Of a DNA stretch of 64,000 nucleotides, positions 1 through 64,000 are shown piece after piece. The DNA is from Rhodospirillaceae bacterium (GTDB taxonomy: Bacteria > Pseudomonadota > Alphaproteobacteria > TMED109): contig CACEBX010000001.1 of assembly GCA_902557845.1 (NCBI GenBank), positions 62,001-126,000 of the forward strand, in the 5' to 3' direction. The notes beneath the pieces are model-generated. The model was not told where the DNA came from and did no database searches. It worked only from the letters and a program-made list of their open reading frames with translations. Within the stretch, counting starts at the first letter, position 1. Each line of letters starts with the position of its first letter. The translations under genes were made by a program, and so were the position numbers.

Positions 1-287
1 AATTGGTTATACGGCTTGGTATTAAGGTTTCCAAAAGGAAAAGCATTTTTTTGTAATAAAGGAAATGAAGACTTCTTTGTTATAGGAAGTTGTATTAAAT
101 CTTCTCTACTATTAATTTTTGATAAATCAATGCCACTTAAAATATTATTCCAGCCTTTAGATACGTCCACTATATTTTTAATTCTTTGAGAAAAGTTTTT
201 AAATAGTATTTTTTCTCTAACCTCTCTTTCTAAAGTTTCATTTTTATCAAAAAAAGAGCCTTTAAAACCAAAGTCTTTTACAACCAA
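1..287 (-). CDS. Phenylacetate-CoA ligase-like adenylate-forming enzyme (N-terminal part, cut by window edge)
   Basis: About 95 N-terminal residues are visible; the rest lies beyond the left edge. The stretch carries the PaaK-type N-terminal pattern: an ET.ERE segment near residues 15-20, a GIDLSKINSREDL segment and LPITKK, equivalent to the usual LP.T.K of phenylacetate-CoA ligases. Family members activate aromatic or related carboxylic acids to CoA thioesters with ATP. The start chosen is TTG at 287, because AGAGGAG lies six or so bases upstream and no ATG fits; it overlaps the livF stop by 10 bp, implying translational coupling. It is the last visible gene of the leftward liv cluster, so its acid substrate may be what the transporter imports (inference). 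Family call fairly sure, substrate unknown. Confidence 0.72.
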   Translation of the reverse strand, partial: MVVKDFGFKGSFFDKNETLEREVREKILFKNFSQRIKNIVDVSKGWNNILSGIDLSKINSREDLIQLPITKKSSFPLLQKNAFPFGNLNTKPYNQ

Positions 288-1063
288 CGTTTTCTCCTCT
301 TATATGATTTAAGGTTTTTGAAAGACTTTCTCTCACCTTTGCTCCCTCCTAAATAAAACTCTTTTACATCCTCGTTGTTTGCTAGAACTTTAGATGAGCC
401 TTCTAAAACTATTTTTCCATTTTCCATAATGTATGCTCTATTAGAAACATTTAAAGCTAGTCTTGCATTTTGCTCCACAAGTAAAATAGTTATACCTAAT
501 TCCTCATTAAGTTTTTTTATAATGCCAAAAACTTCCTTTACTAATAATGGAGATAGACCCATAGAAGGTTCATCCATAAGAATTATTTTTGGCTTAGCCA
601 TTAATGCTCTTCCAATAGCTAACATTTGTTGCTCCCCTCCAGATAAATATCCAGACAAACCATTTCTTTCTTTAAGCCTTGGAAAGTAATTTAAAACTTT
701 TTCTATATCATCATTAATATTTTTTCTATCTCTTCTAGTATGTGCTCCAAGCCGAAGGTTTTCTAGTACTGTCATATCTGCTATACACCTCCTGCCTTCC
801 ATAACCTGAAATAATCCACTTTTAACAATTTCTGATGGATTAGAGTTTGTAATCTCCTCATCTAAAAAACGAATATTACCTTTTGTAACTTCTCCATCTT
901 CATTTTTTAACAATCCAGATACGGCCTTTAATGTAGTTGATTTGCCTGCTCCATTTGCGCCTAATAAAGAAACTATTTCTCCCTCTTTTACTTCAAGGCT
1001 TAGACCTTTAATAACTAATACTACTTCGTTATAAACTACCTCTATATTTTTTAACTCTAGCAT
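278..1063 (-). CDS. livF: Branched-chain amino-acid-type ABC transporter ATP-binding protein LivF
   Basis: This is a 261-residue ABC ATPase of the LivF type, one of the two nucleotide-binding subunits that power a high-affinity importer at the inner membrane. Walker A GANGAGKST is at residues 35-43, the LSGGEQQ signature near 140 and Walker B IILMDEP near 160. The frame is open to 1096, but the family start MLELKNI at 1063 is preferred, because upstream residues are not conserved in LivF. It lies 17 bp after livK and overlaps the ligase gene downstream. The C-terminal tail is Lys/Arg rich and longer than usual. The family also serves amides, urea and aromatic acids, so leucine specificity should not be assumed. 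Confidence 0.9.
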   Translation of the reverse strand: MLELKNIEVVYNEVVLVIKGLSLEVKEGEIVSLLGANGAGKSTTLKAVSGLLKNEDGEVTKGNIRFLDEEITNSNPSEIVKSGLFQVMEGRRCIADMTVLENLRLGAHTRRDRKNINDDIEKVLNYFPRLKERNGLSGYLSGGEQQMLAIGRALMAKPKIILMDEPSMGLSPLLVKEVFGIIKKLNEELGITILLVEQNARLALNVSNRAYIMENGKIVLEGSSKVLANNEDVKEFYLGGSKGERKSFKNLKSYKRRKRWL

Positions 1064-1080
1064 ATTGAAAAAATTTAATC

Positions 1081-2367
1081 TTAATAGCCTCTCCACTCTG
1101 GCCTTCTTGGCAGTGTAACTTGATCTACTTTAACTAATTCAATAATTTTCTTGTTCATTAGCTCTTCCACAGTGATTTTTTCTGTATTTCCATTAACTTT
1201 AACTTTGTAGATAGGAACGTCCATTAGTCCTCTGTGATCATCCTCCTTCCAAGTTGAAGGCAAACAAACTCCATCAAGCCCTTTTGGCGTCCAATTTTCC
1301 TTTTCATACATTGCTTTTTTAATTCCTTCTCCGCTAAAGTCATCATTACTCATTGCTAACTCCATTGCTTCTGCTATGTAAAACATTGTACAAACTGCTG
1401 AAATGTAATGGACTGACCTATATTTGTTTTTTTTTCCAGAAACTCCAGATACTTCTCTTATTAAATCCATACCTTTGTTTTTATTCCCCCATACAGAATT
1501 TGTTCTAACAGCAAAAACTACTCCATCCGCAGCTTTTCCAGAAGCTTTTATGACAGGCTCATCCACGCCCCATACATTTGTCATAAACTGGGTTTTCACC
1601 CCCACTGTGTTGCATGCCTTTAATAAAGAAGTTGTAGAATTAGAGGAATTAGCAAGATAAGCATAATTTGCTTCAACTTGTTTTAAAGTCAAACATTGCG
1701 CTGTGAAGTCTCCAGGCGCCAAGGTATAATTTATAACCGATAAAACCTCAAAACCTAGTTCTTCAGCATAATCTTGGCAAGCCTTTTTGGGAGCATTAGG
1801 ATAAGGATGATTATCGCCCATATGTACGTATTTAGGTTTTTCAGTTTTGTTTTTTGTTTTCCAATCTTTTAAAGCCCATGTTAACAGACCTCTACAAGCA
1901 TCAGAATAAGAAGGGCCATAAAAAAAATTATATGGAGCAGCCTTGAATGAATTAGGTGCTGTACCAGTGGGGTCTGTTAATTGACCTGCATAAGAACCTG
2001 AATAAAAAGGAACTTTATCTCTAGCTATAGTTCCCATCAAAGCTTCTGTATCTGCTGTACCCCATCCTATAACAGCTATTACTTTTAACCTTGATTTCCA
2101 TCTCTTGTAAGTTGCTACTGCTCTAGGTGCTTTATAACTATAATCCACAGTATCTACTTTAATTTTATTACCTTTAATTCCTCCATTTTTATTAATGTAC
2201 TTAATCGCATCAATAAAACCTTGGCCAAATGGCTTTCCTACACTGGATGTTGGCCCAGTAAAATCTACTAAGTGACCTATTGGAATATCTTTAGCTGAAA
2301 TACTTAGTATTTTAAAAAAATAAATTATTAAAAGTAAAATAGATACTTTTGAAATTTTAATCATCAT
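1081..2367 (-). CDS. Periplasmic substrate-binding protein of the liv-type ABC transporter
   Basis: A 428-residue type I periplasmic binding protein (Peripla_BP_6 family) with an N-terminal hydrophobic signal peptide (about residues 3-25, likely cut after ISA). The mature protein starts with the usual IGHLVDFTGPTSSVG strand-loop that contacts ligand, followed by the Rossmann-like lobes. Its position between livM and livF makes it the receptor of this importer. The neighbouring acid:CoA ligases suggest a carboxylic-acid ligand rather than a plain branched-chain amino acid, but the sequence does not settle this. It is longer than E. coli LivK (about 370 residues), in line with the group of such receptors found beside AMP-binding ligases. 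Confidence 0.85.
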   Translation of the reverse strand: MMIKISKVSILLLIIYFFKILSISAKDIPIGHLVDFTGPTSSVGKPFGQGFIDAIKYINKNGGIKGNKIKVDTVDYSYKAPRAVATYKRWKSRLKVIAVIGWGTADTEALMGTIARDKVPFYSGSYAGQLTDPTGTAPNSFKAAPYNFFYGPSYSDACRGLLTWALKDWKTKNKTEKPKYVHMGDNHPYPNAPKKACQDYAEELGFEVLSVINYTLAPGDFTAQCLTLKQVEANYAYLANSSNSTTSLLKACNTVGVKTQFMTNVWGVDEPVIKASGKAADGVVFAVRTNSVWGNKNKGMDLIREVSGVSGKKNKYRSVHYISAVCTMFYIAEAMELAMSNDDFSGEGIKKAMYEKENWTPKGLDGVCLPSTWKEDDHRGLMDVPIYKVKVNGNTEKITVEELMNKKIIELVKVDQVTLPRRPEWRGY

Positions 2368-2380
2368 TAAATCTCCTAAA

Positions 2381-3454
2381 TTAATATGAAAATGGATATA
2401 ACTTAAACCATGCTCTAATTTGCCCCCAACGATAGGCTAGTCCATTGGGTTCAAAAATCAAGAATAATATAATAACTAGGCCAATAGAAGCTTCTTTAAT
2501 AAATGGAATGGCACTAGATAAAGAAAGAGCCTGATCAATTGATGTATCTGACAGAAGTCTTGTTAGGGCATCCATAACCTCTGGCAATAAAACCATAAAA
2601 GCCGCACCCATTAAAGACCCTCTTATGGAACCTAGGCCTCCTATTATTATCATGGCAAGAAAAAATATAGATAGTTGAATATTAAATTCTTCTATAGATA
2701 CGAAGTTTAAATAATGCCCATACAAAGCACCACCTAATCCAGCAAAGAGAGAAGAGATCCCAAAAGATAAAATTCTGTATTTTGTTAAGTTAATTCCCAT
2801 CATTTCTGCAGATAGATAATGGTCTCTTACTGCTAAAAAGGCTCTGCCATCTCTTGTTCGCATAAGGTTAGATACCATTAAGAAGCTTATGATTAGCCAG
2901 AATAAAACTAAATAAAAATATTTTTCATCTGTATCAAAATAAAAACCAAATATTTTTAATGGCTCTGCTGACGCACCATCTACTCCTCCTGTAAACCAAG
3001 AAGCTCTTGAAAAAAAATCTTCCATTATAAATTGTGCTGCCAAAGTGGCAATTGCAAGATACAAACCTTTTACCCTAGCCGCGGGTATACCAAAAATTAA
3101 GCCAACAAATGCTGTCATTATTGCTGCAGTAGGAATAGAAATCCATACAGGAAAAAAAAACTTATTACTTAACCATGCTGATGCAAAAGCACCAAATCCA
3201 AAAAAAACCGCATGCCCTACTGAAATTTGCCCTGTACATCCTACTAATAAATTTAAACCTAAAGCAGCAATTCCATAAAAACCTATATAAATCAGTAAAG
3301 AAATTATATAAGAATCAAATAATAAAGGCGCTATTAGTAAAAGAAATATACCAAACAAAGTTAAATAGAAACTACCTTTATCTTGAAACAAACTCATATC
3401 AGATGAGTATGAGGTTCTAAAGTCACCGCAAGGCCTAAATTTTTTAATGCTCAT
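2381..3454 (-). CDS. livM: Liv-type ABC transporter permease LivM
   Basis: A 357-residue integral membrane permease with many hydrophobic helices. LivM-type markers include LNLLVGCTGQISVGHAVFFGFGA-like sequence near residues 65-90, IPAARVKGLYLAIATLA near 125, and GGLGSIRGSLMGAAF near 275. It forms the translocation pore together with LivH. It begins 1 bp beyond the livH stop and ends 13 bp before the receptor gene, so the genes form one transcription unit. The N-terminus carries about 25 polar residues before the first membrane helix, a common feature of LivM proteins. Confidence 0.9.
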   Translation of the reverse strand: MSIKKFRPCGDFRTSYSSDMSLFQDKGSFYLTLFGIFLLLIAPLLFDSYIISLLIYIGFYGIAALGLNLLVGCTGQISVGHAVFFGFGAFASAWLSNKFFFPVWISIPTAAIMTAFVGLIFGIPAARVKGLYLAIATLAAQFIMEDFFSRASWFTGGVDGASAEPLKIFGFYFDTDEKYFYLVLFWLIISFLMVSNLMRTRDGRAFLAVRDHYLSAEMMGINLTKYRILSFGISSLFAGLGGALYGHYLNFVSIEEFNIQLSIFFLAMIIIGGLGSIRGSLMGAAFMVLLPEVMDALTRLLSDTSIDQALSLSSAIPFIKEASIGLVIILFLIFEPNGLAYRWGQIRAWFKLYPFSY

Positions 3455-3455
3455 T

Positions 3456-4349
3456 TTATACTCTTTCTATGTCCTTTGTTCCAAAAAATCCATACGGTTT
3501 AATCATTAATATAATTAGCAACACATAAAACGGAGCTATCCTTATCATATTACCTACATTTAGGTATTGCACATCTAAGTAATGTGCGAAGTGTTCAAGT
3601 AACCCTATAACTAAGCCTCCTAATATTGCACCTAATACTGAGTCTAACCCTCCTAAGATGACTGCTGGAAAAACCTTTATGCCCATAAATGCTATTCCCG
3701 ATGATATACCATTTACTATACCAAAAACAATTCCTGCAACAGCAGATACTATTGCCGATATCCCCCATGCAGCAGAAAATACTTGCTTAACAGAAACTCC
3801 TAAAGATTGTGCTGCTTGTTGGTCAAAGGCAGTGGCTCTCATAGCTAAACCAAGCCTAGATTTTTTAAAAAAAATCGCAAAACTTATCATAATAAGAAGG
3901 CTTATTAACCCACTCATTATATATACTGTTTGAACTTCTAAACCTAAAAGATTTACACTTTCAGTAGAAAAAATTTTAGGGAAAGGCTCAACAAAAACAC
4001 CGAACATCCAATTCATCAAAGCCTGAAAAAATATAGATAGTCCTATTGTAACCATTATGATTGATATTATTGGCTCACCTATCAAAGGCCTTAAAATTAT
4101 TAATTGAATTAAGATCCCAAAAATAGTCATAAATACTAAAGTAAAAATAAATGCTAAATAAAAAGGTAATGAAAACTTTGCTAACAGCCACCAGCAAGCC
4201 CAAGCTCCTATAAGTAAAAACTCTCCTTGAGCAAAATTGACCACTAGGCTAGATTTATAAATTAATACAAATGCCATAGCAACCACTCCGTACAATAAGC
4301 CTATTATAAAACCATTAACAAGTAGCTGAATTAAAAAATCTAATGCCAT
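3456..4349 (-). CDS. livH: Liv-type ABC transporter permease LivH
   Basis: A 297-residue permease with the LivH pattern: FIIGLLYGVVAMAFVLIYKSS near the N-terminus, then NFAQGEFLLIGA, a central MRATAFDQQAAQSLGV segment (the cytoplasmic loop that touches the ATPase) and VILGGLDSVLGAILGGLVIG near residue 230. It pairs with LivM to form the membrane channel. Four bases separate it from the upstream ligase gene and one from livM, so translation is probably coupled. Confidence 0.9.
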   Translation of the reverse strand: MALDFLIQLLVNGFIIGLLYGVVAMAFVLIYKSSLVVNFAQGEFLLIGAWACWWLLAKFSLPFYLAFIFTLVFMTIFGILIQLIILRPLIGEPIISIIMVTIGLSIFFQALMNWMFGVFVEPFPKIFSTESVNLLGLEVQTVYIMSGLISLLIMISFAIFFKKSRLGLAMRATAFDQQAAQSLGVSVKQVFSAAWGISAIVSAVAGIVFGIVNGISSGIAFMGIKVFPAVILGGLDSVLGAILGGLVIGLLEHFAHYLDVQYLNVGNMIRIAPFYVLLIILMIKPYGFFGTKDIERV

Positions 4350-4353
4350 TATT

Positions 4354-6231
4354 CTACTCCATATTTACAATGTTTAATTCTGTTTTAATCCTTTGGGTTC
4401 CTCCATCTTGCAAGTTTATTAAAGTGTCTATTTTAATAGATTTTTCTTCGCTATAAATTGCACCCACAATCTCATTATATTTATTTATAACATAATTTCT
4501 CCTAAGTTTTTTTGTTCTAGTTAACTCGTCATCATCAGCATCAAACTCTTTATATAAAAGAACAAATTTTCTTATTATTTGCTTTTTAGGAACAGCCTCA
4601 TTAACCTTATTGACTTCATCAATTAAAATTTTCTCTATCTCAGCTTTTGAAGCTAGATCCGAATAAGTAGTAAATGCTACTCTGTTTTGCTCTGCCCATT
4701 TAGATAGCACAGAATACCTGATACAAATTATTGCTGCTAAATATGGTTTATTCGAGCCGATCACTGCGGCCTCCGCTATAAATGGAGAAAACTTTAATTT
4801 ATTCTCCAAATACTGAGGAGAGTATCTTAACTTTTCTGAGGTGAATGATAAATCTGCTATTCGGTCAATCACCACCAGATGCCCTTCTGCATTAAAATAA
4901 CCTGCATCACCAGTATAAAACCATTCTCTAGAGGACATTTTTTTCTCTTCTCTATCATTTGAAAAATATCCATTCATACAGTTTTTATTTTTTACAATAA
5001 TCTCTCCTAAACCTTCTTTATCTGGGTCCGATATATCTATTTCAACGCCTTTAAAAGGCATTCCAACTGTTTCATAGTTAATATCATTTTTTCTGTGAAT
5101 AGTGTATGCTCCCAATTGTTCAGTCTGACCATAAAGCTGTCTTAGGGGAATTCCAATATCCACAAAAAACCTAAATGTATCTGGTCCTAATGCAGCACCC
5201 CCAGTAGCTGCAGACTTAAGATAAGAAAAACCCATTTGATCTCTAAGCCATCTGAATAAAAAGTACTCACAAAAAAAATTTACTATAATTCCATTATTGG
5301 TTTTTTTTAAATTTGTAAAAAAGTCAAACAGTTTTCTTTTTATATATGAGGAGTCCATTACTTTAGATCTAATATCCGCTGCAATTTGCTCCCAAACTCT
5401 AGGACCTAATAGTAAAAAAGTTGGGCCTATTTCCCTTAAATCGTCAAACATTGTTTCTGGCTCTTCAACAAAATTGACCTTCATTCTACTCAAGCACCAT
5501 TTTGATATTGCATAAGTTTGTTCCATAATCCATGGCAGAGGTAGCACTGAAACATATTCATCTTTACTATTTTTAGGGTCAGCATCAAGATAGCTCTTAC
5601 CATGGTTTAATAAATGCTTGTGCGATATCATTGCTAGTTTTGGATTAGATGTGGTTCCTGATGTAGGGCAATAAATACAAATATCATCTTCAGATAGTTC
5701 TCTCAGAATTGAATAAAAAGCATTATTATCTTTTTTCATTAGTTCGCCCCCAAGACTTAATAACTTCTTGTAAGAAATTAAACGTTTATCATTATACTTA
5801 TTCATACCCTTTTCTTCATCATAAACGATAAGCTTTATTTTATTCTTTAATTCATCTAAAGATAAAATTTTATCTGCCTGTTCCTCATCTTCTACAAAAA
5901 CTACTTCACATGAAGTTAATTTTAGAAGGTATTCTATCTCATTTTCCAAAGCATCAGAATATAAACCTAAAGCAATAGCTTTTAAAGATTGAGAAGCAAT
6001 TTCTGCAATTATCCATCTAGGACTATTATTGCCTATTATTCCTACTGTGGTTTTTGGTTGAACACCTTTTCTTTTAAGTGCTAAAGAAATAGCTTTAATT
6101 TCATTATAGGTTTCAAGCCATGTTTTAGTTTTCCAAACACCAAACTTTTTTTCTCGCATTGCAATATCATTAGGATAATTTTGAGAGTTTGAATGAACAA
6201 CATGAGGGATTGTTAACAAATTACTCAGCAT
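4354..6231 (-). CDS. AMP-dependent acid:CoA ligase (long-chain acyl-CoA synthetase-like)
   Basis: A 625-residue member of the ANL (acyl-CoA synthetase/AMP-binding) superfamily. The ATP-binding loop TSGTTSNPK lies near residues 188-200, the YGQTEQ adenine-contact motif near 370 and the Y.GDAGY.. / IDR hinge near 440-460. It should adenylate a carboxylic acid and transfer it to CoA. It sits inside the transporter operon (livG before, livH after, overlap of one base with livG), an arrangement seen in many Alphaproteobacteria and Actinobacteria. With the PaaK-like gene downstream, the operon holds two acid-activating enzymes, suggesting uptake is coupled to CoA trapping (inference). Substrate unknown. 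Confidence 0.85.
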   Translation of the reverse strand: MLSNLLTIPHVVHSNSQNYPNDIAMREKKFGVWKTKTWLETYNEIKAISLALKRKGVQPKTTVGIIGNNSPRWIIAEIASQSLKAIALGLYSDALENEIEYLLKLTSCEVVFVEDEEQADKILSLDELKNKIKLIVYDEEKGMNKYNDKRLISYKKLLSLGGELMKKDNNAFYSILRELSEDDICIYCPTSGTTSNPKLAMISHKHLLNHGKSYLDADPKNSKDEYVSVLPLPWIMEQTYAISKWCLSRMKVNFVEEPETMFDDLREIGPTFLLLGPRVWEQIAADIRSKVMDSSYIKRKLFDFFTNLKKTNNGIIVNFFCEYFLFRWLRDQMGFSYLKSAATGGAALGPDTFRFFVDIGIPLRQLYGQTEQLGAYTIHRKNDINYETVGMPFKGVEIDISDPDKEGLGEIIVKNKNCMNGYFSNDREEKKMSSREWFYTGDAGYFNAEGHLVVIDRIADLSFTSEKLRYSPQYLENKLKFSPFIAEAAVIGSNKPYLAAIICIRYSVLSKWAEQNRVAFTTYSDLASKAEIEKILIDEVNKVNEAVPKKQIIRKFVLLYKEFDADDDELTRTKKLRRNYVINKYNEIVGAIYSEEKSIKIDTLINLQDGGTQRIKTELNIVNME

Positions 6232-6992
6232 TATATTGCTTCTCCTAAATATGCTTGCTGTACTCTTTTATTTTTAATAATGTCTTTCGGTATCCCTTCG
6301 GCAATTTTTTTTCCAAAATCTAGTACTATTATTTTTTTTGAAATATCCATGACAACGCCCATATCATGCTCAATCATTATCACAGTAATCTTCCATTCTC
6401 TGTTTAGATCAATTATAAACCTTGCCATATCCTCTTTCTCTTCTTGATTCATGCCTGCCATTGGCTCATCTAACAAAATTAAATTGGGGTTAATTGCAAT
6501 AGCTCTAGCTAATTCAACTCTTTTTCTTAATCCATATGATAAAGTTCCAGCCAAGGATTTTCTTATATCACTGATTTCTAAAAAATCTAAAATTCTCTCC
6601 GCCTCAAATCTATTTGCAACTTCTTCTTTTTTACCACCTAATATCCAATAAAAGGCTCCTTTGATAAAATTGTTTTTTAATAAATGATGTCTTCCTATAA
6701 AGATATTCTCTAGTACAGTCATATGATTAAACAAAGCTAGGTTTTGAAAGGTTCTTCCTATTCCTAATGAGGCTCTTTTATTAGGGTGTAAATGATTTAG
6801 CTTTTTTCCTTGGTAATGAATATCACCTGATATTGGCTTATATCTTCCAGATATTACATTTAACAACGTGGTTTTTCCAGCTCCGTTGGGTCCAATAATG
6901 GAAAATAAGCTATTTTTCTCTACTTCGAAACTTACATTTGTAAGCGCTTTTATTCCTCCAAATTGAACAGAAATATTTTTTAATGCCAGCAT
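6231..6992 (-). CDS. livG: Liv-type ABC transporter ATP-binding protein LivG
   Basis: A 253-residue ABC ATPase of LivG type, partner of LivF. Walker A GPNGAGKTT is near residues 34-42. A LSYGLRKRVELARA segment replaces the textbook LSGGQ, as is normal for LivG, and Walker B is LILLDEP near 178. GRTFQNLALFNHMTVLENI carries the Q-loop. It is the first transporter gene of the leftward cluster and lies only 20 bp behind the ThiE-like gene, so the whole unit may start further upstream. No strong promoter was recognised in the 20-bp gap. Confidence 0.9.
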   Translation of the reverse strand: MLALKNISVQFGGIKALTNVSFEVEKNSLFSIIGPNGAGKTTLLNVISGRYKPISGDIHYQGKKLNHLHPNKRASLGIGRTFQNLALFNHMTVLENIFIGRHHLLKNNFIKGAFYWILGGKKEEVANRFEAERILDFLEISDIRKSLAGTLSYGLRKRVELARAIAINPNLILLDEPMAGMNQEEKEDMARFIIDLNREWKITVIMIEHDMGVVMDISKKIIVLDFGKKIAEGIPKDIIKNKRVQQAYLGEAI

Positions 6993-7012
6993 AATCAGTC
7001 AATATACCTAAT

Positions 7013-7585
7013 TTAGAAAAATAGACTTACTCCTGCAATATGAGTTATTCTTTTATTTCTTAGCTTAGAAATATTTTTCTTATTTACTCCCCCTAAAACA
7101 CCTATTTCACATTTTAACGATCTAGATAAAAATAACAACCTAGTTAATCCTAGCGGTTTTTTTTTATTACTACTAGTAGTTTTAAATATAGGTGAAATAA
7201 ACACCTTATTTACTTTTAAGTTTATTGTTCTTCTAATATCTGAGAAACTGTGAAAAGAGCATGAGTATGATAGCTTATTATAAATTCTGGTATTTTTTAT
7301 TTCTCTTGAAAAATGTACTCCATAAGCTCCCACTGCCATAGCTATCTGAGGGTTAGAAGATACAATTATTTTAAACCCTTTCGTTTTACATATCTTAGAA
7401 ACCAATTTTGTTTTCTTATAAAGGTTTTTCTTGTTTTTTGTTCTTACTACCACTCCTATAAACCTTGAGAAAGGTAGTTCTCTTAAAAAACTTAATTCAT
7501 CCATAATTCTATTTTCATCTAAAAAAATCCACAAAATTGGATTATTAAGATGATATTTTTTTATACAAATAGAATTTATTTTCAT
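7013..7585 (-). CDS. TenI/ThiE-like thiamine phosphate synthase-family protein
   Basis: About 190 residues with the TIM-barrel pattern of the ThiE/TenI family: VVRTKNKK, then GAYGVHFSRE where active ThiE has GvHlGQeD, then SPIFKTTSS.KKPLG (the phosphate loop) and GVLGGV...I near the end. The acidic residue that holds magnesium-pyrophosphate in ThiE is not obvious here, so thiamine phosphate synthase activity is doubtful and a TenI-like role is possible. The reading frame is open to 7615, but ATG at 7585 fits the family better. TATACT lies directly before that ATG, hinting at a leaderless transcript. It diverges from the PLP-protein gene and reads towards livG. Confidence 0.65.
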   Translation of the reverse strand: MKINSICIKKYHLNNPILWIFLDENRIMDELSFLRELPFSRFIGVVVRTKNKKNLYKKTKLVSKICKTKGFKIIVSSNPQIAMAVGAYGVHFSREIKNTRIYNKLSYSCSFHSFSDIRRTINLKVNKVFISPIFKTTSSNKKKPLGLTRLLFLSRSLKCEIGVLGGVNKKNISKLRNKRITHIAGVSLFF

Positions 7586-7632
7586 AATAGTATAAAATAA
7601 ACTTAATTTGGTCATATTAAATAGTACTGAAA

Positions 7633-8292
7633 ATGTCAGTAATTGATAATTATAATAAAATAACTGAAAGCATAAAATTTATATGCAAGGAACTCAATAG
7701 GGATTACAAAACCATCAATATCGTAGCAGTTTCAAAAAAACAAAATATTGATAAAATTAGAAGTCTAGCATCAACAGGACATAAAACATTCGGAGAAAAT
7801 AGGCTACAAGAAGCTTTAGAAAAATGGACTTCCTTGGACAAAAAAATGGCTCAACTTCATTTCATTGGAGCACTTCAGTCTAAAAAAGTTAAAGATTTAG
7901 TTCAAACTTTTAATGTTATAGAAACTTTGGACACAGAAAGCTCCGCAAAAAAACTTTCTATTCTAAAAAGTCAGAACTTTAGAATGCCTAAGATTTTTAT
8001 TCAAATCAATATAGGCGAAGAAGCACAAAAAAGAGGTGTTCTTCCCTCAAAATTCGCTGACTTTTTAAATATGTGTAATCAAAAATATAATTTGCAAATA
8101 ACTGGAGCAATGTGTATGCCGCCAGCAGATAAAAAACCGCATAAGTACTTTGAAAATATGCGTTACATTTGCAATAAAGAAAATATAAAAGATATAAGTA
8201 TGGGAATGAGTAACGACTATAAAGAAGCGATAGTTTGTGGATCTAATAATGTTAGAATAGGAAGCTTATTATTTGGAGAAAGAGAAGTTTAA
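7633..8292 (+). CDS. yggS: YggS-family pyridoxal phosphate homeostasis protein
   Basis: A 219-residue PLP-binding TIM-barrel protein. The Schiff-base lysine lies in AVSKKQ near residue 36. FGENRLQEALEKW and HFIGALQSKK follow, and MGMSNDYKEAI (the usual MGMS.D...AI) and VRIGSLLFGER form the phosphate-binding end. The family buffers free pyridoxal 5-phosphate and affects amino-acid and keto-acid balance; no enzymatic reaction is known. It diverges from the ThiE-like gene across a gap of only about 50 bp and is followed after 5 bp by the response regulator, probably in one transcript. Confidence 0.92.
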   Translation: MSVIDNYNKITESIKFICKELNRDYKTINIVAVSKKQNIDKIRSLASTGHKTFGENRLQEALEKWTSLDKKMAQLHFIGALQSKKVKDLVQTFNVIETLDTESSAKKLSILKSQNFRMPKIFIQINIGEEAQKRGVLPSKFADFLNMCNQKYNLQITGAMCMPPADKKPHKYFENMRYICNKENIKDISMGMSNDYKEAIVCGSNNVRIGSLLFGEREV

Positions 8293-8297
8293 TTATT

Positions 8298-8927
8298 ATG
8301 GAAATAATTTACTATTTTGGAAGTGATAAAAGTATTTATGACTCCTTAGAAAGTTTGTCTAAAATAAAAAAAAACTTTATCATTAAAAATATTGATAATA
8401 TTACAAAAAGAAACTTAAATGATTCTATATTAATTCTGGATGATAGTTTTAAAGATTTCTTAAAATTTATAAGATTTTATTCTAAAAAAAATAAAGCCAA
8501 TTTAATAATTACGACAAAAAAAGAAAATATTACTGTAAGCTCTATTCAAAATTTAAAATTTTTTTTAAAACCTATTAAAGTTATTGATTTATATAAAGAA
8601 ATATTAAAAAAAATAAGAAATAATGTTAATGATTTAAGTATACGTATAAATCATTCAGACTTTAGTCTAGTTGATAAAAGAGGAAAGAAATTAAATTTAA
8701 CTGAAAAAGAATTTAAGCTAGTAGAAATTCTTTTAGAAAACAGTAAAAAAGCTTCAAACAAAAAGAACCTTTTGTATAAAGTTTGGGGAATACATTCAGA
8801 CAAAGCAGACTCTCTTAATACTAGAGTTTTAGAAACCTTAATATCAAGAATTAGAAAAAAGATAATAGTTTCAAAAATTAATATTAAAATTATAAAAAAT
8901 AAATCTGGTTATATTTTAATTAAGTAA
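8298..8927 (+). CDS. OmpR/PhoB-type winged-helix regulator with a degenerate receiver domain
   Basis: A 209-residue protein of response-regulator length. The C-terminal half (about 115-209) is a clear winged-helix DNA-binding domain: LTEKEFKLVEILLEN, LLYKVWG, NTRVLETLISRIRKKI and a final KSGYIL hairpin. The N-terminal half keeps the alpha/beta receiver outline, with an ILDDS strand end, IITT and a conserved-looking FLKP lysine-proline. It lacks the usual acidic pair after strand 1, which reads YYFGSDKS. It may therefore act without phosphorylation or with an unusual switch. No sensor kinase lies nearby. It abuts lolA tail to tail. Confidence 0.8.
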   Translation: MEIIYYFGSDKSIYDSLESLSKIKKNFIIKNIDNITKRNLNDSILILDDSFKDFLKFIRFYSKKNKANLIITTKKENITVSSIQNLKFFLKPIKVIDLYKEILKKIRNNVNDLSIRINHSDFSLVDKRGKKLNLTEKEFKLVEILLENSKKASNKKNLLYKVWGIHSDKADSLNTRVLETLISRIRKKIIVSKINIKIIKNKSGYILIK

Positions 8928-8928
8928 G

Positions 8929-9591
8929 TTAATTAGTCTTGCCGGTTGGGAGTTTTCTAATTTTTCTTTCATACGGGCCAAGAAAGCCATCTTTATTTGC
9001 CCTCATAAACTCTGGGAATTTAAAAATATTTTTGTTCATTGATTGTAAGTTTTTTATTTTTTTTATTTTTGAAATTTTTACACTAATTGATGTACTTTTA
9101 TTTTCTATTATATCCCAACCTTTTAGTGCTCTGTATTTCTTATCAAAGAAAACTCTTAGTTCAGTACCGTCAAAGTTTTTAGAAACTACCGAATAGTATG
9201 AATTATTATTTTTTGTAACTTTAAGTTGATTAATTTCTTGAAATTTTTCTGGATATAATAGTGCTCCAAGTATACCTCCATCTAGAGGAAGGTAACTGGT
9301 CCTATCATATTGAGCATCGTGTACTATTAACCAATTTCCGTCTGCCACCATAATAAATTGATTAGGAGGCTCAAACTCTACTCTGGCTAAACCTTTCTTT
9401 GCTATTACCATCCACCCTTTAGAAGTAATATTATCACTATCAGTTTGACTAAAATAAATTTCTGCAGGAAAAGTTTCATCTAATTTATTTAATAACTCAC
9501 TATGAAACTCTTCAGATTTTAAACCATTTAAGCTTATTACTATAATTATTAAATTAAAATATGTTATGAAAAAAAAATGAGCTTTATTCAT
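8929..9591 (-). CDS. lolA: Outer-membrane lipoprotein carrier protein LolA
   Basis: A 220-residue exported protein with a hydrophobic N-terminal signal segment (about residues 7-25). LolA-type strands follow: IYFSQTDSDN, SKGWMVIAKKGLARVEFEPP, FIMVADGNWLIVHD and DRTSYLPLDGGILGALLYPEKF. LolA ferries lipoproteins across the periplasm from LolCDE to the outer membrane. Several lipoproteins are encoded in this window (M48 peptidase, LpoA-like, BON, MltA, LptE, DUF3576). It overlaps the ftsK stop region by 8 bp, the standard alphaproteobacterial ftsK-lolA pairing. Confidence 0.88.
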   Translation of the reverse strand: MNKAHFFFITYFNLIIIVISLNGLKSEEFHSELLNKLDETFPAEIYFSQTDSDNITSKGWMVIAKKGLARVEFEPPNQFIMVADGNWLIVHDAQYDRTSYLPLDGGILGALLYPEKFQEINQLKVTKNNNSYYSVVSKNFDGTELRVFFDKKYRALKGWDIIENKSTSISVKISKIKKIKNLQSMNKNIFKFPEFMRANKDGFLGPYERKIRKLPTGKTN

Positions 9592-11728
9592 CGATTAAAA
9601 CCTCTCTTCTTCCCATGGAGTTTGCGGAACTAACTATCCCTTGTCTTTCAAAAGAGTCCACTATTCTTGCTGCTCTGTTATAACCTATTGCAAAATGTCT
9701 TTGCAAAAAACTTGTTGAAACTTTTCTTTCCTTTTTTATTAGGCTTAGCGCTTTGTCATAAAGAGGATCCATTTCTTCTTCATTATTTAGTTCATCAGAC
9801 TCCTCATCTTCTCCTTGAGTAATATAATGCTGATAGTCTGGTTCTCCTTGAGATTTAACAAAATTAGCAACTTTTAAAATTTCTTGGTCACTCACAAAAG
9901 GGCCATGAACTCTTTCTGTATAACCTCCTCCTGCCATAAATAACATGTCGCCTCTACCCAAAAGCTGCTCTGCCCCCTGTTCTCCTAATATTGTCCTGGA
10001 GTCAATTTTAGAAGTTACCTGGAAACTAATTCTATATGGTAAGTTAGCTTTTATAGTCCCTGTAATAACATCAACAGAGGGTCTTTGAGTAGCTAAAATT
10101 AAATGTATTCCTGCTGCTCTTGCCTTTTGAGCTAAAGATTGTATAGAAACTTCAATATCTTTTCCTGCAGCTAACATCAAATCAGCCATTTCGTCAACTA
10201 CTATAACAATAAAAGGTAAAGGATGAATGTCTATCTCTTTATCATGATATATGGGTCTTCCTGAAGTACTATCAAAACCTATTTGTACTTTCTTTACTAG
10301 CTTCCCTTCCTTATATTCCTTTTTTGATATAATCTGATTGTAGGTTTCTATATTTCTTACACCTAAATTAGCCATTTGTTTATACCTTTCATTCATTTCT
10401 TTAACTGCCCACTTTAAAGCATAAACCGCTTTTCTAGGATCAGTCACGACAGGATGAAGCAAATGTGGGATTCCCTCATAAACTGAGAGCTCTAACATTT
10501 TAGGATCAATCAAAATAAACTTGCACTGAGTATAAGAAAACTTATAAAGCAGTGAAAGTATCATTGCATTTATTGATACTGACTTACCAGAGCCAGTTGT
10601 CCCAGCTACCAACAAATGAGGCATCTTACTTAAATCAGAAATGAGTGGTTTTCCTGAAATATCCTTTCCTAATGCTAATGCCAAACCTTCGCTATTAATA
10701 AAGGACTCAGAAGATAAAATTTCTTTTAAAAAAACTACATCAATGTTTTTATTTGGCAGTTCTATACCAAGTGCATTTTTTCCATAAAGCACTGAAACTC
10801 TTGCAGACTTTGCAGACATAGAACGTGCTATATCATCAGATAAACTTATAATTCTTGAGGATCTAGTACCGGGTGCTGGTTCTAACTCGTATCTTGTAAC
10901 TATCGGACCTTCTTTGGCATTTATTATAGAACCCTTAATTCCATAATCATCTAAAACTTTCCTTAAATCTTTTGCCTGAATATTAATATTTTCTCCCCTA
11001 TATTTTTTTCCAGATACTGCATCATCTAAGAAATCAAGTTTGGGTAAAATAAAACTTGCTTTACTGTTTATTTTTATCTTTCTATAACGAGTAGCTTCTT
11101 TTTTAATATTTCTCATTCTTTTTTTAAAAAATTTTTTTCTATTAAAAAATAAAAAATATATTTTTTTAAATATTATTATTAGTTGCTTAATTAGATTATA
11201 AGAAGTAACAAAAAAACCTATTTTAGTTTTAGATATAGAAACTATAAATAAAAATGAAAAAACTAGTAAGTTTGTATAAAGAATTAGGTGTTCATATTGA
11301 ATTAACTCCTTTGCTATAGTCCTAAATTTAACTACTATAATTTTTCCTAAAATTCCTGAATCTAACTTAATGACTTCTAGAGAAATAGATATTAGGGAAA
11401 TACAAAATATTACAACAAAAAAGCGCAATATAAATTTTTTAAAACTATACTCTTTTAATACTAAAATCCTTAATAAAAAAATCATGGAAATGGGAAGCAA
11501 CCAAGATGCGTCGCCTAAAATAACTAGCAACAAAGAGCTTAAATTTGCACCAAAAACCCCTAATACATTCAAAGGAGGCTCATCATTAACTGTAAATATT
11601 GATGGGTCAAAATTATTATGAGTATACAATGATACAAATGAAGCAAATCCTAAGAACAAACAAAAAACACAAGTTAAGATTTTATATATAGTAATTTTGA
11701 AACTTACTTTTTTTAGTTTTGAAAGCAT
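9584..11728 (-). CDS. ftsK: DNA translocase FtsK
   Basis: A 714-residue FtsK/SpoIIIE translocase. The first 170 residues contain several membrane helices that anchor it at the septum, followed by a short basic linker (about 170-215). The motor follows, with Walker A GTTGSGKS near 376, Walker B FIVIVVDEMADLM near 510 and the LATQRPSVDVITGTIK segment. A C-terminal gamma winged helix comes last (STSFLQRHFAIGYNRAARIVDSFE). It pumps chromosome ends toward dif during division. The linker is much shorter than in E. coli FtsK, as usual in small genomes. It overlaps the aminotransferase by 16 bp. Confidence 0.95.
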   Translation of the reverse strand: MLSKLKKVSFKITIYKILTCVFCLFLGFASFVSLYTHNNFDPSIFTVNDEPPLNVLGVFGANLSSLLLVILGDASWLLPISMIFLLRILVLKEYSFKKFILRFFVVIFCISLISISLEVIKLDSGILGKIIVVKFRTIAKELIQYEHLILYTNLLVFSFLFIVSISKTKIGFFVTSYNLIKQLIIIFKKIYFLFFNRKKFFKKRMRNIKKEATRYRKIKINSKASFILPKLDFLDDAVSGKKYRGENINIQAKDLRKVLDDYGIKGSIINAKEGPIVTRYELEPAPGTRSSRIISLSDDIARSMSAKSARVSVLYGKNALGIELPNKNIDVVFLKEILSSESFINSEGLALALGKDISGKPLISDLSKMPHLLVAGTTGSGKSVSINAMILSLLYKFSYTQCKFILIDPKMLELSVYEGIPHLLHPVVTDPRKAVYALKWAVKEMNERYKQMANLGVRNIETYNQIISKKEYKEGKLVKKVQIGFDSTSGRPIYHDKEIDIHPLPFIVIVVDEMADLMLAAGKDIEVSIQSLAQKARAAGIHLILATQRPSVDVITGTIKANLPYRISFQVTSKIDSRTILGEQGAEQLLGRGDMLFMAGGGYTERVHGPFVSDQEILKVANFVKSQGEPDYQHYITQGEDEESDELNNEEEMDPLYDKALSLIKKERKVSTSFLQRHFAIGYNRAARIVDSFERQGIVSSANSMGRREVLIDE

Positions 11729-12894
11729 TTTAACTGTTTTGCTATTTTATTAATAGCTTCCTTAGATTTCAAATTGCTATGAACCAGAGACACTCTAACA
11801 AATTTTTTTCCTGGGTTATTTCTTGCTCCAACTGATAAATACTTTCCTGGCATAACTTTTATATTAAAGTTCTTATATAATGCCTTTGCAAACTTCTCGC
11901 CGTTTCCTACATTCATCCATAAATAAAAGCCTGCTTCTGGCCTACTGTAACAATTATAAGAAGATAAAATCTTATCGGCGTAATTAAATTTAATATTATA
12001 ATTTTCTCTACTCTCATTTACGTGTCTTTCATCACTCCAAAGTTTTGCCGAGAGAATTTGAATTGGTAATGGAATAGCAGGAGCACTATAACTTCTTAAT
12101 TTAGAAAATAGATTTATGATACTTTTATCTCCTACTACAAATCCTGACCTTAACCCCGCTACGTTTGACCTTTTAGATAAAGAATGAAAAATTAAAACAT
12201 TTTTTAAACTTTTTCCTACTTCTTGGCAAACTTCTATTCCACCAACAGGTTTTTTTTTTGTGTAGATGTCTGTGTAACATTCGTCTAAAACCAAAATAGA
12301 TTTGTATCTTCTTATCACATCAATTAGCTCCTTTAGATAATTAGCTGAAGCACATTTACCTTGAGGGTTTGAAGGGTTGCAAAAATAAATTAAGGAAGGA
12401 GTTTTTTTTATTTTATTTCGTAGATTATCTATGTCTAATAAATAATTTTCTTTAATATTAGTATTCATAAAAGATATGGGCAAGTTCTGAAATAGTGATG
12501 ATCCCAAATAAACTTGGTAAAAAGGATTAGGAACTATAATCTGCTTTACTGATAAGACTAACGATATAGAAAAAAGTCCTTCTCGTGTGCCTGACAATGG
12601 CAAGATATTTTCATTTCCAAAAAAAGAACTTTTAACCTTAAACCTTTTTTTAAGCCATTTTAGATAGGAATTTCTTAAAATTGGAAGCCCTCTCATTGGA
12701 GGATATAACCCCCACTTAATATTTTCTCTAGCTAATACACTCTTAACAAAAAGTGGGAACTTATGGTAAGGTTGTCCTATTGACAGGTCTAGTATATTAT
12801 CTTTATTGCTTTCATTTTCCGTGGAAAGTAGCTTTCTCAATCTAGTAAAAGGATATTCTGGTATTTTATTTATATTATTGTTTAAAAAGCTCAT
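11713..12894 (-). CDS. Class I/II PLP-dependent aminotransferase
   Basis: A 393-residue fold-type I aminotransferase. LDLSIGQPYHKFP is near the N-terminus, LSGTREGLFSI near 100, YFCNPSNPQG near 170 (the conserved NP.NP.G), and VLDECYTDIY near 205. The PLP lysine is in SLSKRSNVAGLRSGF near 240, and the substrate arginine region FVRVSL is at the end. The layout resembles N-succinyldiaminopimelate (DapC-like) and aspartate-type transaminases; it sits beside ftsK in many Alphaproteobacteria. A role in lysine/diaminopimelate synthesis is plausible given dapB elsewhere in the window, but specificity cannot be read directly. Confidence 0.85.
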   Translation of the reverse strand: MSFLNNNINKIPEYPFTRLRKLLSTENESNKDNILDLSIGQPYHKFPLFVKSVLARENIKWGLYPPMRGLPILRNSYLKWLKKRFKVKSSFFGNENILPLSGTREGLFSISLVLSVKQIIVPNPFYQVYLGSSLFQNLPISFMNTNIKENYLLDIDNLRNKIKKTPSLIYFCNPSNPQGKCASANYLKELIDVIRRYKSILVLDECYTDIYTKKKPVGGIEVCQEVGKSLKNVLIFHSLSKRSNVAGLRSGFVVGDKSIINLFSKLRSYSAPAIPLPIQILSAKLWSDERHVNESRENYNIKFNYADKILSSYNCYSRPEAGFYLWMNVGNGEKFAKALYKNFNIKVMPGKYLSVGARNNPGKKFVRVSLVHSNLKSKEAINKIAKQLKCFQN

Positions 12895-12903
12895 ATAATA
12901 CTA

Positions 12904-14262
12904 TCATAGTATACTTTCTATTTTTTCAGCAATAGCTAAAAGTTTATTATCATTATTTTTTTTTGTTATTATTGATATTGATAACCATTTCTTTTTATCA
13001 AGGTTCAATGGTAATGATATTGCACATAAATCAAAAATATTAACACCTCTAGTATTATCTAAAGCAGCATTATTATAAAGTTTATATTTATTTTTATTAC
13101 GCATATCTTTAGTAAGAGGTGGCTCTAACGCAATAGTAGGCATTAGAAAAAAATCATATTCTTCCAACCTTTTCATTATCTTATTTTTTAAATCCCTTAT
13201 TTTTTTTCTTATTTTAGTAATACTTTTATTTTCCATATTTTTGCCTATCAAAAATCGCTCAGCGACGTTAGGGTCTATAAAGTTTAAATTATTTTCTATT
13301 ATTTCTTTCCAATATTTCCATGCTTCATAATTAACTAAAGATCCATGAAAAAGAAAAAAATCATTAATTTCTTTAAACTCTGGTACTTCAATATTTTCTA
13401 CATGCAAGCCAATCCTTGACATTTTAGTGTTCAATAAAACGATTTTTTTTTTGCAAAAATTATCAAGTTGGTTGAAATTAAAATCATACACAAAGCCAAC
13501 TTTAATTTTTTTTAAAAATTCAAATTCTTGCTTATATTTTTTATTAGATAAAATATCAAAAAGAATCTTTGTATCTTTTACAGTTTTGCAAATCATACCA
13601 ACGGTATCAAAGGATTTAGATAAAGGCAAAACTCCATCCATAGGAAGTATACCTGATGATGGTTTAAACCCTATTAAACTATGCCAGGCTGCAGGAATTC
13701 TGATTGATCCTGCCGTATCAGTTCCAATTGATAATGGAGCTAATCCAGAAAATAAAGCTGAAGCAGCACCTGTGCTAGAACCGCCCGGAACATGGTTTTT
13801 TTTATTAAACATAATATTAGTTGGAAGCTTACATGACTTATTAATTCCTAAACCCCCAAAAGCAAACTCTACAGTACTAGTTTTTGCTAAAGAAATTAAA
13901 CCATTTTTATTTGCAATTTTAACAATACTTGCATTTTTAACTTTTTCTTTTTTTCTTATTTTTTCTATAAGCTTGGATCCTGCATAAGCAGGAAAGCCTT
14001 CAATGTCTACTAAGTCTTTCCAGACTATTGGTATTCCATCAAAGAAGCTTAGTCTTTGATTTTTTTTTTGTCTCTTCCAAGATAGAGTAGCTTCTTTGTA
14101 TGCTTTTTTTTCTAAAACCTTACTAAATGATAATTTGATGTTTTTATTAGCTTTTTTGAAATTTGAAAGATAATATTCTAAAATAATAATAGGATCAATT
14201 TTCTTTTTTTCTAGCAAAACACCAAGATAAAAGGCAGAATAAATTTTTAAATTATTATTCAT
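12904..14262 (-). CDS. Amidase-signature family amidase
   Basis: A 452-residue amidase-signature hydrolase with the Ser-cisSer-Lys triad. The lysine is in GIPIVWKDLVD near residue 85, the cis-serine in PGGSSTGAA near 155, and the nucleophilic serine in GTDTAGSIRIPA near 180. The family hydrolyses amides or serves as GatA. GatB and GatC are absent here and the gene pairs with an aminotransferase, so a stand-alone amidase is more likely. It diverges from the UbiH-like gene across 33 bp and reads into the aminotransferase gene after 9 bp. Confidence 0.85.
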   Translation of the reverse strand: MNNNLKIYSAFYLGVLLEKKKIDPIIILEYYLSNFKKANKNIKLSFSKVLEKKAYKEATLSWKRQKKNQRLSFFDGIPIVWKDLVDIEGFPAYAGSKLIEKIRKKEKVKNASIVKIANKNGLISLAKTSTVEFAFGGLGINKSCKLPTNIMFNKKNHVPGGSSTGAASALFSGLAPLSIGTDTAGSIRIPAAWHSLIGFKPSSGILPMDGVLPLSKSFDTVGMICKTVKDTKILFDILSNKKYKQEFEFLKKIKVGFVYDFNFNQLDNFCKKKIVLLNTKMSRIGLHVENIEVPEFKEINDFFLFHGSLVNYEAWKYWKEIIENNLNFIDPNVAERFLIGKNMENKSITKIRKKIRDLKNKIMKRLEEYDFFLMPTIALEPPLTKDMRNKNKYKLYNNAALDNTRGVNIFDLCAISLPLNLDKKKWLSISIITKKNNDNKLLAIAEKIESIL

Positions 14263-14295
14263 AGTTATTTTATATTACACTTCTATATAAATTAT

Positions 14296-15504
14296 ATGAA
14301 AAAAAATTATGATATTACAATAGTTGGAAGTGGGCTTACAGGATTAAGTACATCTTTAGCCTTATCCTCTTTAGGTTACAAGATAGCTTTAATTGATCCA
14401 AAACCCTTAACATTTGACAAAAAGAGTTATCCTGATAATAGAACTACAGCAATATCTAGCGGTTCAGTATCTTTTTATAAAAAAATTGGTGTTTGGAATA
14501 GTTTTAAAAAGTATGTGTGTCCTATTAAAAAAATTTTGGTAGAAGAACTATCATCTAAATTAAATACTTCTTTCACTGCAGATGCAAGTAAAGAAAAAGT
14601 AATGGGGTACATGATAGAGAATAAGAATTTTATTAAAATTCTTTTAGGGTTAGCTAAAAATAATAAAAATATTTTTAAATACGATAATAGGTTTTTAAAA
14701 TTTAATAGACAGAAAAACCATGTCCTAGCCTCACTAGATAGCAATATAACCATTGAAAGCAAATTAATTATCGGTGCAGATGGAAGAAATTCCTATTTAA
14801 GAAAATTAGCAAATATTGAATATAAATTCAAAGACTATAAACAAAAGGCCTTTACATTTAATATAGAACATGAAAAATTGCATAAAAACTTAGCTATTGA
14901 AAAATTTTTAGAAGAAGGTCCTTTAGCTATTCTTCCTATAAATAGAAAAAATAATAAAAACTATTCCTCTGTAGTTTGGTCTTGTAATTTTCCTGATTAC
15001 TATAAATATCATGATAAAAAAGGTGAAAAAAAAATTGAACTTTTAATTCAAAATTATTTTGAAAAGATTTACGGGAAAATTAAAGTTTGTTCAAAAATAA
15101 AAACTTGGAGCCTCTCTCTTACTCATTCTAAAAAATATATTGATGAAAGAATTTTACTTCTTGGTGACTCAGCTCATTCTATCCATCCGTTAGCAGGGCA
15201 AGGATTCAATTTAACAGTAAGAGGAATTCAAAAAATCTATAATTTTGCTAGAATAGAAGTAAATAACTCAAAAGATATAGGGAAAAAAGAGTATTTATTT
15301 AATTACTCAAATAAACATTATCTTGACGCAACTTTGCTTATATTGGTAACAGATAAATTAAATCTTTTTTTTTCCAACTCTAATTTTTTGTTTAGAAGCT
15401 TAAGGAGAGGAGGGCTTGCATTTTTTAGTAAAAGCAAGTTGGCAAGAAATATTTTTAGAAATTACGCTACAAAAGGGTCTTTACTTTCTATTAAGAATGA
15501 CTGA
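14296..15504 (+). CDS. UbiH/UbiF/COQ6-type FAD-dependent hydroxylase (ubiquinone biosynthesis)
   Basis: A 402-residue flavoprotein monooxygenase. The N-terminal dinucleotide-binding motif is [29 protein letters not shown] near residue 155 is the GADG..S motif. [23 protein letters not shown] near 290 is the FAD-ribityl motif typical of ubiquinone ring hydroxylases. It should add a hydroxyl group to a polyprenyl-phenol intermediate at the inner membrane. Which ring position it acts on cannot be told from sequence alone. Its end overlaps the Trm112-like gene on the opposite strand by 14 bp. Confidence 0.85.
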
Positions 15505-15685
15505 TCTTTCTAGCCTCTTCCAATAGCAAAATAGGAATCCCCTCTTTTATAGGAAAAGCTAAATTAGCTTTACTGCTAAGTAATTCATTATTTTTTTTGT
15601 CATATGATAGTTTTTCCTTTGTAACTGGACAAACTATTATTTCTAAAAGACTAACGTCAAATCTATCTTTATTATCTTTCTTCAT
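15491..15685 (-). CDS. Trm112-family small protein (UPF0434/YcaR-like)
   Basis: A 64-residue protein of the Trm112 family: [18 protein letters not shown] at the start, a middle [18 protein letters not shown] and a short tail. Bacterial members are small folds thought to support methyltransferases or other partners; their function is poorly defined. Only one cysteine of the former zinc site is kept, as in most bacterial homologues. It directly follows the LON-domain gene, as in many Alphaproteobacteria. Confidence 0.88.
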
Positions 15686-16336
15686 TTAGTTAATAGTATC
15701 GTTATCATTTTCATTTCCCTCTAAAGTATACATTCTCAACAATGAAGTTAGAACGTCTACTCTATCTTGCAAAGTAGTTGCTTCGAGTATAGCTTGCTTT
15801 TCAACAACTTTAAATGAACAGATTTGAGGAATAGATGCTAAAATTTGTTCATTTGAAATCTTAGAAATTTCATTTAAATCAACATTTATACTATTTTTAT
15901 CAAAATACTTTTTTAATTCCATTAGTAATGTGCTTAAGTTTAAGAGGTGATAATCATTTTTCAAATCATTCAGAAATGGACTCCAATCAGGCTCTATTCT
16001 TCTATAACCTTTTAATATTGTTAACTCTTTTTTTATTTTAAATCTTAATGTACCTGAAAGCTCTATCAAAAATCTACTATCACTAGTTTCAGTAAATGAA
16101 ATAATTTTTCCTGCGCATCCTACAGGATATAATTTTTTCTCATTTTTATTTTTATGAACTGCTGGCTGAATCATTCCAATGATTCTATGAGTGCTCAACA
16201 CAGACTCTATCATTGCTATATATCTTGGCTCAAATATATTTAAGGGCAAGCTTCCAAAAGGAAAAACTACAGCACCAGGAAGAGGGAATATTGGCAAAGT
16301 ATCAGGTAAGTCAGATTTAGAAAAGTTTTTTATCAT
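15686..16336 (-). CDS. LON N-terminal (substrate-binding) domain protein
   Basis: A 216-residue protein made of the LON substrate-binding domain alone. Diagnostic segments are LPIFPLPGAVVFPFGSLPLNIFEPRY near residues 14-40 and GMIQP near 55, with a helical C-terminal half. It has neither AAA+ nor protease domain. Homologues are encoded between a thioredoxin-like gene and Trm112 across Alphaproteobacteria, as here; a role in protein quality control is assumed rather than shown. It begins one base into the thioredoxin stop region, so the genes are probably co-translated. Confidence 0.85.
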   Translation of the reverse strand: MIKNFSKSDLPDTLPIFPLPGAVVFPFGSLPLNIFEPRYIAMIESVLSTHRIIGMIQPAVHKNKNEKKLYPVGCAGKIISFTETSDSRFLIELSGTLRFKIKKELTILKGYRRIEPDWSPFLNDLKNDYHLLNLSTLLMELKKYFDKNSINVDLNEISKISNEQILASIPQICSFKVVEKQAILEATTLQDRVDVLTSLLRMYTLEGNENDNDTIN

Positions 16337-17235
16337 TATTTATAAAGAATATTTAGTAAGCGACTTCTTCCATTTATAGTAACACTATTATTATTACCTA
16401 GGAAAGAAAACAAGCTGAGAAGTTCATTTTTTGCAACTCCATCGTTCCAATTAGAGTTTTTTTCAATAATGAATAGATAGCCATCTACTGCATCGTCGTA
16501 ATTTCTTTCTAAAATAAATTTCCTAGAAGATTTAAGTTTATTTTCAAAATCATCTAATGTATTTGAACTTTGTGATTCAGCTTCAGACTTTTCTAATATA
16601 CTTGAAAAAAAATTTTTTGCTTCAATCAATTCTTTTATCTCGTTGCTGTTTTTAAGATCTTCTTCTAGCTGGTTTAAAAGATCATCAAGTTCCTCTAGTT
16701 TGTTCATTTCTAAAAGACATTTTCCTAGACCACTCATAGATCTGCTCATTTCCTTTTTAGGCAATTCTGTTGCTATTAACTCAGAAAAAATTTCCATGGC
16801 TTTTTCTACTTCTTTCTTTTCTAAAAATAACTCAGCTGACTCTAACTTTTTGTTAAGATTATCAATTAAGTCAGCGGAAACTGAAGAGACTGAAACAACT
16901 TCTTCAAAAAAAGCCTTTATCTCTTCGGGACTTTTTAAGCCCGCAAATCCATTAATGGGCTGTCCCTCGTAAAAGGCCATTACAGTAGGAATTGACTGTA
17001 TATTTAATTGTTGTGCAAGCTGTTGGTTTTCATCAATGTTGATTTTAACCAGATTAACTTTGCCGTTAAATTGTCCTGTTAATTGTTCAAGTATTGGAGT
17101 AATTTGCTTGCATGGCTCGCACCATGGAGCCCAAAAATCAACTATAACCCCTACACTTTTAGATTTTTTTATTACTTTATCAATAAAAGAAGTAGCGTCT
17201 ACATCTTCAATGAAATTATCTGAGCTATTTATCAT
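16336..17235 (-). CDS. Thioredoxin-TPR protein (CnoX/YbbN-like)
   Basis: A 299-residue protein with an N-terminal thioredoxin domain (about residues 10-115) and a helical, TPR-like C-terminal region. The active site is WAPWCEPCK, a full CxxC, whereas E. coli CnoX has lost the first cysteine, so redox activity is likely retained. The cis-proline is in QSIPTVMAF. CnoX proteins act as chaperedoxins that protect clients and hand them to folding chaperones. The downstream LON-domain gene fits a proteostasis role. A 57-residue zinc-ribbon gene lies 10 bp upstream on the same strand. Confidence 0.85.
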   Translation of the reverse strand: MINSSDNFIEDVDATSFIDKVIKKSKSVGVIVDFWAPWCEPCKQITPILEQLTGQFNGKVNLVKINIDENQQLAQQLNIQSIPTVMAFYEGQPINGFAGLKSPEEIKAFFEEVVSVSSVSADLIDNLNKKLESAELFLEKKEVEKAMEIFSELIATELPKKEMSRSMSGLGKCLLEMNKLEELDDLLNQLEEDLKNSNEIKELIEAKNFFSSILEKSEAESQSSNTLDDFENKLKSSRKFILERNYDDAVDGYLFIIEKNSNWNDGVAKNELLSLFSFLGNNNSVTINGRSRLLNILYK

Positions 17236-17245
17236 CTATTCATGC

Positions 17246-17419
17246 CTACATACTTCCGTTTAAAAATTCTCTACCACAATATGGACAAAAAACTTTACTA
17301 TTTAAAGGAACTTTTAAATAAATAAGAGGATGTTTGCTATTTTGTTCATTCTCTTTTAATTCCTCTTTTGAGTTTGTTCCATCACAGGACACTGTTATAA
17401 AATCTTTGTTATTAGTCAT
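17246..17419 (-). CDS. Small zinc-binding protein, zf-CHCC family (NDUFS6-like)
   Basis: A 57-residue gene read directly from the sequence. It has one cysteine in VSCDG (residue 12), a histidine in KHPLIYL (30) and a CPYCGR pair (45 and 48), the Cys-His-Cys-Cys zinc pattern of the zf-CHCC family. HP.IYL and CPYCGREF match the bacterial relatives of mitochondrial complex I subunit NDUFS6. The mitochondrial protein is needed for complex I maturation; the bacterial role is presumed similar but unproven. It is the first gene of the thioredoxin-LON-Trm112 unit, 10 bp before the thioredoxin start. Confidence 0.8.
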   Translation of the reverse strand: MTNNKDFITVSCDGTNSKEELKENEQNSKHPLIYLKVPLNSKVFCPYCGREFLNGSM

Positions 17420-17504
17420 ATTATCTTATTATCTGCATTATAGAGTCTAGTATTTCTTTATAATATTTCAATAATAATATAATTAACATATAAACAGTAG
17501 TTAT

Positions 17505-17533
17505 TTGCTTAAAATTCTATTATGTTTTATTAT
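17505..17533 (+). promoter_or_regulatory. Probable sigma-70-type promoter of tRNA-Gly
   Basis: TTGCTT (17505-17510) and TATTAT (17528-17533) are separated by 17 bp, close to sigma-70 consensus. Transcription would start about 10 bp before the tRNA. AT-rich background makes the -10 alone weak evidence; the pairing and spacing are what support it. Confidence 0.45.
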
Positions 17534-17542
17534 GTAATTTAA

Positions 17543-17617
17543 GCGGGCGTAGCTCAGGGGTAGAGCACAACCTTGCCAAGGTTGGGGTCGAGGGTTCGAA
17601 TCCCTTCGCCCGCTCCA
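17543..17617 (+). tRNA. tRNA-Gly (anticodon GCC)
   Basis: A complete cloverleaf is visible. The acceptor stem GCGGGCG pairs with CGCCCGC, the D-loop contains AGCTCAGGGGTAGAGC, the anticodon stem AACCTT/AAGGTT encloses GCC, and the T-arm carries GGTTCGAATCC. The 3-prime CCA is encoded at 17615-17617. It decodes GGC and GGU. The M48 peptidase gene starts 7 bp after the CCA, so that mRNA probably arises by read-through and tRNA processing, or from an internal promoter. Confidence 0.96.
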
Positions 17618-17624
17618 AAAAAAA

Positions 17625-18674
17625 ATGAAAGTTTATTTAAATTTATTAATTATTTTCTTTGCAGTTATTATTTCTTCTTGTTCTAATAATAACAAAAATA
17701 CATCTTTTCATTTGCCTAAAGTAAGTCAACTAGATGAAGATGAAGAAGTTTTTTTACAAAAAAAAATACTAATTCATGAAATGATTTCAGCCTCAAAACT
17801 CCTTCACAAAACATCATGGCCTATTTTGAAAGAGAATATAGATATTTGTAATCATAAGGGCTCATATTCATTAGGAGTGCTTTTCGCTACTGAACAAGAT
17901 TTGCCTAAAAATGACTCTAGCTACTATAAATTATTGCTTAATAGAGGCATAAACCCTTATTACTTTAAAAAATATAATACAGAGAGCTTTCCCATTATTA
18001 TCTCAGTAGCAAAAAATAGCCCCGCTTACGAGTCAAAGCTAGTTGAAAGAGATATTATTTTAGAAATCAATAGTCAAAAAGTTTGGAATTTTAGAAAAAA
18101 ATTAAGAGAATCATTAACCCACTCTTCTTTAATAAACTTTACAATATTGAGAAATAATAAAATTATAGAAAAAAGTGTTCGAGGAATACAAGCATGTAAT
18201 TACAATGTGCAAGCAATGCCGGCGCCTTCTCCTAATGCATATGCAGATGGAGAAAAAGTCTTTATAACTTTAGCGGCAATAAAGTTAGCAAAAACAGAAG
18301 ATGAACTAGCTTTTCTGATAGGACACGAGCTTGCTCATAATATTTATCACTATAATTATAAAAAAGGTAATGAAGCAAATAATTTTACAATCAACTATTT
18401 AGATATTCCTAAATTAAAAAATCTAAATAGCTTTTTTTTATTTAGCACACATAACAAAGAAACTGAAGCTGACCTAAAGGGTGTGGAGATAGCTTTCAAA
18501 GCTGGCTACTCTCTAGATAATGTAAATGATTATTGGAGAAGGCTGTCTGTATTCAATCCTAGTTTAATTTCATCATCTTCAACAATCTACAAAAGTAATG
18601 CACTAAGAGCAATAATGATTTCAAAAACGTTAAAAAGATTAAAAGCTTCTAATGAAAAAAAGCAAAAAAAATAA
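17625..18674 (+). CDS. M48-family metallopeptidase lipoprotein with PDZ-like domain
   Basis: A 349-residue exported lipoprotein: a hydrophobic start ending in IISSC (lipidated Cys19). A PDZ-like segment follows at about residues 122-160 (SVAKNSPAYESKLVERDIILEIN). The M48 zinc site is HELAH at 234-238, with the third ligand in ETEAD near 285. M48 lipoproteins such as BepA/LoiP are periplasmic quality-control proteases acting on outer-membrane proteins, and the PDZ segment would present substrates. It starts 7 bp after tRNA-Gly and overlaps the MFS gene by 23 bp. Confidence 0.82.
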   Translation: MKVYLNLLIIFFAVIISSCSNNNKNTSFHLPKVSQLDEDEEVFLQKKILIHEMISASKLLHKTSWPILKENIDICNHKGSYSLGVLFATEQDLPKNDSSYYKLLLNRGINPYYFKKYNTESFPIIISVAKNSPAYESKLVERDIILEINSQKVWNFRKKLRESLTHSSLINFTILRNNKIIEKSVRGIQACNYNVQAMPAPSPNAYADGEKVFITLAAIKLAKTEDELAFLIGHELAHNIYHYNYKKGNEANNFTINYLDIPKLKNLNSFFLFSTHNKETEADLKGVEIAFKAGYSLDNVNDYWRRLSVFNPSLISSSSTIYKSNALRAIMISKTLKRLKASNEKKQKK

Positions 18675-19881
18675 CTTTTATTATTATTTATTTGATTGGG
18701 CTAATTCTCCTTATTCAACTATTGTAATCACATTTGTTTTTTCTAGTTATTTTACTAATACTATAGCAAGTAACAAAATTACAGGAACAACTTTATGGGG
18801 TTGGACAATGGCTCTATCTGGTTTTTTTATAGCTATAATGTCACCATATCTAGGATATTTAGCTGATAACAAAAAAAATTTTTCTAGAAATTTTTTAGTA
18901 TTGTCTACATTAATTGTTGCACTGCTGTCTTCTTCTCTCTGGTTTGCAAATGAAAATATAAATATACTTTTATTTTTATTAATAATTTTAATATCAAATT
19001 TATTTTTTGAAATTGGGCAAGCTTTTTATAATTCACAGTTAATTAATTTTAGAGGTGAAAAAAATTATGGAGAATTTTCAGGCAAAGCTTGGGCTTCGGG
19101 ATATATCGGTGGAATATTTTGTTTAATTTTAATATTAACTCTTTTTTTAATTCCAGAAAAATCAATATTAGTTTTAAATAAAGAAGAATATGAAAATATT
19201 AGAATTTGTGGCCCTATAGTAGGAATCTGGTTTTTAATATTTAGTGCTCCTTTTCTAATTAATTGTAAAGAAAATAAATTTAACAAAAAAGAATACTCAC
19301 TATCTAACTTTTTAAATAATCTTAAAGTTTTAAAAAAAGATAAAAATATAATAAAATTTTTTATAGCTAGAATGCTCTATACTGATGGTCTTATTACATT
19401 ATTTAGTTTTGGAGGAATATACGCAACTGGTACTTTTAATTTTAGTTTTAATGATATAATACTTTTTGGTATTGTCATAAACATTGCTGCTGCAATGGGA
19501 GCATACATATTTGGTTTCCTAGAAGATAGAATTGGTGCTAAAAAAGTCATCATAGGTTCTTTAATATTGTTAATATTAGTATGTTTAACAATTTTAATTA
19601 TTCAAAATAAATTATATTTCTGGATACTTGGCACTATGCTGGGTCTTTTTATAGGTTCTATACAATCCAGTAGCAGAACAGCCCTAATTGGTTTATCGGG
19701 CAATCAAAATATTAACTCATTGTTTGGAGTTTATGCTATGTCAGGAAAAATAACAAACTTTCTGGGGCCGTTACTAGTTGCCACCTTCACTGCAATTTTT
19801 GAAAGTCAAAAGGCTGGTATGGCTTCAATTCTAATATTTCTTTGTTTAGGTTTATTTCTTTTTAATAAAGTAAAGCTATAA
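18652..19881 (+). CDS. UMF1-family MFS transporter (Atg22-like)
   Basis: A 409-residue membrane protein of about 12 helices. FDWANSPYSTIVITFVFSSYF at the start is the signature of the UMF1/Atg22-like branch of the major facilitator superfamily; GFLEDRIGAKKVIIGS near 295 is the second-half loop motif of the superfamily. Yeast Atg22 exports amino acids from the vacuole, but substrates of bacterial members are unknown. It overlaps the M48 gene by 23 bp, implying translational coupling. A glutamine/serine-rich IGSIQSSSRTALIG segment near 335 is also typical of the family. Confidence 0.85.
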   Translation: MKKSKKNNFYYYLFDWANSPYSTIVITFVFSSYFTNTIASNKITGTTLWGWTMALSGFFIAIMSPYLGYLADNKKNFSRNFLVLSTLIVALLSSSLWFANENINILLFLLIILISNLFFEIGQAFYNSQLINFRGEKNYGEFSGKAWASGYIGGIFCLILILTLFLIPEKSILVLNKEEYENIRICGPIVGIWFLIFSAPFLINCKENKFNKKEYSLSNFLNNLKVLKKDKNIIKFFIARMLYTDGLITLFSFGGIYATGTFNFSFNDIILFGIVINIAAAMGAYIFGFLEDRIGAKKVIIGSLILLILVCLTILIIQNKLYFWILGTMLGLFIGSIQSSSRTALIGLSGNQNINSLFGVYAMSGKITNFLGPLLVATFTAIFESQKAGMASILIFLCLGLFLFNKVKL

Positions 19882-19932
19882 AAGATTATGAACATGTGGT
19901 AATTAAATAAAGAAAATCTATATTAGTATATT

Positions 19933-20418
19933 ATGATTAAGCAAAAACCATATAATTTTTTAAATTTAAAAATTTATCCCAACAAGTCACTTACACTATT
20001 TACTCTGATTATTTTTTTTATAATATTTTTTCTTGCCACTTCTTTTGCATCATTCTATTTTCTATTTATAGGCGCTTGGCCAGTTTCAATTTTTTTATTA
20101 GCAGACTTTATCGTGCTGTATTTTGCATTTATTAAATATAATAAAGATTCCAAAATGTACGACAGAATAATACTAAAGAAAAAGCTATTAATTATTAATG
20201 TTAGTAAAACAGGCACTAGAAGTTTGGAGATTATTGACCCTACGTGGTTAAGATTAAAGATTTATTCAGATAGTAAAAAACAATACCTAAGTATAATTTC
20301 TCGTGGTAAGTCAGTAGAAGTTGGGAAATTTTTAAACATAAAAGAGTTAGAGGATTTAGCAAAAGTCATAAAAAGTGCTTTGATAGAAAGAGAAAAACTA
20401 TTTACTTTTACTAGCTAA
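19933..20418 (+). CDS. DUF2244 integral membrane protein
   Basis: A 161-residue protein with two membrane helices (about residues 20-40 and 45-65) followed by a cytoplasmic beta-rich domain. That domain contains VSKTGTRSLEIIDPTWLRLKIY and RGKSVEVGKFLNIKELEDLAKVI. This matches the DUF2244 family, which is common in Alphaproteobacteria and often lies near respiratory or DNA-repair genes. Function is not established. Its 3-prime end overlaps dapB on the opposite strand by 21 bp. Confidence 0.75.
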   Translation: MIKQKPYNFLNLKIYPNKSLTLFTLIIFFIIFFLATSFASFYFLFIGAWPVSIFLLADFIVLYFAFIKYNKDSKMYDRIILKKKLLIINVSKTGTRSLEIIDPTWLRLKIYSDSKKQYLSIISRGKSVEVGKFLNIKELEDLAKVIKSALIEREKLFTFTS

Positions 20419-21183
20419 AAAATCTTTCATATCATAAAGACCTACTTTCTTCTTATAAACCCATTTAGCAGTTTCAATTGCCCCTTGAGCAAAAATATTT
20501 CTTGAAGTAGAGATATGCTTTATAATAATTTTTTCACCTTCTCCTGAAAAAATTACACTATGCTCACCTGTTGAGTCTCCAGCCCTTATAGAAGAAACAC
20601 TTACGTTTTTTCTTATTTTGTTTTTTTTTAAAGATTTTTCTATTGATTCTTTTATCGACAAAGCAGTTCCTGAAGGCGTATCTATTTTTTGTTTATGATG
20701 AATATCTGTAATATCAATATCAAAATCTTTTGCTAGCTGAAGAGATATATCACTAGCCGTTTTATTTAAAATATTTGCGCCGATACTCATATTTGGAGAC
20801 CAAAAAATTGGTATTTTTTTTGAATATTTTTTAAATAACTTTATAGTGTCACTTGATAGCCCAGTACTACCTGAGACAAAAGCAACGTTTCTTTTACTAG
20901 CTTCCTTGACAAACTTTAAAGTTGCTTCCTCTAGGCCAAACTCTATAACTACATCTAACTTATTAAAGAAACTTTGAATGCTATCTGATACATAAATATT
21001 TATAGGCGACTCTCCTACCAAATCCCCTATATCTTTTCCTACCATTTTATGTTTAAAATATTCGTTGCCTCCATTTATAGTTATGGCAGGATCATTTATT
21101 GCTAACTTAGCAATTTTTTGGCCCATCTTCCCGGCTACTCCAACTATTCCTATTTTAATAATCTGTTTTTTTTTAATTTTCAT
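20398..21183 (-). CDS. dapB: 4-hydroxy-tetrahydrodipicolinate reductase DapB
   Basis: A 261-residue NAD(P)H-dependent reductase of the diaminopimelate/lysine pathway. The nucleotide motif is GVAGKMGQKIA near residue 15, VSGSTGLS lies near 98, and SPNMSIGAN with DIHHKQKIDTPSGTAL near 150-170 forms the catalytic and substrate-binding part (His-His-Lys and SGTA). It is the last gene of the heat-shock run, 2 bp after dnaJ, a placement seen widely in Alphaproteobacteria. Confidence 0.95.
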   Translation of the reverse strand: MKIKKKQIIKIGIVGVAGKMGQKIAKLAINDPAITINGGNEYFKHKMVGKDIGDLVGESPINIYVSDSIQSFFNKLDVVIEFGLEEATLKFVKEASKRNVAFVSGSTGLSSDTIKLFKKYSKKIPIFWSPNMSIGANILNKTASDISLQLAKDFDIDITDIHHKQKIDTPSGTALSIKESIEKSLKKNKIRKNVSVSSIRAGDSTGEHSVIFSGEGEKIIIKHISTSRNIFAQGAIETAKWVYKKKVGLYDMKDFLASKSK

Positions 21184-21185
21184 TT

Positions 21186-22295
21186 TTAGAATTCTTTTAA
21201 AAAGTTTTTATATCTCTTAACTTTAGGGTTATTGTTCTCAGTCAAACTATCGCTAAACTCAGAAATTAGTTTCTTTTGTTTAGTTGATAAATTTACTGGG
21301 GTTTCAATTTCAGCTTCTACATACAAATCTCCATAGGACCTTGTTTGTAAAATTGGCATCCCTTTCCCCTTAAGTCTAAATTTTTTTCCATTTTGTGTGC
21401 CTGAAGAGATGCTAATTCTAATTTTTTTCCCATCAGGAGAAGGGACTTCAATACTACCTCCATTAGCAGCAGTATAGATATCAATAGGAACATTTAAAAA
21501 AAGGTGTTCCCCCTCTCTGTTAAAAATGTTACTTGATGTCATATTAACATATATATACAAATCTCCAGAAGAACCTGCATTTTTTCCTGCTTCTCCCTCA
21601 CCGCTTATTCTTATTCTAGTTCCCTCATCTACTCCAGCAGGAATTTTTACTGAAAGAGACTTTTCCTTATTAACAACCCCCGTTCCTGAACATTTTTTAC
21701 ACGGGTTTGATATTATTCTTCCTGTTCCTGAACAAGCATTACAAGTTCTTTCTATTGTAAAAAACCCTTGGCTAGATCTTACCTTGCCTGCCCCTTGACA
21801 AGTAGGACAAGTAGTAATATTTGCTTCACCTCCTGAAGATCCAGTCCCATTACAGGAGTCACATTTTGCTAGGGCTCTAATCTTAATAGTTTTTTTTATT
21901 CCTGAATAAGCATCGGATAAGCTTACATTCATATTATATCTGAGATCTGCTCCTCTATTACTAGAAGTATTAGAGCGCCTTGATCCTCCAGTAAATTCAC
22001 TAAATAAGTCTTCAAATATATCAGAAAAACCACCTGCTTGAAAACCTGAAAAACCACCTTCCCCAGGTCCTCCTCCTTCAAAAGCTGCGTGTCCGTAATT
22101 ATCATATGCTGCTCTCTTCTCGGAATCTTTTAAAACTTCATAAGCTTGACTAGCCTCTTTAAATTTTTCTGAAGCTTCTTTATTATCTGGGTTTCTGTCT
22201 GGATGATACTTCATAGCTAAGTCTCTATAAGCTCTTTTTAGAGATGCTTCATCAGCATTTTTATTAACCCCTAATATTTCATAATAGTCTCTCAT
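21186..22295 (-). CDS. dnaJ: Chaperone DnaJ
   Basis: A 369-residue type I Hsp40. The J-domain carries HPD in KYHPDRNP near residue 30, followed by a Gly/Phe-rich stretch (about 75-110). Four CxxCxGxG zinc repeats span about 145-210 ([32 protein letters not shown]), and then come the two substrate-binding beta domains. It delivers clients to DnaK and stimulates its ATPase. It lies 17 bp after dnaK and is probably transcribed from the RpoH-type promoter before dnaK. Confidence 0.97.
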
Positions 22296-22312
22296 TTTGA
22301 AAACTAAAAAGC

Positions 22313-24262
22313 TTAGTTGCTTTTCTTTTCAGATTCTTCATCAACTTCCTCAAAATCAGCATCAACTACATTATCGTCTTTTTTATCCTTATCCTCAGGC
22401 TTCCCTTGATTTGCATTCTCTTTAGCCCCTTCTGAAGATTGATTAGCTTGAGGGTTTTGTTTATACATTATTTCTCCTAATTTCATAGCAGCTGTATTTA
22501 AAGCTTCTAATTTAGCTTTAAGCTCTCCTGCATCTGCATTCTCATCTTTGAGGACTTCTTTTAAATCTACGATAGACTTTTCAATGTTCTCTTTATCTTT
22601 AGCATCTAACTTATCACCATGCTCAGCAAGACTTTTTTCAGTAGAATAAACCATGCTATCTGCTTGATTTCTAGTTTCAACAGTTTCTTTTTTTGATTTA
22701 TCTTCCTCAGCATGTGCTTGAGCCTCATTTACCATTTTATCTATATCAGAATCAGATAAGCCCCCAGATGCTTGAATTTGGATTTGTTGTTCTTTTCCAG
22801 TTCCTTTATCTTTTGCAGAAACATTAACTATACCATTGGCATCTATATCAAAAGTAACCTCAATCTGTGGAATTCCTCTAGGAGCTGGTGGTATTCCTAC
22901 TAGATCAAATTGACCTAAAGCTTTATTATCTTTTGCCATCTCTCTTTCACCTTGAAATACTCTTATAGTAACTGCAGGCTGATTATCATCAGCCGTAGAA
23001 AAGGTTTGGCTTTTTCTAGTTGGAATTGTTGTATTTCTTTCAATAAGTCTTGTAAAAACACCTCCCAACGTCTCTATTCCTAGTGACAGAGGTGTAACAT
23101 CTAATAACAATACATCTTTGACATCCCCAGATAATACTGCACCTTGTATTGCAGCACCTATTCCTACTACCTCGTCTGGGTTAACGCCCTTATTAGGGTC
23201 TTTTCCAAAAAAGTCTTTAACAGTTTGAATAACTATTGGCATTCTTGTCATGCCACCAACTAATACCACTTCATCTATTTCATTAGGAGAAATTCCTGCA
23301 TCTTTTAGAGCTGCACTACATGGATCAATAGTTCTTTTAACCAAATCATCTACCAACTTCTCTAAATCTGCTCTAGTCATCTTTAGCGTTAGATGTTTAG
23401 GCCCTGAAGCATCTGCTGTTATAAATGGAAGGTTTATATCGGTAGTACTTGAACTAGAAAGCTCTATTTTTGCTTTCTCTGCTGCCTCTTTTAATCTTTG
23501 TAATGCAAGCTTATCATTTTTTAAATCTATTCCATTTTCTTTTTTAAATGTGTCTGCTAAAAACTCTACTATTCTTGTATCAAAGTCTTCACCTCCTAGA
23601 AATGTATCACCATTTGTAGCCTTTACCTCGAATACGCCATCGCCTATTTCTAAAATTGAAACATCAAATGTTCCTCCGCCCAAGTCATAAACCGCTATAG
23701 TTCCAGCCTTTTTCTTATCTAGGCCGTAAGCCAAAGCTGCTGCTGTAGGCTCATTTATAATTCTTAGAACCTCTAATCCTGCAATCTTTCCAGCATCTTT
23801 TGTGGCTTGTCTTTGAGCATCATTAAAATAAGCAGGAACTGTAATTACAGCCTTATCTACTTTTGCTCCAATATGTTTCTCAGCTGTCTCCTTCATTTTT
23901 TGTAAAACATAAGCAGAAATTTGACTAGGAGCGTACTTTTTCCCATTTGCCTCTACCCATGCATCATTATTTTCAGCTTTTACAATATTATAAGGAGCAG
24001 TTTTTAGTTCCTTTTGCACTTTATCGTCTTGATAGTTCCTTCCTATTAACCTTTTTATTGCAAATAAAGTATTTGATGGGTTTGTAACTGCTTGCCTTTT
24101 TGCTGGCTGCCCTACCAAAGTTTCTCCTTCACTCGTGAATGCTACCATAGAAGGAGTTGTTCTGGTTCCTTCACTATTTTCAATAACCTGTGCATTTTTT
24201 CCTTCCATTACCGCAACACAAGAATTTGTGGTTCCAAGATCTATACCTATAACTTTGCTCAT
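22313..24262 (-). CDS. dnaK: Chaperone DnaK (Hsp70)
   Basis: A 649-residue Hsp70. [14 protein letters not shown] opens the ATPase domain, [14 protein letters not shown] is near 195, and the substrate-binding domain starts after [14 protein letters not shown] near 395. The acidic tail ends in a short EEVDEES-like stretch. It folds and refolds proteins with DnaJ and GrpE. AAAGGAG stands eight bases before the ATG and an RpoH-type promoter ends about 30 bp upstream, so dnaK can be induced separately from grpE. Confidence 0.98.
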
Positions 24263-24292
24263 AATTTTGCTCCTTTAATATCAACTTATTAC

Positions 24293-24320
24293 ATATGGGC
24301 TTTGTATTTAAAATTACAAG
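24293..24320 (-). promoter_or_regulatory. RpoH (sigma-32)-type heat-shock promoter of dnaK
   Basis: Reading the minus strand, CTTGTAA (24320-24314) and GCCCATAT (24300-24293) are separated by 13 bp. This is one mismatch in each element from the sigma-32 consensus CTTGAAA and CCCCATNT. It lies 2 bp beyond the stop of the upstream gene and about 30 bp before the dnaK ATG. The same layout precedes grpE, which supports both sites. Confidence 0.75.
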
Positions 24321-24322
24321 AT

Positions 24323-25351
24323 CTAAACTGAAATCTCAGAAGAACCTATAATTTGATCTAACTTTGATAAATATAGTTCATTTTCTAACTGAATATTACT
24401 GATTAATTGAAATACAAAACTAATAATTACAATTTTATCTTCAAAAACCTTAATCCTGTACCATATCTTACTATTATTAATTTTATTGCTATCATAAGGA
24501 TCTTTTTCTGAGGCAATAAAATAAAACAAATAGTTACTCTTCCCTGCTTTTTTAAGCTTACTATTAGTAATATTTACTTCTTGAGTTATTTCTTGGATTA
24601 GATTTTCTACCAATGTATCTGGATTTTTTTCATTATTATTAGCTTTTTTATTCAGGTTTACAAAAAACCTTTCAACTAAAAATACAAAGTTTGCTTTAAA
24701 ATCCATATAAACATTGGCATATTCATTATCTTTTGCAAACTCCACCTTCCACTTCAAGGGCAATCTTAATTTAATAGTATCCCAAAAGTTATTACTGACT
24801 AATTTTGCATTAGATAGATTGTAATCTAAGCTAGCTAATTCATCATATTTTGATTTATATGGATTAAATTTAACATTACCTATAATTTTTGGAAGCTTCT
24901 TTAAAATTGGAACAATTACTTTTTTTGCCTCTTGGCTGTCAGGCCAAGTAAGCGCAAACCTTATTATCCTAAAAGTTCTTGGTTTTAAAAAAGAAAGTAT
25001 TTTATATATTGTTAGTTTTTCTTTTTCTACTGTTACTTCATAGTTTGTATAAAAAATATCACCTTTTCTTTCTAATCTAAAATTCATATCCTCATCATCA
25101 ATTAAGAATTTCTTTATTTTATCTTCATTATTTAATTTTGGGTTATCAAAGCATTGAATATTTATACCTAAAACTGGATACTTTTCTTCAGAAAATGTAA
25201 CCTCAAGAGTATTAGAATCTTTGATATGTATATTGCAATACTCTGGAAAATATAAAGTGGCAGTAGAGTCTAATAACTCTACTTTTTTATTTTTTTCTTG
25301 AAACTCAATTTTTTTCTTTCTCATTGTTAGGGCTTTCTTCCTTTTTTTCAT
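24323..25351 (-). CDS. Unrecognised two-domain protein encoded between grpE and dnaK
   Basis: A 342-residue protein I do not recognise. It has no signal peptide, membrane helix or evident catalytic motif, and a very basic start. Two halves look alike in outline: residues about 28-155 and 185-342 each run from a strand with a proline (LYFPEY; LRLPLKW) to a buried strand before a last helix ending LPKIIGNVKF or LDQIIGSSEI. This pattern recalls PsbP/Mog1/DUF1795-like folds, so a tandem duplication is possible (inference). The start may instead be ATG at 25324. It overlaps the end of grpE by 20-47 bp, so it should be co-expressed with heat-shock proteins. Confidence 0.7.
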   Translation of the reverse strand: MKKRKKALTMRKKKIEFQEKNKKVELLDSTATLYFPEYCNIHIKDSNTLEVTFSEEKYPVLGINIQCFDNPKLNNEDKIKKFLIDDEDMNFRLERKGDIFYTNYEVTVEKEKLTIYKILSFLKPRTFRIIRFALTWPDSQEAKKVIVPILKKLPKIIGNVKFNPYKSKYDELASLDYNLSNAKLVSNNFWDTIKLRLPLKWKVEFAKDNEYANVYMDFKANFVFLVERFFVNLNKKANNNEKNPDTLVENLIQEITQEVNITNSKLKKAGKSNYLFYFIASEKDPYDSNKINNSKIWYRIKVFEDKIVIISFVFQLISNIQLENELYLSKLDQIIGSSEISV

Positions 25352-25982
25352 AATCTTCTTCTTTATTATGATTATTTTTAGCTATTCCTACCATTGCTGG
25401 CCTTAATAATCTTTCATGAAACTTATAACCATCCTGAACTATTTCACAAACTACCCCTTCGTTAAAATCTTTTGTTGGTTTTTCAAACATAGCTTGATGA
25501 AGGTTTGCATCAAAAGTTTGCCCTAATGCATCTATTTTTTTTACATTAAACTTATCTAGAATATTACTAATCTCTTTTTTGATTAATTCAAAACCTTCTA
25601 ATGTTTTCTTTTCTCCAGTTTCACTCAAGCTATTCAAAGCTCTATCAAAATTATCCAATATATTTACTAATTCTCTTGCTAAAGGCTGAACCCCGTATTT
25701 TGCCATGTCTATCCTATTTTTCTCAATTTGTTTTCTAGTATTCTCGCTCTCTGCCAAAACTCTTAGCATTTTATCCTTGGTTTCCTCTAGCTCTTTTTCT
25801 AGTCCTTCAATTGTTTTTTCTTCGGCATCATATTCTTTTTTTTCTTTAGAGGATTCTTGGTCAAAGCTTGTCTCTTCATCATTTTTTATATTTTCTTTAG
25901 ATTCTTTCTCAAAACTTAGATTGTCATCAAAGCCTTCATCCTGGTCCTCTGTTGATTTATTTTCTTTATTTTCTTCAGTCAT
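25305..25982 (-). CDS. grpE: Nucleotide exchange factor GrpE
   Basis: A 225-residue GrpE. The first 60 residues are strongly acidic and low in complexity, then a long coiled coil (EKELEETKDKMLRVLAESEN.RK near 60-85) leads to the beta domain. That domain carries FDANLHQAMFE and VVCEIVQDGYKFHERLLRPAMV. It releases ADP from DnaK. The acidic N-terminus is longer than in E. coli. An RpoH-type promoter ends about 20 bp upstream of the ATG. Its 3-prime end overlaps the unrecognised gene. Confidence 0.95.
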   Translation of the reverse strand: MTEENKENKSTEDQDEGFDDNLSFEKESKENIKNDEETSFDQESSKEKKEYDAEEKTIEGLEKELEETKDKMLRVLAESENTRKQIEKNRIDMAKYGVQPLARELVNILDNFDRALNSLSETGEKKTLEGFELIKKEISNILDKFNVKKIDALGQTFDANLHQAMFEKPTKDFNEGVVCEIVQDGYKFHERLLRPAMVGIAKNNHNKEEDYEKKEESPNNEKEKN

Positions 25983-26000
25983 AATTTATCCTCTTTTTTA

Positions 26001-26028
26001 AAATGGGTTTATATAAATAAACTACAAG
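26001..26028 (-). promoter_or_regulatory. RpoH (sigma-32)-type heat-shock promoter of grpE
   Basis: On the minus strand CTTGTAG (26028-26022) and ACCCATTT (26008-26001) are 13 bp apart, the same geometry as upstream of dnaK. The site occupies the 47-bp gap between hrcA and grpE almost entirely. rpoH itself is encoded at 60858-61733. Confidence 0.7.
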
Positions 26029-26029
26029 A

Positions 26030-27097
26030 TTAACTCAAAAATTTATTTAAAACTTTAGCTGTAAAATCAACCATGGGAATTATTCTAGCATAATTCAATC
26101 TAGATGGACCTATTACTCCAATAGCCCCCAGAGTATTTGGCATTATTGTTTTACTGTTTCTCTTCAAAGGTGCAATTATCATTGAACACCCTGCTAAATT
26201 AAAAACTTTAGTATTAGAACCTATAAAAACATGAACTCCCATCCCTTTAAGGGTGTATTGCAATATGTTAATAAAGTTTTTTTTATCTTGAATTTCATTT
26301 AATAGTAAATCTAATTTTTTTATATCTTCTTTTTGCTTAATTTTTCCATAAAAAAAATCTCTCCTATTAATTAAGAAATGAGGATCTTCTTTTTCTTGAC
26401 TTTTTATAGCAATCCCTGCTGACACAAGTTTTTTGGACAAAGTTTCAACTTCAGAGTTTTTTTGCTTAAGCTCATCATTGATTATGCTTTTGACTTCTAT
26501 TAAAGTTCTTCCATAAGTTTTTGAATTTATGTAATTTGATGCCTCTATTAAAGAAGAACTTGTAAATCCATTTGGTAATTCTATTAACTTATTTTCTACT
26601 AAACCATTTATATCTATAGTAATAACTAAGGCTCTGTTGTTATCCATTGAAACAAATTCAATATGTTTTAGAGGAACATCAATGTTATTCGGAGCAAATA
26701 CTAGAGATGTACAACTAGATAAACCTGAAAGCTCTTTTGAAGAATGATCTAAAACTTCCATAAGGGTTTTACCTGCAACTGAGCATTTTGCTTGAATGCT
26801 ATCTCTTTCTTCTGTAGTTAGATCTCCTATTTCTAAAATACCATCTACAAAAAATTTTAACCCTTTATCTGTTGGAATCCTTCCTGATGATGTATGAGGT
26901 GAGTAAAGAAACCCTTTTTCCTCTAAGTTAGACATAATTAGTCTTACGGTAGATGGGGATAAAATAGAATTTAAATTTTCTGAAATAATTTTAGAAGAGA
27001 CAGGGCTTCCTTTATTCAAATATGACTCAACTATCTCACTTAGAATAATTCTAGCTCTATCTCCCACATTATTTATTTTTTCTAAATCACTATTCAT
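26030..27097 (-). CDS. hrcA: Heat-inducible transcription repressor HrcA
   Basis: A 355-residue HrcA: an N-terminal winged helix (INNVGDRARIILSEIVESYL, then PVSSKIISE, STVRLIMSNLEEKGFLYSPHTSSGRIPTD) and a C-terminal GAF-like domain. It normally represses chaperone genes by binding CIRCE operators. No CIRCE inverted repeat (TTAGCACTC...GAGTGCTAA) is visible upstream of hrcA, grpE or dnaK here, so its target is probably elsewhere, such as groESL outside the window. It diverges from rph across 52 bp. Confidence 0.95.
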   Translation of the reverse strand: MNSDLEKINNVGDRARIILSEIVESYLNKGSPVSSKIISENLNSILSPSTVRLIMSNLEEKGFLYSPHTSSGRIPTDKGLKFFVDGILEIGDLTTEERDSIQAKCSVAGKTLMEVLDHSSKELSGLSSCTSLVFAPNNIDVPLKHIEFVSMDNNRALVITIDINGLVENKLIELPNGFTSSSLIEASNYINSKTYGRTLIEVKSIINDELKQKNSEVETLSKKLVSAGIAIKSQEKEDPHFLINRRDFFYGKIKQKEDIKKLDLLLNEIQDKKNFINILQYTLKGMGVHVFIGSNTKVFNLAGCSMIIAPLKRNSKTIMPNTLGAIGVIGPSRLNYARIIPMVDFTAKVLNKFLS

Positions 27098-27149
27098 ACT
27101 GTATTTTTTAATATAATATTCTTACTCTTAATACAAAAGAAATATTTAT

Positions 27150-27869
27150 ATGAGAAAAAAACGAAAGGCAATTGATTTAAGGCCTATTACTTTTACTAAA
27201 GACTATATGGCAAATCCATTATCGTCTTGTCTAATAGAACATGGAGATACAAAAGTTATTTGCTCTGTATCTCTGGAAGAAATGGTTCCTAGATGGTTAA
27301 GAGGCAAAGGAAAAGGTTGGATTACATCAGAGTATTCAATGCTTCCTACAGCAACACATACTAGAACAGATAGAGAGTCTGTTAAAGGAAAGCTTTCCGG
27401 CAGAACTCAGGAAATTCAGAGGTTAATTGGAAGATCTATAAGAAATGCATGTAAATTAGACTTGTTAGGAGAAAGAGTTTTAAAGATAGACTGTGACGTG
27501 ATATCCGCGGATGGAGGAACCAGAACTGCTTCAATAAACGGAGCTTGGGTTGCAACAAGAATAGCACTTAATAAACTTAAAAATAAAGGCCTATTAAAAG
27601 AGGACCCTATGCCCTTTGGTGTTTCAGCAATTTCTTGTGGAATAATTAATAATAAAGTTTTTTTAGATTTAGATTATAATGAAGACTCAAACGCAGATGC
27701 AGACGCAAATTTTGTTTTCAATAATCAAGGAAAAATTATTGAGATACAATGTACAGGGGAGAAAGAAGCTATAACTAGCTCACAATTTTCAGAAATGTTT
27801 AAAATATCTAAAGAGTCTTGTCTAAATATTTTTAAATTGCAGCTATCTGCTGTAAAGGAGCGAGTATAA
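27150..27869 (+). CDS. rph: Ribonuclease PH
   Basis: A 239-residue phosphorolytic 3-prime exoribonuclease that trims tRNA ends. Conserved segments are RPITFTKDYMANPLSSCLIEHGDTKVIC at the start, WITSEYSMLPTATHTRT.RE near 65-80, GRTQEIQRLIGRS near 85, and VISADGGTRTASINGAW near 118 (acidic metal/phosphate site). The gene ends GTA TAA at 27869 and overlaps the presumed ATA start of rdgB by four bases. Confidence 0.96.
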   Translation: MRKKRKAIDLRPITFTKDYMANPLSSCLIEHGDTKVICSVSLEEMVPRWLRGKGKGWITSEYSMLPTATHTRTDRESVKGKLSGRTQEIQRLIGRSIRNACKLDLLGERVLKIDCDVISADGGTRTASINGAWVATRIALNKLKNKGLLKEDPMPFGVSAISCGIINNKVFLDLDYNEDSNADADANFVFNNQGKIIEIQCTGEKEAITSSQFSEMFKISKESCLNIFKLQLSAVKERV

Positions 27870-28459
27870 AGATTATATTAGCAACGCAAAACAAAAATAA
27901 AGTTATTGAATTCAACAGAATTTTTAAACCCTACAATGTTTCTTTTTTACCTGTTTCAGAACTTACTAATGTAAATCCAGAAGAAACAGGAAAAACTTTT
28001 TCTGAAAATGCCATAATAAAAGCTAAAGCTGCAGGAAAACTTATTAAATGGAAGCTCCCCTGCTTAGCAGATGATAGTGGTTTAAGTATAAAAATATTAT
28101 CTAATAAGCCTGGAGTTTACTCAGCTAGGTGGGCTGAGAATAATAATTATTCTGATGCTTTTAAGCTAATAAAAAATAAAATTCAAGAAAAAGGGGAAAC
28201 TATGGAAAGACAACCTGCTTTTTTTAGCTGCAGCTTAGCTCTTATAGAATCACATTCAAAAATATTTATTTTTGAAGGAGTATTAGAAGGAAATTTGACG
28301 TATCCACCTAGAGGAAAATTAGGTTTTGGATATGATCCAATTTTTATACCCAGTGGAAAAAAAAAAACCTTGGCAGAATTAAAAAGCATTGAGAAAAATA
28401 ATATTAGCCACCGTAAAATTGCGATAGACAAACTAATTAGGTTTTTACTTGAAAAATAG
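27866..28459 (+). CDS. rdgB: RdgB/HAM1 non-canonical purine NTP pyrophosphatase, with apparent ATA start
   Basis: A 197-residue reading frame with all RdgB landmarks: ILATQNKNKVIEF at the N-terminus, FSENAIIKAKAAG near 50, LADDSGL near 72, PGVYSARWA, GNLTYPPRGKLGFGYDPIF near 150-165 and the final SHRKIA. It removes ITP, dITP and XTP from the nucleotide pool. No ATG, GTG or TTG occurs in frame before residue 113 (28202). The conserved N-terminus instead begins at ATA (27866), five bases after a perfect AAGGAG (27855-27860). The overlap with rph reads ATAA where ATGA would be usual. It is followed by hemW with an 11-bp overlap. Confidence 0.85.
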   Translation: MKIILATQNKNKVIEFNRIFKPYNVSFLPVSELTNVNPEETGKTFSENAIIKAKAAGKLIKWKLPCLADDSGLSIKILSNKPGVYSARWAENNNYSDAFKLIKNKIQEKGETMERQPAFFSCSLALIESHSKIFIFEGVLEGNLTYPPRGKLGFGYDPIFIPSGKKKTLAELKSIEKNNISHRKIAIDKLIRFLLEK

Positions 28460-29546
28460 TGTCTGCATCTACATACATTGGCCTTGGTGCGAAAGTATCT
28501 GTAAATATTGTGATTACTATAAATTTAAAAAAGATAAAAATATAAACTACTTAAATATTTATAAATGTTTCATAAGGGATTTAAAAGTTCTAGAAAAATA
28601 CTTTTACGATAAAACTATAACATCTATACATATAGGTGGAGGAAGTCCTTCTATAATGAACGTCGAATTACTAAGAAAGATATTAGAATATATTTATAAT
28701 AAATATCAAATTGAAGAAAATGTAGAAGTAAGCATTGAAACTAATCCTGAAGATATATTAAATAAAAAATTAATAGAATATAAAAATATCGGCATCAATA
28801 GATTAAATTTAGGGGTTCAGTCATTTTCTAATTCAGCTTTACATTTCTTAGGAAGAAATCATGATAAGAAAAAAGCCATATCATCTATATTTAACTCTTC
28901 AAAGCATTTCGAGAATACTGGCATTGATTTAATTTATGGCCTGCCAGGTCAGGATAAAAATACTTTTGAAAAACAAATTATTTTTGCTAGAGAGCTTCCC
29001 ATAAAACACATCTCACTTTATGAATTTGAGTACAAAAATAAATTACAAAATAATTTATTCTCAAAAAAAAATAAGTTATTATTAGAAGAAAAAAAATTTT
29101 TTTTATATGAAATTAATAGCTTTGCAATAAAAGGATATCAATCACAATACAATATATCGGTGTTAGGAATGAATAATTATATTGGAATTGGTCCTTCTGC
29201 GCATGGTAGAATTTCTAAGGAAAATAATTATATTAAAATACGAAATAGTAAGATACTTAAAGAATGGTCGAATCCAAAAGAAAACCCCTACAAAAAACAA
29301 ATATTATCAAAAGTAAATGCATTAGAAGAGTTTCTTTTATTAGGTTTGAGTAAGACTGAAGGAATATGTATTAAAAAATTAGAAGAATTAACAAATTCCC
29401 AATCTTTAAAATATATTAATTTTAAAAACATTGATGCTCTTAAAGATAAAAAGTTACTCTTTGAAAAAAGAGGAAGACTTTTTTTAAGTCACAAAGGTAT
29501 GTTTCTAATTAATAGTATTATATCAAATTTATTGGCAGCGAATTAA
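28449..29546 (+). CDS. hemW: HemW-like radical SAM haem chaperone
   Basis: A 365-residue radical SAM protein of the HemW/HemN family. YIHWPWCESICKYCDYY gives the CxxxCxxC cluster site near residue 14, IGGGSPS near 58, SIETNPEDI near 93 and GIDLIYGLPGQ near 155. At this length and with the single N-terminal cluster motif it fits HemW, a haem chaperone, rather than the oxygen-independent coproporphyrinogen oxidase HemN. The start is TTG at 28449, inside the end of rdgB. The rdgB-hemW order is standard. Confidence 0.9.
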   Translation: MKNSVCIYIHWPWCESICKYCDYYKFKKDKNINYLNIYKCFIRDLKVLEKYFYDKTITSIHIGGGSPSIMNVELLRKILEYIYNKYQIEENVEVSIETNPEDILNKKLIEYKNIGINRLNLGVQSFSNSALHFLGRNHDKKKAISSIFNSSKHFENTGIDLIYGLPGQDKNTFEKQIIFARELPIKHISLYEFEYKNKLQNNLFSKKNKLLLEEKKFFLYEINSFAIKGYQSQYNISVLGMNNYIGIGPSAHGRISKENNYIKIRNSKILKEWSNPKENPYKKQILSKVNALEEFLLLGLSKTEGICIKKLEELTNSQSLKYINFKNIDALKDKKLLFEKRGRLFLSHKGMFLINSIISNLLAAN

Positions 29547-31048
29547 TTTTCAAAGAACTTTGGAGCCTCTTGATGTATTAAAAATTTTGCCTTTCTTATT
29601 TTTTTTATTTGAAAAGTTCTTTCCACAGTTCCATCAAATTTCAAACGAAATAAGCCTCTTAAACCTAAGTAACCGTTTTCATTAAGCAAATATTTACTTT
29701 CAATCTCTCCATTTTCCTGAAGAATAGCATTAAGTAAAGACAATATATCGTATGCAACCATAGCTACCTTAGGAATATCTGATCCATAAACTATTGAGTA
29801 AGTTTTTTTAACATTATCTTGTAAGAATTCAGATGTTGTAGCAAACAAACCTCCTTTAAGCGCTGGTTCCTGCAATATACTTGTATCCTCCCAAGCTGAA
29901 GTTCCTATATATGAAACTTTTCTGGGGTCTACATTACTATATTGTAATTGTGATGACAAAATTGTAAGTGTTTGCCCTGATGCACCAATGAAAATGCTAT
30001 CCAGTGGTTTTTTTAAAATACTTTTATTTATGCTACTTGCATCTGTTAAGGGCTCTTCAGCATTTTCATTTTGTAAATTTTCTTCTACCTTTTTTAAAGC
30101 TTCCTCATATTCTGCAAAACCTCTTGAAATTTTTTTGGCAGCCAATCGTTGACTCTCAATATCATCTTTAAAAAACTCTACTCTCAATGGAGTAAGGTTA
30201 TTTTTTTTTAGAGCTTTTTCTATAGCATCATAAAGCAAGTAACCGTAAGAATTCTCTGGCAACAGCACCCCTATATTTTTTTTTCCCTCAGAAGTGATAA
30301 AGTTTATTATGGTTTTAGTTTGTTGCTTCGGATCTACTCCAAAAGTCCATATGCCTGTTTTTGCTAAATTAGTATTATTTGTTAAAGCAAAAATTTTAAT
30401 GTTTTTATCTACATAATTTTCTATTGAAACTAGAGACTTTGAATAAAGTGGTCCTATAAATAATTTAATATTATTACCCAATAGCTCCTTAAAAGCTTCT
30501 TTAGTTGTTTTAGCATCTGCCTTAGTATCCCTGACTAGAAGTTTAATATTCTTATTGTCTGTTTGAAATAATGCCAATTCTAGTGAATTTAGAATTAAGT
30601 TTCCTATTTCTTTGTGCTCTCCAGTTAGAGGCAGCAAAACTCCTATTCTTAACTGACTTTTATTTCTATTCAAAGAGCTAAATACACTATCTTTTTTTTC
30701 TTCTTTTTCTTTTTTAATAAACTTTTTTTTTCTTTCTATTAATTTAGACTTTTGTATTTCCTCTTTATATTTGTTTTCATTTTTAAAATTTACTGTACGC
30801 TCATCTTCAGAAGAATTGTTTTTTTCATTTATTGTTTTTTTAGATTCTGGATTTTTTTTTACTGCTTTTTCTTTTTTATGAACTTTTTTATCTTTACTTT
30901 CTTTTTCATCATTAGTGATATTTAAAAAAATTTTTTTTGCTTCATTAATAATATTAAAAGCCTCCTTGTCATTAACTGTACAAGAAGTTATAACTGAAAG
31001 TGTAAGGCACACTTTTAGACCCTTAGTAATATATTTAAATTTAAACAT
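29543..31048 (-). CDS. Penicillin-binding protein activator LpoA-like lipoprotein
   Basis: A 501-residue lipoprotein: hydrophobic start with lipobox SVITSC (Cys at about 23), then a long Lys/Glu-rich, low-complexity linker (about 45-125). A periplasmic-binding-protein-like domain follows (LRIGVLLPLTGEHKEIGNLILNSLELALF near 132-160, IKLFIGPLYSKS near 200). This matches the LppC/LpoA family, whose E. coli member activates PBP1A at the outer membrane. It faces rsmI head to head, the usual partner, with only 9 bp between the two starts. Its end overlaps hemW by 4 bp. Confidence 0.82.
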   Translation of the reverse strand: MFKFKYITKGLKVCLTLSVITSCTVNDKEAFNIINEAKKIFLNITNDEKESKDKKVHKKEKAVKKNPESKKTINEKNNSSEDERTVNFKNENKYKEEIQKSKLIERKKKFIKKEKEEKKDSVFSSLNRNKSQLRIGVLLPLTGEHKEIGNLILNSLELALFQTDNKNIKLLVRDTKADAKTTKEAFKELLGNNIKLFIGPLYSKSLVSIENYVDKNIKIFALTNNTNLAKTGIWTFGVDPKQQTKTIINFITSEGKKNIGVLLPENSYGYLLYDAIEKALKKNNLTPLRVEFFKDDIESQRLAAKKISRGFAEYEEALKKVEENLQNENAEEPLTDASSINKSILKKPLDSIFIGASGQTLTILSSQLQYSNVDPRKVSYIGTSAWEDTSILQEPALKGGLFATTSEFLQDNVKKTYSIVYGSDIPKVAMVAYDILSLLNAILQENGEIESKYLLNENGYLGLRGLFRLKFDGTVERTFQIKKIRKAKFLIHQEAPKFFEN

Positions 31049-31057
31049 ACTTCTTAT

Positions 31058-31927
31058 ATGCTTTTAACAGATTTAACTAATAATAAAAAGATAGAACTTA
31101 AAAACGGCCTTTATATTGTATCTACTCCTATTGGAAATAGATATGATATTACTCTCAGAGCCTTATATATTTTAAATAATTCAAATGTAATAGTTTGTGA
31201 AGATACTAGAATAACAAAAAAACTATTTACACTTTTAAATATCAAAATTAGTGGAAGGATCTGGATATCGTACAATGACTATAATGCACCCTCTAAAGTC
31301 AAGAATATAATTGAAGAAATAAATAAAAATAAAATTGTATCATTTGTATCTGATGCAGGGACTCCTTTGCTTTCAGATCCTGGGTACAAGATGGTACAGG
31401 AGGCCCTTAAAAACAATATAAAAGTTATACCCATTCCTGGCCCTAGTGCCATCACTGCTAGCCTTATAATTTCAGGAGCAAAAACAGATAAGTTTTTCTT
31501 TGTGGGCTTTCTATCAAGAAAAAAAAATGAGTATATAAAAATATTAAAAAAGTACTCTGATTTAAAGGCCCCTCTTATTATATTTGAGAAATCTAAAAGA
31601 ATTAAATTTTTGATTGAAATTGTATTTAATTGGTTTGAAGAAGCAAATTTTATAATAACAAGAGAACTTACAAAAATGCATGAAGAAGTCATATATGTTG
31701 ACATCACTAATTTTGAAAAATATATTAAAAAGGATTTCAATTTAAAAGGAGAACTTACCATTATATTAGAATTGAATAGGAAACTAAAAAAAATCATTTT
31801 TTCAAATAGCGTCCTTTTAAAAGAGTTAAAAAAGTTTAAGCCCTCTCAGGTCGCCTCAATTCTGGCAAGGAGCTCTAGTGAAAGCAGAGAAGAAATTTAT
31901 AAAAGGTGTGTTTCTTTAACAAAATAA
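31058..31927 (+). CDS. rsmI: 16S rRNA 2-prime-O-ribose methyltransferase RsmI
   Basis: A 289-residue tetrapyrrole-methylase-fold enzyme that methylates C1402 of 16S rRNA. GLYIVSTPIGNRYDITLRAL opens it, VICEDTR is near 50, FVSDAGTPLLSDPG near 98-112, and VIPIPGPSAITASLIISG near 125. It starts 9 bp from the divergent LpoA-like gene, too close for ordinary leaders on both sides. The yraN gene that commonly follows rsmI is absent: the BON lipoprotein starts 1 bp after the stop. Confidence 0.93.
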   Translation: MLLTDLTNNKKIELKNGLYIVSTPIGNRYDITLRALYILNNSNVIVCEDTRITKKLFTLLNIKISGRIWISYNDYNAPSKVKNIIEEINKNKIVSFVSDAGTPLLSDPGYKMVQEALKNNIKVIPIPGPSAITASLIISGAKTDKFFFVGFLSRKKNEYIKILKKYSDLKAPLIIFEKSKRIKFLIEIVFNWFEEANFIITRELTKMHEEVIYVDITNFEKYIKKDFNLKGELTIILELNRKLKKIIFSNSVLLKELKKFKPSQVASILARSSSESREEIYKRCVSLTK

Positions 31928-31928
31928 T

Positions 31929-32537
31929 ATGAAAAAATTAAACTTAATTATTATTCCTATATCTATTTTTATTTCTATGATCTGTATTTCATGTACACAA
32001 GTACTAGTAGGTGGTGCGGCTTCTGGAGGAATAATTTTAGTTCAAGAAAGAACTCCTGAGCAGGCAGGCAAAGATATACTAATTAAAACAAAAATTGAGG
32101 AATCTTTTTTTTCTACTAATTATGATGATATATTTTCCAAGATAAAAGTTATTGTATATGAAGGGAGAGTCCTTTTAGTTGGAACAGTAAAAAACGAAAG
32201 CTTTAAAAATATTGCGGTTTCAATTGTTGAAAAATTAAAGGATGTTAAAGAAATAGCAAATTATATAGTTATTGGTAAAGAAAGCGTAATAGACTACTTA
32301 AAGGATACTAGAATAAGTCTTGAATTTAGGGCAAAGTTGTTGACCGATAAAAATATTTCTGAAGTTAACTACACAAGTACAACAGAAAACCGAATTCTTT
32401 ATATTATAGGTGTCTCCCAAAACAAGGAAGAATTAGACCTAGTTCTATCTCACGCTTCTAATGTTGCCGGAGTAAAAAAAATTATAAATTTGGTAATAGA
32501 TAAAAATTCACCAAGTAGAAAACCTGCGGATGAGTAA
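31929..32537 (+). CDS. BON-domain periplasmic lipoprotein (DolP/YraP-like)
   Basis: A 202-residue lipoprotein with lipobox ICISC (Cys at about 22) and two BON domains: about residues 55-115 (IKTKIEESF... GRVLLVGTVKNE... VKEIANYI) and about 120-190 (RAKLLTDKNI... NRILYIIGVSQNKEELDLVLSHASNVAGVKKIINLV). DolP-type proteins sit in the outer membrane at division sites and maintain envelope integrity. It overlaps gshB by 8 bp. Confidence 0.85.
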   Translation: MKKLNLIIIPISIFISMICISCTQVLVGGAASGGIILVQERTPEQAGKDILIKTKIEESFFSTNYDDIFSKIKVIVYEGRVLLVGTVKNESFKNIAVSIVEKLKDVKEIANYIVIGKESVIDYLKDTRISLEFRAKLLTDKNISEVNYTSTTENRILYIIGVSQNKEELDLVLSHASNVAGVKKIINLVIDKNSPSRKPADE

Positions 32538-33474
32538 TTTAAAAATTGCCGTACAAATGGACCCACATGAGCTTCTTGATAAGCAGGCTGATAGCACTTT
32601 TGCTTTAATCGAAGCAGCTATTAAAAAATCATATAAAGTCCACATCTATACTGTAGATGACTTAACTCTTGAAAAGAATGATTTGAAAGTTTTTTGTAAA
32701 GAAGTAAAAGATATTGATATTAACAAAATAGATTTTATAAAGCTATCTGAGAAAAAAAGAAAATCCTTAAAATCATTTGACGTAATTTTGATAAGACAAG
32801 ACCCTCCTTTTAATATGAAATATCTAACTGCTACATACCTTTTAGAAAAAGTCCAAGGGAAAACTATAGTTTTGAATAAACCTTCTTCTATAAGAAATTC
32901 TCCTGAAAAGCTATTAGTAACAAATTTTTATGATTTAATGCCACCAACCATAATTTCAAGAAATGAAATAGAAATTCAGAACTTTTTAGAAGTCCACAAG
33001 GAGTGCATCATTAAGCCTCTTTATGGGAATGGAGGTAAAGATGTTTTTTTTACATCTATAGATGATCCAAATTTGAGCGTAATTATAGAAAAGTTTTTAG
33101 AACAAGAAGAACATTTTATTATCCAAAAATTTATAAAAGGAGTTTCAAAAGGAGACAAAAGGATACTATTGATAAATGGTGATCCAGTTGGCGCAATAAA
33201 CAGAGTACCAAACAAAAGTGAGATAAGGGCAAATCTTCATATTGGGGGAAGAGCAAAAAAAACAACTCTCTCCAAAAATGATTTAAAAATTTGTCGAAGA
33301 ATTAAAAAAACTTTACAAGAAAAAGAGCTATTTTTTGCCGGCATTGATGTAATAGATAGCTACTTAACGGAAATAAATGTTACTTCCCCTACCTGCATTA
33401 GAGAAATTGACTATTTTAATAGAGATAACATTGCAGGTAAGTTTTGGAAAAGTGTTATAAAAATATATTTTTGA
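32530..33474 (+). CDS. gshB: Glutathione synthetase
   Basis: A 314-residue ATP-grasp enzyme joining gamma-glutamylcysteine and glycine. IAVQMDPHELLDKQADSTF is near the start, IRQDPPFNMKYLTATYLLE near 95, and IIKPLYGNGGKDVFF near 158 is the ATP-grasp loop. IQKFIKGVSKGDKRILLINGDPVGAI is near 200, and INVTSPTCIREID near 285 carries the metal ligands. It is the last gene of the rsmI unit and ends exactly where the HIT gene on the other strand ends. Confidence 0.95.
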   Translation: MSNLKIAVQMDPHELLDKQADSTFALIEAAIKKSYKVHIYTVDDLTLEKNDLKVFCKEVKDIDINKIDFIKLSEKKRKSLKSFDVILIRQDPPFNMKYLTATYLLEKVQGKTIVLNKPSSIRNSPEKLLVTNFYDLMPPTIISRNEIEIQNFLEVHKECIIKPLYGNGGKDVFFTSIDDPNLSVIIEKFLEQEEHFIIQKFIKGVSKGDKRILLINGDPVGAINRVPNKSEIRANLHIGGRAKKTTLSKNDLKICRRIKKTLQEKELFFAGIDVIDSYLTEINVTSPTCIREIDYFNRDNIAGKFWKSVIKIYF

Positions 33475-33834
33475 TTAAATATTTATCATCTTTCCCATAT
33501 CCTGCCCACCTAAAAAATGAAAATGAAGATGGGGAACTTCCTGTCTTCCATCTATTCCATGATTAGTTATGATTCTACATCCTTTTTTATCAAGCTTGAA
33601 CATATCAATTAATGCTTCAAATGCTAGAAAGATAGCTTCCTTCTCATCTGTAGAAGAGTTTTTTGAAAAATCAAAAATATCTAAATACTCACTTTTAGGT
33701 ATTATTAAAATGTGAATTTTTGACTTAGGAAAAATATCCTCAAAACACAAGACGTATTCATTCTCATAAACAATTTTCGCATCTGCTTCTTTTCTTAGAA
33801 TCTTAGAAAATATATTACTTTTGTCATACTCCAT
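33475..33834 (-). CDS. HIT-family nucleotide-binding hydrolase (HinT-like)
   Basis: A 119-residue HIT protein. NIFSKILRKEADAKIVYE at the start and PHLHFHFLGG near 105 (the His-x-His-x-His triad) match the HinT branch, which hydrolyses AMP-lysine and related phosphoramidates. It is the terminal gene of the his operon, 6 bp after hisE, a placement known in Alphaproteobacteria. Confidence 0.92.
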   Translation of the reverse strand: MEYDKSNIFSKILRKEADAKIVYENEYVLCFEDIFPKSKIHILIIPKSEYLDIFDFSKNSSTDEKEAIFLAFEALIDMFKLDKKGCRIITNHGIDGRQEVPHLHFHFLGGQDMGKMINI

Positions 33835-33840
33835 AATATT

Positions 33841-34140
33841 TTATTTCTTTCTACTGTGAAGTTCTTTAGCAATATCTTCCAACTTGATATTGAGCTTACT
33901 CCACATTATCAATAGGTGATATAAAAGATCTGCGCTTTCATAAATTGTTTTTTTTTTGTTTTTAAGAGTTGCCTCTATTATTACTTCAGTAGACTCCTCT
34001 CCAACTTTTTGTATCACTTTATTTATGTTTTCTTTAATTAACTTATGTGTGTAACCAGAACTTTTACCTTTTTTTTTGCTAGCAATTAATTCCTCAAGAT
34101 AGGTCAACATTAATCCTAAATTATTTTCTTGTTTTTTCAT
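33841..34140 (-). CDS. hisE: Phosphoribosyl-ATP pyrophosphatase HisE
   Basis: A 99-residue all-alpha NTP-pyrophosphatase (MazG-like fold) for the second step of histidine synthesis. KVGEESTEVIIEA near 50 and YESADLLYHLLIMW near 72 carry the acidic residues that bind magnesium. It is free-standing rather than fused to HisI. It lies 2 bp after hisF. Confidence 0.93.
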   Translation of the reverse strand: MKKQENNLGLMLTYLEELIASKKKGKSSGYTHKLIKENINKVIQKVGEESTEVIIEATLKNKKKTIYESADLLYHLLIMWSKLNIKLEDIAKELHSRKK

Positions 34141-34142
34141 TT

Positions 34143-34913
34143 TTATATCCTTGCAGGCAATCCTGCTCTTTTTAGTTTTTCTTTTACTTCATTGATTTTG
34201 TATTTTCCAAAATGAAAAACAGAAGCAGCTAAAAGTCCTGATGCCCCTCCTAATTTAAATCCTTCTACGAAATCTTTAAGTTCTCCTACACCCCCAGATG
34301 CTATTATCGGTACAGTTACATTGGAGCTTATTTTTTTTGTTAAAGGTAAATCAAATCCTTTTTTTGTTCCATCTCTATCCATTGACGTTATTAATAATTC
34401 TCCTGCTCCCAGTTTTACTGCTCTTTTTGCCCATTCTAAAGCATCTAACCCTGTAGATACTCTTCCTCCATGAGAAAATACCTCGTATCCACTTTTAATT
34501 CTACTATTTTTTGTAGCTTTAGCATCAATTGCTACAACTATACACTGACTTCCGAAGTTATTTGCCCCCTCTATTATTAAATCAGGGTTTGAAATTGCTG
34601 AAGAATTTATAGAAATTTTATCTGCTCCTGCAAATAAGAGCTTCCTTATGTCTTCTACATTTTTTACTCCTCCTCCTACTGTCAAAGGCATAAAACAATT
34701 GTTTGCGGTTTTATTAACTATATCCAGTAAAATACCTCTATTTTCTACACTAGCTGTTATATCTAAAAAACATAGCTCATCTGCTCCCTGCTGATCATAA
34801 ATTTTTGCTTGCTCAACTGGGCTCCCTGCATCAATTAAATCTATAAAATTAATGCCCTTGACTACTCTCCCATTTTTAACGTCTAGACAAGGAATTATTC
34901 TTAATTTTAACAT
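34143..34913 (-). CDS. hisF: Imidazole glycerol phosphate synthase subunit HisF
   Basis: A 256-residue TIM barrel cyclase. [19 protein letters not shown] carries the catalytic aspartate (about residue 11), [10 protein letters not shown] is near 78, the second aspartate is in [13 protein letters not shown] near 133, and IIASGGVG near 180 binds phosphate. It works with HisH to make imidazole glycerol phosphate and AICAR. It overlaps hisA by 7 bp. Confidence 0.97.
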
Positions 34914-35629
34914 TTGTTTCCTATACTAAACATCTCGTTTAAATCAATTTTTTTATCATAAATAGCTTTCCCCACAATAACTCCTGATACTTTAATATTT
35001 GCAAGCTTTGATAAATCGTCTAAGCTAGAAACTCCACCTGAAGCTATTAAAGGAACTTTAATTATGTTTTTATAATATTTTATTTTATCAATATTGGGGC
35101 CTTTCAATAATCCATCCTTACTGATATCAGTAAAAATTATACTTTCAACTCCTAAGTCGGAAAACTTTTTAAAATAATATTCTGCATCTCTATCGTTTAT
35201 AATTTTAGTCCATCCTTTTACAGCAACTTTATCATTCATCAGGTCTAGTCCTACCGAAATTTTTTTAGGAAATAGTTTTACAGCTTCTTTTACTATTGTT
35301 TCATTCTCTATAGCCGCTGTTCCTATAATAACTCTGCTTACTCCAAGATTTATCCATTCTTCCACTGTGTTTAAAGATCTTATGCCCCCTCCTAATTGAA
35401 TACTACAGTCGGAAGTGTCTAAAATTTCATTGATGACCTTTTGATTTTGATTTTTTCCCGATAATGCCCCATCTAAATCAACTACATGAACCCATTGGGC
35501 TCCATTCTTTTCAAATTCATAGACTTGATTTTTTATATTATTGGAGTAGATAGTTTTCCTTTCAAAATCTCCTTTTTGCAGCCTTACTATTTTTCCTTTA
35601 GAAATATCTATTGCAGGATAAATTATCAT
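34907..35629 (-). CDS. hisA: ProFAR isomerase HisA
   Basis: A 240-residue TIM barrel isomerase. [19 protein letters not shown] gives the first catalytic aspartate near residue 8, IQLGGGIRS is near 77, [14 protein letters not shown] near 130 holds the second, and [12 protein letters not shown] near 172 binds phosphate. It converts ProFAR to PRFAR ahead of HisF/HisH. It overlaps the upstream acetyltransferase gene by 4 bp. Confidence 0.96.
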
Positions 35630-36147
35630 GATAACCCTAGATATTTATAATAATATTTTCCTGACACCATCTTATTATTATCTAACTTGTGATAAGCTGG
35701 TAGCTCTCCCCATTTTTTGTATCCAATTTGCTCATAAAGCTTTATCGCTCTTTTTTGTGTTTCTCTTACATCTAATAATACATGTGAAAAATTTTTTTTC
35801 TTACATTCTTTTTCCGCCTCTTCTAGTAATAGTTTAGCTAAGCCATGTCCTCTTGCCCATGTAGCTACAAAGTGAGTATCTATAAAAACCCTAAACATTG
35901 ATGCTTCATTCGATGAGGAAAAAGTAACAACTTGCAGAGAGCCAGCAATAAGTCCTTTATATCTTCCTAAAAACAACCATCTATTAGGTACTAATAAAAC
36001 TCCTTTCCAATAATTTCTAACTTTATTTTTAGGAGGCGGTTTAACCCATCCAAACCCTATTCCTTCTTTTATAGCATCCATTGTTGCAGATGTTAATTCT
36101 TCTAGTTCCCCTTTCTTGAAAGAGTAAGTTTTTTTTACTGTAATCAT
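35626..36147 (-). CDS. GNAT-family N-acetyltransferase within the his operon
   Basis: A 173-residue GNAT protein. Motif A is in THFVATWARGHGLAKLLLEEAE near 95-118 (the R..G.G/A acetyl-CoA loop), followed by VLLDVRETQKRAIKLYEQIGYKKWGELP (motif B). The acceptor is unknown. It is wedged between hisH (1-bp overlap) and hisA (4-bp overlap), so it is fully coupled to histidine synthesis, although no GNAT step exists in that pathway. Confidence 0.85.
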   Translation of the reverse strand: MITVKKTYSFKKGELEELTSATMDAIKEGIGFGWVKPPPKNKVRNYWKGVLLVPNRWLFLGRYKGLIAGSLQVVTFSSSNEASMFRVFIDTHFVATWARGHGLAKLLLEEAEKECKKKNFSHVLLDVRETQKRAIKLYEQIGYKKWGELPAYHKLDNNKMVSGKYYYKYLGLS

Positions 36148-36791
36148 TAGGGATTCCAGCTTAAAAAATCATTGATAAATTTTTGTCCTTTTTTTTGGCT
36201 CTTTTCTGGATGGAATTGAACACCTAGTATATTCTCTCTACCAGCAACAGCTACAATGTCTTTTCCATAGTTTACGGTAGCTACTATATCTTCACTTCTG
36301 CTGCAAACCATTTCATAGCTATGAACAAAGTAATAATCTCCTTCTACTAATGAATTAAATGATTTTTTGTAGCTATTATCCACCAGTTTAATATTATTCC
36401 ATCCTATGTGAGGAATTTTTATGATCTTAGAGTCAGGTAGGATTTTTTTTACTTCACTATCTATAAAACCTAAACCTTTTGTTTCAATTCTTTCAAAGCT
36501 TTTTTTTGCCATTAATTGCATGCCTATGCAAATACCTAAAAAAGGTCTTTGCTTAATATTTACGAAATCATATACGGCTTGTTCCATGCCTTTAATTTTA
36601 ATAAGCTGATTTTTACAATTAGAAAAATCTCCTACTCCCGGTAGTACTAACCTGTCTGCCTTTTCAATTTCTTTTGGGTTATTGCTGATTAACAAATTAA
36701 TTTTTATTTTTCTATCTGTGGCAACCCTGAAAAAAGAATTATATAATGATGCTAAGTTTCCCGAATTGTAATTGACAATTATAACCTTCAT
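36147..36791 (-). CDS. hisH: Imidazole glycerol phosphate synthase glutaminase subunit HisH
   Basis: A 214-residue class I glutamine amidotransferase. [10 protein letters not shown] is near 50, the nucleophile cysteine lies in [12 protein letters not shown] near 88, and the His-Glu pair in [10 protein letters not shown] near 197. It supplies ammonia to HisF. Start and stop overlap its neighbours by 4 bp and 1 bp. Confidence 0.96.
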
Positions 36792-37396
36792 TTTTCTCCA
36801 TCATTAATTAGCTTTCCTTTTGTAGAAGGAATTAAATCCTTTAGGTTTTTAGAAATACTGATAGCGTTTTTAATTGATAATGCTAAAGCTTTAAAACATG
36901 ACTCTATTATGTGGTGGTTGTTTACGCCATACAAGTTTTCTACATGTAAATTAGCTCCTAAAGATTGGGATAAAGCTTGAAACCATTCTTTAAATAACTC
37001 CGCATCCATCTCTCCTAGTTTTGTTTGAGTAAAAAAAACTTTCCACACTAGATAAGGTCTTCCTGATAAATCTATTACTACTCTTGAAAGTGTTTCATCC
37101 ATTGGAACATAGGCGCTAGCAAATCTTTTTATTCCTTTTCTATCTGATAAAGCTTCGGATATTGCTTTACCTATAGTATAACCTATGTCTTCTGTTGTGT
37201 GGTGAGCGTCTATATGCAAATCCCCACTTGCATTAAGGTGAATATCAATGCCACTATGCTTAGATAGCTGCTCTATCATATGATCTAAAAAACCGACACC
37301 TGTATGAACTTTGTGTAGTCCTTTTCCATCTAAATTAACCTTGCATTTAATTTGAGTTTCTTTTGTTTTTCTTTTTAGTTCAGCAATTCTTTTCAT
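36788..37396 (-). CDS. hisB: Imidazoleglycerol-phosphate dehydratase HisB
   Basis: A 202-residue monofunctional dehydratase (no phosphatase domain). [19 protein letters not shown] near 35-50 and [20 protein letters not shown] near 60-80 provide the first set of manganese ligands, and [14 protein letters not shown] near 165 the second. It is the first his gene of the operon and overlaps the Smr gene by 17 bp. Confidence 0.96.
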
Positions 37397-37940
37397 TTAT
37401 AAGCCTTTTTTTTCTTAATAGAACGTATCTTGCTCCATCTCCTCCATCTTTTTGAATAGCATAGCTATGAGCTAAAACTAGAGATGCGTATTTTTCTTCG
37501 TCTAACCAATTGGGAATAAGTTCTCTTAGTATGCTTTTAGACCCTAAGGCAGTTTTTCTTTTTCCTGTTATTATTAAAATACATCTCTTTTCCTGATTTA
37601 TGCAAGTATTTATAAAAGTTTTCAAAGTTTTTTCAGCTTCAAGCCTATTATATCCATGCAGATCCAATATAGCTTCTGGTCTAATTAATCCTCTTCCTAG
37701 TTTAGACTTCATTCTTTTGTTCACTTGTAGTTTATCATTGGCTAATACTTCCTTTTCAGCGTCTAGATAATTTTTTTTCTTATTAAGATTTAAATTAGGA
37801 TTTAAAGGTTTAGGTTTTTCTTTAATTAAGTCTTTCTTTCTCTCTGTCATTTCCTCTGGAATATATCTATTAATTTTTATATCCTCTTTTGTCACTGCTT
37901 TCCATAAAGCTAGTTCTTTCTTGTAAAGTTTTCTATTCAT
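37380..37940 (-). CDS. Smr-domain protein
   Basis: A 186-residue protein with a Lys-rich, charged N-terminal half and a C-terminal Smr domain: [21 protein letters not shown] near 105 and [10 protein letters not shown] near 135, ending in a basic tail. Smr domains are nucleic-acid-binding folds, some with nicking or endoribonuclease activity on collided ribosomes. Alphaproteobacteria typically carry it beside mltA, as here with lldD between. Substrate unknown. Confidence 0.87.
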
Positions 37941-37943
37941 AAC

Positions 37944-39080
37944 TTATTGTAAAACATTTTTCATGCTAAGTTTATTAATATTAGTTTCGCCACAGAGTGC
38001 TAAGGCTACATCTGCTTCTTTTTTAAATATCTCAATCATTGCCTTAACTCCATCAAAACCCTTTGCACTTAATCCATACAAGTATGGCCTTCCCACAAAA
38101 ACGGCTCTTGCCCCTAATGCCTTAGCTTTAATTATGTCAGCTCCGTTTCTAAAACCCCCGTCTACAAAGACTTCTAATTTAGTACCTACTTTTTTTGCAA
38201 TTTTGTTAAGGGCCAAAATAGAAGAAATAGTTCCATCAAGTTGTCTTCCTCCATGATTCGAAACTATAATAGCCTCCGCTCCAATTTCTGCAGCTTTCAC
38301 TGCATCATCTACATCTAAAATTCCTTTAAGGATTATCGGTCCTCCCCATAGTTTTTTTATCCATTTAACATAGTCCCATGTTAACTCTTGATCAAATTGT
38401 TCATTTGACCAAGATACTATAGAAGTAATATCTTTAACTCCTTTTGCGTGACCTAATATATTTCCAAAAGTTTTATTTTTGGAAAACATCATTTTTAAAC
38501 ACCACTCAGGCCTAGATATTAGCTGAAAAATTTGATTAATCCCTAGCTTAGGTGGCGCCGATAAACCATTTCTTATATCGTTATGCCTTTGAGCCAAAAG
38601 CGGAAGGTCCATAGTTACTACAAGAGCACCACATTTTGCTTTTTTAGCTCTATTAATTACATTTTCAACGAACTCTTTATCTTTCATAACATAAAGCTGA
38701 AACCAAAAAGTATTTTTAGAGTATTCTGCTACTTGTTCAATAGAGCAGATACTCATTGTTGATAAAATGTAAGGTATATTCATATTGTTAGCTGCCCTTG
38801 CTGCTAATATTTCACCATTAGGATACATCATGCCTCCCATTCCAACTGGTGCAAGTCCTAGAGGAAAATTATATTTTTTTCCTAATATGTAAGTACTTAA
38901 GTCTCTGTTTTTAATATTAACCCCCACTCTTTGCTTAAGTTTTATTTTTTTAAAATCTTCTTCATTTCTTTCATATGTTATTCCAGAATAAGAACCTGTA
39001 TCAATGTAATCATAAAACATTTTAGGTAGCTTTTTTTTCGCTAACTTTTTTAAATCATTTATTTCTAAAATTTTATTCAA
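37944..39080 (-). CDS. FMN-dependent alpha-hydroxy-acid dehydrogenase (LldD-like)
   Basis: A 378-residue TIM-barrel flavoenzyme. YDYIDTGSYSGITYERNEEDF is near the start, PLGLAPVGMGGMMYPNGE near 72-90, and FQLYVMKDKEF near 125. The catalytic histidine and arginine lie in IIVSNHGGRQLDGT near 272, and VFVDGGFRNGADIIKAKALGARAVFVGRP near 308-335 binds FMN phosphate. It probably oxidises L-lactate or another 2-hydroxyacid with electrons passing to quinone. It is inserted between mltA and smr, which usually sit closer together. Confidence 0.88.
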   Translation of the reverse strand: MNKILEINDLKKLAKKKLPKMFYDYIDTGSYSGITYERNEEDFKKIKLKQRVGVNIKNRDLSTYILGKKYNFPLGLAPVGMGGMMYPNGEILAARAANNMNIPYILSTMSICSIEQVAEYSKNTFWFQLYVMKDKEFVENVINRAKKAKCGALVVTMDLPLLAQRHNDIRNGLSAPPKLGINQIFQLISRPEWCLKMMFSKNKTFGNILGHAKGVKDITSIVSWSNEQFDQELTWDYVKWIKKLWGGPIILKGILDVDDAVKAAEIGAEAIIVSNHGGRQLDGTISSILALNKIAKKVGTKLEVFVDGGFRNGADIIKAKALGARAVFVGRPYLYGLSAKGFDGVKAMIEIFKKEADVALALCGETNINKLSMKNVLQ

Positions 39081-39089
39081 AGGCTACTC

Positions 39090-40099
39090 CTATTTTTTTT
39101 GGATTAATTTCCAAGTGTATATTTTCTCATTTAATCGCGCGGCTTTCTTTTCAGATTTATAACCAAAACCTGTAAACAAATCAATTCTACTTTTTCCCTT
39201 TATTGCAGAACCTTCATCGTGAGCTACTCCTAAAAAAATATTTTTTTTGTTGCTAGTACTTTGAATTATAATTGCTTCTCCATTTTTAATATACTTTTTA
39301 TCTACCGCTATACTCACATTTGGAACTAGGTCTACTTTAGCGCTTCCTTTTATTTCACCAGTATATTCCTCAAAAAATATATACCTTTCATTCATGTTCA
39401 TAAATTTTCTAGATATTTTTTTATCTTTATACAACCAATTTTTAATTTTATGCATATCAAGTTCTTCTTTTTTTATAAAACCATGCTTTATTAAGATTTT
39501 CCCCAAAGAAGAATAGCTTTTTTCATTACTACCAGCATATCTCACCTTTATAACTTTATTGTTTTCTAGTAACAACCTTCCCGAACCTTGAATGTGCAAA
39601 AAGTAAGCTTCTATTTCATTTTCTACCCAAGCAATCTCTAAATTATTATTTTTAAAATGTCCTTCGTTAATTACCTTTCTAGAAATTTTGTAATCAGTTT
39701 TTTCAGAAATAGTTTTAGGGTGTCTGTATATCGGGTATGAATTTTTTTTAGGATAATTGTATGCTTTGATTGCTGGCTCATAATAACCTGTTAACAATCC
39801 TTTTTTATCATTAGGCTTGTCTCCTGTTATTGCTATAAAATCAAAATTTTTATCAATATCCCTAAAAAATTTATCGTATTCAGATGCTTTATATTTATCG
39901 CAAGTCTTTTGGTAAGGATGTGTCCTCCCGATTTTTTTAAACTCAAAACAATCTTTAAAAATTGCTTTTACTGCCATATCTAAATTTTTTTTATTTTCAC
40001 TTAAATATTTAAATGGGCTGGCATATTTGATGGAAGGCTTGTAAAAATTAGTACAGCTAGCAAAAAAAAAACCCCTAACATTAGGCTAATTATTTTCAC
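39090..40099 (-). CDS. mltA: MltA-type membrane-bound lytic murein transglycosylase lipoprotein, broken by an apparent frameshift in its signal peptide
   Basis: The body is a clear MltA: KGLLTGYYEP near the start, YFLHIQGSGRLLLE in the middle, and a 3D-domain end with AHDEGSAIKGKSRIDLFTGFG. It cuts peptidoglycan glycan strands with 1,6-anhydro product formation. The first ATG of this frame is 39977, but conserved protein sequence continues upstream to an ASC lipobox at about 40055 and meets a stop (40086-40088) with no start between. In the neighbouring frame GTG at 40099 begins VKIISLMLGVFF. One extra base in the A10/T10 run (40062-40071) would join the two into a normal lipoprotein signal ending FFASC. 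GTG overlaps the timA stop as GTGA. Either a real shift, slippage-corrected expression, or an assembly error. Confidence 0.8.
40062..40071. repeat. A10 homopolymer at the mltA frame break
   Basis: Ten consecutive A on the plus strand (T on the coding strand) lie inside the mltA signal-peptide region. Eleven (or eight) would restore a single frame. Other 10-base runs in this window, in rdgB, the aminotransferase and the amidase, are in frame, so this one stands out. Confidence 0.9.
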
Positions 40100-40659
40100 T
40101 CTGATGTAACCTCAGATAATATCCAAGTAGGATCGTTGCTTCCTATAATTTTTTCAAAAGTCCAAACATCTTTAACATCAATTGTTTCTTCTTTCTTTTC
40201 TTGTATATTTTTTTGTGTAGATAAAAACATTACTTTTATCTTTGCAAGCTTCTTGACCATTTCTATTTTAATTATGGAGGATTTAACATTAGTTATTTGA
40301 AATGCTTTAACTTTGCTTTGTTTCTCTGTTTGTTCTTGAAAAGCCTTTAAAACCTTTGGGCTTAGAAGACGTTCAGCAGACTCTATATTATTATCTTTAT
40401 AAGAAGAAACTATGATTTTAAAAGCGCTTTCTGCTCCATGTAAAAATGACTCTATAGTGAAACCTTTATCTGCATTAATAAGTTCCTCTTCATTGCTGTT
40501 ATGTTTTGTGTCATAATTTTCATTATTGTTATTTACAAACTTAACTTTTTCATCTTGTGAATCTTTGCTCTCTATATTAGCTTTTTTTCCTAAAACCCTA
40601 TATAAATTAGCCGCTAGCACTCCAGCAATAATAGCAAATATAATAATGTCTATATACAG
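40096..40659 (-). CDS. Tim44-like domain membrane-anchored protein (TimA), apparent non-ATG start
   Basis: A 187-residue protein: an N-terminal membrane helix (DIIIFAIIAGVLAANLYRVLG), a charged linker and a C-terminal Tim44/TimA domain (FLHGAESAFKIIVSSYKDNNIESAERLLSPKVLKAFQ onward). It is likely an inner-membrane protein of import or quality-control type; the bacterial role is uncertain. The first usual start is GTG at 40620, which would cut the helix in half. Upstream, in frame, stand ATT (40662) and CTG (40659) after a GAGAGG box, bounded by a stop at 40665-40663. CTG has the best six-base spacing. TATAAT lies at 40684-40679. It precedes mltA with a 4-bp overlap. Confidence 0.75.
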   Translation of the reverse strand: MYIDIIIFAIIAGVLAANLYRVLGKKANIESKDSQDEKVKFVNNNNENYDTKHNSNEEELINADKGFTIESFLHGAESAFKIIVSSYKDNNIESAERLLSPKVLKAFQEQTEKQSKVKAFQITNVKSSIIKIEMVKKLAKIKVMFLSTQKNIQEKKEETIDVKDVWTFEKIIGSNDPTWILSEVTSE

Positions 40660-40758
40660 AATTTACCTCTCAAAAAAAATTATACTATATATATCTATAA
40701 TTTTTTTATTAAATAATGTAAATACAAATTATTAATTAATAATTGACAAATGAAAAAC

Positions 40759-41427
40759 CTACCAATAGTTCATTTTAAGGAATTTTAATAACCTATCGTG
40801 ATCTTGAGTTTCTTTTTTATCTGCAGATATTATTTTTTTTGAATATGAAAACTCTTTGCTTACAAAGGTTTTTTCAAACAACTTGCTCTTTGTCGTCTCT
40901 AGCCCTATATCTTTTTGTCTACCTCCATTCATTTCAAGAAAAACATCTGCAAGCAGCTCTGCATCTAGTAATGCTCCATGTTTTTTTCTTCTTGTAACGT
41001 CAATATGATATCTTTTGCACAAAGCGTCTAAATTATTAGCTGCACCTGGAAATATTTTTCTTGCCAATAAAAGCGTATCTAAGACTTTAAACTCTAGTAA
41101 GTTTTTTTTAGAGGCAGCATCTAGTTCATAATTTAAAAACCCAAGGTCAAACTTGGCATTATGTATAACTAGCTCAGAGCCTTTAATAAAATCTAAAAAT
41201 TTATCTGCTATTGATAAAAATATTGGTTTATCATATAAGAATTCATCAGTTAGTCCGTGAATTTTAAAAGCTTCTTCTGGCATTTTTCTGTTTGGATTTA
41301 TATATTGTTGAAAAATTTTACCAGTAGGATAATTATTTTCTAATTCCACACATCCTATTTCTACTATTTTATGACCTTTTGAAGGTTCTAGTCCTGTTGT
41401 TTCTATATCTAATGTAACTCTTCTCAT
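40759..41427 (-). CDS. dnaQ: DNA polymerase III epsilon (proofreading) subunit DnaQ
   Basis: A 222-residue DEDDh 3-prime to 5-prime exonuclease. VTLDIETTGLEPSKGHKIVEIG gives the ExoI Asp-Glu pair, VIHNAKFDLGFLNYEL near 92 ExoII, and RKKHGALLDAELLADV near 150 ExoIII with the catalytic histidine. It proofreads within the replicase. The start overlaps coaE by 4 bp. The secB gene usually found between dnaQ and timA is missing; only about 95 bp remain there. Confidence 0.95.
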   Translation of the reverse strand: MRRVTLDIETTGLEPSKGHKIVEIGCVELENNYPTGKIFQQYINPNRKMPEEAFKIHGLTDEFLYDKPIFLSIADKFLDFIKGSELVIHNAKFDLGFLNYELDAASKKNLLEFKVLDTLLLARKIFPGAANNLDALCKRYHIDVTRRKKHGALLDAELLADVFLEMNGGRQKDIGLETTKSKLFEKTFVSKEFSYSKKIISADKKETQDHDRLLKFLKMNYW

Positions 41428-42053
41428 TTTTGAAAGTTAAGTATTATTTTACTATTAGGTCTGTTTTTAGCATCAAAACTCTTTTTTAATACACCAATAA
41501 TTTTATTAAAAACGTACCTTTTTCCTCTATCAGTATTAATAATTAAATCTGCTAATTTTTTTTTAATTTTGTCATCTAGTTGTTGTTTTTTTGTTAGCAT
41601 CAATCTTTTTTCATTCCAGCCTTTTCTTTTCAAAACTCTATTTTCCTGTATTTTTTTTGAGCAAGTCACTAAAATTATTTTATCATATTTAGTTTTATTG
41701 TCTTTCTCAAAAAGCAAAGGTACATCAAATACAACAACCTTTTTTTTCTCCCTAAACTTTTTACGTATCCAATAGTATCTATTTATTTTTAAATGTTTAT
41801 AGATAATTTTTTCTAATATCTTTAGCCTTTCAGGATCTTCAAAAGCTATTTCTGCCAATTTTTGTTTCACCAAACTGTTATTAATAAATGCATTAGGGAA
41901 AGCTGTTTTTATTTTTTCAATTACTATTTTTTTTTTATAGATTTGTTTTACTTGATAATCACTATCAAAGACTGGAACATTATTTTTTTTGAAAAAATTG
42001 CTTGTTTCTGTTTTTCCGGCACCTACAGAACCTGTTAAACCAATTACTATCAT
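41424..42053 (-). CDS. coaE: Dephospho-CoA kinase CoaE
   Basis: A 209-residue P-loop kinase for the last step of CoA synthesis. GLTGSVGAGKTETSNFF carries Walker A near residue 8, VFDSDYQVKQIY near 28 and VVFDVPLLFEKDNK near 105. The C-terminal part is Lys-rich. Overlaps of 4 bp with both dnaQ and aroE point to a coupled operon. Confidence 0.93.
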   Translation of the reverse strand: MIVIGLTGSVGAGKTETSNFFKKNNVPVFDSDYQVKQIYKKKIVIEKIKTAFPNAFINNSLVKQKLAEIAFEDPERLKILEKIIYKHLKINRYYWIRKKFREKKKVVVFDVPLLFEKDNKTKYDKIILVTCSKKIQENRVLKRKGWNEKRLMLTKKQQLDDKIKKKLADLIINTDRGKRYVFNKIIGVLKKSFDAKNRPNSKIILNFQK

Positions 42054-42874
42054 AGTTTTTTAATGTTTTTTTTTATTTTAGATATCAAATAACTACTCAA
42101 TTCTGGTTTTATGTTAAACCAAATTTTAAAACTTTCTTGTGCTTGCCCTAAAAACATTGATAAGCCTGTTACATATTTAAGTTTTTGTTTCTTTGCATCT
42201 TTTATAAGCTTTGTCTCTACAGGATTATAAACTATGTCATATATTACAGTTTCTCTGTTAACCTTCTTCAATGAAACAGGTAACGCTGGATAACCTATCA
42301 TACCTAAACTAGTTGTATTTACTATTAGGCCGGCATTGTTTATTAATTCATTATTAATCCAATTTTCTGCATAAACTTTTTGATATTTTCTTGCTATTTT
42401 ACTTGCTTTACTTTTTGTTCTATTCATTAGATAAATCTCTTTAACACCAATTAACCGTAAGCTGTAAACTACTGCTTCTGCTGATCCACCTGCTCCTAAA
42501 ACTATTGCTGGTTTATTTTTATCTAATTTTATTTTTTTTAGTCCTAACAAGAAACCTGTTACATCAGTATTATATCCTTCTAAAACACCTTCTTTATTAT
42601 TTATAGTGTTTACTGCCTGTAACATTTCTGTAGTTTTATCAGTTTTATCTAAATGCCTGATTATTTTTTTTTTGTATGGTATTGTTACATTTAGTCCCTT
42701 TAATCCAAGTGTTTTAATTGCAGTTTTTATATTATCTATATTTGCTAATTGAAATTTACAGTAATAGTTTTCTAAATTATGTTTTTTTATCCAATAGTTA
42801 TGCAAAACTGGTGACATTGATTGCTTTAAAGGGTTTCCTAAAATTCCTAAAACTTTGTATTGCTTACTTTTCAT
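42050..42874 (-). CDS. aroE: Shikimate dehydrogenase AroE
   Basis: A 274-residue NADP-dependent dehydrogenase of the shikimate pathway. ILGNPLKQSMSPVLHNYW at the start binds shikimate, LKGLNVTIPYKKKI near 60 carries the catalytic lysine, AIVLGAGGSAEAVVYSL near 125 binds NADP, and MNRTKSKASKIA near 150 contains the NRT motif. It overlaps the PPSR gene by 11 bp; the maf gene that usually lies between them is absent. Confidence 0.95.
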   Translation of the reverse strand: MKSKQYKVLGILGNPLKQSMSPVLHNYWIKKHNLENYYCKFQLANIDNIKTAIKTLGLKGLNVTIPYKKKIIRHLDKTDKTTEMLQAVNTINNKEGVLEGYNTDVTGFLLGLKKIKLDKNKPAIVLGAGGSAEAVVYSLRLIGVKEIYLMNRTKSKASKIARKYQKVYAENWINNELINNAGLIVNTTSLGMIGYPALPVSLKKVNRETVIYDIVYNPVETKLIKDAKKQKLKYVTGLSMFLGQAQESFKIWFNIKPELSSYLISKIKKNIKKL

Positions 42875-43703
42875 TATTTGATTCTTTGCTTTTAAAAATT
42901 TTTAAATATTCTATTGCTGTAGCTGCAATTTCTTCTATAGATTTTTTTGTTACATCAATAGTAGACCATTTATTTTTAGCACATATTTTCTTTGCTTCTG
43001 CTATCTCTTTTTTTAGAACGTCAATATCTATGTAATTGGTAGACCGATCTTCCTTTAAACTTTTTAATCTTGATGTTCTTATCTGCTGTAACCTTTCTGG
43101 GCTAGCAAAAAGACCTATAACTAAAGTTCTCTTGTTAATGTTTGATAGATTTAATGTCTGGTTTAAAACAAATGGTATATTGGCAACTTTGTATCCTTGG
43201 TTAGCTAAATATATTGAAGTTGGAGTTTTAGAAGTTCTTGATGCTCCAAAAAAAATAATATCAGCTTGTGCTAGGTTCAAATTTCTTTGGCCATCATCAT
43301 TAGCTATTGCATATTGCAAAGATTCAATTCTATCAAAATAATCTTTTGAAAGAGAGTGCTGTTTGCCAGGAACTTGTCCAACGTCTGGCTTAATTTCGTA
43401 AAATTCTTTAATTTTATTAATTGTGTTGTCCAAAACATTGTGAGCGATAACATTTATAGAGCTACACTTATCTTTTAAGTAATTTTCTAACTTTAGATTT
43501 ATCATCGTATATAATACTATGCCCGGGTTGTGAACTATAACCTTTACAATATTATCTATCTGCTTCTCTGTTCTTATTAAGGCCCATTTATTTTCAAGAA
43601 AGTTTATATTTTCAAACCTAGCATATATTGATCTTGCAATAGTTGATACTGTTTCTCCTGTAGAGTCTGAAATAAGATAAATATGTTGATTAGCTGTGGA
43701 CAT
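42864..43703 (-). CDS. Pyruvate, phosphate/water dikinase regulatory protein (DUF299)
   Basis: A 279-residue PPSR/PDRP-type bifunctional kinase-phosphorylase. IYLISDSTGETVSTIARS opens it, GASRTSKTPTSIYLANQGYKVANIPFV near 150-178 is the P-loop-like region, and the C-terminal SIEEIAATAIEYL helix closes it. It phosphorylates and dephosphorylates a threonine of PEP synthase or PPDK, adjusting gluconeogenic flux. This gene is the homologue that borders oriC in Caulobacter and Rickettsia, so the gap to its right is the presumed origin. Confidence 0.92.
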   Translation of the reverse strand: MSTANQHIYLISDSTGETVSTIARSIYARFENINFLENKWALIRTEKQIDNIVKVIVHNPGIVLYTMINLKLENYLKDKCSSINVIAHNVLDNTINKIKEFYEIKPDVGQVPGKQHSLSKDYFDRIESLQYAIANDDGQRNLNLAQADIIFFGASRTSKTPTSIYLANQGYKVANIPFVLNQTLNLSNINKRTLVIGLFASPERLQQIRTSRLKSLKEDRSTNYIDIDVLKKEIAEAKKICAKNKWSTIDVTKKSIEEIAATAIEYLKIFKSKESNNEK

Positions 43704-43801
43704 TTTTTTAATAACTAAAAAAATTTTTAATTTATTTAATATATTAGGAAAATTATATACTTATTCATAGATCTATTTTATTTTGTATTCCTATTAAGAA
43801 T

Positions 43802-43810
43802 TGTGTATAA
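43802..43810 (-). promoter_or_regulatory. DnaA box (perfect)
   Basis: TGTGTATAA on the plus strand is the complement of TTATACACA, an exact match to TTATNCACA. It lies near the middle of the presumed oriC. Confidence 0.75.
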
Positions 43811-43875
43811 CTTAGTAGAATTATCTAATATAGCTGCTTTTTTGAACGAATTTAAGAGGTTTTATGCATCTGTAA

Positions 43876-43896
43876 TGTTGATAATTATGTTGATAA
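43876..43896 (-). promoter_or_regulatory. Tandem pair of DnaA-like boxes
   Basis: TGTTGATAA occurs at 43876-43884 and 43888-43896, repeated at a 12-bp step. The complement TTATCAACA differs by one base from TTATCCACA. Both face the same way as the perfect box at 43802. Confidence 0.6.
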
Positions 43897-43956
43897 AATT
43901 TTATCCTTGTAATTATATTCATTACAACAACAACAAATATATATATATATATTTAT

Positions 43957-44985
43957 ATGGTTAATAGTAATATTAATAATTTATTCGATTTTTCTAAAAA
44001 CCCTATTTGGTTTATGAGACAAGCAGGTAGGTATATAGAAGAGTATAATATTATAAAAAAAAAGTTTACTAGTTTTTTTGATATGTGCAGAGATGTATCC
44101 GCAGTAACAGAGATTACCATGATGCCTATAAACAAGTTTAACTTTGATGCAGGAATAATATTTTCAGATATTTTAATAATCTTAGAAGCTTTAAATATAG
44201 ATGTAGAATTTGTCCCAGCAAAAGGACCTATAGTACACAATAAAAACTATGATAACATTTTTAAAAGTAAAGATATAAATATTAACTATGGAAAGCTAGA
44301 ACCTGTTTATCAAAGCATTAAAGAAGTAAAGAGTATACTACAAACTTATCAAAAACCATTAATAGGGTTTTCAGGTGCTCCTTGGACAGTCGCTGCTTAT
44401 TTAATTGAAGGCACAATTACTAAAGATTTAGCTGTAGTAAAAGAATTAGCATATAAAGATAAAGCATTAATGGAAAAAATTATAGATGTACTTAACGAAC
44501 TAATAATAGAACACTTAAGTTTTCAGATTAAGAGCGGAGTAGACTTAATTCAAATATTTGATACCCATTCAAATGTTTTAGATTATAACCTTTTAGAAAA
44601 ATATTCTGTAGGTCCAATAAGAAAGATATGTAAAGAGTTAAAAAAAAGGCATCCTAAAACTCCTATATCTTACTTCTCAAAGAATATTAATTATGATCTT
44701 AAAGATTTTTTTGAGTACATTGACATTATTAGTTTTAGCTCTTCAGTTAGGATGAAAAAGTATATAAATATTTTACCAAAAAAAATAGTGTTTCAAGGCA
44801 ACTTAGACCCTATAAATTTACTAGTTGGTGGTAATCAAATGGTTGATGAAATTTTAACTATAATGGATGATATGAAAGAAAAAGAATTTATTTTTAATCT
44901 AGGTCATGGAATTTTACCTAAAACACCCATCAGTAACGTTATAAAATGTATAGATGTAGTAAAAAGCTTTAAAAGCTTGGCTTAA
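43957..44985 (+). CDS. hemE: Uroporphyrinogen decarboxylase
   Basis: A 342-residue haem-pathway enzyme that removes four carboxyl groups from uroporphyrinogen III. PIWFMRQAGRYIEEY near residue 15 is the signature, FSDILIILEALN near 70 holds the catalytic aspartate, and LIGFSGAPWTVAAYLIEG near 128 is also conserved. LVGGNQMVDEI and LGHGILPKTPISNV close the barrel. It starts directly at the right edge of the presumed oriC. Its end overlaps hemJ by 17 bp tail to tail. Confidence 0.96.
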   Translation: MVNSNINNLFDFSKNPIWFMRQAGRYIEEYNIIKKKFTSFFDMCRDVSAVTEITMMPINKFNFDAGIIFSDILIILEALNIDVEFVPAKGPIVHNKNYDNIFKSKDININYGKLEPVYQSIKEVKSILQTYQKPLIGFSGAPWTVAAYLIEGTITKDLAVVKELAYKDKALMEKIIDVLNELIIEHLSFQIKSGVDLIQIFDTHSNVLDYNLLEKYSVGPIRKICKELKKRHPKTPISYFSKNINYDLKDFFEYIDIISFSSSVRMKKYINILPKKIVFQGNLDPINLLVGGNQMVDEILTIMDDMKEKEFIFNLGHGILPKTPISNVIKCIDVVKSFKSLA

Positions 44986-45400
44986 ATACTGCAAGAAGAA
45001 CTACTAATATTAAAATAATTGTGGGTACCTCATTAATGATTTTATAAAATTTAGGTGAATTTTTATTAGTATTAGATATAAACTTTTTTCTACAAATAGA
45101 AAGATATCCCTGATACGCTGATAAAATTATCACTAAGATAAATTTTACAGGAAACCACAATGAAAAGGCTAATGCGTCTATATTAATTAAAAAAAGGGAT
45201 ATTCCGAAAAACCAAGTACCTATCATGGCTGGGGTCATTATAAATTTCAGAAGTCTTTTTTCCATTAACAAAAACGTATTGTAAGTTTTGGTATTATATT
45301 TTTCTTCACAATGATAAACAAATAATCTGGGTAAATACAGCAAACCAGCCATCCAAGCAACGAAAGATATTATATGAAGTGATTTAAATAATAAGTACAT
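44969..45400 (-). CDS. hemJ: Protoporphyrinogen oxidase HemJ
   Basis: A 143-residue membrane protein of about four helices. LFKSLHIISFVAWMAGLLYLPRLFVYH at the start carries the conserved His and Arg, followed by the MEKRLLKFIMTPAMIGTWFFG segment. It oxidises protoporphyrinogen IX to protoporphyrin IX, the step before HemH, and lies 8 bp after hemH on the same strand. HemJ is the usual oxidase in Alphaproteobacteria lacking HemG or HemY. Confidence 0.9.
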   Translation of the reverse strand: MYLLFKSLHIISFVAWMAGLLYLPRLFVYHCEEKYNTKTYNTFLLMEKRLLKFIMTPAMIGTWFFGISLFLINIDALAFSLWFPVKFILVIILSAYQGYLSICRKKFISNTNKNSPKFYKIINEVPTIILILVVLLAVFKPSF

Positions 45401-45408
45401 GATAGTAA

Positions 45409-46419
45409 TTATATAAACTTTAAAACCAATTGATATAGTAATTCTATATGATCGTCTCTATCATTTAAGCAAGGTACAAAGTCAAACTTTTCTCCACCTC
45501 TATCTAAAAATGACTTTCTTGCCTCGATACTAATTTCTTCTAAAGTCTCTATGCAATCAGAAGAAAAGCCAGGACAAATTAAAAGAACTTTCTTTATTCC
45601 TTTTGAAGGAAGTTCTTCTAAAGTTTTATCTGTATAAGGTGTGAGCCATTTTTGAGGACCAAATCTCGACTGAAAAGTTACTAAAAAAGGTATCTTCAAG
45701 TTGATTTTTTCTTCAACTAACCTGGTTGTTTTATAACAATAACAATGATAAGGATCACCTTTTAAAAAATATTTATCTGGAATACCGTGATAGGAAGTAA
45801 TTATCAAGTCAGGGATATAAGAAATAGATTTCATTTTATCTTCAATACTGCTGACTAAAGAATCAATATAAAAAGGATTAGACTCATAATGAGGTACTAT
45901 TTGAATGCTTGGTTGCCAACGCATTTTTAATAAAACTCTAAAAACTTCATCGCAAACAGAGGCTGTAGTTGGGGAAGCATACTGAGGATATAGAGGTAAT
46001 ATAATAATATTATCACAACCTTTTTCTTTCAAGACAAAAATTTTATTTTTAATGCTAGGGCTTCCATAGCGCATTGCATAATCAATAAAAATATTTTTTT
46101 TGTTAAATCTTTTTCTAAGTTTTTTTGCCTGAAGCTCAGTATAATATCTCAAAGGAGAAACATTTTCTTTTTTAAACCAAATTTTCTTATAGTTTTTTGC
46201 AGTTTTATGGGGTCTAAGGTTTAGAATTATAAGGTTTAAAATAAAAAACCATAGTACTTGGTTTGTTTCTATTACTCTCCTATCACTTAAAAACTCTTTC
46301 AAATAACTTCTTATATCTAACCACTTATAGCTGTTAGGAGTTCCTAGGTTTATTAATAAAATTCCTGTTTTACCGTAGGCTACGTCTGGATGTTGGTTTC
46401 TTTTTTTAATATCTTTCAT
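45409..46419 (-). CDS. hemH: Ferrochelatase
   Basis: A 336-residue enzyme inserting ferrous iron into protoporphyrin IX. GILLINLGTPNSYKWLDIRSYLKEFLSD opens it, YGSPSIKNKI is near 120, and the catalytic histidine lies in IITSYHGIPDKYF near 205. The acidic end region is VLLICPGFSSDCIETLEEI near 285. No [2Fe-2S] cysteine tail is obvious. With hemE, hemJ and hemW it makes this window rich in late haem genes. Confidence 0.95.
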   Translation of the reverse strand: MKDIKKRNQHPDVAYGKTGILLINLGTPNSYKWLDIRSYLKEFLSDRRVIETNQVLWFFILNLIILNLRPHKTAKNYKKIWFKKENVSPLRYYTELQAKKLRKRFNKKNIFIDYAMRYGSPSIKNKIFVLKEKGCDNIIILPLYPQYASPTTASVCDEVFRVLLKMRWQPSIQIVPHYESNPFYIDSLVSSIEDKMKSISYIPDLIITSYHGIPDKYFLKGDPYHCYCYKTTRLVEEKINLKIPFLVTFQSRFGPQKWLTPYTDKTLEELPSKGIKKVLLICPGFSSDCIETLEEISIEARKSFLDRGGEKFDFVPCLNDRDDHIELLYQLVLKFI

Positions 46420-46464
46420 ATATTAATACTTATTAAAATTTATTTATTAGTAAAGTTTTAAGTT

Positions 46465-46493
46465 TGTTGACTTTAAAATAAATTTATTATAAT
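46465..46493 (+). promoter_or_regulatory. Probable sigma-70-type promoter of rho
   Basis: A perfect TATAAT (46488-46493) lies about 30 bp before the rho ATG. Upstream TGTTGA (46465-46470) gives 17-bp spacing, or TTGACT (46467-46472) gives 15. AT richness lowers certainty. Confidence 0.45.
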
Positions 46494-46524
46494 TTTAAAT
46501 TCTCTTTTATATCTTTCTTATATC

Positions 46525-47793
46525 ATGCATTTACAACAACTCAAAAAAAAGAAGACACACGAACTATTAGAATTAGCAATAGAGCATAGCATAGAAAATG
46601 CTGCTAATATGAGAAGACAAGATATTATGTTCAGCATACTAAAGTCTGTGGCAGATAAAGGATCTTCTATACATGGGGACGGAGTAATAGATATTTTACA
46701 GGATGGCTTTGGTTTTTTAAGAGCGCCAGAGTCAAATTACTTACCAGGGCCAGATGATATTTATGTCAGCCCTAGCCAAATTAGAAAATTTGGATTACGA
46801 AACGGTGATACAGTTGAGGGAGAAATAAGACAGCCTAAAGATAGTGAAAGATATTTTGCCCTAATTAAAGTAAATAAGATAAACTTTGAAGATCCAGGAA
46901 AAATTAGAACAAAAAGTAACTTTGATAACCTAACGCCGCTTTACCCAGATTCTAGAATTCATTTAGAAACAGACTCATCAGATCCAGAATTAAAAAAGAA
47001 GAATATGTCTCCAAGAATAATGGAGCTTGTCTCTCCGATAGGAAAAGGGCAAAGAGCACTTATTGTATCTCCACCAAGAACGGGAAAGACAGTATTGCTT
47101 CAAAGTATAGCTCATTCTATAGAGCAGAACCATGAAGAAGTTTACCTTATTGTTCTTTTGATAGATGAAAGGCCAGAAGAAGTAACAGATATGCAAAGAA
47201 CTGTTAAGGGAGAAGTGGTATCATCAACTTTTGATGAGCCTGCAAGCAGACACGTGCAAGTTGCCGAAATGGTAATACAAAAAGCAAAGAGGCTAGTAGA
47301 AAGTGGTAGAGATGTAGTAATATTATTAGATTCCATTACAAGGTTAGCTAGAGCCTACAATACCGTAGTCCCATCCTCAGGAAAGGTTTTAACGGGGGGA
47401 GTAGATGCAAACGCTTTACAAAGACCTAAAAGATTTTTTGGAGCAGCTAGAAATATAGAAGAGGGAGGAAGCCTTACTATAATAGCAACAGCCTTAATCG
47501 AAACTGGATCCAGAATGGATGAAGTTATTTTTGAAGAATTTAAAGGTACTGGTAATGCTGAAATAGTTTTAGATAGAAAGTTAGCTGACAAAAGAACTTT
47601 TCCGGCAATAGATATAGCAAAATCTGGAACAAGAAAAGAGGAGCTTTTGGTAGAAAAAGGAACTTTGTCTAAAATGTGGGTTTTAAGGAAAATTTTATCA
47701 CCAATGGGAACTACTGATGCTATGGAGTTTTTGTTAGAAAAACTAAAATCTTCAAAAAATAATAATGATTTTTTTGATGCTATGAATCAATAA
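46525..47793 (+). CDS. rho: Transcription termination factor Rho
   Basis: A 422-residue hexameric RNA helicase. The N-terminal helical domain is followed by the RNA-binding cold-shock-like domain ([30 protein letters not shown] near 60-90). The motor holds Walker A in [11 protein letters not shown] near 185 and Walker B in [16 protein letters not shown] near 265. [36 protein letters not shown] forms the Q-loop region. In this genome Rho may matter more than usual, since convergent genes leave almost no room for intrinsic terminators. Confidence 0.97.
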
Positions 47794-48770
47794 TCGTTTC
47801 TTAGAACTATTGATCCTTTAGTCTCTCTGTTTTCTAAAGATTTATGAGCTTTTACTATTTCAGTTAATAAAAACTCGTCTCCAAGGTTAGGTTTAATAAC
47901 ATTATTCCCAAGCATTTCGAAAACTTTATCTGCACTCTTTTGCATATCTTCTCTATTTGCATTATACGTCATCAATGTAGGCCTAGTTAAAAACAAACTT
48001 CCTTTAGCTGCTAACAAAGAAGGGTCTATCGGCGGTGCATTTCCTGAAGAGTTTCCAAAAATTACGAGCATTCCCAATGGAGCTAAACAGTCTAAACTTT
48101 GCAAGGCTGTATTTTTTCCAACACCATCAAAAACAACATTAACCCCAATACCTTTTGTATAGTCCATTACAGCTTCCTTGAAATTTTTTTCTTTATACAA
48201 AATAACCTCATCACAACCATTGTTTTTTGCTATTTCCACTTTTTCTAAACTTCCTACTGTTCCTATAACCTTTGCCCCTTTACTTTTGAGCCATTGTGTT
48301 GCAATTTGTCCCACACCTCCGGCCGCAGCATGTAAAAGAACATAATGTGACTTATTTATCGGAAAAGTTCTTTCTGTCAAATATTCTACTGTCATTCCTT
48401 TTAACATTATTGCGGCAGCAGTTTTTTCATCTACATGATTAGGTATCTTAATTAATTTATTTTCATTAATATTTCTAACGTCACAGTAACTACCCGGCGG
48501 GCCTAAGGCATAAATTACTTTATCGCCTTCTTTAAATAATTTTGTTTCCTTTCCTACACCAATAACTTCTCCTGCGCCCTCCATACCTATTGTTGCAGGA
48601 AGAGGAAGAGGATAAAGGCCAGAACGGTGATAAGTGTCTATATAGTTAAGACCAATGTAAGAATGTTTTATAGTGACTTGTCCTTTATCAGGAGAAGAAA
48701 CCTCTAAATCTTCCCAATTCATATTTTCTGCAGGACCAGGTGTATTTATTATTATTGTTTTAGATTTCAT
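47787..48770 (-). CDS. Zinc-independent quinone oxidoreductase-like protein (MDR family)
   Basis: A 327-residue NADPH:quinone reductase-type protein. [32 protein letters not shown] at 36-67 is the QOR signature, [30 protein letters not shown] near 145-175 the NADPH site, and [15 protein letters not shown] near 220 follows. No structural zinc cysteines are seen. It is likely a one- or two-electron quinone or carbonyl reductase in the cytosol. It interrupts the rho-mnmE neighbourhood and overlaps the end of rho by 7 bp. Confidence 0.88.
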
Positions 48771-48913
48771 TTTAAAATTATATTAAATGTATTAAATAAA
48801 ACAAACAATTAATCATTGTAGTACAACATTTGAAAATTATTATTTCTTATGTATTATTCTATAATATATTATTACTTTTCATTAGATTTAAAAATATTAA
48901 AAAAAATGTACAA

Positions 48914-49225
48914 ATGAACAGTTTCTATAAAAAACATATTTTTTTTTGCACTAACCAGAGAAAAGACAAGAACAAACGTTCTTGCGGTAGTGAAGAAGTT
49001 AATAACCTGAGAGCTTATATGAAGGAAAAAATAAAAGCAGCTGGAATCAAAGGAATTAGAGTAAATAGCTCTGGCTGCCTAAATAGATGTAAAAAGGGTC
49101 CTCTAATGGTTATTTATCCTGAGGGGTTATGGCTGCAAGTTACCAATAAAAAAGATATAGACTTAATTATTGAAAAATACTTAATAAATAATAGATTAAC
49201 AAAAAAACTTGTAATTAGTAATTAA
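48914..49225 (+). CDS. Thioredoxin-like [2Fe-2S] ferredoxin
   Basis: About 103 residues when started at ATG 48914. An upstream ATG at 48830 would add a hydrophobic, poorly matching extension. Four cysteines, in HIFFCTNQR, KRSCGS and SSGCLNRCKKGP, follow the shethna/NuoE-like thioredoxin-fold ferredoxin pattern, and the end PLMVIYPEGLWL is typical. The protein probably carries one [2Fe-2S] cluster for electron transfer; its partner is unknown. It is followed after one base by mnmE. Confidence 0.82.
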   Translation: MNSFYKKHIFFCTNQRKDKNKRSCGSEEVNNLRAYMKEKIKAAGIKGIRVNSSGCLNRCKKGPLMVIYPEGLWLQVTNKKDIDLIIEKYLINNRLTKKLVISN

Positions 49226-49226
49226 C

Positions 49227-50561
49227 ATGTATGAAACAATATTTGCTCCTGTAACTGCTAATGGAATATCAGCAATTTCAGTTTTTAGGTTTTCTGGTAA
49301 AAAGAGCAAAAAAATTTTAAAATCTTTAATTAATAGCAATAAAATACCTCTAGCAAGAAAGCTCGTATTAAAAAAAGTTTATGATCCATCCTCAAAGGAA
49401 CTGTTGGATATATGCCTAATTTGTTGGATGCCAAAACCTAAAAGCTTTACTGGGGAAGATTGTTTTGAAATACAATGTCATGGAGGATTGACAACGATCC
49501 GAGCTTTTATAGATGCATTTTCTAGAATTGAAGGGTTAAGGTTTGCTGATGCGGGTGAATTTTCAAAAAGGGCAATAATTAATGGAAAAATTGATTTAGT
49601 CCAGGCAGAGGCAATAAATGAAATAATATTAGCAGAAACTGAAAAGCAAAGAAGCCTTAACGTAAAACAGTTAAATAAAGGACTATCAATACCAATAAAT
49701 AAATGGAGAAATACTATAATAAATGTTCTTTCTAAAATAGAAGCGGCTATAGACTTTTCAGATGAAGACGGAGTTCCAGAAATAATAGATATGAGCTCAG
49801 AAATCAAAATTATTCTAAAGGATATAACAAAAGTATTGGAAAAAGGAAATAAATTTCAGTTGATAACAAAAGGAACTAAAGTTGCACTAGCAGGGCCACC
49901 TAATTCAGGCAAGTCTAGCCTATTTAATTATATTATAAAAAAACAAAAATCTATAGTTACAAAAATTCCAGGAACAACTAGAGATATTGTAGAAAAAAAA
50001 ATAAACTTAAAAGGAAGCCCAGTTATATTTTTAGATACTGCAGGTATAAGAAACACTAAAAATTTGATAGAAAAGGAAGGGATAAAAAAAGCAAAAGCTG
50101 CAACTAAAGAAGCAGACATTGTGTTAAAAATAATAGATATTTCTAATTTTAAAAAAATAAATGAAAAATATTCAAACAATTATAAGCATTGGGTTGTTTT
50201 AAATAAAATAGATAAAGTTAATCAAGAAAAAAAACTAATAAAACAAGAAAAAGGAAAATTTTTTTTTGTTTCAGCAAAAACAGGAAAAGGAATTAAGGAT
50301 CTATTAAATAAAATATATGAGCACATCTTGCATGAAACTAAAGAAGAAGAAACAGGGCAATACTTTTTTTCAAACGAAAGACAAAAAGCAGATCTCAAGA
50401 AAGCATTAACAAATTTACAAGCAGCAATTATAGAAAAAGATGAGGAGATTATAGCAGAATACCTAAGGGGAGCCACAAGGAATTTAGAAAGAATTCTTGG
50501 AAAAATAGATGTAGAAGATATTTTAGGAGATATATTTTCTAACTTTTGTATAGGAAAATAA
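49227..50561 (+). CDS. mnmE: tRNA modification GTPase MnmE
   Basis: A 444-residue GTPase. The N-terminal folate-binding domain begins with TIFAPVTANGISAISVFRFSG and includes FTGEDCFEIQCHGG near 72. A helical domain follows, with an inserted G domain (GPPNSGKSSLFN near 222, IPGTTRDIVEK near 250, DTAG near 272, NKID near 330). The C-terminus is CIGK, the required C..K motif. With MnmG it installs cmnm5 on U34 of tRNAs. Two parS sites follow its stop. Confidence 0.97.
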   Translation: MYETIFAPVTANGISAISVFRFSGKKSKKILKSLINSNKIPLARKLVLKKVYDPSSKELLDICLICWMPKPKSFTGEDCFEIQCHGGLTTIRAFIDAFSRIEGLRFADAGEFSKRAIINGKIDLVQAEAINEIILAETEKQRSLNVKQLNKGLSIPINKWRNTIINVLSKIEAAIDFSDEDGVPEIIDMSSEIKIILKDITKVLEKGNKFQLITKGTKVALAGPPNSGKSSLFNYIIKKQKSIVTKIPGTTRDIVEKKINLKGSPVIFLDTAGIRNTKNLIEKEGIKKAKAATKEADIVLKIIDISNFKKINEKYSNNYKHWVVLNKIDKVNQEKKLIKQEKGKFFFVSAKTGKGIKDLLNKIYEHILHETKEEETGQYFFSNERQKADLKKALTNLQAAIIEKDEEIIAEYLRGATRNLERILGKIDVEDILGDIFSNFCIGK

Positions 50562-50577
50562 TGTTTCACGTGAAACA
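50562..50577. promoter_or_regulatory. parS centromere site 1
   Basis: TGTTTCACGTGAAACA, a perfect 16-bp palindrome and the consensus ParB-binding site, starts 1 bp after the mnmE stop. ParB is encoded about 3.4 kb to the right and oriC lies about 6.6 kb to the left. Confidence 0.93.
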
Positions 50578-50620
50578 TTAGTTTTATAAATTCTAATGTT
50601 ACTATTAGGATAGTTTTTAC

Positions 50621-50636
50621 TGTTCCACGTGGAACA
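50621..50636. promoter_or_regulatory. parS centromere site 2
   Basis: TGTTCCACGTGGAACA, also a perfect 16-bp palindrome, lies 59 bp (start to start) from site 1 in the same mnmE-mnmG gap. It differs only in the paired third-arm bases. Confidence 0.93.
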
Positions 50637-50679
50637 TCTGCTTTGCTAAATGCTTGTATTAATTTTATAAAAAAGTAAT

Positions 50680-52554
50680 ATGCAATTAGATATGATAAAA
50701 AAAATATATGATATAATAGTAATAGGAGGCGGGCACGCGGGAGTAGAAGCAGCAGCGGCAGCAGCAAGGATGGGCGCTGAGGTGGCGTTAGTTACATCTG
50801 ACTCAAAAAAGATAGGAATAATGTCGTGTAACCCTGCTATAGGGGGTATAGGAAAGGGTCATATTGTAAAGGAAATAGACGCAATGGGTGGTATTATGGC
50901 AAATGCTGCTGATAAAGCTAGTATACAGTATAAAGTTTTAAATAGCAGCAAGGGTCCTGCTGTGAGAGGGCCAAGATGTCAAGCAGATAGATCATTGTAT
51001 AAAAAAGCGATAAACGAAGATTTAAAAACTTACCCTAATATTAAAGTTCTTTCTAAAATGGTAAGCTCGTTAGTAGTAAATAAAAATAAAGTAGAAGCTG
51101 TAATTTTAGAAAAAAAGGAAACTATTTTTGCAGGTGCTGTGATTTTAACTACAGGAACTTTCCTAAATGGCGTTATTCATATGGGAGATAAAAAAATATC
51201 TGCAGGAAGAGTAAATGAAAAAGCATCTAATGAATTGGGAGATTTTTTATCTTCGCTAAAGCTGCCTATGGCGAGACTGAAAACGGGCACACCTCCAAGA
51301 ATTCTTAAAAGCTCCATAGACTATTCAGTATTAAAAGAGGATTTAGGGGATGTTCGCCCTAGCTATTTTTCATCAGAAACCTCTGAAACATATAATAAAC
51401 AAATTCCTTGTCATGTAACTTGGACAAATAAAGAAACTCACTCATATATAAAAAGTTCTTTGGGAAAGAGCCCACTTTATAATGGGTCAATTTCATCAAG
51501 AGGTCCTAGATACTGTCCATCAATAGAAGATAAGGTTCATAGGTTTTATGATAAAGAAAAGCATAGAATTATGCTTGAACCTGAGGGTTTAGATAGTGAT
51601 CTAATTTATCCAAATGGAATATCTACAAGTCTCCCTTTGGAGCAACAAAAAAAAATGTTAAAGTCGATAAAAGGACTTAAAGAATCAAAAATTATTCAGC
51701 CAGGTTATGCAATAGAATATGATCACATTGATCCAAGATCTTTGAAACACTCTTTGGAAAGTAAGTTATTAAGTGGGCTTTTTTTTGCTGGTCAAATTAA
51801 TGGAACAACTGGCTATGAAGAAGCTGCAGGGCAGGGCCTTCTAGCTGGTATAAATGCAGTTTTGTTTTTAAGCAATAAGAGCATTTCATTAAGCAGAGCA
51901 GAAAGTTATATTGGGGTTATGGTAGATGACTTAGTAACTAAAGGTGCTCCTGAGCCATATAGAATGTTTACGTCCAGAGCAGAGTTTAGGTTATATCTGA
52001 GGTCTGATAATGCTGATTTGAGGCTTTCTAATAAAGCTATAGAGTTAAATCTATTAAGAAAAAATAGAAAAAGATTATTTAAAAATTATAAGAGGTCTAT
52101 TGATAAATTAAGAGAGTATATGTCTAATACTTCATTAGGGGCAAATGAAGCAGAAAAAATAAATATTAAATTGTCTAAAGATGGAAAAAAAAGAAAACTC
52201 TATGATTTAATTGGGTTTGAAAGCCTTGACATAGATACGCTTAAAAAGCTCTACCTAAGTAAAAATATTAAAGATAATGTTATAGAACAGCTGATCATTG
52301 AGTCTAGATATGATATTCATATTAAAAAACAATCGGATAGCTTAAGAACTTATAAAAAAGACTTAAAAATAAAGATACCACTCCATATAAACTATAAAAA
52401 AATAGGAGGTTTATCTAAAGAATGCTGTATTGCTTTAGAAAGGGCTAGGCCTTCTAACCTTGCATCAGCTTCAAGAATACCTGGAATTACTCCAGCGGCC
52501 TTAACCTCAGTTTTATTGTACACAAAAAAATCAAGGATCAAAAAAAGTGCTTAA
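50680..52554 (+). CDS. mnmG: tRNA uridine 5-carboxymethylaminomethyl modification enzyme MnmG
   Basis: A 624-residue FAD enzyme, partner of Mnm[22 protein letters not shown] is the dinucleotide motif, [23 protein letters not shown] is near 50, [13 protein letters not shown] near 90, and [13 protein letters not shown] near 270 is the MnmG signature. [16 protein letters not shown] is near 385. The start may be 50680 or the internal ATG at 50692, which better fits the family. It overlaps rsmG by 8 bp, the normal gidA-gidB arrangement. Confidence 0.97.
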
Positions 52555-53161
52555 AACATTGGATAGCTTTTTTAAAATTAGTAGAGAGCAAAAAGTCTTA
52601 CTGAAAAGTTATGTTTTTCAAATAAAAAAAAATCATAAAAAAATAAACTTTATAGGAAAAAGCACCTTAAACAATATATGGGTTAGGCATATTTTGGATA
52701 GCATGCAAATAATGAAGTGCCTGCCAAAAGAGAGAAAAGGAAAGTTTTTGTTAGATGTAGGCACTGGAGCAGGTTTGCCTGGAGTAGTTCTTTTTATAAT
52801 GGGAAGAAAAAATGTGATACTTTGTGATAAAAGCTCCAAAAAAAGTTATTTTTTAAAAAAAATACTACAGGAGTGCTCATTAGATATAGAAATTTACAAC
52901 AATAGAATAGAGAATTATTTTAGGAGCAACATAGATGTTATAGTTTCAAGAGCTTTTGCTTCTTTAAAAAAGTTATTAAATAGTATTTATCATCTTGTTT
53001 CAATAGAAACAGTCTTAGTAATTCATAAAGGAAAAAAATACAAGCAGGAAATAGAAGAAGCAGAACAATCTTTTTCTTTTAAATATGAGAAGTATCAAAG
53101 TATCACTTGTCATAAAGGGGCTATCTTAAAAATAGAAAAGATAAAAAAAAAAATAATATGA
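52547..53161 (+). CDS. rsmG: 16S rRNA G527 methyltransferase RsmG
   Basis: A 204-residue SAM methyltransferase. [17 protein letters not shown] is near 45, and [17 protein letters not shown] near 68 is the SAM loop. [12 protein letters not shown] near 133 is the conserved SRA region. The start is GTG at 52547, within the end of mnmG. The very Lys-rich tail overlaps parA by 4 bp. Confidence 0.94.
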
Positions 53162-53934
53162 GGAATAATTTTAAAATAATTTCTATAGTTAATCAAAAGG
53201 GAGGCGTTGGTAAAACTACAACTGCCATAAATCTAGGAACAGCTCTAGCTGCTATCGACAAAAAGATATTATTGATTGATTTAGATCCCCAAGGAAACCT
53301 ATCAACAGGTATAGGAGTAACGGAAAAACAAAGAAAAATAAGTGCCTATGATTTAATTATACAAGATTCTTCTATACACCAAACAATTCAAGAGACTAGA
53401 ATACCAAATTTAAAAATAATACCATCAAATATAAATCTTTCTGGAATAGAGTTTGAGCTAGCAACTGATGAAGACAGAACAAACAAATTGAATTATAAAA
53501 TCAGTGACTTGAAAGAAGGCTACGACTTTGTTCTTATTGACTGTCCACCGTCACTAGGAATATTAACTGTAAATTCATTGGTAGCATCAGACTCTGTCTT
53601 GGTTCCTCTGCAATGTGAGTTTTATGCTTTGGAAGGATTAGCTCAACTTTTAAGAACTATAGAAAAAATAAAAGATAATTTAAACCCTAATCTTTTTTTA
53701 GAGGGTGTTATATTAACAATGTTTGATAGTAGAAATAGACTTAGTGACGATGTGGTTGCAGATGCTAGGGAGCATCTAGGAAAAAAAGTATTTGATACAA
53801 TAATTCCTAGAAATGTTAGATTATCAGAAGCTCCAAGTCATGGACTTCCTGCAATAATTTACGATCAAAAATGTATAGGGTCCGTTGCTTATATTGATTT
53901 AGCCAAAGAACTAATTAATAGATTAGGAATTTAA
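53158..53934 (+). CDS. parA: Chromosome partitioning ATPase ParA (Soj)
   Basis: A 258-residue deviant-Walker ATPase. IVNQKGGVGKTTTAINLGTALA near 10-30 has the signature lysine, DLDPQGNLSTGIG is near 45, and VLIDCPPSLGILTVNSLVASD near 122 is Walker B. The family pulls ParB-parS complexes apart along the nucleoid. It is followed after 20 bp by parB. Confidence 0.96.
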   Translation: MRNNFKIISIVNQKGGVGKTTTAINLGTALAAIDKKILLIDLDPQGNLSTGIGVTEKQRKISAYDLIIQDSSIHQTIQETRIPNLKIIPSNINLSGIEFELATDEDRTNKLNYKISDLKEGYDFVLIDCPPSLGILTVNSLVASDSVLVPLQCEFYALEGLAQLLRTIEKIKDNLNPNLFLEGVILTMFDSRNRLSDDVVADAREHLGKKVFDTIIPRNVRLSEAPSHGLPAIIYDQKCIGSVAYIDLAKELINRLGI

Positions 53935-53954
53935 TAAGAATAAAGGAGTATATT

Positions 53955-54821
53955 ATTACAAAAAAAAGATTAAAAACAGGTTTAAATATTCTATTAGGAG
54001 ATGACAAAAAGCCTAAAACTACTATAGAACAAAACATTCAGAAAACTAAAATTGACTTGAGTTTAATTGAAGCTAACTCAAACCAACCTAGAAAAACTTT
54101 CAATGAGGAAAAATTATTAGAGTTATCAAACTCTATTAAAAATATTGGTCAAATTAATCCAATAATAGTAAGAGAAAGTCCAAAAAATAAAAATAAGTAT
54201 ATAGTAGTTGCTGGAGAAAGAAGGTGGAGAGCCTCTAAAATAGCAGGTTTAAAAAATATTGATGTAATTATTAGCAATAAAAGTGAAAAACTATCAAGTC
54301 TAGCATCAGTAATAGAAAATGTTCAAAGAGAAGACTTAAACTCTTTAGAAGAGGCAGAAGCATATAATAGTCTTATAAATGAACATGACTTAACACATGA
54401 AGAAATTTCTAAATTTACTGGAAAGTCAAGGAGCCATATTTCAAATTTTATACGTATTGTAGGACTTCCTGAAGATACTAAAAAATTATTAAAGGAGAAC
54501 AAGATAACTTTTGGACATGCTAGGGCATTATTATCATCAAAAAATATTAGCAAAATGGCAAGTATAGTTTCTAAAAATAACCTTAATGTAAGACAAACAG
54601 AGGCACTAATAAAAGAAGAGCAACAAAATCTTAGTCATAAAAATACAGATAATAATGAAAATGAAAAGGATCCAAACATAGCAGATTATGAGAAATATTT
54701 ATCCTTAAAGCTAGGTTATGAAGTACAAATTAAAGACAAAAAGGGAAAAGGTGTTTTATCAGTTAAATATAAAACCTTAGACCAACTTGAAGAAATTATA
54801 TCAATCTTTAATAAGAAATAA
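53955..54821 (+). CDS. parB: Chromosome partitioning protein ParB, apparent ATT start
   Basis: A 288-residue ParB. NQPRKTFNEEKLLELSNSIKNIGQINPIIVR and GERRWRASKIAGL form the CTP-binding N-domain, ENVQREDLNSLEEA follows, and SRSHISNFIRIVGLP is the helix-turn-helix. It clamps onto parS and spreads. The first conventional start is TTG at 54057, which would remove the conserved KKRLKTGLNILLG start (family: KKRLGRGLDALLG). The frame extends cleanly to ATT at 53955, six bases after AAGGAG (53943-53948), with another ATT at 53952. No ATG, GTG or TTG lies between. Confidence 0.9.
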   Translation: MTKKRLKTGLNILLGDDKKPKTTIEQNIQKTKIDLSLIEANSNQPRKTFNEEKLLELSNSIKNIGQINPIIVRESPKNKNKYIVVAGERRWRASKIAGLKNIDVIISNKSEKLSSLASVIENVQREDLNSLEEAEAYNSLINEHDLTHEEISKFTGKSRSHISNFIRIVGLPEDTKKLLKENKITFGHARALLSSKNISKMASIVSKNNLNVRQTEALIKEEQQNLSHKNTDNNENEKDPNIADYEKYLSLKLGYEVQIKDKKGKGVLSVKYKTLDQLEEIISIFNKK

Positions 54822-54826
54822 AAAAG

Positions 54827-55801
54827 CTATAGGGATGAGTAAGATATCAGAAACTTTTTTACTAATAAATTTGCAAGATTGTATTCCAACTTGCACTCTT
54901 TTTCCAATTTAAAAATCTCTGATATTATAAAATTAATTTTTTTTATGCTTAAAACTTGTAATTGTCTTTTTATTAAATCATGTCTAGAAAAATGTATAAA
55001 GTTTTTAACTTTGCTGCTTCCTTCAGCATTATCTTTCTTGCAATTTAAAAGATAATGAAAGTGATTTAGCAAGGATCTTACTACTATGATATTGTTATAC
55101 CCAGCATCAATGATTTTATCAAAAAAGTATGGTGCTTTATTTGAGTTAAATAGGCTATCACAGATTTTATTTATGGTAATTAGTGAACTATCACCAATAG
55201 AAATTAAAACATCATTGTAAGAAACTGGAGACCCGCTTCCATAAATAGAAAGCTTTTTTATTTCTTGTAAAGTTAATAACTTATCATTCCCTAGCTTTTG
55301 TGATAAATAATTAATGCTATCGTTATCAATTTCTAAGTTAAACTTTCTAGAATATTTTGTAATGGTATGCTTTATTGTATTGTTTGTATCATGATAGCAT
55401 GGTATACATGCTAGATTTTTTTCTGATGAGAAAGTTTTAACTAATATATTGTTCTTATTAAGGTTGCCTCCTTCTAATAAAACAAAATTAGCAGAAGGAG
55501 AAGAAGTTTTTGAAAAAAAACTCAGATCTAAATTAAATGACGGAACTATATTTAAGTTCAAGTTTATTATTAATTTATTTGAAAAAATATTTGTTTGATT
55601 AATCAAATCTATAAAGGTGTTGTTCTCAAGATCTTCTGGAGAAACCTTTACTATATCTGCTGAGGATTGTTTTAATAAAGCTTTTACTATCTGATGAGAC
55701 CTATGCCTTACTTGACCGTTATCTGGGCCATAAACCAGAAAGCCATTGATCAAATTTGCATTATCTAAAAAATTATAAAATTGGCTATTTTTTATCAACA
55801 T
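54827..55801 (-). CDS. holA: DNA polymerase III delta subunit HolA
   Basis: A 324-residue clamp-loader delta subunit. GFLVYGPDNGQVRHRSHQIV near the start is the degenerate AAA+ region. VLLEGGNLNKNNILVKTFSSEKNLACIPCY near 105-135 and LSQKLGNDKLLTLQEIKKLSIYG near 170-190 are typical of alphaproteobacterial HolA, and a helical collar domain ends the protein. It lies after lptE with a 17-bp overlap and ends 6 bp from parB, tail to tail. Confidence 0.9.
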   Translation of the reverse strand: MLIKNSQFYNFLDNANLINGFLVYGPDNGQVRHRSHQIVKALLKQSSADIVKVSPEDLENNTFIDLINQTNIFSNKLIINLNLNIVPSFNLDLSFFSKTSSPSANFVLLEGGNLNKNNILVKTFSSEKNLACIPCYHDTNNTIKHTITKYSRKFNLEIDNDSINYLSQKLGNDKLLTLQEIKKLSIYGSGSPVSYNDVLISIGDSSLITINKICDSLFNSNKAPYFFDKIIDAGYNNIIVVRSLLNHFHYLLNCKKDNAEGSSKVKNFIHFSRHDLIKRQLQVLSIKKINFIISEIFKLEKECKLEYNLANLLVKKFLISYSSL

Positions 55802-56291
55802 TATTATTTCTTGAAAAGTATATCATAATTCTGTCTAAAATACTTTTAGAGAGGTTCTCTGAAGATATTTCAAATGCCTTATTTCTAGAAGCTAATGTCG
55901 ATAAAACTTGATTAGGTGACAACTCAAACATAGTAATCTCTTTTTCTTCGAAAGAATGAATTATTCTGTCATACTTCTTTTCTCTTTTATAAAGAAATAT
56001 ATTAGACGTTGTAATAATTTCATATCCTGAGGTTTTTCTATCTGAAGCAGTCACTGTAGAGCTAGTTTCAGTTAAGGTTTCTATTTTCATTATATGACTA
56101 AATTTATTTGCTTTAGGAGGAATTTTTTTAAGTAGGTCTTTTTTTATAGATAAGGACATTTTTTTTTTATCTGTAGTAATGGCAATATTTCTTAATTCAT
56201 TATTTAGAAAACTGTGTTCTTGAAAAAGGGGAGTAAATCCTGAACAGCTTCCTAGGAAAATTAAAACAAAAAAAAATAAAAAAGTTTTCAT
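55785..56291 (-). CDS. lptE: LPS-assembly lipoprotein LptE
   Basis: A 168-residue lipoprotein with lipobox FLGSC (Cys16), then CSGFTPLF and a beta/alpha domain. LSTLASRNKAFEISSENLSKSILDRIMIYF at the end is typical of LptE. It plugs LptD for lipopolysaccharide export at the outer membrane. Its place between leuS and holA is the standard location across Proteobacteria; without this context the divergent sequence would be hard to name. Confidence 0.82.
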   Translation of the reverse strand: MKTFLFFFVLIFLGSCSGFTPLFQEHSFLNNELRNIAITTDKKKMSLSIKKDLLKKIPPKANKFSHIMKIETLTETSSTVTASDRKTSGYEIITTSNIFLYKREKKYDRIIHSFEEKEITMFELSPNQVLSTLASRNKAFEISSENLSKSILDRIMIYFSRNNNVDKK

Positions 56292-58876
56292 TATATGACT
56301 ATACTAAAAATTTTATTCGGTACTGTTATAACTTTTTTAATTTTATTATTTCTTACAATTTCTTTTACTTCTTCTTTTTCCATAAGCAAAGCCTTTGTTT
56401 CCTCAGCAGTTAAGTCTTTTGGAATCTTTAATACTAACTTCTTTTTTCCATTTACCTGAATAACTATGTTTACATCAGTATTTATTAGAAAGTTTAAGTC
56501 AGCTTTAGGCCATGGCTGTATACTTACTAGAGATTCTTGATAACCTAATTGCTTCCACAACTCTTCTGCCAGATGAGGTGCCATTGGAGCAATTAGAATA
56601 ACCCACTTTGTAAGAGAAAACTTTAAAGCAATTAATTGCTCTTCATTTGAAGTATCAATATCTAAAGAGAAGAATATATTTGAATATTCTCTTATTAAAG
56701 CAACAGAAACATTGTACTGAAAGTTATCAAGACTTTTAGTAACTTTATCAATGTAATAGTTGGTTTTGTATATCAGGTGAATATTTTTTTTATCTTTATA
56801 ATTGTAGCTTTCATGTCTAGCAACTTTATCAAAAGATACACTTTTAAAAAACTTCCACACTCTTAAAAGGTATTTATGAGAACCATCGATGCCACTATTA
56901 GTCCATTCTAATTTTCTTTCAGGAGGACTGTCAGATAACATAAAAAATCTGGCTGTATCTGCCCCGTATTTTTCTATAATGTTAACAGGATCTACAATAT
57001 TCTTTTTAGATTTAGACATTTTTTCAGATCTTAATTCCTTTACCTTTTTTCCATTACTTTTGTGTAAAAACTGCCCTGCTTCTTTTTTAATTACTTCTTC
57101 AGGATAAACCCAATTATTGTCTGAATCTTGATATGTTTTGTGACACACCATTCCTTGACAAAAAAGGCCAGTAAAAGGCTCTTTAAAATTTATTTCACCC
57201 ATTGAATGTAGCGCTTTAACAAAAAACCTTGAGTATAATAAATGTAGTACTGCATGTTCAATACCTCCTACATATTGGTGAACAGGAGACCAATCATCTA
57301 CTATATCCTTATTTATAGGGTTTTTATTAAAAGGGTCAATAAATCTTAGGTAATACCAAGAAGAGTCAAAAAAAGTATCTAGTGTATCTGTTTCTCTTAC
57401 CGCAGAAAGACCAGTTTTTTTGCATGATGTATGTTTCCAATCAGGATGGTTTTCCAAAGGATTCCCAGTTTTTTTTCTAAAATCTACATCATCTGGTAAT
57501 AGAACTGGCAGTTCATTTTCTTCCACCGGTAGAACCTCTCCATCCTCCCTATAAATGATAGGAATAGGACAACCCCAGTATCTTTGTCTAGATGCACACC
57601 AGTCTCTTAGTCTAAATTTAGTTTGTTTAGTTCCACAGTTAATCTCCTCTAACTTTTTTATAATTTCTTTTTTAGCTTCTTCAGTATCAATATTATTTAA
57701 AAAATCTGAATTTATTACTTTTCCTGGTCCCGTGTAAGGTAGGCTTTTTATTGAATTATCATAGGGCCTTACTACTTGTATTATTGGCAGTTTATATTTT
57801 TCTGCAAATAAATAATCTCTTTCATCATGTGCCGGAACACCAAAGATTGCACCTGAACCATATGTAGAAAGAACATAATTGGCTATATATATAGGTAATT
57901 CTTTTTCTGTAATAGGATTTTTTACAAATAGGTTAGTAAAAATACCCTCTTTAGGACCCTTTTCTATCATTTCTTCATTTGAAAAAGTTTTTTCCCATTT
58001 TAATACAAAGTTTTTTATATTAGAATCAGACTTAGAAAGAATTTTAGATAGCTCATGGTCAGGAGCTATAGCTAAAAATGATGCACCATATATAGTATCA
58101 GGCCTAGTAGTGTAAACATTTAAGTTCTTTTTAACTAAACCAAGCTTGCTTTTATCAATAATTTCAAATTGAATTTCTGCACCAACAGACTTTCCAATCC
58201 AGTTTTTCTGCATAATTTTAACATTTTCAGGCCAATTTTCTAATAAATCTAGATCAGATAATAATTCATCAGAAAACTTAGTTATATTTAAAAACCATTG
58301 ATTTAGAAGTTTTCTCTCTACTTTAACCCCAGACCTCCATCCTTTTCCATCAATCACTTGTTCATTTGCCAGAACTGTATTTTCAACAGGGTCCCAATTT
58401 GCCCATGCTTCTTTTTTGTATAATAGATTTGCTTTAAAGAACTTTATAAATAACTTTTGTTGTTGTTTAATATACTCGGGATCACACGTACTTATTTCTC
58501 TTTCCCAATCATAAGATATCCCCATCATCTTCAATTGCTCTTTCATATTTATTATATTTTTATTTGTCCAGGTTCTTGGATGAATATTGTTTTCAAAGGC
58601 AGCATTTTCTGCAGGCATTCCAAATGCGTCCCAGCCCATAGGATGTAAAACGTTAAATCCACAAGCTCTTTTATATCTAGCTAGAACGTCTCCTAAGGTA
58701 TAGACTCGAACATGTCCCATATGTATCCTTCCTGATGGATAAGGAAACATTTCTAATACATAATACTTTTTTTGTTTTTTATCTTCACTGATTTTGAAGA
58801 TATTTTTCTGTTGCCAAATATTTTGCCAGTATTTTTCTATGGAATTTGCATGATATTCAGTATTTTTTTCATTCAT
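56291..58876 (-). CDS. leuS: Leucyl-tRNA synthetase
   Basis: An 861-residue class Ia synthetase. YPSGRIHMGHVRVYTLGD near 50 contains the HIGH motif (HMGH). The CP1 editing domain carries TTRPDTIYGASF near 250 and SAIFGVPAHDERD near 335. GGIEHAVLHLLYSRF is near 530, and KMSKSKKN near 620 is the second class signature. It charges tRNA-Leu and hydrolyses mischarged products. It overlaps lptE by one base. Confidence 0.97.
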   Translation of the reverse strand: MNEKNTEYHANSIEKYWQNIWQQKNIFKISEDKKQKKYYVLEMFPYPSGRIHMGHVRVYTLGDVLARYKRACGFNVLHPMGWDAFGMPAENAAFENNIHPRTWTNKNIINMKEQLKMMGISYDWEREISTCDPEYIKQQQKLFIKFFKANLLYKKEAWANWDPVENTVLANEQVIDGKGWRSGVKVERKLLNQWFLNITKFSDELLSDLDLLENWPENVKIMQKNWIGKSVGAEIQFEIIDKSKLGLVKKNLNVYTTRPDTIYGASFLAIAPDHELSKILSKSDSNIKNFVLKWEKTFSNEEMIEKGPKEGIFTNLFVKNPITEKELPIYIANYVLSTYGSGAIFGVPAHDERDYLFAEKYKLPIIQVVRPYDNSIKSLPYTGPGKVINSDFLNNIDTEEAKKEIIKKLEEINCGTKQTKFRLRDWCASRQRYWGCPIPIIYREDGEVLPVEENELPVLLPDDVDFRKKTGNPLENHPDWKHTSCKKTGLSAVRETDTLDTFFDSSWYYLRFIDPFNKNPINKDIVDDWSPVHQYVGGIEHAVLHLLYSRFFVKALHSMGEINFKEPFTGLFCQGMVCHKTYQDSDNNWVYPEEVIKKEAGQFLHKSNGKKVKELRSEKMSKSKKNIVDPVNIIEKYGADTARFFMLSDSPPERKLEWTNSGIDGSHKYLLRVWKFFKSVSFDKVARHESYNYKDKKNIHLIYKTNYYIDKVTKSLDNFQYNVSVALIREYSNIFFSLDIDTSNEEQLIALKFSLTKWVILIAPMAPHLAEELWKQLGYQESLVSIQPWPKADLNFLINTDVNIVIQVNGKKKLVLKIPKDLTAEETKALLMEKEEVKEIVRNNKIKKVITVPNKIFSIVI

Positions 58877-58887
58877 TATACAAACCG

Positions 58888-59406
58888 TTAAAGGTTTAAT
58901 TCTATTGCTCTTTGTATAATTTTACGTTCAATTGCGATAGGCTTTTTACTATCTATATTCTTATTAACCCATCTATTTTGTCTTATAATTTGTCTGTGAA
59001 CTGATACTTTTACTGAGTCTGCTCTAATATCTTGAGAAAGAAGTAATACTGTAATTTTAAATCTTTCAGAAGGTTTCTTTTCACTTGTATACCAGTCTGT
59101 AATTATAAGTCCACTTTTAGAATCTACATTAGATAATGGAAAAGAAGACAAGACTTCTAGAGAAGCTTTCCAAAGAGGGCTTTTAATTGAAACAACACTA
59201 AAGCCACCACCTTCATCATCATCTTTATCTTTAAATATACCTGATAAAAACTCACCACCAACATTCATTTGTTTTAGTCTTTGCTTATCTTTCTGATTGT
59301 ATATTATTTCTTCTGTAGTTAATTTTCTTGTTTCACCACCACAAGATACTAATGTCATTGTAACAATAATAATAAATAAGAATTTTATGAATAGAGTAAT
59401 AACCAT
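58888..59406 (-). CDS. DUF3576 lipoprotein
   Basis: A 172-residue lipoprotein with lipobox TLVSC (Cys22). The domain runs through LWKASLEVLSSFPLSNVDSKSGLIITDWYTSE and VSVHRQIIRQNRWVN, matching the DUF3576 family, which Alphaproteobacteria carry just upstream of leuS. The first part contains an acidic GIFKDKDDDEGGG loop. Its function is unknown; an outer-membrane association is inferred from the lipobox. It lies 11 bp before leuS. Confidence 0.83.
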   Translation of the reverse strand: MVITLFIKFLFIIIVTMTLVSCGGETRKLTTEEIIYNQKDKQRLKQMNVGGEFLSGIFKDKDDDEGGGFSVVSIKSPLWKASLEVLSSFPLSNVDSKSGLIITDWYTSEKKPSERFKITVLLLSQDIRADSVKVSVHRQIIRQNRWVNKNIDSKKPIAIERKIIQRAIELNL

Positions 59407-59426
59407 TTACTGAAAAAGTATAAAAA

Positions 59427-59455
59427 AAAAGGAGGATTTGTGCAACCCTCCTTTT
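59427..59455 (-). terminator. Intrinsic terminator of the porin gene
   Basis: Arms AAAAGGAGG (59427-59435) and CCTCCTTTT (59447-59455) pair with an 11-base loop, and on the minus strand the second arm runs into a T-rich tract. It sits 30 bp after the porin stop. It is the only plain intrinsic terminator I found in the window. Confidence 0.82.
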
Positions 59456-59484
59456 ATAAATAAGGTATCTATTTTACTTAAATA

Positions 59485-60651
59485 TTAGAAACCAAATGAT
59501 AATTTAACTAATGATATGTCAGCTTCTGTGTCTTTTAAGCTATCACTTCCATCAGTTTCTTCTATAGAACCGTGTGCTGCTTCGAGTACAACGCCACCAC
59601 CTAAGTTGTAGCTTACACCAAAAATATCAATTTCTGCTGTGCTTTCTGATGAGTTTGTACCTTCTTTGAAAGAAGTTTCAGTGTGAACGTAACCGATACC
59701 GATATTACCCATATCGTATCTAGCAGCGTAAACACTACCTTCTCCATCTCCATCTACAGTTCTTGAAACTAACTGACCTGAGTCTCCATAAGTAAGATTT
59801 TTATAGATGATTGTTGCTCCAGCCATACCTAAACTAAGTGAATATATTTGACCTTCATAATCATTATACTCAGCACCGTCAAGAATTTGAGAATTACCTG
59901 AAACCATACCATAAGTAAGTCCAACATCTACACCCTCAAAATTACTATTGTAAGCAATAGCAACATCAAACACGTCATCATAGTTTGTTACTGTACCAGT
60001 TGATTCATTAGAACAAGATACATCACTAGCGTTTTGTGAACCCTTCTCTAAACAACTTGAGAAAGATGCAGCAATCTGAAAACCTTCATATACGTTACTC
60101 ATATATCTGACTTTCACATCATCAAGTGCATAACCAGCTTCGTCAAATGCACCGTATCCACCTGTTGCACCACCAGCAGTTGCATATCCAGTACCAGCAC
60201 CAGTACCAACAACACCATTATCTGGCTCAGCAGTTGGAATTAGTGTAGTTCCTCTGTTATGGATCATAGTACCTGCAGAAAAAATATTTCCTACAGAAAC
60301 TGTACCGAAGCCACCACCAAAACTAAGTGAATTTTCGTTAACAGCAACTTGCTGAGTTCCTGCGTCTGCAGTTCCTCCACCATCTTTAGCAATAGCGTAT
60401 ACACCAGTTACATCAATTCCACTATCAAGTGTAGTAGTAGCAGTAGCAATTAATCTAGTAAATCTACCATTAGACAAACCACTTCTTGAGTTAGGAGTAG
60501 TTGTAGCTTGGTCGAAACCAGCAGTAGTTCCTTGGTCTACAGAAACACCATAAAACTCTTGGTATCCTGAAAGACTTAATTCCGCTTTAGAAACTGATGC
60601 TGTAAAAGCTGCAACAACAGTTATTAAAGCTATAGTAAAAATTTTCTTCAT
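59485..60651 (-). CDS. Gram-negative general porin
   Basis: A 388-residue outer-membrane beta-barrel precursor. The signal peptide (residues 1-23, ending VSKA) is followed by LSLSGYQEFYGV, alternating beta strands, acidic loops and a terminal LVKLSFGF with C-terminal phenylalanine, the barrel-insertion signal. The loop near 180-215 has two cysteines. Base use is less AT-rich than its neighbours, as expected for a highly expressed gene. AGGGAGA-like and TATAAA elements precede it, and a strong terminator follows. Probably the main nutrient channel. Confidence 0.92.
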   Translation of the reverse strand: MKKIFTIALITVVAAFTASVSKAELSLSGYQEFYGVSVDQGTTAGFDQATTTPNSRSGLSNGRFTRLIATATTTLDSGIDVTGVYAIAKDGGGTADAGTQQVAVNENSLSFGGGFGTVSVGNIFSAGTMIHNRGTTLIPTAEPDNGVVGTGAGTGYATAGGATGGYGAFDEAGYALDDVKVRYMSNVYEGFQIAASFSSCLEKGSQNASDVSCSNESTGTVTNYDDVFDVAIAYNSNFEGVDVGLTYGMVSGNSQILDGAEYNDYEGQIYSLSLGMAGATIIYKNLTYGDSGQLVSRTVDGDGEGSVYAARYDMGNIGIGYVHTETSFKEGTNSSESTAEIDIFGVSYNLGGGVVLEAAHGSIEETDGSDSLKDTEADISLVKLSFGF

Positions 60652-60857
60652 AAAATATCTCCCGTAAAAAAGTTTAATTAATTAAATTTATACTGATTAT
60701 TATTTTAAGAATTAAAGTATCAAAAACAAGATTAATGTGAGAATACTTATTAAAAAAGTAAAAACAGTTGTATTTTTGCAACAGTTTTAATTTAGTTAAA
60801 CACTTAGTTTTCAAAATAAATTTAATCTAACCCAAGGTTTAACAGCGTAATAATCAT
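60652..60857. promoter_or_regulatory. Divergent porin-rpoH intergenic region
   Basis: This 206-bp gap must hold promoters for both genes. On the porin side a TATAAA (60692-60687, minus strand) and a GGGAGA box before the ATG are visible. For rpoH no convincing -35/-10 pair or ribosome-binding site was recognised. No repeat or operator was evident. Confidence 0.4.
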
Positions 60858-61733
60858 ATGGCTAATTTTAAAAGCATTGATTTAAACAGTTTAGATAGAA
60901 AGTTTTTTAACAACGCTATGAAAACAAGCGTTCTTACAAAAGAAGAGGAAAAGCATCTAGCAGAAAATTGGGCATTCGAGGGTGATAAAAAGTCTATGCA
61001 TAAGATAATTAGAGCATATTCTAAGTTAGTAATAGCATACGCTATGAAATATAAAAACTATGGCCTTTCGATCACAGACCTAGTTCAGGAGGGTCATATT
61101 GGTTTGATGCAAGCCATTGCTAAGTTTGAACCACAAAGAGATATAAGATTTTCTACATATGCTGGATGGTGGATTAGGTCTTCCATTCAGGATTATGTTT
61201 TAAAAAACTGGTCTATCGTTAGAACAGGTACAACAGCCTCTCAAAAATCACTATTCTTTAGTCTAAGAAAGTTAAAATTAGAATTAATGCACTACGAGAA
61301 AGATCAAAATAAACTTAGATTACTAGTGGCAGAAAAACTTAAAGTTAAGCCTTCTGATGTAGAGAATATGGAGAATAGGTTTTCAGGATCAGATAAATCA
61401 TTAAATGCTAAAGTATCTGAGAGTTATGACCAGGAAGTAGGAAATTTCATCGTTGATGAAAAAAGTTTAGGAGAGACAGATTTAGTTGAAAGATTAGATT
61501 TAGTAAGAAAAAGGTCCTGGTTTAAAAAAGCTATGAGGGAGTTAGGTGTTAGAGAAAGTCAAATTATTGCGTTAAGACACCTGAGTGACGATCCCTTAAC
61601 ATTAGAAAAGCTTGGAGAATTGTTAAAAATAAGTAAAGAAAGAGTTAGGCAAATAGAAAATAGGGCAATAAAAAAATTAAAAATATTAGTAAAACAAATA
61701 TCTTCACAAGCTAGATTTAGTGATACTAGTTAG
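60858..61733 (+). CDS. rpoH: Heat-shock sigma factor RpoH (sigma-32)
   Basis: A 291-residue sigma-70-family factor without region 1.1. DLVQEGHIGLMQAIAKFEPQRDIRFSTYAGWWIRSSIQDYVL is region 2 (core binding and -10 recognition). QKSLFFSLRKLK near 130 is the RpoH box, and LTLEKLGELLKISKERVRQIENRAIKKLK is the region 4 helix-turn-helix. It should recognise the two promoters seen before grpE and dnaK. Its end overlaps acnA by 8 bp tail to tail. Confidence 0.95.
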   Translation: MANFKSIDLNSLDRKFFNNAMKTSVLTKEEEKHLAENWAFEGDKKSMHKIIRAYSKLVIAYAMKYKNYGLSITDLVQEGHIGLMQAIAKFEPQRDIRFSTYAGWWIRSSIQDYVLKNWSIVRTGTTASQKSLFFSLRKLKLELMHYEKDQNKLRLLVAEKLKVKPSDVENMENRFSGSDKSLNAKVSESYDQEVGNFIVDEKSLGETDLVERLDLVRKRSWFKKAMRELGVRESQIIALRHLSDDPLTLEKLGELLKISKERVRQIENRAIKKLKILVKQISSQARFSDTS

Positions 61734-64000
61734 ATAATTCGTCTAATACATAATTTAAAATATTTCCCTTTTCTATATAATTAAACTCCTTAGCTGTATC
61801 AATTCTCAAAATACCTGTTACGCTATTTACAATTTTGTTGCTAATATCGTCAAAAATATTAATTTCTACTTTTTTAGTGTTTCTTTTTCTTATATTTTCT
61901 AAATCTATTTTTATATCTACAAGTTCATTTCCTTGTAAATGCAGGTCATTAATAATTATATCTGGACTTAATTGAATTGGCAAAACTCCCATTCCTATTA
62001 AATTAGACCTATGTATTCGTTCAAAACTTTCAACTATCACAGCTCTTACCCCTAAAAGCTTTGTTCCTTTTGCCGCCCAATCTCTTGATGATCCTGTTCC
62101 ATATTCTTTGCCTGCAAATATGACTAAAGGCCTTTTTCTTTCTTTGTACTGTTCAGCAGCATCATAAATGGTCATCACTTTGTTTTCAGGAAATAACTTT
62201 GTGAATCCGCCCTCTTTTTCAGGAGTAATTTTATTTCTTAATCTAACGTTAGCGAAGGTTCCTCTCACCATTATGTCATGACTTCCTCTTCTTGCTCCAT
62301 AAGAATTAAAGTTATGCTTATTTACTTGTTTTTGGCTTAGATATTCACCAGCAGGACTCTCTTCTTTTATAGATCCCGCAGGCGAAATATGGTCTGTAGT
62401 AATAGAGTCTCCTAATAAAGCTAATATTCTTGCTCCTTTTACGTTTTTTAGATTATTTTCTATTAAATTCTTATCAGATAAAAAAGGAGGATTCTGGACA
62501 TAAGTACTTGCAGCGTTCCAGTTATAAGTAGAACTTTCTGGTGCTTGGATTTTATTCCATTTTGAATTTTTTTCTCCAACATTTTTGTATCTATTAATAT
62601 ACAGTTCTGCCTCGATTTTATCGAGAAGATCGTTGACTAACTTAGAGTCTGGCCAAACGTCATCTAAATATACGTTATTTCTATCTTTGTCTAAACCTAA
62701 AGGTTCTTTTGTAATGTCTTTAGTGGTAGAGCCTAATATAGAGTACGCAACAACTAGGGGTGGTGAAGCTAACCAGTTAGCTTTAATTAAAGGATGAACT
62801 CTTCCCTCAAAGTTCCTATTACCTGATAGAACAGAGCTAACATTTAAATTATTTTTTAAAACTTCTTTCTCTACCTCATTATCTAGGGGCCCTGAGTTTC
62901 CAATACATGTAGTGCATCCATATCCAACAACGTTAAACCCAAGTTTCTCTAAATAAGTTAAAAGACCTAGTTTTTCTAAATAATCTTTAACAACTTGGCT
63001 TCCTGGGGCTAGTGAAGTTTTTACCCAGCTTTTTTTTGATAGCCCTTTTTCAAAAGCTTTTTTTGCTAATAGACCGGCCGCTATCATCAAGTAAGGGTTG
63101 GCAGTATTTGTACAACTAGTTATGGCAGCTAAAACTACATCCCCGTTATTAAGCTTCTTCGACCTTTGTGTTTTAGGGTCAACATTGGCTTCTTTAACTA
63201 CCTCTATACTTCTTTTATAAACATCTGCTAGCAGTACCTTGTCTTGAGGCCGTTTTGGTCCAGCTAAAACTGAATGTATTTTGGATATATCGAGTTCAAT
63301 TTCTTCGTTATATAATCTTTGTATTTGAGACTCTTTATTGTAATCGTACCAAAGACCTTGTTCTTTAGCATACTTTTCAACTATCAAGCAGTGACTTTCA
63401 TCTCTTCCAGTATTTTTAAGATATTTTATTGTTTCAGTATCTATGGGAAAAAAACCACAAGTAGCTCCATACTCTGGAGCCATGTTAGCAATTGTAGCCC
63501 TATCTGCTAAAGTAAGAGAGTTTAGTCCTTCACCATGAAATTCAACAAATTTATTTACAACTCCATGACTTCTTAAAATATTAGTTATGGTAAGAACTAA
63601 GTCTGTAGGAGTTGCATTCCCTATTAATTTGCCATGTAAATTTACTCCTACTACTTTAGGAGGCGACATTGCAATTGCTTCTCCTAACATTACAGCTTCA
63701 GCTTCAATTCCACCTACACCCCAACCTAAAACAGATAATCCATTTATCATGGTAGTATGACTATCAGTTCCTACTACACTATCAGGATAAAGAGTATTAT
63801 CTTTTTTATTATGCCAAACTACTTTTGCCAAGAATTCCATATTAACTTGATGACATATTCCTACACCAGGTGGAATTACTCTAAAGTTTTCAAGGTTTTT
63901 TTGACCCCATTTAAGAAACTTGTATCTTTCTTGATTTCTTTCAAACTCCAACTCAGTATTTATACTAAGGGCTTCTGAAGAAGCATATTTATCAACCATC
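61726..64000 (-). CDS. acnA: Aconitate hydratase AcnA (partial, N-terminus beyond window)
   Basis: About 757 C-terminal residues of an AcnA/IRP-type aconitase of roughly 890. The visible part starts just after the DHS-like region with VDKYASSEAL. The [4Fe-4S] cysteines are in ITSCTNTANPYLM near 290 and YGCTTCIGNSGPL near 360 of the visible part. The swivel domain contains GKEYGTGSSRDWAAKG and FERIHRSNLIGMGVLPIQ. It isomerises citrate and isocitrate in the TCA cycle. The gene runs off the right edge. Confidence 0.96.
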   Translation of the reverse strand, partial: MVDKYASSEALSINTELEFERNQERYKFLKWGQKNLENFRVIPPGVGICHQVNMEFLAKVVWHNKKDNTLYPDSVVGTDSHTTMINGLSVLGWGVGGIEAEAVMLGEAIAMSPPKVVGVNLHGKLIGNATPTDLVLTITNILRSHGVVNKFVEFHGEGLNSLTLADRATIANMAPEYGATCGFFPIDTETIKYLKNTGRDESHCLIVEKYAKEQGLWYDYNKESQIQRLYNEEIELDISKIHSVLAGPKRPQDKVLLADVYKRSIEVVKEANVDPKTQRSKKLNNGDVVLAAITSCTNTANPYLMIAAGLLAKKAFEKGLSKKSWVKTSLAPGSQVVKDYLEKLGLLTYLEKLGFNVVGYGCTTCIGNSGPLDNEVEKEVLKNNLNVSSVLSGNRNFEGRVHPLIKANWLASPPLVVAYSILGSTTKDITKEPLGLDKDRNNVYLDDVWPDSKLVNDLLDKIEAELYINRYKNVGEKNSKWNKIQAPESSTYNWNAASTYVQNPPFLSDKNLIENNLKNVKGARILALLGDSITTDHISPAGSIKEESPAGEYLSQKQVNKHNFNSYGARRGSHDIMVRGTFANVRLRNKITPEKEGGFTKLFPENKVMTIYDAAEQYKERKRPLVIFAGKEYGTGSSRDWAAKGTKLLGVRAVIVESFERIHRSNLIGMGVLPIQLSPDIIINDLHLQGNELVDIKIDLENIRKRNTKKVEINIFDDISNKIVNSVTGILRIDTAKEFNYIEKGNILNYVLDELSN

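Follow-up and report, generated by a model that had tools for sequence, protein, structure and literature searches.

A frame break at a T run within the lipoprotein signal of mltA recurs in eight related marine Alphaproteobacteria

The mltA locus and its upstream neighbour

The minus strand of the 64,000-nucleotide stretch of Rhodospirillaceae DNA analysed here (the window) carries a Tim44-like gene (40096–40659; Pfam Tim44, E = 9e-16) and, directly downstream, an MltA coding body of 323 codons, counted from the lipobox, plus stop (39090–40061). The body matches PF03562 (MltA domain; E = 5e-37, 127.8 bits against a curated cut-off of 24.3) and PF06725 (3D domain; E = 2e-13, 50.9 bits against a curated cut-off of 23.8), and its relatives in the PDB include 6qk4, 2g5d and 2ae0, with MltA chains down to E = 2.6e-31. 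With both cut-offs exceeded, domain content assigns it to the MltA lytic transglycosylases, and lytic activity is predicted. It has the MltA insert domain and the 3D domain in common with MltA of Escherichia coli (2ae0) and its relatives 6qk4 and Neisseria GNA33 (2g5d) but, unlike these, has its start codon and body in separate frames and a short, divergent N-terminal region.

The TGA stop of the Tim44-like gene (40098–40096) overlaps the start codon GTG 40099 as GTGA. From this GTG the minus strand reads GTGAAAATAATTAGCCTAATGTTAGGGG-T10-GCTAGCTGTACT; after GTGAAAATAATTAGCCTAATGTTAGGGG and the ten T it continues GCTAGCTGT. The start-frame segment (40003–40099) has a lysine in its n-region and the hydrophobic signal peptide VKIISLMLGVFF. 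It translates as VKIISLMLGVFFLLAVLIFTSLPSNMPAHLNI (also given as VKIISLMLGVFFLLAVL..., ending at 40001), its out-of-frame continuation running to a TAA stop at 40003–40001. The FFFASC lipobox (A-S-C, 40053–40061; Cys codon TGT, 40055–40053) and the entire MltA body lie in a different frame, and the switch falls within the T run, which is exactly ten bases long (40071–40062; A10 on the plus strand). Upstream, the MltA frame stays open as far as TAG 40088–40086, and no ATG, GTG or TTG occurs between this stop and ATG 39977 (39975–39977), 27 codons past the Cys. Relatives do not conserve this ATG, and its product would be without a lipobox.

The first-pass annotation had reported a one-base break between GTG 40099 and the ASC/MltA frame; its description and coordinates are correct, and the phenomenon is larger than it noted. 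It had placed the break in an A10 run, which is right for position and length on the plus strand, whereas the coding strand carries T. Its suggestion that one added base joins the frames is also borne out, as one extra T fuses GTG...GVFFF-ASC-MltA into a single frame. The elements of a lipoprotein signal, which should share one frame (n-region, hydrophobic core and lipobox Cys), are thus spread over two, here and in all eight species described below, and come together only once one base is shifted. Once mended, the signal resembles the in-frame lipoprotein signals found elsewhere in the same genomes, for example MKTFLFFFVLIFLGSC.

The Tim44-like gene itself has an apparent CTG start (40659–40657), with no in-frame ATG, GTG or TTG before GTG 40620. 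This CTG lies behind a purine-rich stretch and is conserved in all eight lineage species; in other genera of the family the gene starts with ATG, GTG or TTG one codon further upstream. Two other genes of the window also have unusual starts. An rdgB-like gene on the plus strand (27866) opens with ATA (IKIILATQNKNK) behind AAGGAG, with ATT in its G010 relative, and the first canonical start in its frame does not come before residue 115. In G000, G001 and G002, a parB-like gene (about 53960–54040, plus strand) has an apparent ATT start (ATT ACA AAA AAA) preceded by an AAGGAG/GGAGGAG motif; its listed TTG start at 54057 truncates the conserved N-terminus.

Recurrence in eight species and selection on the body

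The family comprises 28 genomes in our set, and close MltA relatives were drawn from three of its genera (g1, g3 and g8), giving eight species including this one, each represented by one genome. An alignment-based search of the genome contigs returned the same seven relatives and outgroups, and no additional lineage member. Both mltA and a matching Tim44 gene are missing from G003, G008, G025 and four g5 genomes, and G019 has only an end fragment of mltA cut at a contig end; these genomes, 54–74% complete, are hence uninformative.

All eight species have the same layout: a start codon followed by K or R, a hydrophobic stretch, a T run and, out of frame, the lipobox Cys and an intact MltA body. 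The start codons (GTG, GTG, ATG, ATG, TTG, ATG, TTG and ATG) each overlap or touch the Tim44 stop, and the runs at the junction are T10, T10, T9, T9, T11+T10, T10, T13 and T10. The distance from start to body, modulo 3, is 2, 1, 1, 2, 2, 1, 2 and 2. No species is in frame; five require one added base (or the loss of two) and three the loss of one (or two added). Across the species the start-frame half keeps the pattern [M/V/L][K/R] plus a hydrophobic segment (MKFYNFFFLMFFF, MRFLSIYIIMFFF, MKNLIFIMFFF and MRILVLFFCFFF, among others), and the lipobox Cys is invariant, preceded by S, N or G. The eight MltA proteins form one clade in a protein tree (support 98/99), so a single origin suffices.

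All eight bodies are free of stops, and the invariant columns of their alignment include the segments GYYEP, HIQGSGRL and AIKG..RIDLF. With substitutions counted by the simple Nei–Gojobori method, omega is 0.12 between this genome and L002 (dS 1.3) and 0.165 between L005 and L007 (dS 0.46), with a range of 0.12–0.17 in the closest pairs; values of 0.14–0.24 in more distant pairs are less reliable, as dS is saturated. These values indicate that the bodies evolve under purifying selection. Decaying sequence downstream of a fixed break, an outcome the first-pass annotation had raised, is refuted by the low omega in the closest pairs, the lack of stops and the invariant catalytic-domain residues.

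An unusual or internal start in the MltA frame could in principle yield a soluble or cytoplasmic enzyme and make the start-frame peptide irrelevant. Neighbouring genes do conserve such starts (CTG in Tim44, ATT in parB, ATA/ATT in rdgB), and ATG 39977 is present in this genome. However, the open stretch of the MltA frame ahead of the Cys measures just 18 nucleotides in L003 and 15–18 in L006, and nearly all of this is T run. Because the two frames overlap there only at the run, a signal peptide could not be supplied by any start codon, canonical or not, and the run is the sole possible place of the frame switch; unusual start codons were rejected as an explanation on these two loci. Internal start positions are not conserved. 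The first canonical start of L003 falls at residue 139 past the Cys, within the catalytic MltA domain and beyond GYYEP, which rules out an internal start as the source of the enzyme. Either kind of start would also leave the conserved lipobox Cys and the K/R-hydrophobic segment without function, and we consider this explanation very unlikely.

Control loci and the question of artefact

An in-frame start with a hydrophobic N-terminus was found at 105 of 114 mltA loci from other Alphaproteobacteria and relatives, a set that includes some duplicates. The failures are seven lineage members, one duplicate of the present locus and one GC-rich locus (L115), in which the wrong ORF was probably picked. 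L008 passes solely through a TTG that lies six codons ahead of the Cys. Family members from other genera (g2, g4 and g5) have mltA in frame.

We scanned about 426 kb of five genomes, in stretches of five contigs, for other breaks. Among about 70 other runs of at least 10 A/T within genes, one lies at a frame break: an A12 run in an MFS-type transporter gene of G002 (L133; G002:C24, joined coordinate about 33333–33365) that is intact in G000. This split transporter is a second homopolymer-break candidate, in a single genome. Another MFS-type transporter gene is broken into two ORFs, in G001 alone (L127; G001:C6, about 32632), with no long homopolymer at the site. A run of T9 or longer occurs within the first 60 nucleotides in 5 of 78 other genes with hydrophobic N-termini on these contigs, compared with 8 of 8 for mltA; the species are related, so multiplying probabilities gives no proper p-value, but synonymous sites are near saturation in most pairs. 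If mltA broke at the background rate of breaks at runs, as estimated from these contigs, a break in all eight species would be inconceivable.

Because errors are common at homopolymers, and the A12 run in G002 likewise breaks a gene, we weighed whether the break reflects a pseudogene or an error of assembly or sequencing. The relatives' assemblies comprise marine metagenome-assembled genomes (NP101, SP81, SP3058 and MED606) and AG-919-A04, AG-919-G06 and AG-430-C17, which we take from their names to be single-cell genomes. The break thus recurs in eight independent assemblies of two kinds, about 105 loci are in frame and the other long runs are intact, which together practically exclude a sequencing error, including the consensus error considered at first pass. 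With low omega and stop-free bodies arguing against a pseudogene as well, we give artefact and decay together very little credence.

Restoring the reading frame

We propose, with a probability of roughly 60%, that this lineage carries mltA as a split-frame gene, the frame being restored by RNA polymerase slippage on the T run. Translation would start at GTG 40099, and the ribosome would read the n-region and hydrophobic core; the frame would be corrected within the run, and the lipobox and MltA body would be read afterwards. The correction would most likely take place during transcription, when RNA polymerase, slipping on at least nine T, would produce mRNAs of varying run length. By analogy with known cases, perhaps a tenth to a half of these might code for the full lipoprotein, and on the remainder translation would end a few to about 20 codons further on. 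The cell would probably have to slip while copying the run to make the enzyme at all. Because the mRNA pool would be of mixed length, the sign of the genomic error would matter little, which fits five species that need one added base and three that need one fewer (or two more).

In E. coli and Buchnera, single-base insertions climb exponentially as A/T runs lengthen (PMC5574713). Transcripts of runs of nine A or nine T carry as many as six additional bases, and 12–50% of the transcripts of broken symbiont genes are corrected (PMC5009743); slippage at the A11 run of tssM is about 20% (PMC4256274). Deletions are seldom linked to homopolymer runs (PMC5574713), so the three species that lack the simple insertion solution would rely on +2 insertions. 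We favour RNA polymerase slippage on three grounds: the run has a length and composition known to induce it, species differ in the sign of the error, and a search for stimulators of ribosomal frameshifting found nothing consistent. Genes expressed by transcriptional slippage have an A/T run of about nine or more at the junction and flanks conserved as protein; here the run is T9–T13 in all eight species and both flanks are conserved, and mltA is likely, on sequence grounds, to belong among them. The in-frame TTG of L008 is a point against this reading, albeit one without an n-region.

The ribosome might instead slip on a faithful mRNA, with tRNA-Phe re-pairing with UUU in a shifted register of the U run. 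Tandem UUU codons can re-pair in any register, and the −1 shift that is common for ribosomes would serve five of the eight species, but the other three need +1 or −2. The heptamer register is not uniform, and no Shine–Dalgarno-like element stands at a fixed upstream spacing. Downstream RNA structure that could act as a stimulator is not consistent across the species: L008 alone has a z-score of −3.7 at 60 nucleotides, and the others are near 0. Programmed ribosomal frameshifting entails a uniform direction and conserved stimulators; with offsets of both signs at this junction, ribosomal slippage appears improbable.

Run length in the DNA could also switch mltA on and off by replicative phase variation, the sequenced genomes happening to be off. 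Runs of T9–T13 are mutable, their lengths vary between the species, and homopolymer-switched lipoproteins are known. In P78 of Mycoplasma fermentans, an example cited in PMC3711429, the frame of a lipoprotein gene likewise changes at a homopolymer close to its 5' end, but on and off alleles are both seen. By contrast, none of our eight genomes, one per species, is on, where about one-third would be expected (p about 0.04, (2/3)^8, if the three states are equally likely). Three of the genomes are single-cell (AG-430-C17, AG-919-A04 and AG-919-G06), MltA is a periplasmic housekeeping enzyme rather than a surface antigen, and the other long runs of the same contigs remain in frame. We regard a phase-variable switch as improbable. 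The first-pass annotation had left open an on/off switch or a slippage-rescued gene; for the former, no genome of the eight shows the on state, and the latter gains indirect support from the recurrence in eight species, the conservation of both halves and the T9–T13 runs at the junction.

For the slippage reading, zero in-frame species of eight means that the in-frame state is selected against or that the model lacks something. The p of about 0.04 is our only hint of such selection, for example because an excess of a wall-cutting enzyme might be harmful. Slippage of limited efficiency could then serve to hold this enzyme at a low amount.

Several known systems resemble this one in part. The slippage-rescued cell-wall and histidine genes of Buchnera and Blochmannia, as cited in PMC5009743, likewise combine an AT-rich genome, a break at a long homopolymer (there poly(A) runs) and a conserved body, with a cell-wall gene among them. 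Unlike those, the present bacteria are marine and not known as endosymbionts, the coding strand carries a T run, and the break lies inside a lipoprotein signal peptide and is kept across at least three genera with changing sign of the error. The comparison with endosymbionts drawn in the first-pass annotation therefore holds as an analogy only; the relatives are marine metagenome-assembled and single-cell genomes, and nothing points to a host. Shigella mxiE/spa13, Thermus dnaX and Citrobacter tssM (PMC5009743, PMC4256274) also have an A/T run at the junction, reach the downstream ORF through slipped mRNA only and have no stimulators of programmed ribosomal frameshifting. They give two useful products or a regulated one, whereas the unslipped product of mltA is a peptide of 9–32 residues, which would make slippage a requirement for producing any enzyme. 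The main text of a survey that covered conserved frame transitions across 1106 prokaryotic genomes (PMC3711429) does not feature a lytic transglycosylase. Literature searches for this lineage or for mltA slippage returned nothing relevant.

Broken genes rescued by slippage have mostly been viewed as tolerated damage in single endosymbiont genomes. What is new here is the marine setting without sign of a host, a break within a lipoprotein signal, before any functional product, and its retention across genera with changing sign. We offer tentatively, as a possibility that goes well beyond the slippage proposal, that in a marine alphaproteobacterial lineage an envelope enzyme has stayed permanently out of frame from a time before the genera of the lineage diverged. 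Slippage would be obligatory for its expression and possibly dose-limiting, selection would act against the in-frame state, and the Tim44-like gene, with its weak CTG start, would belong to the same low-expression arrangement. If this is true, slippage can become the normal expression route of a conserved gene, and gene callers may be losing or truncating such genes. For slippage measurements, window positions 39985–43255 offer a natural control set: dense A/T runs of 8–10 on the coding strands of in-frame genes (coaE and aroE).

Follow-up and report, generated by a model that had tools for sequence, protein, structure and literature searches.

A conserved CTG codon as the probable start of timA in three sister genera of Alphaproteobacteria

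Few bacterial rare start codons have been worked out so far, most of them in infC and sigR. According to the account of the Streptomyces gene in PMC5472188, rare starts are repressed by IF3, infC starts at AUU in Escherichia coli and at ATC in Streptomyces, and the IF3-repressed GTC start of Streptomyces sigR, retained in 32/34 Streptomyces genomes, represents a conserved case. CUG is scarce among annotated bacterial starts, PMC9845219 citing 20 such ORFs (0.024%) across 69 model genomes, and is described as initiating poorly when tested in E. coli and in chloroplasts (PMC9845219; PMC11497404), E. coli complexes being less stable at CUG than at AUG, GUG or UUG (PMC11497404). The Tim44-like protein TimA is reported to be an inner-membrane protein in Caulobacter (PMC2797634). 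Searches of the open-access literature on CTG/CUG and other non-AUG starts and on Tim44/TimA listed no report of a rare timA start. Here, we describe a timA gene that very probably starts at a CTG codon shared by three sister genera.

The timA locus and its N-terminal region

The gene lies in a 64,000-nt stretch of DNA (positions 62,001 to 126,000 of contig CACEBX010000001.1), which as a whole is called the window, from a Rhodospirillaceae bacterium of a marine alphaproteobacterial lineage whose genome (G000) is 72% complete and in 69 contigs. On the minus strand, the start region reads GAGAGG TAA ATT CTG TAT ATA GAC ATT ATT ATA TTT GCT ATT ATT GCT GGA GTG, and the features in and around it are as follows, with counts referring to the eight genomes of the clade defined below.

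40759–41427, minus strand: dnaQ-like exonuclease gene upstream of timA (Pfam RNase_T, 2.5e-37)
40666–40671, minus strand: GAGAGG, Shine-Dalgarno-like, 6 nt before the CTG; core spacing 5–7 nt in 8/8 genomes
40663–40665, minus strand: in-frame stop TAA, with ATT alone between it and the CTG
40660–40662, minus strand: ATT, rival near-cognate start, present in 4/8 genomes
40657–40659, minus strand: CTG, proposed timA start codon, invariant in 8/8 genomes and the sole all-CTG column among 301 all-leucine columns
40653, minus strand: ATA, varying isoleucine codon at the helix start (ATA in five genomes, ATT in three)
40600–40656, minus strand: N-terminal hydrophobic helix, codons 2–20; hydropathy peak 2.31, coding-like codon changes
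40618–40620, minus strand: GTG, first canonical start, inside the helix; GTG in 3/8 genomes, GTT, GTA or GTC in the rest
40108–40485, minus strand: Tim44-like domain (Pfam PF04280, residues 60–185)
40096–40659, minus strand: proposed timA coding sequence from CTG to the stop TGA (40098–40096), 187 codons; frame open from the ATT on, PF04280 match
39090–40085, minus strand: mltA, downstream of timA (Pfam MltA, 3.5e-37); start and body in different frames

The TimA translation matched the Pfam Tim44 family PF04280 at 1.2e-15 with 58.4 bits, above the gathering cut-off of 29.6, and its 19-residue hydropathy reached 2.31 from the CTG codon compared with a maximum of 0.98 in the remaining protein. 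The same helix-plus-domain layout is found in Caulobacter TimA. The N-terminal membrane helix was conserved among relatives, including sister genera in which an ATG, GTG or TTG start precedes it, and in the window no ATG, GTG or TTG occurred in the timA frame between the stop TAA at 40665 and the GTG at 40620. The first-pass annotation had already placed a conserved TimA helix upstream of the first GTG and had taken the in-frame stop at 40665–40663 as the boundary of the frame; the hydropathy profile and the relatives bear out the helix, a TAA is read at that stop on the minus strand, and all coordinates given for the start region proved correct when the sequence was re-read.

Conservation of the CTG codon and the adjoining mltA frame break

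The codon aligned with the proposed start was CTG in all eight genomes in which timA was found in three sister genera, g1 (G000, G001 and G002), g3 (G005) and g8 (G010, G013, G016 and G022), here called the CTG clade, and no ATG, GTG or TTG lay between the upstream stop and the CTG in any of the eight. Of the first 20 timA codons no other was invariant, in genomes where CTG accounts for 1.9–4.3% of leucine codons. As a control, we used 301 columns from 27 genes with leucine in all of the 6–8 clade genomes compared; a single column was CTG throughout, namely the timA start, and the runners-up had CTG in 3/6 and 3/7 genomes. The CTG of timA is thus conserved beyond chance, by its presence in 8/8 genomes and its standing as 1/301 leucine columns. 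ATT 40662, CTG 40659 and ATA 40653 had been named as candidates in the first-pass annotation, with CTG favoured by the spacing of GAGAGG, and the seven related genomes single out the CTG: in the alignment of homologues it was invariant, the ATT preceded it in 4/8 genomes, and ATA 40653 proved to be a varying isoleucine codon. Related genomes were also searched for an ATG or a frameshift in timA that would speak against the rare start, and neither was present.

A Shine-Dalgarno-like core ended 5–7 nt before the timA CTG in all eight clade genomes, and strict cores (AGGA, GGAG, GAGG or AAGG) were present at 7/8 of these sites compared with 74/268 ordinary G000 starts, G001 having only the weak core AGGT. 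Among the 28 genome pairs, timA codons 2–14 differed 37, 16 and 161 times at positions 1, 2 and 3, respectively, and because the differences fall mostly at third positions, these codons are read as coding. The next ATG, GTG or TTG after the CTG was located at codon 61 in G001 and at codon 53 in both G013 and G016, so that initiation further downstream would cost TimA its helix and additional sequence. Gene callers limited to ATG, GTG and TTG would miss the CTG and either cut into the TimA membrane anchor or remove more of the protein.

The CTG clade was monophyletic (100/98 by infC and 100/100 by TimA), and TimA protein identity fell to about 39% across its three genera. Because the eight genomes share descent, the conservation of the CTG has one origin rather than reflecting eight independent events. 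Between G000 and G001, 25/30 non-ATG starts were unchanged; retention of a weak start within this genus is therefore common and does not alone show that weakness was selected; the comparison of start turnover across genera was small, with three non-ATG pairs with G010. The conserved CTG is a real feature of timA, and the sequence comparison gives good support to a predicted start site at CTG 40659.

Within the family, timA was found in 20/28 genomes and not found in the other 8/28, the search of the order having covered the same 28. The 12 family timA genes outside the clade start at GTG (G006, G011 and G023), TTG (G004 and G007) or ATG (seven g7 genomes), and these canonical starts sit one codon earlier than the CTG, before a Gln codon. 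Outside the family but in the same class, a set of 28 loci was enlarged by 40 picks, for the most part in smaller genomes, out of 224 genomes with a match. Of the resulting 68 loci, L224, a short locus, and L209, misread with stops in frame, were dropped; the remaining 66 timA loci comprised 55 ATG, 7 GTG and 4 TTG starts, and none of the 66 was without a canonical start near the TimA N-terminus.

The start of mltA lies near or overlaps the timA stop. In all eight clade genomes, the MltA body is out of frame with this start, from which it is separated by runs of 9–13 T inside a lipoprotein-like signal peptide, the first reading frame ending shortly after the T run.

40099–40062, minus strand: mltA frame break at a T run in the window; also found at loci L077, L073, L080, L081, L083, L085 and L087

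With random run lengths, the chance of 8/8 genomes being out of frame would be about 0.04, or (2/3)^8, these genomes being related. The break was absent in G007 and G011, where mltA begins in frame. Runs of nine T are given as a known slippage length in PMC1088944, and the mltA break is a candidate for transcriptional slippage or phase variation.

Initiation at the CTG and alternative readings

It is very probable that timA starts at CTG 40659. In the proposed mechanism, ribosomes would bind the purine-rich GAGAGG six bases upstream of the CTG, and translation would begin at the CTG itself with the usual initiator tRNA (anticodon CAT), which would match CUG at bases 2 and 3 with a mismatch at base 1, yielding a predicted N-terminus fMet-YIDIIIFAIIAG... 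that would anchor the Tim44-domain protein in the membrane. The CUG may in turn hold TimA output low, and from infC (AUU) and Streptomyces sigR (GTC), we infer that IF3, which discriminates against rare starts, may throttle initiation at the timA CUG.

The initiator tRNA of G000 contains the anticodon CAT and the class-wide anticodon stem; this stem, TCAGG/CCTGA, was present in 27/30 initiator tRNA loci examined within the family and beyond it, the other three giving no motif match. Three anticodon-stem G-C pairs are characteristic of the E. coli initiator tRNA, and in the initiator tRNA at L061 (1498–1574, minus strand) the first of these pairs is replaced by A-U, as it is in 27/30 alphaproteobacterial loci. 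Recoding by an altered initiator tRNA was rejected, since the initiator anticodon is CAT and the 27 tRNA genes of G000, a 72% complete genome, include no altered initiator. Loss of IF3 was likewise rejected, since infC was present in 12/14 genomes searched, including all eight of the CTG clade; the two of these 14 in which infC was not found, G003 and G006, are incomplete. Given that the initiator tRNA is ordinary and the IF3 gene is present, CUG should act as a weak near-cognate start, and the timA CTG is most likely just such a weak initiator, decoded by that tRNA.

Translation might instead begin one codon upstream at ATT 40662, in the manner of E. coli infC, as ATT is among the known rare starts (PMC5472188) and directly precedes the CTG in G000, G002, G010 and G022. 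However, the other four clade genomes have AAG, AAT, ACT or TTT at this codon and the Shine-Dalgarno spacing to ATT 40662 is only 3 nt, and we regard this start as improbable. As a shared timA start, the ATT was rejected because it precedes the CTG in just 4/8 genomes; where it is present, both ATT and CTG could be usable. A canonical start is available at GTG 40620, a codon that G000, G002 and G005 have in common, and the helix would then be untranslated, TimA beginning at this GTG or another downstream codon; yet the codons before the GTG evolve as coding sequence with third-position changes, its equivalent is absent in 5/8 clade genomes, and the helix is kept in sister genera whose ATG, GTG or TTG start precedes it, which leaves such a start extremely improbable.

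The CTG could also be kept for another reason, such as a site over the start to which an RNA or a protein binds, while initiation proceeds by upstream reading with slippage. The T8 run ahead of the timA site in G000 and the slippage-like frame breaks in the adjoining mltA would fit such a reading, but an in-frame stop lies just 1–7 codons before the timA CTG in 6/8 genomes, and the 14 and 22 open codons before it in G002 and G001, respectively, contain no in-frame ATG, GTG or TTG; we consider it highly improbable. Finally, a sequencing or assembly error concealing an ATG or a frameshift might be suspected in a genome that is 72% complete and in 69 contigs, but the recurrence of the same CTG in seven other genomes reduces this prospect to nearly nil.

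Other rare starts and comparison with known systems

The likely start of infC was ATA in 10/12 family loci (L129 and others), the exceptions being G013, in which the gene is cut at a contig end, and G009, with an ATC candidate. Because infC is known for rare starts, their recovery by the same reading of N-termini supports the approach. In the window, a further gene had no ATG, GTG or TTG before codon 123 of its frame.

27836–28456, plus strand: rdgB/HAM1, candidate start ATA at 27866; no canonical start before the conserved N-terminus

Candidate rdgB starts were ATA after AAAGGAG in G000, ATA in G013, and ATT after AAGGA in G010, G016 and G022; the rdgB start is ATG in G001 and G005. At L104 (12166–13176, minus strand), a gene that is glycosyltransferase-like by its translation has a candidate ATA after GAGG, and upstream of its first canonical start, 52/62 residues were shared with G001, with mostly third-position changes.

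For a screen of rare starts, 850,915 bases of G000 and 735,564 bases of G001 supplied 360 G000 ORFs that had an ortholog and a length of 100 codons or more. The screen returned 11 ORFs, of which timA and the glycosyltransferase-like gene of L104 were read as real. The remaining ORFs were set aside on reading as probable overlap with a tRNA or probable antisense or fragment matches. The screen was incomplete, as it missed rdgB, which was found by eye. Since infC, rdgB and the glycosyltransferase-like gene show candidates too, rare starts recur in these genomes as a minor habit. It is conceivable, though rather unlikely, that the clade keeps its rare-start genes (timA with CUG, rdgB with AUA or AUU, infC with AUA) as an IF3-gated regulon, in which case slow-growing cells in the ocean would have their levels of one membrane protein and one nucleotide-sanitising enzyme set by the ratio of IF3 to ribosomes.

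Kept through three genera while protein identity fell to about 39%, the CUG of timA offers good comparative evidence that this codon can be a durable natural bacterial initiator, and the gene provides a naturally occurring example in which to ask whether weakness of the start is itself selected. Annotated CUG ORFs share CUG as the initiator but are annotations only, whereas the timA CUG is backed by a three-genus comparison. TimA of Caulobacter is likewise Tim44-like and membrane-bound; the difference from other alphaproteobacterial timA genes lies in the start codon, the 66 loci from other families all having ATG, GTG or TTG. The infC gene also has a conserved rare start, including in the present family, but differs in being autoregulated by its own product, and we know of no role of TimA in initiation. 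The likeness to sigR lies in a start outside ATG, GTG and TTG, a strong Shine-Dalgarno sequence and a lineage-wide presence (32/34 for sigR, 8/8 for timA), while the codon and the gene are different and the IF3 effect, demonstrated for sigR, would extend to timA by analogy. The timA CTG would be another instance of the conserved non-canonical starts already exemplified by infC and sigR.
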